32,441 nt of DNA from contig JAPHTF010000125.1 in the NCBI GenBank assembly GCA_026197095.1, positions 1 to 32,441 of the forward strand, written 5' to 3'. Shown piece by piece: positions 1-32,441 of this stretch (its first letter is position 1; every line of letters begins with the position of its first letter). The notes under the pieces are model-generated. The model was not told the DNA's origin and did not search any database. It saw nothing but the letters and a program-made list of their open reading frames with translations. Origin of the DNA: Gammaproteobacteria bacterium (GTDB taxonomy: Bacteria > Pseudomonadota > Gammaproteobacteria > UBA6429 > Thiohalophilaceae). A program made the translations under genes and the position numbers.

Positions 1-104
1 AATTCAGCTCAGCCGAGGAATACAGGAAAGAGCCTCGGCGATAAAGAGCGGGGATTTTACGTAGATCAGAGCCAATATACAAGTTCTGATTGAAAAAAGA
101 TCAA

Positions 105-189
105 CCACGGAGGACACAGGGATACACAGAGAAGAACTTTTAATAAATTTTTTATTTTTACCCTCTGTGAACCTCCGTGCCCTCTGTGG
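105..189. repeat. Imperfect intergenic inverted repeat (CCACGGAGGACACAGG type)
   Basis: The left arm (105-131) and right arm (162-189) are imperfect reverse complements of about 27 bases around an AT-rich centre. Both arms carry variants of ACAGAGG/CCTCTGTG and CACGGAGG/CCTCCGTG. Sequences of this style are familiar as dispersed intergenic repeats in environmental bacteria; that is recalled, not searched. It lies just downstream of the radC stop and could form a long hairpin in the radC transcript. Upstream, 12-18 and 33-39 form a separate 7-bp stem (GCCGAGG/CCTCGGC). No gene was recognised in 1-200. Confidence 0.6.
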
Positions 190-200
190 GTAAAGATTTT

Positions 201-875
201 CTATATCCAGCCCCGTTCAGAGAAAGCGACACATTCGCCATCACCCACCACAATATGATCAAGCACCCTGACATCAATGAGATCGAGGGCTTCACTCAAC
301 TTTTTAGTGATATGGCGGTCTGCGGAGCTGGGTTCGGCAATACCGGAGGGGTGATTATGCGCCAAAATCAGTGCGGCAGCGTTATGCTCTAGTGTTTTTC
401 GCACCACTTCGCGTGGATGCACGCTGGCACCGTTGATGGTCCCCTGAAAGAGGATTTCAAATTCGATAACCCGATGCTGGTTGTCCAGAAACAGGCAGGC
501 AAAAACCTCGTAAGGCAAATCGCGAAGTCGTGCAGTTAAATAGTTTTGAGTTGCTTGCGGGTTTTGTAGAAATTCACCGCGTTGCAGCGTTTCTTTGAGG
601 TGACGGCGAGACAGCTCCAATACAGCCTGAAGCTGGGCAAATTTTGCCTGACCTAAACCTGAAAATTGGCAAAAGGCATTTTTATCAGCCAGAAGTAAAT
701 TTCTGAGTCCATCAAAATGGGAAATGATGTCTCGGGCCAGATCCACGGCTGTTTTACCCTTGATGCCGGTGCGTAAGAATATGGCGAGAAGTTCGGCATC
801 AGATAAAGCATTTGCGCCGCGCAGAATTAATTTTTCACGTGGGCGTTCGGCTTCTGGCCAGTCGGTGATTGGCAT
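201..875 (-). CDS. radC: RadC family JAB1/MPN-domain protein
   Basis: This 224-residue protein has the usual RadC length. The N-terminal half (about 1-100) is the helix-hairpin-helix-like UPF0758 region. The C-terminal half is a JAB1/MPN+ metalloprotease-like domain with the signature HNHPSG (His173, His175) followed by Asp186. The historical DNA-repair role is doubtful, and the biochemical function of the family is unsettled. A start four codons upstream (887) is possible, but GGAGG lies inside those codons, five bases before the ATG at 875. The protein then begins MPITDWP, as RadC proteins usually do. It is divergent from coaBC, the common gammaproteobacterial arrangement. No oddities were seen. 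Confidence 0.95.
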
Positions 876-961
876 TTTGACCTCCATGTCAATTTCTGTT
901 CAAAATCGGTAAAAACGATTACTCAATCAGTGCAAATGTTAAATATTTATAAAATTTAGTT

Positions 962-973
962 ACTCAGCTGAGT
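962..973. promoter_or_regulatory. 12-bp palindrome in the radC/coaBC divergent promoter region
   Basis: ACTCAGCTGAGT is a perfect 12-base palindrome in the 159-base gap between the divergent radC and coaBC starts. It is a possible operator or regulator half-site pair. AT-rich boxes resembling -10 elements (TATAGT at 984 and 991, TAGAAT at 1022) lie between it and coaBC, but none has a convincing -35 partner. Function is inferred from position only. Confidence 0.3.
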
Positions 974-1034
974 GATACCTGACTATAGTATATAGTGCGA
1001 TGTGAATGTTCACTAATCTGTTAGAATAGTCTTT

Positions 1035-2294
1035 ATGCAACACTTAACAAATAAAAGGGTTTTACTCGGTGTCACCGGCAGCATTGCGGCTTATAAGGCT
1101 GCGGATGTTATCCGTCGTTTGCGTGATGCAGGCGCGGAAGTAAAAGTTGTTATGACAGATGGAGCAAAAGCCTTTGTGACCCCGCTGACTTTTCAGGCTT
1201 TATCCGCTTCCCCCGTTTATGAAAATTTACTCGATAAAGAAGCTGAAGCGGCGATGGGGCATATTGAACTTGCACGCTGGGCTGATGTTATTTTAATTGC
1301 TCCGGCAAGTGCAAACAGTCTTGCAAGTTTAGCCCAGGGGCGGGCGGATGAATTATTAAATGCAATTTGTTTGGCGAGTGACGTCCCATTAGCGGTTGCT
1401 CCGGCTATGAATAAGCATATGTGGGCTGACCCCGCGACCCAGGATAATGTCCGGCTTTTAGCGCAGCGTGGCGTCCTATTTATTGGTCCCGATTCTGGCG
1501 AGCAGGCCTGCGGTGACATCGGTGAAGGCCGCATGATTGATAGTGAAACGATTATTTCTCGTATTGCTGAATTATTTAGTGTTGGCAGCTTAAGTGGTTT
1601 GACGGTTGTTATTACCGCCGGACCGACTCGGGAAGCGCTTGATCCGGTACGGTATTTGAGTAATCACAGTTCCGGCAAAATGGGCTATGCCATTGCAGAA
1701 GCGGCAGTTGAAGCGGGTGCAAAAGTAATTTTAGTCAGTGGCCCGGTCAGTTTAGAAAGCCCTGATCGTGTGCAGCGAATTAATGTTGAAAGTGCGGCTG
1801 ACATGGAAGCTGTGGTAAAAGAGCAGGTGGGAGCCGCAGATATATTTGTGGCGACTGCTGCGGTTGCGGATTATCGCCCTGTTACAGTGCAGCAAGATAA
1901 AATTAAGAAAAAAGAAGAGCGTTTAACGATAGAGTTAGAAAAAAACACTGACATTCTGGCCACGGTAAAAGCTGAATATACCAAGACATTTTGCGTAGGT
2001 TTTGCTGCGGAAACGCAGAATGTAGAAACCTATGCCCGCACCAAGTTAGAACAAAAAAATATTGAAATGATCGTGGCTAACCTGGTTGGACCCTTAGCTA
2101 AAAAAACGGCAGGTACATTTAATAGCGACTTAAATGAACTTAATGTTTACTGGCAAGGTGGGGAGGTAAAGTTAGAGTTAGCGAGTAAAACAAAATTAGC
2201 AAGACAGCTCATTGCACTTATTTCGCAACGCTTTTCTTTATATAAAACAAACACCGATAATAAAAATAATATCATTTCATTAAAGAGCCATTAA
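1035..2294 (+). CDS. coaBC: Bifunctional phosphopantothenoylcysteine decarboxylase / phosphopantothenate-cysteine ligase
   Basis: CoaBC carries out two consecutive steps of coenzyme A synthesis: it joins cysteine to 4'-phosphopantothenate, then decarboxylates the product. The 419 residues match the fused bacterial form. The N-terminal CoaC flavoprotein domain (about 1-190) shows the catalytic His in GHIELARWAD (His76), the PAMNKHMW motif (123-130) and the active Cys in ACGD (Cys159). The CoaB domain follows with the DPVRYLSNHSSGKMG dimer and nucleotide region and the EKNTDIL motif. It heads the run coaBC-dut-algC-argB-slmA. There is no clear Shine-Dalgarno before the ATG, and a TAGAAT box lies only 7 bases upstream, so a leaderless or weakly initiated mRNA is possible. 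The last 20 or so residues are a low-complexity polar tail. Confidence 0.97.
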   Translation: MQHLTNKRVLLGVTGSIAAYKAADVIRRLRDAGAEVKVVMTDGAKAFVTPLTFQALSASPVYENLLDKEAEAAMGHIELARWADVILIAPASANSLASLAQGRADELLNAICLASDVPLAVAPAMNKHMWADPATQDNVRLLAQRGVLFIGPDSGEQACGDIGEGRMIDSETIISRIAELFSVGSLSGLTVVITAGPTREALDPVRYLSNHSSGKMGYAIAEAAVEAGAKVILVSGPVSLESPDRVQRINVESAADMEAVVKEQVGAADIFVATAAVADYRPVTVQQDKIKKKEERLTIELEKNTDILATVKAEYTKTFCVGFAAETQNVETYARTKLEQKNIEMIVANLVGPLAKKTAGTFNSDLNELNVYWQGGEVKLELASKTKLARQLIALISQRFSLYKTNTDNKNNIISLKSH

Positions 2295-2336
2295 TTTTTA
2301 AATTTACAGATAGTAAAAGCTGGAGTCATAACTAAA

Positions 2337-2792
2337 ATGCATAATATTAAACTCAAAATTCTTGATCCGCGTGTAGGAAAAGAAATTCCTTTACCTGAAT
2401 ATGCAACAACAGGTTCTGCCGGACTAGATTTAAGAGCATGCATAGATAATTCTTTAGAAATTAAACCGGGCGAAACACACCTGGTGCCAACAGGTATGGC
2501 GATACACATTGATGATGATGCAATGGCGGCAGTTATTTTACCGCGCTCAGGTTTAGGTCATAAGCATGGCATTGTATTAGGAAATCTAGTTGGTTTAATT
2601 GATTCGGATTACCAGGGACAGTTGTTTGTTTCAGTATGGAATCGTGGTCATGATAATTTTACGATTAATATCGGTGATCGCATGGCACAGTTAGTGTTTG
2701 TTCCCGTGGTACAGGCCAAGTTTGATATTGTTGAAAGTTTTGACGAAAGTGAGCGAGCAGAAGGTGGTTTTGGTCATACAGGGCATGGTTAG
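2337..2792 (+). CDS. dut: Deoxyuridine 5'-triphosphate nucleotidohydrolase (dUTPase)
   Basis: This enzyme hydrolyses dUTP to dUMP and pyrophosphate, keeping uracil out of DNA and supplying dUMP for thymidylate synthesis. The 151 residues are the standard trimeric dUTPase length. All five family motifs are visible in order: [31 protein letters not shown] with the catalytic Asp, GDRMAQLVF, and the C-terminal P-loop-like [14 protein letters not shown] lies 11 bases before the ATG. It sits 42 bases after coaBC and 45 bases before algC and is probably co-transcribed. The coaBC-dut pair is widely conserved in gammaproteobacteria. Confidence 0.97.
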
Positions 2793-2837
2793 AATCACTA
2801 AATAAAATTAATTTGATAAATTGTTGGGGTAACAGTT

Positions 2838-5414
2838 TTGAGTAAAGTGCAAACAGCATCTGCAAAGAAAAAAAATACAGGTTTAAGTATAAATTCAATA
2901 AGCGTCGCAATATTTATAATGATTGTTTTTGTACTGACAGCAGGTTTATATATTGGTCAGCAAGATCCACTTAGTACTCTTGCCAATCAGCGTCAAACCG
3001 TGGCGGACACAACAACTACAAACGCTGCGTTAAGATTTACTAATCAGGTTGAAACTTATAGCCTGACTCTAAATGGCCTGGCACGCGATCCGGCGTTAAT
3101 AGAAATATTCAGTACAAAAAATTTACAAGCTTTAGAACAACGCGCTTCAGAATTAAAAGTTATTTTTCCAAAAGCATTACGTGTGCGCTTGTTGCCAGCC
3201 AATACAACTCAACCCGATTTAAGTTTTGAACCTCATTTTACTTATGCCTGTCTGGATTTAGTTAACCAAAGCCGTAAAGAACCATCTCAAGTGCTGGTTG
3301 AAATGCATGAGATAGAAGGGACTCAGCAGCATATCGATATTATGCAAGCAGTGACTTCGCGTGGCAGTGTTGTTGGCTTTATTCAGTTAGCTGTCGATTC
3401 AACACTATTGGATCAATGGACTAAAAATGTAGCCGGAGATTCATTTCTTGAGATTCATCAAAAGATCGAAGACGGCAAAAATTACTTGATCTCAAAAGCA
3501 GGCACAGGAACAAAGCAAGGCACACATTCCGTTGTTGATATTCCCGGAACGCATTGGCAAGCTGAAACCTGGGCACCTTATGTAGGTAGTGACAGTGCGT
3601 TTAATTTGGGAATGCTGTTTGCGCTGGTAATGGGAATTACGTTATCGGGCGTGGTTGTTTTTGTATTGCGTCGGCTACTCCATAATGAATTGACCAATGA
3701 TTTAGATAAATACCTGATGCTGGTTACCGGAACGTTAAAAGGAGTTAAAAAACATCAGTTTGATTTTAGCCTGACAGAATTTAAGCTTGCCGCAAGCCAG
3801 GTAAGTAATATACGTGTTGACCAGGCTAACTTTGATCGTGAGCGTGATGCAGAAGACAATAAAAATTCTAAATCAACACAGTCTTCCTTACCTGATGCAG
3901 ATCCGATGTTTATGTCAAAAGATTCCATTCAGCTTGAAGAGTTAGATGATGAATCAGCAATGGCGCAGCTTGATTCACTTGATAGCTCAAAGGCAAGTAC
4001 AGCTGTAGAGTCTAAAGCAACGCCTCCTGCCAATCTGCCGCTTTTGCCCGAAGAAATTTTTAAAGCCTATGATATTCGCGGCATTGTTGGGCAAACACTA
4101 ACAGTTGAAAATATTTTACTTATTGGTCAGGCGATTGGCACAGAAGCGAAGAATCGAGGCCTTGATTCCATAGTGTTTGCACGTGATGGTCGTTTATCTG
4201 GCCCTGAGTTAGGTCAGGCATTAGTCAAGGGCATAATGGCTGCTGGGCTTAAAGTGATTGATATCGGCATGCTGCCGACACCTGCACTTTATTACGCTGC
4301 AGCTGAGCTAACAAACGGAACAGGTGTGATGTTAACCGGAAGTCACAACCCGCCAAATTATAATGGCATCAAGATGGTGTTAGGTGGAGAAACATTGTCG
4401 GGTGATACTATCCAACGTTTGCGTCAGTTAATTGTTACCGGGCAATTAAGTGCGGGTGAAGGGAGTTATGCAAATGAGAAAGTATTAGATAAGTATATTG
4501 AGCGTGTAGCACGCGACATCACCTTAAAGCGGAAAATGAAAATCGTGATTGACTGCGGTAACGGTGTTGCCGGTGCTGTAGCTCCTCAATTATTTACCAA
4601 GCTCGGATGTGATGTTATCCCGTTGTTTTGTGAAGTTGATGGTACTTTCCCCAATCATCATCCTGATCCCAGCCAGCCTGAAAACCTGGCGGACCTGATT
4701 GCCGAAGTAAAAAAACAAAATGCGGATATGGGGCTTGCATTTGATGGTGATGGCGATCGTATTGGTGTCGTCAGTGGTGATGGTAAAGTGATCTGGCCAG
4801 ATAGATTAATGATGTTGTTTGCTAAAGACGTATTATCACGTAACCCCGGTGCGAATATTATTTATGACATTAAATGCAGCAGTAATTTGCGTACTGTTAT
4901 TGAAGAAGAAGGCGGGAAGCCATTAATGTGGAAAACCGGACACTCATTGATTAAAGCTAAAATGAAAGAGACCAAAGCCTTGTTAGCAGGTGAAATGAGC
5001 GGACACATATTTTTTAAAGAAAAATGGTATGGTTTTGATGATGCCTTATATTCAGCTGCACGTTTATTGGAAATTATGTCAGCACAACTGCGTCAACCAC
5101 GTGTTGTTTTTGCAAGTTTGCCAGATTCAATTAATACGCCAGAATTAAAAATTAATATGCCAGAAGGTGAGCACTTTAAGTTTATTGAAAAATTAACTGC
5201 AAAAGCGACTTCGTTCACTGATGCTGAAGTCACGTTGATTGATGGCATTCGTGTTGATTACAATAAAGGATGGGGCTTAGTTCGTGCCTCAAATACTACG
5301 CCGTGTTTGGTGTTACGTTTTGAAGGACAGAACAAAAAAGCCATGGCAGATGTGCAGGCAAAATTCCGTGAAGTATTGACTAGCATTCAGCCTGACATAC
5401 AACTTCCATTTTAA
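2838..5414 (+). CDS. algC: Phosphomannomutase/phosphoglucomutase with membrane-anchored N-terminal region (AlgC long form)
   Basis: AlgC interconverts hexose 6- and 1-phosphates for exopolysaccharide, LPS and nucleotide-sugar synthesis. The mutase domain starts near residue 407 (FKAYDIRG). It carries the phosphoserine loop TGSHNPP (Ser502), the metal loop DGDGDR (from 636), the sugar-binding loop GEMSGH (from 718) and the phosphate-binding RASNTTP (from 816). The first 400 residues hold a transmembrane helix at about 20-40, an extracytoplasmic stretch, a second helix at about 256-278 and an acidic linker. This matches the 860-870 residue form annotated in Pseudomonas. The start is TTG, seven bases after GGGGT; GTG at 2847 is an alternative and no early ATG exists. 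It lies between dut and argB, as in Pseudomonas. Confidence 0.93.
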   Translation: MSKVQTASAKKKNTGLSINSISVAIFIMIVFVLTAGLYIGQQDPLSTLANQRQTVADTTTTNAALRFTNQVETYSLTLNGLARDPALIEIFSTKNLQALEQRASELKVIFPKALRVRLLPANTTQPDLSFEPHFTYACLDLVNQSRKEPSQVLVEMHEIEGTQQHIDIMQAVTSRGSVVGFIQLAVDSTLLDQWTKNVAGDSFLEIHQKIEDGKNYLISKAGTGTKQGTHSVVDIPGTHWQAETWAPYVGSDSAFNLGMLFALVMGITLSGVVVFVLRRLLHNELTNDLDKYLMLVTGTLKGVKKHQFDFSLTEFKLAASQVSNIRVDQANFDRERDAEDNKNSKSTQSSLPDADPMFMSKDSIQLEELDDESAMAQLDSLDSSKASTAVESKATPPANLPLLPEEIFKAYDIRGIVGQTLTVENILLIGQAIGTEAKNRGLDSIVFARDGRLSGPELGQALVKGIMAAGLKVIDIGMLPTPALYYAAAELTNGTGVMLTGSHNPPNYNGIKMVLGGETLSGDTIQRLRQLIVTGQLSAGEGSYANEKVLDKYIERVARDITLKRKMKIVIDCGNGVAGAVAPQLFTKLGCDVIPLFCEVDGTFPNHHPDPSQPENLADLIAEVKKQNADMGLAFDGDGDRIGVVSGDGKVIWPDRLMMLFAKDVLSRNPGANIIYDIKCSSNLRTVIEEEGGKPLMWKTGHSLIKAKMKETKALLAGEMSGHIFFKEKWYGFDDALYSAARLLEIMSAQLRQPRVVFASLPDSINTPELKINMPEGEHFKFIEKLTAKATSFTDAEVTLIDGIRVDYNKGWGLVRASNTTPCLVLRFEGQNKKAMADVQAKFREVLTSIQPDIQLPF

Positions 5415-5421
5415 AGTTTAA

Positions 5422-6342
<921 letters not shown>

Positions 6343-6377
6343 CAACTATTAAAGCTTAGGAATAAAAGGTTATCACT

Positions 6378-6968
6378 ATGACTGAGAATGAAAAAAAACC
6401 TTCACGCCGACAACAGATTTTAGAAGCGTTGGCTCATGAACTCGAAATGAATCCAGGCGAACGGATTACAACCGCGGGTCTGGCACGGGCGGTAGGTGTT
6501 TCAGAAGCAGCACTTTATCGCCATTTTCCTAGCAAAGCTAAAATGTTTGAAGGTTTAATTGAATTCATAGAAGAAAGTATTTTTAGTTTAATAAATCGTA
6601 TTCTTAAAGAACAAGACTCATCGTTAAAACGTTGTGAAAATATTCTTTCATTATTATTAGGTTTCTCTGAACGTAATCCCGGTTTAACACGAATATTAAG
6701 CGGAGACGTATTAACCGGTGAAACAGAACGTTTGCGTCTGCGCGTAAGCCAGTTTTATGAAAGACTTGAGACTCAGCTCAAGCAGGTTTTACGCGAAGGT
6801 GAAATGAATAAAGAGTTAGTGTTAGCTGCGCCTGTTCAGGCTCAGGCCAATTTATTACTTGCTGTAGTCGAAGGGCGTATTATTCAGTTTGTTCGTTCAG
6901 GCTTTAAGCGTTCACCCATTGAAAACTGGAATAATCAATGGACGTTGCTTATCAAAATGTTTACATAA
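6378..6968 (+). CDS. slmA: Nucleoid occlusion factor SlmA (TetR-type)
   Basis: SlmA binds chromosomal SBS sites and blocks FtsZ ring assembly over unsegregated nucleoids. The 196 residues match the family. The N-terminal TetR helix-turn-helix lies at about 10-60 (RRQQILEALAHELE, then ITTAGLARAVGVSEAALYRHFPSKAKMF), followed by the all-helical dimer domain typical of SlmA. AAAAGG is placed 8 bases before the ATG. It ends the coaBC-to-slmA run and stops only two bases from the stop of the convergent gene at 6971. In Escherichia coli slmA follows dut directly; here algC and argB lie between them. Another TetR regulator is possible, but the sequence and context favour SlmA. Confidence 0.93.
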   Translation: MTENEKKPSRRQQILEALAHELEMNPGERITTAGLARAVGVSEAALYRHFPSKAKMFEGLIEFIEESIFSLINRILKEQDSSLKRCENILSLLLGFSERNPGLTRILSGDVLTGETERLRLRVSQFYERLETQLKQVLREGEMNKELVLAAPVQAQANLLLAVVEGRIIQFVRSGFKRSPIENWNNQWTLLIKMFT

Positions 6969-6970
6969 TA

Positions 6971-7753
6971 TTATTTTTTAACTGTTGTAGCCGGCTTGTT
7001 ATCTTCTGTTACTTTATTATCTTCAGATGTGTTACATATCTTTGATGCTGTCGTTGGATTAGCTTCATTTTCAGCTTTTCCTTTTTGTGGTTTAGCACTC
7101 TGACCCTTCAGCTGTCGAAAGTGCTGTAAGTCTTTCGCAAACGTATTGCAAATATCCTGTTGCTCATTACGTTTTTCTTTTATCGATGCCATATTATTTT
7201 TTAACCGTTCTTCAATGGCTTTAATATCGGAAACAATATTTTCAGGTGCTTTTTGACCGCGGCGTTCAGCATTTGCGGCTTGCTTTTGCATGATTTCCAG
7301 CTTTTTCATTAGCGCTTTGTTATTACTGTTGGTTACAGTAAGAATGCCTTCAATTACATTAATCTTACTGTCACGTAACATATTGATATCACGCTCTGTT
7401 GAAAACGTTTTTAACAAAATATCATCTTTTTTCTTTTGTTCGGCACGCCTGGCATCTTCAATTTTTTTCAATTCTTCCTGGCGGGCTATTTCAGCGAGTT
7501 CAGCTTCAGTTTTAGCGCGCTTCTCAACATTAATTACCCGGCCAGACTGATCGCGTTCTTCAGTTCTTTTTTGAGAATATTCAGGTGGGACATAGGTACC
7601 ACATTCTCGAGTGCCTTCATTATTTCTCCAGCATTTTATCTTTCCTGCCGCCATAACAGGTTGCGAGATGAAAATACTTATCAATGTAAGGGTAGTAAGA
7701 TTAAATGCAGTGAGATTAAGAGATGATAATAATTTTTTCATAATCGTAGTCAT
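6971..7753 (-). CDS. Secreted coiled-coil protein with a DUF4124-like N-terminal segment
   Basis: The function is unknown. The first 35 or so residues form a signal peptide (MKKLL start, hydrophobic core, PVMAAG cleavage region). The mature start, IKCWRNNEGTRECGTYVPPEY, resembles the DUF4124 pattern (aromatic residue, acidic or Asn turn, glycine, then VPPEY) seen in short periplasmic proteins. Residues from about 75 onward are rich in Glu, Lys, Ala and Gln and look like a long coiled coil. The C-terminus is low complexity (Lys, Asn, Thr). An in-frame start at 7741 is equally possible. It is convergent with slmA and divergent from the permease at 7875, with a 121-base promoter gap between. Confidence 0.75.
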   Translation of the reverse strand: MTTIMKKLLSSLNLTAFNLTTLTLISIFISQPVMAAGKIKCWRNNEGTRECGTYVPPEYSQKRTEERDQSGRVINVEKRAKTEAELAEIARQEELKKIEDARRAEQKKKDDILLKTFSTERDINMLRDSKINVIEGILTVTNSNNKALMKKLEIMQKQAANAERRGQKAPENIVSDIKAIEERLKNNMASIKEKRNEQQDICNTFAKDLQHFRQLKGQSAKPQKGKAENEANPTTASKICNTSEDNKVTEDNKPATTVKK

Positions 7754-7874
7754 AGTATTCTTTAATTTAAATTTGGTGGTGATGTTTAGTGTATTTTGTA
7801 AGTGTATTCTGTTATTCAGAAGCGTTTCAAATTACACTGATGCTTAACATAGTTAATATAAAGTAGCAGATTTT

Positions 7875-8624
7875 GTGACAGACAGCATAGTACTCTTTCT
7901 CATTTCATTCATTGCCAACGCCTTTTCTGCCTTTGCTGGCGGTGGTGCAGGATTACTTCAGCTGCCCCTGCTTATTTTCCTTGGACTGCCGTTTAGTGTT
8001 GCGCTGGCGACGCATAAATTAGCCAGTGTTGCTTTAGGTATCGGCGCAACCACCCGACACTTTAGGGAAGGAAGCTTAAATTGGCGTTTTTCCTTGTTAA
8101 TTTTGAGTAGTGGTTTGCCTGGGGTAATTTTAGGCGCGCTTGTGATAGTGCATATTCCTGAACGTCCTGCTGAACTCGCTTTAGGATTGCTGACATTAGG
8201 TTTAGGCTTGTATTCCATCTTACACAGGGAATTGGGACAAAGTATTGAGAAAGTAGGAGGTGATTGGCTTCATAATTTAATCGGCTTTTTTGTATTATTC
8301 TTAATTGGTGTGCTAAATGGTTCCTTAACCTCCGGAACAGGCTTATTTGTGACGCTTTGGCTGGTACGCTGGTTTGGTTTTGATTATAAACACGCCATTG
8401 CATATACACTCATTCTTGTAGGCTTATTCTGGAATGGTACTGGGGCGTTAACGCTGGGATTGCAGGGACCGATTCGCTGGGATTGGGTGCCGATTTTACT
8501 GGTTGCCTCAGTACTTGGTGGATATGTGGGTGCACACTTCGCTATTATTAAGGGTAATAAATGGATCAAGTCAGTATATGAAGTGATCACTTTACTGGTA
8601 GGATTTAAGCTGATAATTGGGTAA
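7875..8624 (+). CDS. TauE/SafE (TSUP) family membrane permease
   Basis: This is a predicted inner-membrane anion transporter of the 4-toluenesulfonate uptake/sulfite exporter superfamily; the substrate cannot be read from sequence. The 249 residues are almost entirely hydrophobic helices, about eight. The family's glycine-rich N-terminal motif (AFAGGGAGLLQLPLL) is mirrored in the second half by NGSLTSGTGLFVTLWLV, the two-fold internal repeat typical of TSUP proteins. The start is GTG with no good Shine-Dalgarno. The next gene begins 30 bases downstream and probably belongs to the same transcript. Confidence 0.85.
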   Translation: MTDSIVLFLISFIANAFSAFAGGGAGLLQLPLLIFLGLPFSVALATHKLASVALGIGATTRHFREGSLNWRFSLLILSSGLPGVILGALVIVHIPERPAELALGLLTLGLGLYSILHRELGQSIEKVGGDWLHNLIGFFVLFLIGVLNGSLTSGTGLFVTLWLVRWFGFDYKHAIAYTLILVGLFWNGTGALTLGLQGPIRWDWVPILLVASVLGGYVGAHFAIIKGNKWIKSVYEVITLLVGFKLIIG

Positions 8625-8654
8625 AAATTTAAAGCTAAGAAAGGAGAGATGAGC

Positions 8655-9161
8655 ATGAAGATTTTTAATTTATTTAAGCCGGGATTTGCTTTTGTTTTAT
8701 TGCTCGCGAGTAACACTGTTTATGCAAAAGATGTCGTCATGGACAAAAGTATAGGCATGGAATTAGCTCGCGATATTGTGAATGCCGCTGTGCTAATTTG
8801 CCGAAAGGGTGGCTATAGTGTCAGTGCCGTGGTCGTTGATCGTCATGGCTTAATGCGCGCTGCGTTAAGAGATGATGCTGCTGCACGTTTCACATTAGAA
8901 ATTGCTGAACGCAAAGCTAATATGACAGTCATGGCCTGGACAGACAGCGGTGTATTTCGTAAAGCGCGTGGTGATATTCAGCAAGAGCTTAACCATATAA
9001 ATGGACTTATTGTGATGGAAGGTGGAATCAAAATTGTTGCTGGTGGTTATAACATTGGCGCTATCGGTGTAAGTGGAGCACCGGGTGGTGATAAAGATGC
9101 CGACTGTGCAAAAAAAGCCGTTGAACAGCTTAATGAACGAATTGAGTTTGCTATCGAATAA
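8655..9161 (+). CDS. Secreted GlcG/HbpS-like (DUF336) protein
   Basis: This is a 168-residue exported protein of the GlcG/HbpS family. Some members bind haem or cobalamin; many are uncharacterised. A clear signal peptide (MKIFNLFKPGFAFVLLLASNT, cleavage near VYA-K) is followed by the domain. Family features include VVDRHGLMRAALRDDAA, ERKANMTVMA, a central NGLIVMEGGIKI segment and the terminal IGVSGAPGGDKDADCAKKAV. AGGAG lies 8 bases before this ATG but only 2 bases before an upstream in-frame ATG at 8649, so the second ATG was chosen. It follows the TSUP gene closely and precedes a small unknown gene. No CxxCH haem-attachment motif is present. Confidence 0.85.
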   Translation: MKIFNLFKPGFAFVLLLASNTVYAKDVVMDKSIGMELARDIVNAAVLICRKGGYSVSAVVVDRHGLMRAALRDDAAARFTLEIAERKANMTVMAWTDSGVFRKARGDIQQELNHINGLIVMEGGIKIVAGGYNIGAIGVSGAPGGDKDADCAKKAVEQLNERIEFAIE

Positions 9162-9184
9162 AATGACTATCGTGGTAAAAAATA

Positions 9185-9508
9185 ATGACACAGCTATCTG
9201 AAGAAGAACAATTACGAGAATTAATTTCTTTGTTTTACCGTGCAGCTGGGATGCCGGGTTGGAATGGAAATATTAATAATAAAGTCGTCGATATTTTTAC
9301 GCGCATGCTAATTGAAGCGCAGGGATATTTGAAAAACAATTCATGGGTTTTTCGACCTGATCCAAGTCTACCGCCGATACAAGATTTACTTTATCAGGTT
9401 GATCGTATGGTTATTGAAAAAATGGCGAAAATGAACCAGGAATCAAGTTGCCTGGAATTTATTCTGGAAAAATGGGATGAGAAATTAGAGGAAGCCGCCA
9501 AACAATAA
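9185..9508 (+). CDS. Small conserved-looking protein of unknown function
   Basis: I do not recognise this 107-residue protein. It is predicted soluble and largely helical, with no signal peptide or membrane helix. It has an acidic start (SEEEQLRELI), a Trp/Pro-rich middle (MPGWNGN, WVFRPDPSLPPIQDLLYQVD) and a charged C-terminal helix (LEKWDEKLEEAAKQ). It starts 23 bases after the GlcG-like gene and ends at a strong hairpin, so it is probably the last gene of a three-gene transcript beginning at 7875. The regular codon structure and good packing against its neighbours support a real gene. Confidence 0.65.
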   Translation: MTQLSEEEQLRELISLFYRAAGMPGWNGNINNKVVDIFTRMLIEAQGYLKNNSWVFRPDPSLPPIQDLLYQVDRMVIEKMAKMNQESSCLEFILEKWDEKLEEAAKQ

Positions 9509-9529
9509 TTAGCAGTTAATAACTGCTAA
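9509..9529. terminator. Hairpin between convergent genes
   Basis: TTAGCAGTT and AACTGCTAA form a perfect 9-bp stem with a three-base loop, beginning right at the stop of the 9185 gene and 40 bases from the end of the convergent mscS-like gene. No T run follows on either strand, so it may be a weak bidirectional terminator or an mRNA 3'-end stabiliser. Confidence 0.5.
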
Positions 9530-9569
9530 CGGGCAGTATAAGTTACAGTTGATAGCAGAAATAAGATGT

Positions 9570-10082
9570 TTAATCTTCAGAATAAACCACAACGGGATCA
9601 GAAAAACATTTTGAGTTGGGTATTAATGCTATTCCTTCCTCTGAATTGAGCTTGGTATAACGTAAATCAATAGAAATAACCTCACCCTCAAATCCTGCTA
9701 CTTTTATTTTATCGCCGGCTACAAAAGGACGATAAAGTAAAATTAATACACCGGATAGAATATTTGAAATAATATCTTTAAAGGCAAAACCCAGGGCAAA
9801 GCCGGTTAAGCCTAAACCTGCAACTAAAGCCGAAATATTAATTCCGATCGTGCCTAGTGCCGTAACCAGGCCTAATAGAATAAATATTACCCGACTAATT
9901 TGAGCAAAGAATTTTGTAAGGTGCGGATCAAAATTGAGTTTTGCCGCTATTTTAATAATCAGGCGTTTAACAAACTTGGATAAAACAAAGAATAGTAGAA
10001 AAATAAACACAACGGCAGCAATCTTTGGCAGCCATATCAGGCTCTGATCAATCATGTGTTCTGTTATTTTTGTAAAATCCAT
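9570..10082 (-). CDS. Minimal MscS-type mechanosensitive channel
   Basis: This is a predicted small-conductance mechanosensitive channel subunit that releases solutes on hypo-osmotic shock. The 170 residues hold three membrane helices: IAAVVFIFLLFFVLSKFV, VIFILLGLVTALGTIGI and the pore-lining Gly/Ala-rich TM3 (ALVAGLGLTGFALGFAFKD). The MscS beta domain follows (NILSGVLILLYRPFVAGDKI, then LRYTKLNSEEGIALIPN). The protein stops right after the beta domain, so the C-terminal alpha/beta vestibule of full-length MscS (about 286 residues) is absent. Short forms like this are known. The longest frame begins with TTG at 10088; the ATG two codons later is preferred, without a strong Shine-Dalgarno. Confidence 0.88.
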   Translation of the reverse strand: MDFTKITEHMIDQSLIWLPKIAAVVFIFLLFFVLSKFVKRLIIKIAAKLNFDPHLTKFFAQISRVIFILLGLVTALGTIGINISALVAGLGLTGFALGFAFKDIISNILSGVLILLYRPFVAGDKIKVAGFEGEVISIDLRYTKLNSEEGIALIPNSKCFSDPVVVYSED

Positions 10083-10109
10083 AGTCAATATTTACCGGTA
10101 GAATAGTTA

Positions 10110-10751
10110 TTAAATACCGTATTGATCACGGTACGCTTTTACTTTATCTAAATACTGGGCAAAGTCGGCATTGCCTTCAATGTAGGTAATTAAATGTTCG
10201 AGTTTGATAATACTGAGCACAGGAATATTATATTGTTGTTCAACTTCCTGGATGGCAGAAAGTTCACCTGTGCCTTTTTCCTGGCGATCAAGCGCAATAA
10301 TCACACCGGCAGGTTTTGCATTTGCCGCCGCGATAATATCCATTGATTCACGAATAGCGGTACCGGCAGTGATGACATCATCAATAATAAGAATGTCACC
10401 TTCTAAAGCTGCACCCACAATATTACCCCCTTCACCATGAGCTTTGGCTTCCTTCCTGTTAAAGCTATACGGAATATTGGTATTTTGATGTTCATAGAGT
10501 GCAACGGCACACGTTGTGGCAAGTGGGATGCCTTTATAGGCTGGGCCAAATAAAACATCAAATTTCACATCACTTTCAGCAATTGCGGCTGCATAGTATT
10601 GACCAAGTTTGGCCAGCGCTTCACCGCTGTTAAATAAACCGGCATTAAAAAAATAAGGGCTCACGCGGCCTGATTTTAAAGTGAATTCGCCAAAGCGAAG
10701 GACGTCGTTTTTAATAGCAAATTCGATAAAGTCTTTTTGATAATCGCGCAT
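10110..10751 (-). CDS. pyrE: Orotate phosphoribosyltransferase
   Basis: PyrE transfers the phosphoribosyl group from PRPP to orotate to make OMP in pyrimidine synthesis. The 213 residues match the usual length. Visible features are the [29 protein letters not shown] start, [10 protein letters not shown], the flexible loop [13 protein letters not shown] and the PRPP-binding motif [14 protein letters not shown]. The reading frame stays open 84 codons further upstream, but that extension runs into the divergent exonuclease gene and lacks family similarity. The ATG at 10751 with GGA 7 bases upstream is therefore used. It is divergent from xthA/crc-like, as in Pseudomonas. Confidence 0.96.
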
Positions 10752-10798
10752 GATTGTTTCCGTTGAGTTTAATTCGATATACAGGTGGAGTCTCAGGT

Positions 10799-10813
10799 CG
10801 TGTATGATACACG
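10799..10813. promoter_or_regulatory. Palindrome between pyrE and the exonuclease gene
   Basis: CGTGTATGATACACG has perfect 7-base arms around a central G, in the 90-base gap between two divergent starts. TATGAT inside it could be a -10 box for the plus-strand gene. It may be an operator or simply a promoter element; this rests on position and symmetry only. Confidence 0.35.
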
Positions 10814-10841
10814 TTTTATCAACAGAATTGGATAACGAGTA

Positions 10842-11618
10842 ATGCGAATTATTACAGCAAATGTGAATGGTATCCGTGCGGCGGAGCGCAAGGGCTTTTT
10901 TGACTGGATGAAAAAACAACGTGCAGATGTGATTTGCATTCAGGAAACTAAAGCGCAGGAACATCAGCTGGATAATTCGATATTTTATCCCGAGGGCTAC
11001 CATTGCTATTACTTTGATGCTGTGAAAAAAGGCTATAGCGGTGTCGCGATTTACAGCAAAATCAAACCCAATAAAGTCACTACGGGGTTAGGCTTTGATC
11101 ATGCTGATACGGAAGGTCGTTGGATTCAGGCTGAGTTTAATGAACTTACCGTGGCATCACTTTATTTGCCATCGGGATCATCAAGCCCGGAGCGCCATCA
11201 AAATAAACTTAAGTTTATGGATCAATTGCTTGAAGAAATGAAAGTGATGAAACGAAAACGTCGTGAGTTTGTGATTTGTGGTGACTTAAATATCGTACAT
11301 AAAGAAATTGATATTACCAACTGGAAAAGCAATCAGAAAAATTCTGGCTGTACTCCTGAAGATCATGCCTGGATGGATAAGGCCTTAGACGAAGTGGGTT
11401 ATATTGATGCCTTTCGTGAAGTGAATAAAAATGCCGGTGAATATACCTGGTGGTCAAATCGCGGTAATGCGCGGGCGAATAATGTCGGATGGCGGATTGA
11501 CTACCATCTTGTTACACCGGGATTAAAAGGAAAAATTAAAAAAGCATCAGTGTATAAAGAGACATGGTTTTCCGATCATGCGCCACTGACTATTGATTAT
11601 GATTTTGAAATTAAATAG
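10842..11618 (+). CDS. xthA: Exodeoxyribonuclease III / Crc-related endonuclease
   Basis: This is a 258-residue EEP-superfamily protein. The catalytic set of ExoIII/AP endonucleases is intact: Asn7 (ANVNG), Glu35 (QETKA), Asp148 and Asn150 (GDLNIVH), Asp220 (WRIDY) and Asp245-His246 (SDHAPL). It should therefore cleave abasic sites and degrade 3' ends. The overall sequence and the pyrE neighbour resemble Pseudomonas Crc, which from memory has lost several of these residues (QDT, GSLY, SQHAPL) and works with Hfq in catabolite repression. The sequence supports nuclease activity; a Crc-like regulatory role is not supported. A weak GAG ribosome-binding element precedes the ATG. Confidence 0.93.
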
Positions 11619-11640
11619 TTGTTATAAGTAATCAAGGCAA

Positions 11641-11767
11641 AGGACGCTAAGGTGCAGAGTACGCAAAGTTTATTTGGTTCAAGTACAACCGAACGATCCT
11701 TAAACTCCAGTACATCTATTCCAATAATTAAAGACTCTAACTAAAATATTCTTTACCTTAGCGTCCT
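11641..11767. repeat. Intergenic inverted repeat (AGGACGCTAAGGT ends)
   Basis: AGGACGCTAAGGT at 11641-11653 is repeated as an exact reverse complement at 11755-11767, about 100 bases apart and filling most of the 167-base gap between the convergent xthA and ABC permease genes. The left side continues as GCAGAGTACGCAAAG, a style common in dispersed non-coding repeats of environmental bacteria. It differs from the repeat at 105-189 but is similar in design. It holds no coding potential and could end transcription from both sides by forming a long stem. Confidence 0.6.
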
Positions 11768-11785
11768 CTACGATAAATCATATTT

Positions 11786-12985
11786 CTACTCTGAACGGAG
11801 TGCTTCAACCGGGTCAAGTTTTGCCGCACGCCGCGCAGGTAATACGCCTGCTAATAATCCAATTAATATTGCAAGTCCTTCGGCCATGAATACAAAAGTC
11901 CAGGGTGTATGCACAGGTAATGCAGGTAAGGCGGCATGAAGAAGTTGGGCGATCCCAATTCCAAGTAATAAGCCACTTGCTCCACCAATAGCCGCTAATA
12001 CAATGGCTTCACCTAAAAATAGCGATAAGATTTGAGATTGTTTAGCCCCTAGAGCACGTAATAATCCAATTTCTGTTGTGCGCTCATTCACGCTGATGGT
12101 CATAATCGTAATAATACCGATGCCACCGACCAGTAAAGAAATACTCCCTATCGCACCAACAGCAAAGGTTAAGACATTTAAAATCGAACCCAGTACATCC
12201 AACATTTGTTCCTGTGTGGTAATGGTGAAATCTTCTTTACCATGACGAGCTTCGAGTATGCGTTTTATGCCTGCAATAACTTTTTCTGTATTTGCACCTT
12301 CTTTGTAGGTTATGTCAATTTCCATCAGGCCTTCACGATTATATAAATCAAGGCCTCGTGCGGTAGGTATATAGACAGTGTCATCTAAATCAAAGCCGAG
12401 TATTTGTCCCTTTGATTCCAGAAAGCCGATGATGCGATATCGATCACCGCCGATACGCATACGTTTACCTAAAGGGTTAAGGTTGCCAAAGAGTTCTTTC
12501 TTAACTTTAGCACCGAGGACAACAAAGGCACGAGGTGCAGTAGGATCTTCATCAGGTAAAAATCGTCCTCCATGTATTTTTATATTAAATGTAATGGGGA
12601 AGTCAGAACCAACACCAAAGACGGTCGTTCGACGTGTGCGGTCATTACCTTCAACTTCGGCATTACCTTGTACTACGGGTACAACGGATTTAGCTGAAGA
12701 GAGTTTTTTTAATGCTTCAGCATCTTCTATTGTAAGAGGACGTACGCTACCAAATGCACCCATACTCATTCCATGTGTAGATACTTTTCCTGGAGTAACA
12801 GCAATAAGGTTAGTACCGAACTGGCTGAATTCTGAAAGTACAAACTGGTATAAACCTTCCCCAATAGAGGTGAGTAAAACTACCGCGGTAATACCCACAG
12901 ATATACCTAGCATGGTTAAAAAGCTTCTCAGCTTATGAGCCAGCACTGAAGTGCCGGTTAGCCGTATGAAATCTTTAATAAACAT
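11786..12985 (-). CDS. MacB/FtsX-type ABC transporter permease (second of two)
   Basis: This is a 399-residue inner-membrane subunit of a MacAB-like exporter. Its topology is classic. TM1 lies near the N-terminus (LRSFLTMLGISVGITAVVLLTSIGEG), followed by a large periplasmic MacB_PCD domain (about 45-270) containing FGTNLIAVTPGK. Three C-terminal helices form the FtsX domain, with the conserved NERTTEIGLLRALGAKQSQIL segment, and the protein ends in PARRAAKLDPVEALRSE. It lies 15 bases after the first permease and closes the four-gene minus-strand operon. It is a paralogue of the 13001 gene, and the pair is likely a heterodimer. The substrate is unknown. Confidence 0.93.
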   Translation of the reverse strand: MFIKDFIRLTGTSVLAHKLRSFLTMLGISVGITAVVLLTSIGEGLYQFVLSEFSQFGTNLIAVTPGKVSTHGMSMGAFGSVRPLTIEDAEALKKLSSAKSVVPVVQGNAEVEGNDRTRRTTVFGVGSDFPITFNIKIHGGRFLPDEDPTAPRAFVVLGAKVKKELFGNLNPLGKRMRIGGDRYRIIGFLESKGQILGFDLDDTVYIPTARGLDLYNREGLMEIDITYKEGANTEKVIAGIKRILEARHGKEDFTITTQEQMLDVLGSILNVLTFAVGAIGSISLLVGGIGIITIMTISVNERTTEIGLLRALGAKQSQILSLFLGEAIVLAAIGGASGLLLGIGIAQLLHAALPALPVHTPWTFVFMAEGLAILIGLLAGVLPARRAAKLDPVEALRSE

Positions 12986-13000
12986 AACTAAGATTCATCC

Positions 13001-14212
13001 TTACCGTTTAGACAAGGCAATAACAGGATTAAGTTGGGCTGCTTTTTTAGCGGGTAACAAGCTAAATAAAACACCGGTGATAAGCGCAACTAATATCGAA
13101 GCGATTGTTGCCCATGCCGGGGGATAAGCGGGTAAATCAGGAAAGGCAGAGCGAATCCCCCAGCAGCCAAGCTGACCTAATACTAATCCGACTAATGCAC
13201 CGAGTGCAGAAAGTAATATAGCTTCAATTAATATGAGATTTAAAATTGCTTTGGATGATGCACCTAAAGATTTTAATAAACCAATCTCATTCGTGCGCTG
13301 TGAAACAGTGACTAACATAACATTCATAATGAGTATGCCGGCAACAAAAAGGCTAATTGCAGCTATGCCAGCAACAGCATAGGTGAGAGCACTGAGTATC
13401 CGGTCAAAGGTTGCAAGCATCGCATCCTGTGTAATGACGGTGACATCTTCCACGCCCTGGTGACGTTCTTTTAATGTACTTTTAATAAATGTAATAACTT
13501 TAGGTATGGCTTCACGTGTTTTCACTTCAACAAATATTCTGAATAAAGCCGGTACATTAAATAATGCTTGTGCTGAGGCAACTGGAATATAAACTGAATC
13601 GCCCACGTTCATTCCCATGGATTGACCTTCTGAATCAAGAACGCCAATGACACGAAAACGACGATCACCAATACGCAGCCACTGGCCTAAAGCTGCATGC
13701 GCACCAAAAATTTCATTACGCAGTTCTGAGCCTATGACACAGACCGAGCTTCCCCGGCTAAGCTCTATCTTGGGTAAAAATTTTCCTTGCGCAACTTCCC
13801 ATTGACGTATTTTTTGAAATTCATGACTTGTCCCCATGACGCTGACTTCACGTTTACGGCTTTGCCAGGCGACTTCAGCACCACCAATATTTAATGGGGC
13901 TATGCGGCTAACCTTTGGATGACGAGTAAGGGCAACTGCGTCATCAATGGTCAGGTCTCTTTCTGTAATACCAATGAGCCCCATCGGGTTATCACCACTG
14001 GTTTCATTTTTTCCGGGAATAATAATAACAAGGTTAGTTCCTAGCGCGGAGAATTCAGCCGTCACATAATTTCGCGCACCTTCACCAAGTGCAGTTAATA
14101 TCACAACGGAACCCACACCGATACTCATTGCCAGCAGCATAAGAAAAGTGCGCGTAGTATTTGCGCTTAATGCTTGCCAGGAAAACTGAATAGCATCACG
14201 TGTGAGTAACAT
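13001..14212 (-). CDS. MacB/FtsX-type ABC transporter permease (first of two)
   Basis: This 403-residue permease has the same architecture as its downstream partner: TM1 (TRTFLMLLAMSIGVGSVVILTALGEGA), a periplasmic domain with FSALGTNLVIIIPGK, and an FtsX domain with SQRTNEIGLLKSLGASSKAIL and the ending PAKKAAQLNPVIALSKR. The frame is open 17 codons further upstream, but the ATG at 14212 has AGG 9 bases before it, starts at the usual MLLTRDAI-type helix and overlaps the ATPase stop by only 17 bases. This suggests translational coupling. Two non-identical permeases with one ATPase imply a heteromeric channel. Confidence 0.92.
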   Translation of the reverse strand: MLLTRDAIQFSWQALSANTTRTFLMLLAMSIGVGSVVILTALGEGARNYVTAEFSALGTNLVIIIPGKNETSGDNPMGLIGITERDLTIDDAVALTRHPKVSRIAPLNIGGAEVAWQSRKREVSVMGTSHEFQKIRQWEVAQGKFLPKIELSRGSSVCVIGSELRNEIFGAHAALGQWLRIGDRRFRVIGVLDSEGQSMGMNVGDSVYIPVASAQALFNVPALFRIFVEVKTREAIPKVITFIKSTLKERHQGVEDVTVITQDAMLATFDRILSALTYAVAGIAAISLFVAGILIMNVMLVTVSQRTNEIGLLKSLGASSKAILNLILIEAILLSALGALVGLVLGQLGCWGIRSAFPDLPAYPPAWATIASILVALITGVLFSLLPAKKAAQLNPVIALSKR

Positions 14213-14927
14213 CACTTTCGCCTGGTGAGTTACCTGAATGATTAGCGGATTTTTTATCGACACTATCAGAGTCTATTCGTCCATCGATCATTCCTATTGA
14301 GCGCGTTGAACGTGCACCCAAAGCGGCATCATGTGTAACCACAATCAGGGTAATACCTTTTTGGTTAAGCAGCTCCAGGGTTTCAATAACATTGAGTCCT
14401 GATTTTTGATCGAGGTTACCTGTTGGTTCATCTGCAAGTAATATTGAAGGTTCGGTAATAGTGGCACGTGCAATGGCGACACGCTGGCGTTGCCCACCTG
14501 AAAGCTCTTGTGGTTTGTGGTGAGCACGATCTAATAATTTCATTGACTCTAATGCATGATGAACACGTTCTTTTCTTACAGATTCTGATATTCCTGCAAG
14601 CACTAAAGGTAGTTCAATATTTTCAGCAGCAGTTAAGCGTGGAATTAAATGGAATACCTGAAATACAAAACCAATATTCTGGTTGCGTGTCATGGCTTGC
14701 TCATTTTCATCGAGTTCAGTGACATTACGTCCGTTAAGAAAGTAACTTCCTTCAGTTGGGCTATCGAGTAAACCTAATAAGTTGAGTAAAGTAGATTTAC
14801 CTGAACCGGATGGTCCCATAACGGATACATATTCACCATCATTGATGGTTAAATTAATATTGTCGAGTGCATGCACAGTTTGGTTGCCAACCAGGAAATT
14901 ACGTTGAATATTATTGAGTTTGATCAT
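14196..14927 (-). CDS. MacB/LolD-type ABC transporter ATPase
   Basis: This 243-residue ATP-binding subunit powers the exporter formed with the two permeases and the adaptor. It has Walker [10 protein letters not shown] (38-46), Q-loop Gln90, signature LSGGQRQ (142-148), Walker B with DEPTGNLD (166-173) and the switch histidine in VVTHD. The sequence places it in the MacB/LolD/FtsE-like group used for extracytoplasmic lipoproteins, peptides or macrolides. The last 25 residues ([20 protein letters not shown]) are a polar tail beyond the fold that overlaps the next gene. It starts 8 bases after the adaptor stop. Confidence 0.95.
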
Positions 14928-14935
14928 AATAAAAA

Positions 14936-16090
14936 CTATTTCTTGTCAGTTTCAATTTTTACACTGGCACCATCAACCACTCCGTCACGATCAATTGAAG
15001 TGACAATATTTTCTCCCGCTTCAAGACCTTCAAGTACTTCAGTATATTTCCAGTTGGTTAAGCCAGTTTTAATTTCTCTTTCGTGAATGTTTTTAGCTTC
15101 TTTGTCATAAACTAAAACTTTTTGACCTTCGAGAAGCGCTTCGGTAGGAATACGAATAACATTGGCATGAGAATCAAGAATAACTTCTACGTCAGCACTA
15201 TAACCCGGTAGCATATTGTGATTATCGTTTTCGATGATAAATTCAACTTCGATATCAACGGTACGCGCTTGTTTTTCTCTATCTAATACATAAGGTGCTA
15301 TACGTCTGACTTTGCCGTTAAAGAATTGTTTATTGTAGGCATCCAGTGATATACGCGCAGGCATCTCAGCTTTTATTTCAGGTGCATCGACTTCGTCGAT
15401 TGGTGCGAGCACATAAAGACAAGTCGTATCAATAATATCGACGGCAGGTGGGGTAGGTACCCCGATAGGAGAAGGGGTAACAAATTCACCCAGTTCACCG
15501 GTCACTTCTGCAACGGTACCATCGAAAGGTGCTTTAAGTTGAGTGCGCTCAAGGGACGCTTGTGCAACGGATAATCTGGCACGACTGACTTCAGCAGAGG
15601 ATTTTGCTGCCTGACAAGCTGCTTGTCGGGCTTCAGCATCACCGACCGCACGTTCAGCGCTACCATCTGAAGCGAGCCCTTTTTTTAATAATTGTGTTTG
15701 TCGTGAAGCTTCTTTCTCGGCGACTTTTGCAATGACACAGGCTTCTTTAATACGAGATTCACTCGCGAGAATTTCACTTTTAGCTAATGAAACTTGTGCG
15801 CTGATATCATCGTTCCACAATTCCAATAGTATTTGATCTTGTTTTACTTTATCGCCTTCTTTTACCGGTAAACGAGAAATTTGTCCGCCAATGGCCGGTG
15901 ATAAACCTGCACGGCGGCAAGCTTTTAATGTGCCTGCACGTGTATTCGTAACAGTGCGTTGTACTTCACCCTGATCAGCAGGAGCAATAATGACCGCAAC
16001 CGGTTTAGGACGTTTTACCCATGTAAAGAGTAATATACTCACAACTATGGCTATCGAAGTGATAAGGATTATGCGGTGTTTCTTTTGCAT
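14936..16090 (-). CDS. MacA/HlyD-type periplasmic adaptor of an ABC exporter
   Basis: This is a 384-residue membrane-fusion protein. A single N-terminal anchor helix (IILITSIAIVVSILLFTWV, about 8-26) is followed by a split lipoyl domain (GQISRLPVKEGDKVKQDQILLEL and LKAPFDGTVAEVTGELGEFV). Between the lipoyl halves is a long Ala/Glu/Lys coiled-coil hairpin, and then come beta-barrel and membrane-proximal domains. It should link the ABC permeases to an outer-membrane channel, which is not encoded here. Three or four extra cysteines in the hairpin region (KACRR, KEACVIA, QAACQAA) are unusual for a periplasmic adaptor. It is the first gene of the operon, divergent from the MFS gene. Confidence 0.93.
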   Translation of the reverse strand: MQKKHRIILITSIAIVVSILLFTWVKRPKPVAVIIAPADQGEVQRTVTNTRAGTLKACRRAGLSPAIGGQISRLPVKEGDKVKQDQILLELWNDDISAQVSLAKSEILASESRIKEACVIAKVAEKEASRQTQLLKKGLASDGSAERAVGDAEARQAACQAAKSSAEVSRARLSVAQASLERTQLKAPFDGTVAEVTGELGEFVTPSPIGVPTPPAVDIIDTTCLYVLAPIDEVDAPEIKAEMPARISLDAYNKQFFNGKVRRIAPYVLDREKQARTVDIEVEFIIENDNHNMLPGYSADVEVILDSHANVIRIPTEALLEGQKVLVYDKEAKNIHEREIKTGLTNWKYTEVLEGLEAGENIVTSIDRDGVVDGASVKIETDKK

Positions 16091-16210
16091 TATTAATCTC
16101 CAAATTCTATATATTCCATATATAACATATTTAGAAATTTTCTTTTACTTTAGAATAACTTTGGCAGCGTAAAGTGGTAAAGTCATATAAATTACTTGAT
16201 ATGGATCAAC

Positions 16211-17575
16211 ATGCAATCACAAATTGATTTAACACCTAAAACCAGTTGGTTTAATGCTTTTCATGTTTATTTAAATCGTCGCGTCATCGCGATGTTATTT
16301 TTAGGTTTTGCTGCCGGATTACCTTTTCCATTAGTCTTCACTACATTATCAACCTGGTTGCGCCAAATTGGTATATCAAAAACAATCATTGGTTTTTTTG
16401 CCTGGATAGGCATTACCTACTCAATTAAAATTTTCTGGGCGCCTATTGTTGATCGCCTCCCATTGCCTTTTATTTCAAATCTATTAGGTCAACGTCGTAG
16501 CTGGATGCTGCTGGCTCAAGCAGGGATTATTGCTGGTCTACTTGGCATGGCCTGGACTGATCCTTCGCAATATATTACTCAAATGGCATTGTTTTCTTTA
16601 TTAGTTGCATTTTCATCTGCGACGCAAGACATTGTCATTGATGCCTATCGTATTGAAGCAGTTAAAGATGAATATCAAGGTGCGATGGCCGCGACGTATC
16701 AGGCCGGCTGGCGTATTGCTGCAGCATTAGTGGCAGGTGCCGCTGCTCTTTATATTTCAGAATATTTTTCCTGGACGGTTGCATATATGGTGATGGCTGC
16801 GTTCATGACGGTGGGTATAGTGACAGTTTTACTTATCAGTGAACCTGAACGGAATATTAACCAGCAAACATATTTACAGGAAAAACGGGTGATCGATTTT
16901 TTGGAATCTGCAGCGCATGTGCCTGAACTATTGCGTACCCCTGTCGCGTGGTTCATTGGTGCAGTGATTTGCCCTTTTACCGATTTCTTTCAGCGTAATT
17001 CGAAACAAGCTTTATTTGTTCTTTTATTTATTGGTATTTATCGTATCAGCGATATTGTTTTAGCCAATATGACACATCCTTTTTACATTGATATGGGGTT
17101 TAGTGTTATCGAAATTGCGAACATAGCAAAAATATTTGGTGTGATCATGACATTAATGGGGGCCTTTGTTGGCGGTGTGCTTGTTGTGCGTTATGGCATA
17201 TTACGTATTTTACTATTAGGTGCCATCCTTGTTTCGTTAACTAACTTGATGTTTGCATTACTCGCGGGCAATGGACATAGCATTATTGGTTTAACCATTG
17301 TATTAAGCAGCGATAATTTTTCAGGTGGACTGGCGAGCACGGCATTTATTGCTTATTTATCTTCACTGACCAATAAAGCTTATACTGCAACGCAATACGC
17401 CTTGTTTAGTTCGCTTATGACATTGGGGCCTAAATTTATTTCAGGTTTCTCCGGGATGGTCATTGATGCACAGGGTTATATCTTTTTCTTTGGCTATGCC
17501 GCGGCTCTGGGCATCCCGGCTATTTTGATGGTCATTTACTTAATGAACCATCAAAATGTAACTAAAACGAGCTGA
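16211..17575 (+). CDS. MFS transporter, AmpG-like
   Basis: This 454-residue, roughly 12-helix major facilitator protein resembles AmpG, the importer of anhydromuropeptides in cell-wall recycling. Resemblances include the early LGFAAGLPFPLVFTTLSTWLR segment, WAPIVDRL after the second helix, SATQDIVIDAYRIE and GGLASTAFIAYLSSLTNKAYTATQYALFSS near the end; the last is highly characteristic. The frame opens with TTG at 16196, but the ATG at 16211 with GGA 5 bases upstream is preferred. Its end overlaps the first copy of a 47-base tandem duplication, and the TGA stop is at the start of the second copy. Whether the substrate is muropeptide is inferred. Confidence 0.87.
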   Translation: MQSQIDLTPKTSWFNAFHVYLNRRVIAMLFLGFAAGLPFPLVFTTLSTWLRQIGISKTIIGFFAWIGITYSIKIFWAPIVDRLPLPFISNLLGQRRSWMLLAQAGIIAGLLGMAWTDPSQYITQMALFSLLVAFSSATQDIVIDAYRIEAVKDEYQGAMAATYQAGWRIAAALVAGAAALYISEYFSWTVAYMVMAAFMTVGIVTVLLISEPERNINQQTYLQEKRVIDFLESAAHVPELLRTPVAWFIGAVICPFTDFFQRNSKQALFVLLFIGIYRISDIVLANMTHPFYIDMGFSVIEIANIAKIFGVIMTLMGAFVGGVLVVRYGILRILLLGAILVSLTNLMFALLAGNGHSIIGLTIVLSSDNFSGGLASTAFIAYLSSLTNKAYTATQYALFSSLMTLGPKFISGFSGMVIDAQGYIFFFGYAAALGIPAILMVIYLMNHQNVTKTS

Positions 17576-17619
17576 TGGTCATTTACTTAATGAACCATCA
17601 AAATGAAAGTAACCAAAGC
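17526..17619. repeat. 47-bp tandem duplication over the 3' end of the MFS gene
   Basis: 17526-17558 and 17573-17605 are identical for 33 bases, and the next 14 bases of each unit (17559-17572, 17606-17619) are partly alike, giving two tandem 47-base units. The first copy is coding (the C-terminal LMVIYLMNHQN). The second begins with the TGA stop and lies in the leader of the next gene. The unit holds an inverted repeat (TTTTGATGGT / ACCATCAAAA in copy 1), so each copy can fold into a hairpin. Confidence 0.85.
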
Positions 17620-17621
17620 TA

Positions 17622-18320
17622 ATGGAAGTAGATGTTTCTTATATCGCAGCATTTCTTGTTGGTCTTTTTGGTGGTGTGCATTGCGTGGGCATGTGTGGCG
17701 GCATTGTAGGTGCACTGTGCTTAGGTCTCGGCCCATCTTCAGAAAATTCTGCTCAGCAAAATACACGAATAGCTTTACCTTATCTCTTGTCTTATAACGC
17801 AGGACGTATTGGCAGTTACATACTTGCCGGTATATTAATGGGCGGAGTGGGCTGGTTGGGAAGTCATTTATTTAAAATTTACGCAATTCAGCAAACATTA
17901 GAAATTATCGCAGCTGTATTTATGCTTGCCCTGGGTTTATACGTTGCCGGCTGGTGGCGTATTCTTGCGAATGTTGAACGCTTCGGCGGTAAAGTTATTT
18001 GGCAAAGGCTTGAACCCATCGGTCGGCGCTTTATGCCAGTAACAACTTACCGACAAGCTTTTACATTAGGACTGGTGTGGGGCTGGCTGCCTTGTGGTTT
18101 AGTTTATAGTGTAATCATCTGGACCATATCAACACAGAGCCCACTGGAAGGTGGCTTGTTAATGTTGAGTTTTGGTTTAGGCACATTGCCTAATTTATTA
18201 TTGATGGGGGTGTTTGCTTCAACCTTAAATCAATTTATCCAGCAACCCTGGGTCAGGCAGGTTGCCGGAGTCATGATTATGATTTTTGCAGGTGTTATGT
18301 TCTATCGAGGTTTAATTTAA
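17622..18320 (+). CDS. DsbD-like / TauE-SafE-like membrane protein with HCxGMCGG motif
   Basis: This 232-residue integral membrane protein has about six helices. The N-terminal signature GLFGGVHCVGMCGGIVGAL and the later WGWLPCGLVYSVIIW are typical of the DsbD_2/sulfite-exporter-like family. That family is often found near cbb3 oxidase or metal genes in gammaproteobacteria and is thought to act in thiol or metal (copper) handling across the membrane. The paired cysteines (HCVGMC, PCG) support a redox or metal role, but the exact substrate is unknown. It starts just after the tandem duplication, is probably co-transcribed with the MFS gene, and ends 25 bases from a convergent gene. Confidence 0.85.
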   Translation: MEVDVSYIAAFLVGLFGGVHCVGMCGGIVGALCLGLGPSSENSAQQNTRIALPYLLSYNAGRIGSYILAGILMGGVGWLGSHLFKIYAIQQTLEIIAAVFMLALGLYVAGWWRILANVERFGGKVIWQRLEPIGRRFMPVTTYRQAFTLGLVWGWLPCGLVYSVIIWTISTQSPLEGGLLMLSFGLGTLPNLLLMGVFASTLNQFIQQPWVRQVAGVMIMIFAGVMFYRGLI

Positions 18321-18345
18321 GTCTGGCGTTAAGGGACCTTGCTCG

Positions 18346-18936
18346 TTAATTTGATTTCTTAACAAACTGAGTCAGGATAACAATCTGCTGACCATTTACC
18401 TTACCTTCAATGTGTTCAGGATTATCCGGAACGAGTGAAATTTTACGTACAGCCGTTCCTTGTTTTGCGGTGAAGTTTGCCCCTTTTACATTAAGATCTT
18501 TAATCAAGGTAACCGTGTCACCGGCTTCTAATACAGCACCATTACTATCACGATGCTTGATCTCATCGCTCTCACTATCTTCACTTAGGCCATCTCCATT
18601 CGCTTTAGCCCAGGCCAAAGTATCATCATCAAGATAGAGCATATCGAGTAAATCCTGTGGCCAGCCTTCGCTGCTTAAGCGCGTTAGCATACGCCAGGCC
18701 ATAACTTGAACCGCTGGAATCGGACTCCACATACTGTCGTTCAGGCAACGCCAGTGATTGACATCGATCTTTTCTGGTTCATTAATTTGCTCATGACATG
18801 TCGAGCAAATTAAAACAGCTTGATCTATTGTGCCATTAAATTCGGGTGGGATTTCATATACTGACAAATTATCTGTAGCGGAACATAACTCACATTTTGA
18901 TTCACTACGGACATGTAATTCTTTTTCGATGCTCAT
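18346..18936 (-). CDS. PhnA/YjdM family zinc-ribbon protein
   Basis: This 196-residue protein has an N-terminal zinc ribbon (CELC at about 16-19 and CSTC at about 44-47) and a C-terminal PhnA domain (DSNGAVLEAGDTVTLIKDLNVKGA, then KQGTAVRKISLV and IEGKVNGQQIVILTQFVKK). The longer middle part (HWRCLNDSMWSPIPAVQVMAWRML, WPQDLLDMLYLDDDTLAWA) is typical of the 190-residue version. The name comes from the phn region of Escherichia coli, but a role in phosphonate use is not established. It is convergent with the DsbD-like gene. A TATAAT box lies about 30 bases upstream. Confidence 0.9.
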   Translation of the reverse strand: MSIEKELHVRSESKCELCSATDNLSVYEIPPEFNGTIDQAVLICSTCHEQINEPEKIDVNHWRCLNDSMWSPIPAVQVMAWRMLTRLSSEGWPQDLLDMLYLDDDTLAWAKANGDGLSEDSESDEIKHRDSNGAVLEAGDTVTLIKDLNVKGANFTAKQGTAVRKISLVPDNPEHIEGKVNGQQIVILTQFVKKSN

Positions 18937-18966
18937 TGACTTAACTTCTCAAAATTTTAAATACGC

Positions 18967-18972
18967 ATTATA
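18967..18972 (-). promoter_or_regulatory. Probable -10 box of the PhnA-like gene
   Basis: On the minus strand TATAAT is preceded directly by TG and lies about 30 bases before the ATG at 18936. No good -35 box is seen at the expected distance, so a weak promoter relying on the -10 region is likely. Confidence 0.4.
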
Positions 18973-19046
18973 CAATATTTTTTCTTATGGTTTTTATAAA
19001 CTTAAATTGCAAGATGAATTTTAGAGGTAAAGGAAGAAAAATAATG

Positions 19047-19226
19047 GTATCGGAGCCTGAGGTATCCCCACGAAATCTGGCATACCCGGTCATTGCACTT
19101 AATGAACCGCTGAGCGGTTCATTAAGTGCAATGACGTGGTTTTTAATCTTGTATTAACAGATTTTTTACTAAGTTGTTGTTTTTGATCAATTTTATTAAT
19201 TTCGTGGGGATCGCGTAGTATCGGAG
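19047..19226. mobile_element. MITE-like element with nested palindrome
   Basis: Three nested features are directly visible. A 9-base direct repeat GTATCGGAG lies at 19047-19055 and 19218-19226, looking like a target-site duplication. A perfect 13-base inverted repeat ATCCCCACGAAAT lies at 19064-19076 and 19199-19211. At 19089-19135 a perfect 22-base-pair stem closes a TGA loop. No coding potential is present. The gaps of 6-8 bases between direct and inverted repeats are atypical for a clean insertion, so the element could be decayed or the direct repeat fortuitous. The transposase family is not recognised. Confidence 0.45.
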
Positions 19227-19270
19227 GAGTGCTACGAAAAATGTTAACGTAGCACTTGCCTCAATGATAT

Positions 19271-19708
19271 TTAGTGAGTGTAAAATTCTTTCTTGAATTT
19301 AACGGTATGTGTTGCATTTGATCCCACAGGCTGAACATCAATTTTAAAGGTGATGACTTCTTTATGGGTTACCCTGAAGGTCGAAATGTAATAAGTCACA
19401 TCGCCCTCTTTTATTTCATTAAATTGTAAATGTTTTAACTGTGCATTTAGATTGCTGCCTGTTCCTGTGACTTTCGCGTTAGTGCCTTTTCCCTTATGTT
19501 GCACAACAATATTTATCATGCCGCGATCTTTACTGCGCTTAATTTTATAAGCACGAGCAACTTCCGGTAACAATATATCAGTCGGTAGAGCAGTATGATG
19601 GATTACGTAATCTCCAAACTTCGTAATGTTTTCAGCATTACTACTAAACGGCAAACTCAAAAGTATTGCTACACCTAAAAAACGCACGATTAGTCGAGAT
19701 AAAGCCAT
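19271..19708 (-). CDS. DUF4426 secreted protein
   Basis: This 145-residue exported protein of unknown function has a signal peptide (LIVRFLGVAILLSLPFSSNA, cleavage before ENITKFG). The mature part carries the DUF4426 pattern FGDYVIHHTALPTDILLPEVA, AYKIKRSKDRGMINIVV, then alternating beta strands with VTYYISTFRVTH. The longest frame starts 15 codons upstream at 19753, but GGAG lies 8 bases before the ATG at 19708, and only this start puts the signal peptide at the N-terminus. It stands alone on the minus strand, downstream of the dynamin-like gene and separated from it by a terminator. Confidence 0.85.
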   Translation of the reverse strand: MALSRLIVRFLGVAILLSLPFSSNAENITKFGDYVIHHTALPTDILLPEVARAYKIKRSKDRGMINIVVQHKGKGTNAKVTGTGSNLNAQLKHLQFNEIKEGDVTYYISTFRVTHKEVITFKIDVQPVGSNATHTVKFKKEFYTH

Positions 19709-19815
19709 AATAGTTACTCCTTGTAATTGTTGTGATCTAAATATAGACAACAATAGTTGGTTTTACCCAATTGACAGGAATAATAATTTTGATAGTTGTA
19801 GTTTTTATAAGTGAA

Positions 19816-19837
19816 AAGCCCATCAAAAGATGGGCTT
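19816..19837 (-). terminator. Rho-independent terminator after the dynamin-like gene
   Basis: A perfect 9-bp stem (AAGCCCATC / GATGGGCTT) with a four-base loop lies about 30 bases past the stop of the 19866 gene. Read on the minus strand, the stem runs into TTTT, as in an intrinsic terminator. Confidence 0.8.
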
Positions 19838-19865
19838 AAAATACTGCATAATGAAGGGGTATTAT

Positions 19866-21815
19866 TTAGGCGACTTGTGCATTATTCCCATTCGTAATGA
19901 AATCATCGAGAGGTCGATTTAAGGTATCAGACAGCATGTTTAAATCGGCAAGTTGAATATTGAGTGCTTCAGCAGCTGTTTCCAGTTCAGTAATGCGTGT
20001 TTGCAATGTATCGCGAGACTCATTAATTTTACGCAAGCTTTCTAAGCGTTTCTCCATTTGGTTCCGGTGTTCTTTAATTCGCGCAACCAATGGCGCCATA
20101 CCGGCTTTGCCCCATGCTTCAACTTCCTGATGTGCCTGGAAGAAAGTATTACGCGCGTGGCTTACCATTGAAATAAAGAATTTTTTAACAACAAAGGCTT
20201 GCTCGGTTGCCGCCATTTTTGCACTGCTACGATAAGCTTCGGCTTCATTGCTTAAGCGTTCTAAATCACGCCTGTATTTACCCATGCTAAATAATTTAGG
20301 TTTAACATCCGTTAAGCCATGCTCTTGGTTAAATGTGCGGTAAATAGTTTGTAGCAACATATTTACCTTATCAGCTTGTTGCGAGGCAGAAGTGATAGAC
20401 GTGGAAATAATTTTGAAGAAATCTTCCATGCCGCCTTTTAAACCTTTAGTGGTCCAGGTGCCGGTCATGTCTTTACGTGTTTTCGCCATCAAGGCATCAA
20501 GTTCTGTCAAACTTAAAGTTTGCATAAGGTGTTGATGCTGTTCTGTGAATGATTTTTTGTTAGTTTGAAAACTTTCTACACTTTTGTGATAAACAGTTTG
20601 CTCTTCACGTGTTTTCTTCATCAAGTGACCAATAACATCTTCATTCTTGCCACTTAAACCAGCGAGTTCTTTTAACTGTTTATTCGTGTCATTGAGTCGA
20701 GATGAAATTAAATTGCGTGATTCTTCAGCCATACCGCCAATTTCAGCAACTATACTATTACGAACAATTTGTTGTTTTTGCGGCAAAATATCCTGCGCAA
20801 GAATAGATTCTAAAGATAGAATATTGCTTTTAGCCAATAAGTCTGTGTCGTGACGGATCTTTGCAAGTAAACCTTTCTGTGCTGAAACAGGGAATACGTT
20901 TTCTATTCCAACTCCCAGCATTTTAGCTGCAGAGTTACATTGAGTTGTAACACTTGAATTAATGGCATCAGTGCTCTTAAGGTCATCCCATAAGGTATCA
21001 ACTTTGTTGAGGACAATAATGCGCCCATGTTTAGCATCACCGCCCAATGGCTGAACATTCTGATGCCACATATCTAAATCAGATTTGGTGACACCGGTAT
21101 CAGCGGCTAACACAAAAACAACGGCCTGTGCATTAGGTAACATGTTAATGGTTAATTCAGGTTCATTTCCGAGTGCATTTAACCCTGGAGTATCAAGAAT
21201 AGTTAAACCTTCTTTTAATAACGGGTGTGGAAAACTGATTAAAGCATGACGCCACATAGGAATATCAACCATGTTTTCAGATTCGTCATTTCGGTAGTCA
21301 GAAAGCCCCAGTTTTTCTGCTACAGGCAGAGGCACACGTTTCGTTTTCACCACTTCACGAAAGGCCTCCGCCATTTTTTCTGATGAGCTGGTATCAAGAT
21401 CAATTGATGTCCAGTTAATCGGGTTGTGCTTGTGTTCCTGAATACTGGTATCGTCTAAACGGGTTTCAATCGGTAGCAGGCGGATATAACTTTGGTTTGC
21501 TTCAGAATCAAAGAAGAGTTCTGTCGGACACATTGTGGTACGACCTGCTTCTGAAGGAAGTAGCCGTCTATCGTATTCAGAAAAGAAAATGGCATTAATG
21601 AGTTCAGTTTTGCCGCGAGCAAACTCAGCAACAAAAGCAATGGTCAGATGATCAGATTTAAGGGTTTCAATAAGCTCAAAAATACGAATTTCGACTTCTG
21701 CCGAACTCATATTATTGCCATCAAGCCACTTCTGATATTTTTGAATGGCTTCAGTAATATCTGAGCGCCAGCGGCCATAAGCTTGCATTTGATCTGTAAA
21801 ACGGTCAGTTGCCAT
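19866..21815 (-). CDS. Bacterial dynamin-like GTPase
   Basis: This large 649-residue GTPase has a dynamin-type G domain at about 50-330: P-loop AEFARGKT (Lys69, Thr70), a switch region with LLPSEAGRTTMCPTEL, G3 DTPG (208-211) and G4 NKVD (270-273). A long helical part follows (about 340-649) with heptad-like stretches, probably the stalk and membrane-interacting region. The first glycine of the canonical GxxxxGK[ST] loop is replaced by Ala; AEFxRGK is, from memory, normal in this proteobacterial group. Bacterial dynamins remodel or protect membranes, and some act in phage defence or chromosome-linked roles; the role here is unknown. AGGA stands 5 bases before the ATG. Confidence 0.9.
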   Translation of the reverse strand: MATDRFTDQMQAYGRWRSDITEAIQKYQKWLDGNNMSSAEVEIRIFELIETLKSDHLTIAFVAEFARGKTELINAIFFSEYDRRLLPSEAGRTTMCPTELFFDSEANQSYIRLLPIETRLDDTSIQEHKHNPINWTSIDLDTSSSEKMAEAFREVVKTKRVPLPVAEKLGLSDYRNDESENMVDIPMWRHALISFPHPLLKEGLTILDTPGLNALGNEPELTINMLPNAQAVVFVLAADTGVTKSDLDMWHQNVQPLGGDAKHGRIIVLNKVDTLWDDLKSTDAINSSVTTQCNSAAKMLGVGIENVFPVSAQKGLLAKIRHDTDLLAKSNILSLESILAQDILPQKQQIVRNSIVAEIGGMAEESRNLISSRLNDTNKQLKELAGLSGKNEDVIGHLMKKTREEQTVYHKSVESFQTNKKSFTEQHQHLMQTLSLTELDALMAKTRKDMTGTWTTKGLKGGMEDFFKIISTSITSASQQADKVNMLLQTIYRTFNQEHGLTDVKPKLFSMGKYRRDLERLSNEAEAYRSSAKMAATEQAFVVKKFFISMVSHARNTFFQAHQEVEAWGKAGMAPLVARIKEHRNQMEKRLESLRKINESRDTLQTRITELETAAEALNIQLADLNMLSDTLNRPLDDFITNGNNAQVA

Positions 21816-21850
21816 GGTATTCCTAAAAATCTGTAGTTAACATATTGAAT

Positions 21851-21881
21851 ATTATAGTTATTTATTCTTACTTATGCCCAA
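21851..21881 (-). promoter_or_regulatory. Candidate promoter of the dynamin-like gene
   Basis: On the minus strand a perfect TATAAT (21856-21851) is preceded at 19 bases by TTGGGC (21881-21876), about 35 bases before the start codon. The spacer is longer than ideal. The rest of the 260-base gap (21816-22075) shows no gene. Confidence 0.4.
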
Positions 21882-22075
21882 GCAGCACTTTTTACCCAAT
21901 TGAGCTACTTTCTATGCAGCAATATCTTAACAGAAGAGGCTAAGACTAAGAAATATAACGGCAAATTGGAGAATTAATTTAGCTAAATATGGAAAATAGT
22001 CGAAATAAAGTGTGATGCTATTCGCAGTTTAATCGGTATAACAAAGTAAATACATGTTTTTATTGTGTTTATTGA

Positions 22076-22378
22076 TTAATCGTTATTGATTCGGAATGCT
22101 TGAATGAAAACAGGGAGTTTTGCAGGACTAAAGATTTTCACAAGTTTAGTTCGCTGATTTTCCCCTTTTATAAGCTGTACCCTGGAAATGGGCACGGCAA
22201 AGCTTTTAGCTAAGAATTTGAGTAAATGCTTGTTGGCTTTATTGTCTACCGGAAGGGCACTGATACGTATTTTTAGTTTGTTATTATATTCACCCAACAG
22301 CTCATCTTTTTTTGCGTTGGGTTGAACATAAAGATTGAGTAACAGATCTTGATTTTCCCATTTATAAAAAATTGGCAT
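22076..22378 (-). CDS. yggU: YggU/DUF167 family protein
   Basis: This 100-residue DUF167 protein has an uncharacterised molecular function. The hallmarks are LNLYVQPNAKKDELLGEYNNKLKIRISALPVDNKANKHLLKFLAKSF, with the ALPVDNKAN segment as the family's most conserved stretch, then RVQLIKGENQRTKLVKI. It begins 3 bases after the yggT stop and is the last gene of the minus-strand run yggS-proC-yggT-yggU, a widely conserved gammaproteobacterial order. Confidence 0.93.
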   Translation of the reverse strand: MPIFYKWENQDLLLNLYVQPNAKKDELLGEYNNKLKIRISALPVDNKANKHLLKFLAKSFAVPISRVQLIKGENQRTKLVKIFSPAKLPVFIQAFRINND

Positions 22379-22381
22379 GTA

Positions 22382-22981
22382 TTAATTCATAAGCACGCGA
22401 GCTGTCGGGTACATCATTCCCTGTGCCCAATGACCCAGGGGATCCAGAAATAAGAGTTTTACTAGCCATAATCCCACCATCGCCAGCATGGGTGATAAAT
22501 CCATTCCCGACATGGGCGGTAGCAACCTTCTCGCCGGGCGCAATACTGGTTCAGTGATTTGGTGAAGCAAGGTATTAACAGGGTTATATTGGCCAGGATT
22601 AATCCAGCTTAAGAGCGCCATAATAAAGATTGAAATTAAAAACACATAAAAGCCTAATGTAATTAATTCAACAAAAGCATAAAGCGTTAATCCCAGAATG
22701 TCGGGTGTGGGGAAATTACGTAAAACGGTAATGATAAATATTTCTAACATTTGTAAAGCTAACATGACGATGACTGAAGCCATGTCGATGCCTGCAAAAC
22801 CGGGTACAAAGCGGCGCAAATGTTTTAAAACAGGGTTGGTAATTTTTACAAGAAAGCGCGAAACAGGATTATAAAAATCAGCTCTGACCATTTGTAAAAT
22901 GAGTCGCAGCATAATGGCTAAAATGTATAAGCCAAAGATTGTTGAAACTAAAAAAACACCGGCATTGCTAAATGGATTCAT
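22382..22981 (-). CDS. yggT: YggT family integral membrane protein
   Basis: This 199-residue membrane protein has two tandem YGGT repeats. Each has a helix ending in an Arg/Pro-rich signature: FYNPVSRFLVKITNPVLKHLRRFVPGFAGIDMAS in the first, and NPGQYNPVNTLLHQITEPVLRPARRLLPPMSGMDLSPM in the second. The family has been linked to osmotic or potassium homeostasis and, by neighbourhood, to cell division, without a settled function. It lies 24 bases after proC and 3 bases before yggU. Confidence 0.93.
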   Translation of the reverse strand: MNPFSNAGVFLVSTIFGLYILAIMLRLILQMVRADFYNPVSRFLVKITNPVLKHLRRFVPGFAGIDMASVIVMLALQMLEIFIITVLRNFPTPDILGLTLYAFVELITLGFYVFLISIFIMALLSWINPGQYNPVNTLLHQITEPVLRPARRLLPPMSGMDLSPMLAMVGLWLVKLLFLDPLGHWAQGMMYPTARVLMN

Positions 22982-23005
22982 ACTTTTTTCCTGTTACATC
23001 CTGTG

Positions 23006-23821
23006 TTATTTGCCAAGCTCTTTTGCAAGCTGCCCAGCACGATTGTGTGCTGCTTTCATGGCTTTGCTGAAAATATTCACCAGGCCAAGCTCTTCAAATG
23101 TCTTAATCGCTTGTTCAGTTGTACCGCCTGGAGAGGTGACTTTTTTTCTTAATGATGCGGGATCTTCGTCTATTTCCAGGGCGAGTTTAGTTGCACCAAA
23201 GCCTGTCTGAATAGCCAATAAACGGGCGGTATCAGCGGGTAAACCGAGTTCTTCACCGGCTTTTTCCATGGCTTCGAGCACCATGAAAAAATAGGCCGGG
23301 CCACTGCCTGAAAGTGCCGTAACCGCATCAAGTTCAGTTTCAGTTTTTACCCAAACAGCCATGCCGACTGCCCGCAGAATAGACTCTGAAATTTCTTTTT
23401 GTTTTTCACTTACACCACTATTAGCAAATAAACCGCTGGCACCACTTAATACTAAAGAGGGCGTGTTTGGCATTGCGCGAACAATGGCTTTATTTCCACC
23501 TAACCAGTTATTCAGACTTTCACTGGGAATACCGGCAGCAATCGTTATATACAGCGCGGAGTCTTTTGCTTTGAGTGCAGTGGCCACTTCTTTTAGTGCT
23601 TGAGGTTTAACTGAAAATACAATGACATCACAGCTTTCAACAAGCTGCTGATTCTCTGCAAAAGTCTGGATTGAAAAATCGCGTGTTAATGCATTACGTA
23701 TTTCTTCATTTGGATCAGCAGCAAAAAGATGATTACTTTTAATTCCGCTTGAGATTAAGCCACCAATTAAACTGCGTGCCATATTGCCCGCACCAATAAA
23801 TCCAATTTTTTGATTGTTCAT
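23006..23821 (-). CDS. proC: Pyrroline-5-carboxylate reductase
   Basis: ProC makes the last step of proline synthesis, NAD(P)H-dependent reduction of pyrroline-5-carboxylate. The 271 residues match the family. The N-terminal Rossmann motif is IGFIGAGNMARSLIGGL (about 6-22). VKPQAL, MPNTPSLVLSGASGLFAN and the C-terminal signature TALSGSGPAYFFMVLEAM, with LRKKVTSPGGTTEQAI, are all present. It is followed closely by yggT. The ribosome-binding site is weak. Confidence 0.96.
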   Translation of the reverse strand: MNNQKIGFIGAGNMARSLIGGLISSGIKSNHLFAADPNEEIRNALTRDFSIQTFAENQQLVESCDVIVFSVKPQALKEVATALKAKDSALYITIAAGIPSESLNNWLGGNKAIVRAMPNTPSLVLSGASGLFANSGVSEKQKEISESILRAVGMAVWVKTETELDAVTALSGSGPAYFFMVLEAMEKAGEELGLPADTARLLAIQTGFGATKLALEIDEDPASLRKKVTSPGGTTEQAIKTFEELGLVNIFSKAMKAAHNRAGQLAKELGK

Positions 23822-23852
23822 AAATGTAGTCTGCCAAATTATATTTTTAGGT

Positions 23853-23958
23853 TAAGGTACCGGAGTCACGCGTAAATTTATAGTAGTAATGTTAATGTGT
23901 ATAGAAATCTAAATATAAACAAATAAACATTAAACGCTAGGCTGGCTCCGGCACCTGA
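23853..23958. repeat. Imperfect 16-bp inverted repeat between yggS and proC
   Basis: 23853-23868 and 23943-23958 match as reverse complements at 13 of 16 bases (core GGTACCGGAG against CTCCGGCACC), framing about 74 AT-rich bases in the 145-base gap between yggS and proC. It could be a small non-autonomous element or a long hairpin separating the two genes' expression. No coding potential was seen. Confidence 0.4.
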
Positions 23959-23966
23959 AAGTTATC

Positions 23967-24665
23967 TTAGTTTCGCTGACCAAAAATTGCTGTGCCAATT
24001 CTCACCAGTGTAGAACCTTCTGCAATGGCTGCTTCCATATCATTACTCATTCCCATTGATAAAGTATCAAGCTTGATTCCTTGAGAGTGAATTTTATCTT
24101 TTAATTCACGCAATAATCGGAAAGGCTGCCGTTGCTGCTCAAAATCATTTGTAGCAGCGGGTATGGTCATAAGCCCACGTAAATGGAGGTTGGGTAATAA
24201 GTGAATAGATTTTGCCAGCTCAATAGCCTCCGCAAAACTCACGCCCGATTTGCTCGTTTCGTTGCTGCTGTTTACCTGGATACAAACATTGAGGGGTTTT
24301 ATTGTAGGATCGCGTTGTTCATTGAGTCGTTGCGCTATATTTAATCGTTCAATACCGTGTACCCAGTCAAAATTTTCAGCAATTTGACGCGTTTTATTTG
24401 ACTGGATGGGGCCAATAAAGTGCCAGGTAATTGCAGAATCTGAAATAGCAGCTATTTTAGGTAAAGCATCTTGTAGGTAATTCTCGCCAAAATGACACTG
24501 ATGTTCGGCAAAAGCAGCCTCAACATCTTCTATCGGACGGGTTTTGCTTACTGCTAATAGCTGTACAGAACCAGGCTGGCGGCCATATTTTTTCTCAGCG
24601 GCGGCCACCTGGCTTCGTATCGATTTAATGTTTTCTGCAATCGTATTTTTACTTGCGTGATTCAT
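23967..24665 (-). CDS. yggS: YggS/PROSC family pyridoxal-phosphate homeostasis protein
   Basis: This 232-residue single-domain PLP-binding protein has the alanine-racemase-like barrel fold and controls cellular vitamin B6 balance. Visible motifs are LLAVSKTRP, with the PLP lysine in the SKT segment, FGENYLQDALPK, WHFIGPIQSNKTR, VCIQVNSSNETSKSGV, LRGLMTIPA and SMGMSNDMEAAIAEGSTLVRIGTAIFG. It is the first gene of the minus-strand run, divergent from pilT across a 127-base gap, a common gammaproteobacterial arrangement. Confidence 0.96.
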   Translation of the reverse strand: MNHASKNTIAENIKSIRSQVAAAEKKYGRQPGSVQLLAVSKTRPIEDVEAAFAEHQCHFGENYLQDALPKIAAISDSAITWHFIGPIQSNKTRQIAENFDWVHGIERLNIAQRLNEQRDPTIKPLNVCIQVNSSNETSKSGVSFAEAIELAKSIHLLPNLHLRGLMTIPAATNDFEQQRQPFRLLRELKDKIHSQGIKLDTLSMGMSNDMEAAIAEGSTLVRIGTAIFGQRN

Positions 24666-24792
24666 AATGAGATTGTACTTTAGTGGGTAACGCTTAAGAA
24701 ATAATAGTGTCTACCGATATATAAGTTTAATCGATAAAGATGTACATCGGTTTGTAATGACAAAAATAAATAACAAAATATAAAGAGACATC

Positions 24793-25830
24793 ATGGATAT
24801 TACTGAACTACTCGCTTTTAGTGTTAAAAATAATGCTTCAGATTTACATTTATCGGCTGATTTGCCACCGATGATTCGTGTTGATGGTGATATACGCCGA
24901 ATCAATGTACCTGCGTTGGATCATAAGACAGTACATAGTTTGGTCTATGACATTATGAATGATAAACAGCGTAAGGATTTTGAAGAATTCCTGGAAACGG
25001 ATTTCTCATTTGAAATCCCGGATTTGGCGCGTTTTCGTGTTAACGCCTTTAATCACAATCGGGGTGCGGGTGCGGTATTCAGGACGATCCCATCAAAAAT
25101 TCTTACCCTTGAGCAGCTTAATGCGCCCAATGTATTTAAAGAAATTGCCGATACCCCACGGGGCATTGTATTGGTGACAGGCCCTACCGGCTCGGGTAAA
25201 TCAACAACCCTGGCAGGCATGGTTGATTATAAAAATGATTCTGAATATGGTCATATTTTAACCATTGAAGATCCAATTGAATTCGTACACGAAAGTAAAA
25301 AGTGTCTAGTGAATCAACGTGAAGTTCATCGTGATACGTTAGGATTCAGTGAAGCTTTACGTTCAGCGCTGCGTGAAGATCCCGATATCATTCTCGTTGG
25401 TGAAATGCGTGATCTTGAAACCATCCGATTAGCATTAAGTGCGGCGGAAACGGGTCACTTGGTTTTTGGTACGTTGCATACAACCTCTGCAGCAAAAACC
25501 ATTGACCGGATTATCGATGTATTCCCGGCCGCGGAAAAAGGTATGGTGCGTTCGATGTTATCAGAATCACTACGTGCGGTTATTGCACAAACACTACTGA
25601 AGAAAATTGGTGGTGGTCGGGTTGCGGCACATGAAATTATGATCGGCACACCGGCGATTCGTAACCTTATTCGTGAAGATAAAGTTGCGCAAATGTACTC
25701 CGCGATACAAACGGGTCAGGGTATTGGTATGCAGACCTTAGATCAATGCTTGCAGGACCTGGTAGCAAAAGGTGTGGTGAGCAAACAAGACGCAAAACAA
25801 AAAGCGCAGAATAAAGATTCATTCAATTAA
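24793..25830 (+). CDS. pilT: Type IV pilus retraction ATPase PilT
   Basis: PilT is the hexameric cytoplasmic motor that depolymerises type IV pili, driving twitching motility and DNA uptake. The 345 residues show the N-terminal PAS-like domain (ASDLHLSADLPPMIRVDGDI), Walker A GPTGSGKST (130-138), the Asp box with IEDPIEFVHE, Walker B DPDIILVGEMRD, the His box TGHLVFGTLHTTSA and the retraction signature AIRNLIRE near the C-terminus. The latter is diagnostic for PilT against PilB. pilU follows after 61 bases. Confidence 0.97.
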   Translation: MDITELLAFSVKNNASDLHLSADLPPMIRVDGDIRRINVPALDHKTVHSLVYDIMNDKQRKDFEEFLETDFSFEIPDLARFRVNAFNHNRGAGAVFRTIPSKILTLEQLNAPNVFKEIADTPRGIVLVTGPTGSGKSTTLAGMVDYKNDSEYGHILTIEDPIEFVHESKKCLVNQREVHRDTLGFSEALRSALREDPDIILVGEMRDLETIRLALSAAETGHLVFGTLHTTSAAKTIDRIIDVFPAAEKGMVRSMLSESLRAVIAQTLLKKIGGGRVAAHEIMIGTPAIRNLIREDKVAQMYSAIQTGQGIGMQTLDQCLQDLVAKGVVSKQDAKQKAQNKDSFN

Positions 25831-25891
25831 GTTGAACAAATTATTTAACGATTTCTTAAATTCAGTTTTAAGTATACAGAAGGTTTAGTTT

Positions 25892-27019
25892 ATGGAGTTT
25901 GAATCACTATTAAAACTTATGGTGCATAAGAATGGTTCTGATTTATTTATCACTGCCGGTGTTGCCCCTAGTTTAAAAGTTAATGGCAAAATTTCGCCAG
26001 TGACTCAGGCAACCTTAACACCCATTCAAGCTAAAGAAATTGTAATGGGCATTATGACTCCGGCGCAAAAAGAAGAGTTCGAAAGAGAGAATGAATGTAA
26101 TTTTGCTATCTCTGCTTCAGGCATCGGAAGATTTCGTGTCAGTGCATTTATGCAGCGTAATAATGCCGGCATGGTATTGCGTAAAATTGAAACCACCATT
26201 CCTACTATGGATGAACTTGGGCTACCACCCATATTAAAAGAACTGGCCATGACCAAACGTGGTTTGATTATGTTTGTCGGCGCGACAGGATCTGGTAAAT
26301 CCAGTTCATTGGCATCAATGATTGGTTTTAGAAATAAAAATTCAACCGGGCATATCATTACCATTGAAGACCCGATCGAATTTATCCATCATCATGCAGG
26401 CTGTATTGTTACACAGCGTGAAGTGGGATTAGATACAACGTCCTTTGAAACAGCATTAAAAAATACCTTACGGCAGGCACCGGATGTTATTTTGATTGGT
26501 GAGGTACGAACGCGTGAAACGATGGATCATGCGATAGCCTTCGCGGAAACGGGTCATCTTTGTTTAGCCACCTTGCATGCTAATAACGCGAACCAGGCCA
26601 TGGATCGTATTATTAACTTTTTCCCTGAAGATCGCCGCAATCAGTTATTGATGGATTTATCACTCAATACCCGGGCTTTCGTTGCACAACAACTTATCCC
26701 TACCCCCGATGGCAGTGGACGAGTGTTATCAGCTGAAATTATGATTAATTCACCTTTAATGGCGGATCTCATTCGCAAAGGTGAGGTTCATAAAATGAAG
26801 AGTTTAATGGCCAAGTCTCGTAACATGGGTATGCAAACATTTGATCAATCATTGTTTGATTTATATAAAGCGGGTCAGATTACTTATGAAGATGCGATTA
26901 ACTACGCCGATTCTGCAAACGAACTTCGTCTCATGATTAAACTTGGTGACAGTAAAGGTGCGGGAGCAGAATCACTTGCTGCGTCACTAGATGGTGTGAC
27001 TATTCAGGAAACTGAATAG
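25892..27019 (+). CDS. pilU: PilT-dependent accessory retraction ATPase PilU
   Basis: PilU is a PilT paralogue that supports pilus retraction under load. The 375 residues include GSDLFITAGVAPSLKVNGKI, Walker A GATGSGKSS (130-138), IEDPIEFIHHHAG, Walker B APDVILIGEVRTRETM, the His box TGHLCLATLHANNANQAMDR and a PilU-like C-terminal extension (LRLMIKLGDSKGAGAESLAAS). AAGG stands 8 bases before the ATG. It is co-oriented with pilT, as usual, and a hairpin lies 20 bases after the stop. Confidence 0.96.
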   Translation: MEFESLLKLMVHKNGSDLFITAGVAPSLKVNGKISPVTQATLTPIQAKEIVMGIMTPAQKEEFERENECNFAISASGIGRFRVSAFMQRNNAGMVLRKIETTIPTMDELGLPPILKELAMTKRGLIMFVGATGSGKSSSLASMIGFRNKNSTGHIITIEDPIEFIHHHAGCIVTQREVGLDTTSFETALKNTLRQAPDVILIGEVRTRETMDHAIAFAETGHLCLATLHANNANQAMDRIINFFPEDRRNQLLMDLSLNTRAFVAQQLIPTPDGSGRVLSAEIMINSPLMADLIRKGEVHKMKSLMAKSRNMGMQTFDQSLFDLYKAGQITYEDAINYADSANELRLMIKLGDSKGAGAESLAASLDGVTIQETE

Positions 27020-27039
27020 ATTAACTCACCCCACCCTAG

Positions 27040-27060
27040 CCCTCCCCTTGAAGGGGAGGG
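27040..27060. terminator. GC-rich hairpin after pilU (CCCTAGCCCTCCCC type repeat)
   Basis: CCCTCCCCTT and AAGGGGAGGG form perfect 10-base arms around one base, preceded by CACCCCACCCTAG. The sequence resembles a dispersed intergenic repeat common in proteobacterial genomes. It probably ends the pilTU transcript, although the following stretch is only AT-rich rather than a T run. It also lies 81 bases past the end of the minus-strand porin gene. Confidence 0.6.
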
Positions 27061-27141
27061 AAATCATTTTTAAATTTTATTCTCTTAACTGAACGGCATG
27101 AGGCTATTAGCCGGGCTTTCTATTTTACGTGTTAAAAGCTT

Positions 27142-28307
27142 CTAAAACGAATAGGTGACACGTGCAGTTTGACGTGAAAAATCATTTGCCGATCCTGCAT
27201 CATCAACTGTGGTATGAATTAATTCTAGATTCAGTGAGTCACTTACACTGTAGCCAAGGATGAGATTTGTTTCGTCAATCCTGGTTGATTGGTCATTATT
27301 TTCAAAATGTCCTGCTGCTACTGCTGCAGTAAAACTATCTGATGCCGCATATTCAACTGATAAGACGTATGCTTCAGCATCATTAAGACCACTGATAGTC
27401 GACTCATCCATTGCTGCATAATAGTTGCCACCACCCAGTCCAAGATCTGCTGATTTCCCATCATCATTACTTCCTGAGTTCATAACAGCAGAAAGCGTAA
27501 ATGGACCTATTGAGTAAGTGATTGAGGCACCAACAACACTACCATCGGTGCCAGAAGAATTATCTTCGGAGTAACTACCAAACTGTGCAGCAAGCTCCAG
27601 CTTACCCATGCTGTAGGACATATCTGCATAGAGTAATGAGTAATTTTGGTCAAAGTGGTAGTACCAGCCTTGTGTAGAAAGGTTTTCACTATGCTTATAA
27701 TTTAAACCTAAAGCAGAGACACCTTCATCACTGGCTTTTGAAAATAAATCCTTTTCGCTGTCAAAACCCGCCCATGTATTGACGTGACCTGCCTCTAACG
27801 TCAATGATTTACTCAGGTTTACATTTAACCATCCGGCGCTAAATGTATTTGAAAACATACGAATGTCATCAGTATTAATAAAAGGGTTATCGAGTTTTTG
27901 ACGGCCTAAACGTATAAAACCGTTGTTAAATTCATAGTGCACATAAGCTTCTGCAAGATAGGCAAAAGATGTTCCCCTGCGACTAAGAAAGTCAGTATTA
28001 AGTTTGCCCGTTGTTGTATCGCCACTTAAAATATCAATATTTTCAGAAAAATAAGGCGCAAATGCGAGTTGAAAGTTATTCCATTTGGCGGTTTCAAACT
28101 TAAGTTCACCACCAATAGCGGCGCCCGTTGTAGTCTGGCTTCCTGCTGCATCGGGTGAGAGAGATATATAGCCAATGAGAGAGATATATAGCCAAAACGT
28201 AACTGGCCTGAAGTTGAAGCATTTTTGAAAGCTTCATCAATACTTGCGGCTTGTGTGGTATTTGAGAGTCCGGCAATTAGCAGAGAAGCGGTTAATAATT
28301 TATTCAT
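27142..28307 (-). pseudogene. OprD/MOMP-type outer-membrane porin, split by a 20-bp tandem duplication
   Basis: The 5' part (from 28307) encodes a signal peptide (MNKLLTASLLIAGLSNTTQA) and the first porin strand up to QLRFGYISLS. An exact 20-base duplication then shifts the frame, and the protein ends after 93 residues at 28026. The other frame is open from just after the duplication to 27142. Removing one copy leaves 1146 bases, one 381-residue frame, with LSPDAAGSQ, LAEAYVHYEF and LGRQKLDNPFINTDDIRMFSNTFSAG, then alternating beta strands ending in the terminal aromatic VTYSF. These features point to an OprD/MOMP-like 16-18 strand porin. AGGGA lies before the ATG. It may be a recent pseudogene, a switchable gene or a sequence error. 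Confidence 0.88.
28156..28195. repeat. Exact 20-bp tandem duplication inside the porin gene
   Basis: Unit 1 is 28156-28175 and unit 2 is 28176-28195; all 20 bases are identical and directly adjacent. Each unit contains the purine run GAGAGAGATATATA. As 20 is not a multiple of three, the duplication shifts the porin frame. Slippage between the copies would restore it. Confidence 0.95.
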
Positions 28308-28335
28308 TGCAAATCCCTGGGTTATGCATTTTTAT

Positions 28336-28350
28336 AAATGATAATGATTT
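28336..28350. promoter_or_regulatory. Fur-like half site upstream of the porin gene
   Basis: AAATGATAATGATTT contains GATAATGAT, which matches half of the Fur consensus (GATAATGATAATCATTATC), about 30-40 bases upstream of the porin ATG. A single half-site match in AT-rich DNA is weak evidence, but iron-linked control of porins is common. Confidence 0.3.
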
Positions 28351-28565
28351 AGGTATGCAATCTTTATTTAATTTTTATCAGCTGAAATTAAACTTAATTA
28401 GTCAGGGGACTAGTCATATGCCACTTAATTTTTAGGTGACCGATATTTGAAATTTCGTGGGTGTTATTTCCCTAATACAACCATATATGGTTCCGATCGA
28501 AATTGTGTTTGAAGGTGTTGTTGAATGTTAAAATATAAATAAAATCATACATATAGGTGAAAAAT

Positions 28566-28680
28566 AGGCTCGAACCTTCATTTATCAAATTTCGAAGAGC
28601 GCCCATGATATCCATCAGTATGATTTTTAAAGAAGGTTCTTTGCCTAACAATATTGATGCGCCTCATGGGTACTTTTTTG
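28566..28680 (+). ncRNA. Possible structured RNA or attenuator with two interleaved helices
   Basis: Helix 1 pairs AGGC (28566-28569) and GAACCTTC (28572-28579) with GAAGGTTC (28632-28639) and GCCT (28643-28646). Helix 2 pairs CCCATGA (28602-28608) and CATCA (28613-28617) with TGATG (28655-28659) and TCATGGG (28664-28670). The arms alternate (1L, 2L, 1R, 2R), so the helices form either a pseudoknot or two alternative folds, and helix 2 is followed after three bases by six Ts. No known RNA family was recognised. A short frame (28557-28694) overlaps it and is judged less likely. Confidence 0.3.
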
Positions 28681-28892
28681 TGCCCTTGATGTAGTAATAA
28701 ATCACCCCAAATGAAAATATGGTGTAATCAGAAACTGATTATCATGCTCATCTTTTACATTTCATGTTATTTAGTATGACATGAACACTTTATATTTCAA
28801 TATTCCTATAATTATCAACATCTTACCCCATAATGGGGATCTGAGCTGCATTTTACGCTGATTTAGATATACTGTAAAAACTGTTAATTAGC

Positions 28893-28937
28893 TTGCAGTG
28901 TAAAGTTATTTGTTAAATAATCTGTAAAGTTTATCTA
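28893..28937 (+). promoter_or_regulatory. Candidate promoters of the TIGR04255 cassette
   Basis: Two overlapping pairs fit sigma-70 spacing: TTGCAG (28893-28898) with AATAAT (28916-28921) at 17 bases, and TTGTTA (28910-28915) with TATCTA (28932-28937) at 16 bases. Either would start transcription 60-85 bases before the ATG at 29008. The area is AT-rich, so chance matches are likely. Confidence 0.3.
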
Positions 28938-29007
28938 GTATATGAACGATATAACAATAAACATTAAATTAATTTAGTTAACATTTCTTATGTAAAAGGA
29001 GGCAAAT

Positions 29008-29811
29008 ATGGCCAGTGCTCTTGGTCAATTACCTAACGCCCCACTCATCTATGTGCTTGCCCAAATAGTATTTACGCGTATACCAAAAATGGAATCACGA
29101 TGGGAGGACTTTCACCAAGAAATATTTGATCTTTATCCACAAGCTGAGCCAGAGCGAATACGCCAAGTACAAATTCAAGATGAGGGGGTTTCCTCAGCAT
29201 CAGACCTAATCAGATGGAATATGTTTGATAGAGATAGACGAACAGGCATCATTCTATCTCCTGAGAGTCTTGTTTTTCATGCAACATCGTATACAACGTC
29301 TGATGATTTTTTTAATAATTTGGATTACATCATAAACAAATTAGTAGATATCTTACCTAAAAATATTGAAGTAAATAGGCTTGGACTTCGTTATGTAGAC
29401 TTATTATTGCCCAGCAAGGAGATACCAGTCGACAATCAGGTTTCGGGTAAATTAGGTAGTATTTCTCTAGAAGAAGTAGGATGTAATTTTCAAAAGCTTG
29501 AAGAAGTAACTAGGTATAAGACGCCTCTAAATGGTGATTTGGTTATACGTCATAGGCAAAGTATAGAAGCAGATATTTTGCCAGGTGATATTTTCCCTAA
29601 CAATTTACTACCTGCTCCTCTATTAGCTAACGTGAAACCAGAAGAAGCTGTGGTTGGACTGATAGATTATGATCATTATATTAAAGTAAAAGAGGATTTT
29701 GAGCCTATTTCAATTATCAAAAAATTTAAAGAGTTGCACCATATAAGTTCAAAAGCTTTTGAATTAACCACTACTGATGAAGCTAAACAATTATGGAGAG
29801 GTACAACATAA
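29008..29811 (+). CDS. TIGR04255 family protein
   Basis: This 267-residue member of the sporadically distributed TIGR04255 family has unknown function. Matching features are the N-terminal LPNAPLIYVLAQIVFTRIP (8-26), the central NRLGLRYVDLL (123-133) and the C-terminal FELTTTDEAKQLWRG, whose usual form is F..T.....WG. It has no signal peptide or membrane helix and is likely cytosolic. A near-ideal AGGAGG lies 5 bases before the ATG, the strongest ribosome-binding site in this region. It is the first gene of a three-gene cassette, and its TAA overlaps the next ATG by one base. Family members recur in variable genomic regions, in line with the restriction gene close by. Confidence 0.8.
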   Translation: MASALGQLPNAPLIYVLAQIVFTRIPKMESRWEDFHQEIFDLYPQAEPERIRQVQIQDEGVSSASDLIRWNMFDRDRRTGIILSPESLVFHATSYTTSDDFFNNLDYIINKLVDILPKNIEVNRLGLRYVDLLLPSKEIPVDNQVSGKLGSISLEEVGCNFQKLEEVTRYKTPLNGDLVIRHRQSIEADILPGDIFPNNLLPAPLLANVKPEEAVVGLIDYDHYIKVKEDFEPISIIKKFKELHHISSKAFELTTTDEAKQLWRGTT

Positions 29812-30530
29812 TGCCAAATTCGAATTGGATTCTTTCTGATGAACCAAAGTTCACACCATGGCCAGGTGGCTTTACACCTGCCGATCTAATTGATGCTAAT
29901 GCAAGCGGTTCATCTAGCCTAGGACAATTAGCTGACTTACTTAGTACAGGTACAGCGGCAGAATGGCCTGTTGCAAGCAAACAAGCAACTACAATTCCTC
30001 TAATATTAAAGCATGCAGAAATAAGTGCAGGCTGGAGTTCTGTAGTTATTCATCTAGATGATAAAACTGAAGATGATGCGTATGTAAGAACTACCGGTGA
30101 AAAAATTGAGTATATGAGAGATGTTTTTGGTATCAGCATCTCTCATTTAGCTAGAATATTAAGAACATCCCGTCCTACTATATATTCGTGGATAGGAGAT
30201 GAAGAGCCAAGAAAACAGTCTATTGAACGGATACAACAAATTTATGATATAGCTGCACAGTGGGCAAATATGAATCCATATCATTTTTCTCCCGGCCCAC
30301 TTCTTAAACAGACAATCGGGAAGTCACCGTCTCTACTTGATCGTTTAGAACAAGATGAATTAGACATGGAGGAAATAGAAACTGGCCTTACCACTATTCT
30401 TGAGCTGATGCATCGAAAGCGTATAAGGATGGATCGTTCAAAAGAGCGTACTCAAGAATCTAAAATAAGCGATCTTGATAAAGAAAAAAATCGACACGGA
30501 CTAACACAAATAGTTAGTTCTGCTGAATGA
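29811..30530 (+). CDS. Helix-turn-helix protein of the TIGR04255 cassette
   Basis: This 239-residue protein has a poorly conserved-looking N-terminal half (FTPWPGGFTPADLIDANA, then a Ser/Ala-rich linker). A helix-turn-helix follows at about 98-130: TGEKIEYMRDVFGISISHLA and RILRTSRPTIYSW, similar to Xre/sigma-region-4 folds. After it comes a helix (SIERIQQIYDIAAQW) and a charged, Arg/Lys/Glu-rich C-terminus. It probably binds DNA, perhaps as the cassette's autoregulator or antitoxin-like partner. The ATG at 29811 overlaps the previous stop by one base and has GGAGAGG upstream; an ATG at 29793 lies before that site and is rejected. Confidence 0.75.
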   Translation: MPNSNWILSDEPKFTPWPGGFTPADLIDANASGSSSLGQLADLLSTGTAAEWPVASKQATTIPLILKHAEISAGWSSVVIHLDDKTEDDAYVRTTGEKIEYMRDVFGISISHLARILRTSRPTIYSWIGDEEPRKQSIERIQQIYDIAAQWANMNPYHFSPGPLLKQTIGKSPSLLDRLEQDELDMEEIETGLTTILELMHRKRIRMDRSKERTQESKISDLDKEKNRHGLTQIVSSAE

Positions 30531-30537
30531 GTGAAAA

Positions 30538-31356
30538 ATGAACACGGAAGTACGTAGAAAATTAATAGATAATGGTTGGCGCCAAGGTGCGCTGATATGC
30601 AACCTCAAAGATGATGACTTTAATACTTACGCACATTTCGAACTTGAAGAAAACGATATTTATGTTGTTATATCGCAAACATGTGACCTAATAAATCCAG
30701 ACTTCGATGCTGAACCATTCTTTGAAGTACTACGAATTACAAAAATAAATTCCCTACCTAAAAACGAATATATGGGAGGTAAAAATTCTAGAGAAATACA
30801 TTTCCAAACCGTTCTCGGAGGCGAAACAAGTACATTTCGAGGATTACCATATGAACGTTTCTTTATAGATAGACAGGTACTTAACTCTCATAGTCCAGTT
30901 GATTATCTTACAGATGCAACAAGAGAGATGATATCGGCATGGCTAATAAAAAGATTTTCAAGGGCTGCATTTCCTGATAGTTATGATCAACGCTGGAAGT
31001 CTAGATTAAAGCAAATAGAGCGTACGATAAAGCGGCTGAAATTTATTGAAGATATTTATATTAAGATCACACCCTTTGAAGAAGTAAGTGATGAAATTGA
31101 ATATCAAGTCGAAATATATTTACTCATGGATGCGGACGACTATGATAATCCGACAATTTACGAAGAATATTGTACTCACAAACAATCGCTTGAGGATCAA
31201 TTTAATCAATGTGATGGTATAGATATTCAGACGATTGATCTTGTATCAAATGCTGATATTACATTGAGGGAAATCCAAGAACTAAAACGATGGGATTATA
31301 GCTACCTAAGTTATCGTGAACCAGATGAACATGTTAAACCTGCTATAGAAAACTAA
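30538..31356 (+). CDS. Unknown cassette protein with SQTCDL motif
   Basis: This 272-residue protein belongs to no family I can name. The N-terminal part has IYVVISQTCDLINPDFDAEPFFEVL (SQTCDL at 46-51, EPFFEV at 59-64), a Cys-Asp-Leu and acidic arrangement seen in uncharacterised phage- and defence-associated proteins (recollection only). A basic helical middle follows (WLIKRFSRAAFPD, then WKSRLKQIERTIKRLKFIEDIY). The C-terminal half is acidic, with EEVSDEIEYQVEIYLLMDADDYD. The Cys and surrounding acids could be catalytic or metal-binding; this is a guess. It begins 7 bases after the HTH gene without a clear Shine-Dalgarno, so translation is probably coupled, and it converges on hsdR. Confidence 0.7.
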   Translation: MNTEVRRKLIDNGWRQGALICNLKDDDFNTYAHFELEENDIYVVISQTCDLINPDFDAEPFFEVLRITKINSLPKNEYMGGKNSREIHFQTVLGGETSTFRGLPYERFFIDRQVLNSHSPVDYLTDATREMISAWLIKRFSRAAFPDSYDQRWKSRLKQIERTIKRLKFIEDIYIKITPFEEVSDEIEYQVEIYLLMDADDYDNPTIYEEYCTHKQSLEDQFNQCDGIDIQTIDLVSNADITLREIQELKRWDYSYLSYREPDEHVKPAIEN

Positions 31357-31392
31357 AACATCATAACAAAATCACACTCTTTCCTTATATTA

Positions 31393-32441
31393 TTAAAAAA
31401 CCCCATATGTGCTTATGCCATCACCTTGATAATTTGTATATATATGTTGGTAAACTAAGATGCTTTTCTCATCTAATTCTTCATTTGGGTATGGCTTTTC
31501 AGGAAGGTATTGGAGGCCGTCATTAATTATTGTTTTTACTTGGGATGTTACCTGGGTACTTTCACGCCAACGGTCGATTTTCAACTTTTCCTTCTTAAGT
31601 GCTTCTAGTGTTTTTATGGCTACCTTCTTAACTTTTTCTTCTTCTTTGGGCGTAAGATTTGATTTCTTTAATAAATCAAATATTGCAAGTGTTTCTTCGT
31701 CCAAACCTTCATTTATAGCACGGTCAATTTCAGGAGTTATTTCGTTCTCCATAAAGTCATTAAGATCATCAAATGCCTGTTGAACTGCTTGAATATCTTT
31801 CCCTGCATTGTATTCTTCAATTATCTTTTTATATTTCTCATAAAACTCTAGCCGAAGTGGGTTTTGCTGTACCATTTGTTCTAGTTTCTTTTGAATGGCT
31901 TCTTGAAGATCAAAAACGACAGCATTTTTATTATTTGACTTGGCGAAAGCAGCTCGCAGCTTATCAAAATCAAGATTGCTTAAATCAACATAGTCATCTT
32001 CACGTACTTCATTCTTTAATGTACTCACGCTCATGCTAACTTCTTGTTGAAGTTTTCGCATCACATCAGAAATATCAGCCGATTTTGTTTTTTGGTTAAG
32101 CTGATCATAGATTGCTTCAATTGAATTAAATTCACGAGTAAATTGCTTAACTTCTTCTTCAGGATATAGAGCCATATATTTCCGAAATACATCGCGAGCT
32201 GCTACTTCAAATTGTGTGCGTATGGTTTCATTTAAACAAACAGCATTAGTAGCTTCCTTAAGATGGCCAAGCTTAATCATTGCAGTTTCTGAATTGATTA
32301 ATGAATCTAAATCAAACTGTACTTCTTGTAAAAATTCACGAACAGCGAGAATAGAGGCTGTCAGTTCAGTAGTCATTTCTATAAGTTTTTCAACCGGGTT
32401 ATGTGTATCTTCCCCATCCCCGGACTTTCCTTTAGGCTTTC
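31393..32441 (-). CDS. hsdR: Type I restriction endonuclease subunit HsdR, C-terminal part (runs off the window)
   Basis: HsdR is the ATP-driven translocating and cutting subunit of type I restriction systems. The visible 349 or so residues are the C-terminal helical domain (DUF3387/EcoEI_R_C type): NPLRLEFYEKYKKIIEEYNAGKD, INEGLDEETLAIFDLLKK, LTPKEEEKVKKVAIKTLEALK, IDRWRESTQV and QHIYTNY. The first Met in the frame (32376) is not the start: the frame stays open to the window edge without a stop (KPKGKSGDGEDTHNPVEKLIE precedes it). The nuclease and helicase motors, and hsdM and hsdS, must lie beyond 32441. It is convergent with the cassette, only 36 bases apart. Confidence 0.92.
   Translation of the reverse strand, partial: KPKGKSGDGEDTHNPVEKLIEMTTELTASILAVREFLQEVQFDLDSLINSETAMIKLGHLKEATNAVCLNETIRTQFEVAARDVFRKYMALYPEEEVKQFTREFNSIEAIYDQLNQKTKSADISDVMRKLQQEVSMSVSTLKNEVREDDYVDLSNLDFDKLRAAFAKSNNKNAVVFDLQEAIQKKLEQMVQQNPLRLEFYEKYKKIIEEYNAGKDIQAVQQAFDDLNDFMENEITPEIDRAINEGLDEETLAIFDLLKKSNLTPKEEEKVKKVAIKTLEALKKEKLKIDRWRESTQVTSQVKTIINDGLQYLPEKPYPNEELDEKSILVYQHIYTNYQGDGISTYGVF

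What the first reader, a model, noticed from the sequence alone, without database searches (positions are those of the whole stretch)
29008..31356. Tightly coupled TIGR04255 - HTH - SQTCDL cassette beside a type I restriction gene: candidate new defence or conflict system
Three same-strand genes sit with a 1-base overlap and a 7-base gap, led by a near-perfect ribosome-binding site, so they look like one functional unit. The first belongs to TIGR04255, a sporadic family of unknown function; the second has an HTH in its middle; the third belongs to no family I recognise. The cassette converges on hsdR at 36 bases, and the tract follows a conserved pilTU block and a disrupted porin. Defence genes cluster next to restriction systems, so a defence, toxin-antitoxin or phage-exclusion role is a fair hypothesis. 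No direct functional evidence is in the sequence.
Basis: partly seen in the sequence, partly recalled or inferred. Interest (0 to 1): 0.75.

Follow-up and report, generated by a model that had tools for sequence, protein, structure and literature searches.

The report
Mobile three-gene toxin-like cassette
Three adjacent genes that travel together on prophages, plasmids and bacterial chromosomes appear to form an uncharacterised toxin-like anti-virus module, in which one recurring gene is paired with exchangeable partner genes.

Summary
Genes 29008-29811, 29811-30530 and 30538-31356 (+) are intact and coupled; gene 1 is TIGR04255 (132 bits; cut-off 30). The cassette is conserved: of 151 loci found through gene 3, 144 have all three genes in order, and 139 of the 141 with enough contig upstream, from cyanobacteria to Deinococcota, on prophages, plasmids and chromosomes. 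Distribution is sporadic (at least 12 of 369 class genomes; TIGR04255 adjacent in 12 of 12).

Gene 3 has a predicted MazF/CcdB fold (all 50 listed structural matches, Z 8.9-11.1) plus a C-terminal extension; profile links to MazF are weak and indirect. In 28 of 48 viral contigs, and in the 5 E. coli loci read, the cassette lies beside the P2 portal gene, at the old/tin antiviral hotspot. Of 57 other TIGR04255 places, 50 have an assignable partner, 49 of them unlike the window's (short MazF-like, PIN, HEPN-like, papain-like, 'HA-type').

Best reading: a tripartite toxin-antitoxin-like, probably anti-phage module, with TIGR04255 as recurring sensor or antitoxin-chaperone. Toxicity and defence were not tested. 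It matches no PADLOC system, so it is probably not the published 3HP.

The parts
28996..29002 (+). ribosome-binding site AAGGAGG, 5 bases before the gene 1 ATG
   Evidence: read from the sequence
29008..29811 (+). gene 1: TIGR04255 family protein, 267 aa; proposed sensor or antitoxin-chaperone (role inferred)
   Evidence: NCBIfam 132.3 bits; AlphaFold2 pLDDT 88.3, pTM 0.87; PDB comparison
29811..30530 (+). gene 2: HTH protein, 239 aa; proposed antitoxin/autoregulator (role inferred)
   Evidence: conserved between genes 1 and 3
29943..29957 (+). STGTA, the window's version of the [G/S]TG[S/G/T/A/N] motif in the otherwise variable N-terminal part of gene 2
   Evidence: strict motif in 50 of 72 non-redundant window-type gene 2 proteins versus 2.2 expected on shuffling
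30129..30197 (+). helix-turn-helix of gene 2 (residues 107-129)
   Evidence: Pfam HTH_28, sub-threshold
30538..31356 (+). gene 3: predicted MazF/CcdB-fold protein with a C-terminal extension, 272 aa; proposed effector toxin (activity not shown)
   Evidence: AlphaFold2 pLDDT 87.6, pTM 0.73; the 50 listed PDB entries are MazF/CcdB/Kid-type toxins by title
30553..30969 (+). MazF/CcdB-like barrel domain (residues 6-144)
   Evidence: range spanned by the rows
30577..30588 (+). WRQG motif (residues 14-17), in at least 90% of the 72 aligned sequences
30673..30690 (+). SQTCDL (residues 46-51); C49 and D50 invariant in the 72 aligned sequences; in a wider set of 26 C49 stays invariant while D50 varies
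30976..31308 (+). C-terminal extension of gene 3 (residues 147-257), alpha/beta in the model; barely covered by the structure matches, fold not settled
31393..32439 (-). neighbour, not part of the cassette: 3' part of hsdR, cut by the contig end

Best explanation
The cassette is a mobile tripartite toxin-antitoxin-like module that most likely acts as an abortive-infection (anti-phage or inter-MGE) system. Gene 3 carries a MazF/PemK/CcdB-fold domain and is the effector. Gene 2, encoded just upstream as in most type II TA operons (recalled), is the HTH antitoxin and probably represses its own operon. Gene 1 (TIGR04255) is the recurring part that controls gene 2: a sensor, or a chaperone that keeps the antitoxin active until infection disturbs it, as CmdC does in CmdTAC. 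Shown here: the operon, its conservation, its mobile spread, the hotspot position of many relatives, the predicted fold of gene 3, and the pairing of TIGR04255 with other kinds of gene 2 and gene 3. Inferred: toxicity, neutralisation, autoregulation, the sensor role and defence itself.
For: Strict three-gene order: 144 of 151 loci, and 139 of 141 with at least 1.9 kb of contig upstream. Gene 3 fold: the 50 listed PDB entries are all MazF/CcdB/Kid-type, Z 8.9-11.1, best 102 residues at 2.7 A; Foldseek probability 1.00 for MazF. Profile bridge: gene 3 family to short third genes of other TIGR04255 loci, probability 84-91%, P 7.4e-6 to 1.3e-6; those to MazF, P 0.0023, in register. Position: a P2-type portal gene convergent with gene 3 in 28 of 48 viral loci and in the 5 E. 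coli loci read, out of 19 genomes found. That gpA-gpQ interval is a published hotspot of anti-phage systems, old/tin in P2 (PMC9122126, section 10 read). Sporadic: at least 12 of 369 and 8 of 398 genomes; TIGR04255 in 1 of 8 genomes of the genus. Plasmid homologues in cyanobacteria, Meiothermus, alpha-, beta- and gammaproteobacteria. TIGR04255 elsewhere precedes other effector-like genes, including PIN domains above Pfam's cut-off in 2 loci, and some partners match PADLOC defence candidates PDC-M32A/B and PDC-M05B.
Against: No toxicity, neutralisation or phage data. Direct profile comparison of gene 3 with 17 PemK sequences was not significant (P 0.14-0.22). No TA or defence model matches the three window proteins beyond weak HTH or chance-level hits. 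The conserved residues of gene 3 are not the MazF signature I recall, so MazF's catalysis may not apply. The GTG motif of gene 2, which I hoped would be a shared chaperone tag, is not enriched in gene 2 of the other types (7 of 50 versus 3.3 expected; strict form 1 versus 0.8). The fold of gene 1 matches guanidino kinases best by one aligner (Z 8.8) and TATA-binding protein by Foldseek; neither is a chaperone. One relative with room, L042, has gene 2 and gene 3 but no recognisable gene 1. The window's own copy lies in no recognised prophage or plasmid.
Confidence: 0.6

Rival explanations
1. A mobile-element accessory module without a toxin: genes 1-3 regulate or modify host or phage functions (lysogenic conversion or superinfection exclusion), and the MazF/CcdB barrel of gene 3 is used only for binding.
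For: The barrel fold also occurs in CcdB, which is no RNase (one search lists both kinds; CcdB's action recalled); the conserved residues of gene 3 do not look like the MazF set that I recall; the P2 hotspot also holds partitioning and virulence genes (PMC9122126 section 10).
Against: PIN-domain third genes behind TIGR04255 in two other loci, and partners matching phage-defence candidates, fit an effector better.
Confidence: 0.2
2. A plain addiction (plasmid or prophage maintenance) toxin-antitoxin system with an accessory gene, not triggered by phage.
For: Found on seven plasmids and in many viral contigs; TA-like organisation.
Against: Gene 1 is kept in 139 of 141 loci, where a two-gene TA would suffice for maintenance; many relatives sit at a hotspot in which several tested cassettes gave phage resistance.
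Confidence: 0.2
3. TIGR04255 is an enzyme of the guanidino-kinase/glutamine-synthetase type that modifies gene 2 or a host target, and gene 3 acts downstream. (Compatible with the main reading of gene 3.)
For: The top 14 rows of the second-look comparison are arginine, creatine, taurocyamine or McsB kinases, Z 8.8-7.2 over 176-193 residues; Q19, R124, G126, R128, P192, D220, D222 and W263 are invariant in the 64 aligned sequences.
Against: Sequence identity 5-10%; Foldseek ranks TATA-binding protein and AdoMet decarboxylase first; Z near 8 is close to what models without a clear match reach (note).
Confidence: 0.2
4. The cassette is the already tested three-gene system of Rousset et al. 2022 (Rst_3HP / 3HP), which protects against phage P1.
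For: Same hotspot, three genes with 'no clear predicted domain' (PMC9122126 section 10); Rst_3HP is mostly prophage-borne (PMC9090908 passage). That Rst_3HP is the name of this published system is recalled.
Against: A study using PADLOC-DB v2.0.0 lists 3HP with this source (PMC10855318 passages), but neither the window proteins nor two E. coli cassettes nor the Robbsia one hit any PADLOC model other than those matched by the HTH.
Confidence: 0.1

Closest known systems
MazF/PemK/CcdB toxin superfamily (PF02452; CcdB family recalled)
   Same: Predicted barrel fold of gene 3; the VVIS segment in register with MazF in the best profile alignments; gene order with the proposed antitoxin first.
   Different: 272 aa with a C-terminal extension, no PF02452 match, its own conserved residues (WRQG, CD, E, R, W), and a third gene that is nearly always present.
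CmdTAC and other toxin-antitoxin-chaperone systems (abstract and outline of PMC11618068 seen; SecB-type TACs recalled)
   Same: Three-gene module in which a third partner could guard the antitoxin; phage-defence context.
   Different: Gene 1 is TIGR04255, with no chaperone among its listed structure matches; gene order TIGR04255-HTH-effector; MazF-fold effector, not an ADP-ribosyltransferase; no experiment.
PDC-M32 (PADLOC phage-defence candidate)
   Same: Second genes of 4 of 4 'HA-type' TIGR04255 loci scanned match PDC-M32A (C-terminal part; three at E 2.3e-5 or better, one at 0.015), third genes of 2 of 4 match PDC-M32B (9.4e-5, 0.022).
   Different: In PDC-M32A that part is joined to an N-terminal domain that looks unrelated to TIGR04255 (L320); the window's own genes 2 and 3 do not match PDC-M32.
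Rst_3HP / 3HP (Rousset et al. 2022)
   Same: Three genes in the P2 gpA-gpQ hotspot.
   Different: No PADLOC model other than HTH-matched ones hits our proteins.
P2 old/tin locus
   Same: Same position in P2-like prophages.
   Different: Different proteins as far as annotated; no direct sequence comparison was made.

Membership tests
TIGR04255 | score above the curated NCBIfam cut-off over the whole model | tested here: met
   132.3 bits versus 30; model 1-252 of 252
MazF/PemK toxin | PemK/CcdB barrel fold | tested here: met
   predicted model only; Z up to 11.1, the 50 listed entries; Foldseek probability 1.00, best E 1.6e-3
MazF/PemK toxin | match to PF02452 (PemK_toxin) | tested here: not met
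   no match at E up to 1 for gene 3; none among the families matched at E up to 0.01 by the 72 aligned sequences
MazF/PemK toxin | sequence-profile homology to MazF | tested here: inconclusive
   direct P 0.14-0.22; through intermediate sequences P 1.3e-6 to 7.4e-6, then 0.0023
MazF/PemK toxin | MazF catalytic residues (recalled) | not tested
   no residue-level structural alignment was available; conserved residues listed
MazF/PemK toxin | RNase activity and growth arrest | not testable with these tools
   needs an experiment
Type II toxin-antitoxin operon | DNA-binding antitoxin gene directly upstream of the toxin gene, coupled | tested here: met
   organisation only: gene 2 with HTH, gap to gene 3 median 10 bases, 5-95% range -4 to 18
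Type II toxin-antitoxin operon | neutralisation of the toxin by the antitoxin | not testable with these tools
   needs an experiment
Toxin-antitoxin-chaperone (TAC) | SecB-like chaperone encoded with the TA pair | tested here: inconclusive
   no SecB among the listed rows, which does not exclude it
Toxin-antitoxin-chaperone (TAC) | aggregation-prone chaperone-addiction segment on the antitoxin | tested here: inconclusive
   GTG motif and a slight excess of hydrophobic stretches in window-type gene 2, but not in the other types
P2 gpA-gpQ hotspot cargo | position between replication gene A and portal gene Q | tested here: met
   for relatives, not for the window: 28 of 48 viral loci have Q convergent; the 5 E. 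coli loci read have A on one side and Q on the other
Rst_3HP / 3HP | match to its PADLOC models | tested here: not met
   window, two E. coli and the Robbsia cassettes: only RmrA and mad1 models, by the HTH; that the library holds 3HP rests on PMC10855318

The most novel reading that the evidence does not exclude
TIGR04255 marks a large, unrecognised class of combinatorial immune modules. A recurring front protein (sensor or antitoxin-chaperone) is followed by exchangeable gene 2/gene 3 pairs whose effectors include long and short MazF-fold proteins, PIN nucleases, HEPN-like, papain-like and a new 'HA-type' family, and some of the same back ends are joined to a different front in the candidate PDC-M32. 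One infection-sensing principle would then drive at least five unrelated effectors.
Probability: 0.45. Interest if true: 0.85.

Novelty: new variant of a known kind. Interest (0 to 1): 0.68.

Why it matters
TIGR04255 is named for its unexplained sporadic distribution, and no paper in the held library contains the name (most subscription journals are not held). The census suggests a concrete reason: it is the recurring gene of mobile multi-gene modules, many of which occupy an established antiviral hotspot and carry toxin-like effectors. This makes the function directly testable with one cassette from an E. coli P2-like prophage in a laboratory strain, and would add a tripartite, combinatorial type to toxin-antitoxin and abortive-infection biology.

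Tried and rejected
1. A shared N-terminal tag on gene 2. The GTG motif is strong in window-type gene 2 ([GST]TG in 57 of 72 versus 8.0 expected on shuffling) but not in other types (7 of 50 versus 3.3); hydrophobic stretches are not enriched in those either. Idea dropped as a cross-type rule. Four loci (L242, L252, L296, L301) were left out of that 50, and proteins 60% or more alike were thinned.

2. Direct MazF homology by profile comparison: not significant. Only the bridge through short third genes gave support. Those short proteins were picked by eye for the QGD...CD pattern, which favours a match.

3. TIGR04255 fold. Guanidino kinases versus TATA-binding protein/AdoMet decarboxylase; not settled. 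I looked for PF00217 in 40 relatives; it rang nowhere, controls included, so it gave no sequences for a profile test. SecB did not appear in either list.

4. PDC-M32A as a TIGR04255 fusion. One full-length protein (L320) has an N-terminal domain that looks unrelated by eye, and five TIGR04255 proteins of other types hit no PADLOC model. Rejected.

5. Defence-gene enrichment next to the cassette. 100 nearest neighbours (sampled from 125, 74 loci) against 100 control genes (sampled from 284, 20 stretches). At E up to 1e-10 the neighbours hit 95 PADLOC models and the control 6. The tool does not say which protein matched and shows 25 rows, so I name only kinds: type I, type II/cytosine and orphan methyltransferases, a type IV restriction enzyme, a Thoeris-type TIR protein and PDC-M50B among neighbours; in the control, mad3 (5 members), mad8 (3), PD-Lambda-3_B, Csa3 and AriA. 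One methyltransferase hits many models, so 95 against 6 is no count of genes. Pfam shows 4 integrases and 2 HipA among the neighbours, and many housekeeping families (not run on the control). Suggestive, not a statistic; the control comes from other genomes than the neighbours, three P2-type loci were left out, and genes over 900 aa were excluded.

6. Promoter scan upstream of the cassette: 20 sites against 13.9 (sd 4.2) in shuffles, not convincing.

7. 3HP identity: see rivals. Supplementary tables were not available to me.

8. Rows dropped before the 151-locus count: second rows of L109 and L130, and L110, L112 and L128 (same contigs as L024, L025, L041). Near-identical copies in other records (for example L116 and L180) remain in it. 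L031, a cassette with stops in genes 1 and 3, gave no gene 3 ORF and is not counted. The 80 genome-contig loci were the best 80 of 130 relatives. The counts miss divergent copies: L231 has all three genes (as L050) but was not found by the gene 3 search.

9. A4, built from the window gene 3 and its two closest relatives, found nothing in viral contigs, and the window gene 3 alone nothing in genome contigs: the window's own subgroup is rare there.
Full report
What is there. Three intact, coupled genes lie on the + strand at 29008-31356, led by AAGGAGG 5 bases before the first ATG. Gene 1 is TIGR04255 (132.3 bits, cut-off 30). Gene 2 has a helix-turn-helix around residues 107-129, below Pfam's cut-offs. 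Gene 3 has no Pfam, NCBIfam or PADLOC family beyond chance level and one PHROG of unknown function. The converging neighbour is the end of hsdR, cut by the end of the contig.

Conservation of the unit. tblastn of gene 3 found two phage-collection records of one Acinetobacter entry and seven plasmids at 23-28% identity. I opened one of the former and all seven plasmids; each has the same order TIGR04255 - small middle gene - gene 3 (in the phage record the first gene is 'Uncharacterised' but joins the alignment). They come from cyanobacteria, Meiothermus, and alpha-, beta- and gammaproteobacteria. A profile of gene 3 finds it in 12 of 369 genomes of the class and 8 of 398 of the phylum, the window's genome included in both. 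TIGR04255 occurs in 35 of the same 369, including all 12 with gene 3, each on the same contig and close by; the chance of such overlap is 7.5e-14. In the phylum sample TIGR04255 occurs in 30 of 398 and is adjacent in 6 of the 8 gene-3 genomes. In G441 the two genes lie at the ends of different contigs, perhaps halves of one cassette; in G414 (L042) no TIGR04255 was found. In the genus TIGR04255 is present in 1 of 8 genomes. Pattern scans gave 80 genome loci (the best 80 of 130) and 48 viral contigs. After removing same-contig duplicates, 151 loci carry gene 3; 144 have all three genes in order, and 139 of the 141 with at least 1.9 kb upstream. The exceptions with room are L042, which has gene 2 but no recognisable gene 1, and L204, a fragment. 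The gene 2 - gene 3 gap has a median of 10 bases. One further copy (L031) is broken by stops and was not counted.

Where it lives. In 28 of the 48 viral loci (some are near-duplicates), and in 3 of the 80 genome loci, a P2-type portal gene follows on the opposite strand 0.86-1.26 kb after the start of gene 3. In E. coli, 19 of 5426 genomes have a match, one of them over at least 80% of the query. The five that I opened all have replication gene A, a DinI-like gene, the cassette, then portal gene Q (Q is incomplete in one). Rousset et al. describe exactly this interval as a hotspot in which P2 carries old and tin and in which old-tin and three of eight further cloned systems gave phage resistance (PMC9122126, section 10 read in full). 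The window's own copy is not in a recognised prophage; it lies between a frameshifted porin and hsdR.

Gene 3. The AlphaFold2 model (72 aligned sequences; pLDDT 87.6, pTM 0.73) matches MazF, CcdB and Kid-type toxins in all 50 listed PDB entries, Z 8.9-11.1, over residues 6-144. Foldseek gives MazF probability 1.00, with TM-score to target up to 0.69 but E-values only to 1.6e-3; its list also holds EscJ/PrgK and zinc-transporter domains, with the matched range not shown. The C-terminal part was barely tested. A direct profile comparison with 17 PemK sequences failed (P 0.14-0.22). The family does match short third genes found behind other TIGR04255 genes (probability 84-91%, P 7.4e-6 to 1.3e-6), and those match MazF at P 0.0023 in register; the remaining profile comparisons in those two calls gave P 0.095-0.72. 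C49, D50, W135, L136, R142 and W252 are invariant in the 72 sequences, and W14-G17, E59, E63 and R85 nearly so; in a wider set C49 stays but D50 varies. I therefore call it MazF/CcdB-fold, not a MazF.

Gene 2. Window-type gene 2 proteins share a short [G/S]TG[S/G/T/A/N] motif in an otherwise variable N-terminal part: 50 of 72 non-redundant proteins against 2.2 expected on shuffling; the looser [GST]TG in 57 of 72 against 8.0. It is not enriched in genes 1 and 3 (strict form 1 of 58 and 0 of 74). The window has STGTA at residues 45-49. Its role is unknown.

Gene 1. The TIGR04255 model is confident (pLDDT 88.3, pTM 0.87). The second-look aligner puts arginine, creatine, taurocyamine and McsB kinases first (Z 8.8-7.2, rows 1-14), Foldseek TATA-binding protein and AdoMet decarboxylase. 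I treat the fold as unresolved.

TIGR04255 elsewhere. I read 57 further TIGR04255 places: 31 from the class sample and 26 from the phylum sample. Gene 2 usually overlaps or abuts gene 1. By leave-one-out profile search at E up to 0.01 the downstream genes fall into groups that I had first picked by eye: short MazF-like, 11 of 11 recovered; 'HA-type' third genes, 24 of 24, with 27 of 27 of the matching second genes; papain-like, 4 of 4; HEPN-like, 3 of 3. L231 carries a window-type gene 3 (as L050) and L248 a truncated short MazF-like one (by eye). PIN third genes pass Pfam's cut-off in two loci (35.8 and 37.3 bits versus 23.6), and a third (L242) looks like PIN by eye. That assigns 50 of 57, 49 of them unlike the window's type. 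Seven remain unassigned (L241, L252, L292, L294, L296, L302, L307): L252 has an HNH match just under the cut-off (20.7 versus 21.4), L302 ends with the contig, and in L292 and L296 no coupled second gene was found, so some TIGR04255 genes may be solitary. The names papain-like, HEPN-like and HA-type are mine, by inspection, and come from no call.

Links to defence candidates. PADLOC's PDC-M32A matches the second genes of 4 of 4 HA-type loci scanned (6.7e-8, 2.3e-5, 2.4e-9, 0.015), PDC-M32B the third genes of 2 of 4 (9.4e-5, 0.022), and PDC-M05B 1 of 2 HEPN-like genes (1e-4). The partners scanned from short MazF-like, PIN-type and papain-like loci, and the TIGR04255 proteins themselves, had no match. 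One full-length PDC-M32A protein joins the shared part to a different N-terminal domain. So one kind of back end is shared between fronts, and TIGR04255 is shared between back ends.

How it most likely works. The antitoxin-before-toxin order, an HTH in gene 2, a toxin fold in gene 3, nuclease alternatives behind other TIGR04255 genes, mobility and the hotspot position point to a tripartite toxin-antitoxin-like abortive-infection module. The recurring gene 1 is best placed to sense infection or to guard the antitoxin, as CmdC does in CmdTAC, where capsid protein triggers release of the chaperone, loss of the antitoxin and freeing of the toxin (abstract of PMC11618068). No step of this mechanism has been tested for TIGR04255.

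Known or new. 'TIGR04255' occurs in no paper of the held library, which lacks most subscription journals. The published three-gene 3HP system shares the hotspot, but no PADLOC model other than those matched by the HTH hits our proteins, although a study with PADLOC-DB v2.0.0 reports 3HP (PMC10855318 passages). Identity cannot be excluded without its sequences. I file the finding as a new variant of a known kind (toxin-antitoxin/abortive infection), with the combinatorial TIGR04255 class as the bolder reading.

Noticed in passing
window 27142-28307 (-): OprD/Porin-type gene split between two reading frames (27142-27942 matches the later part of porin models, 28026-28307 looks like the start in another frame): a frameshift or an assembly error.
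   Followed up: partly
window 19866-21815 (-): 649-aa dynamin-family GTPase (Dynamin_N 55.1 bits); bacterial dynamin-like proteins are sometimes linked to phage defence (recalled).
   Followed up: no
L031 (G027:C54): A decayed copy of the cassette with stop codons in both TIGR04255 and gene 3.
   Followed up: no
L249 5662-7899: Another TIGR04255 module (short MazF-like type) is followed on the same strand by a gene that looks like the type I methyltransferase hsdM by eye, a second case of such a module next to a type I restriction locus.
   Followed up: no
L246 5284-7800 (on the reverse complement) and L294 4794-7799: Large genes after two TIGR04255 genes look like DNA-methylase-type proteins by eye; not identified by any search.
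   Followed up: no
L235-L238, L243, L250, L253-L257, L260, L290, L297-L300, L304, L309-L313, L315: The commonest partner of TIGR04255 in the two samples is a pair of unknown families: gene 2 often with NWDSYGA/WDGYGA and a third gene of roughly 150 aa often with a conserved HA (His-Ala) pair, some distantly matching PDC-M32A/B.
   Followed up: partly
L230, L232, L259, L291: Third genes of 216-233 aa with a GLTCATF-like motif, papain/NlpC-like by eye, behind TIGR04255.
   Followed up: partly
L320 (G199:C74): A full-length PDC-M32A homologue followed by what looks like a PDC-M32B-type gene, in a genome that also has the window-type cassette.
   Followed up: partly
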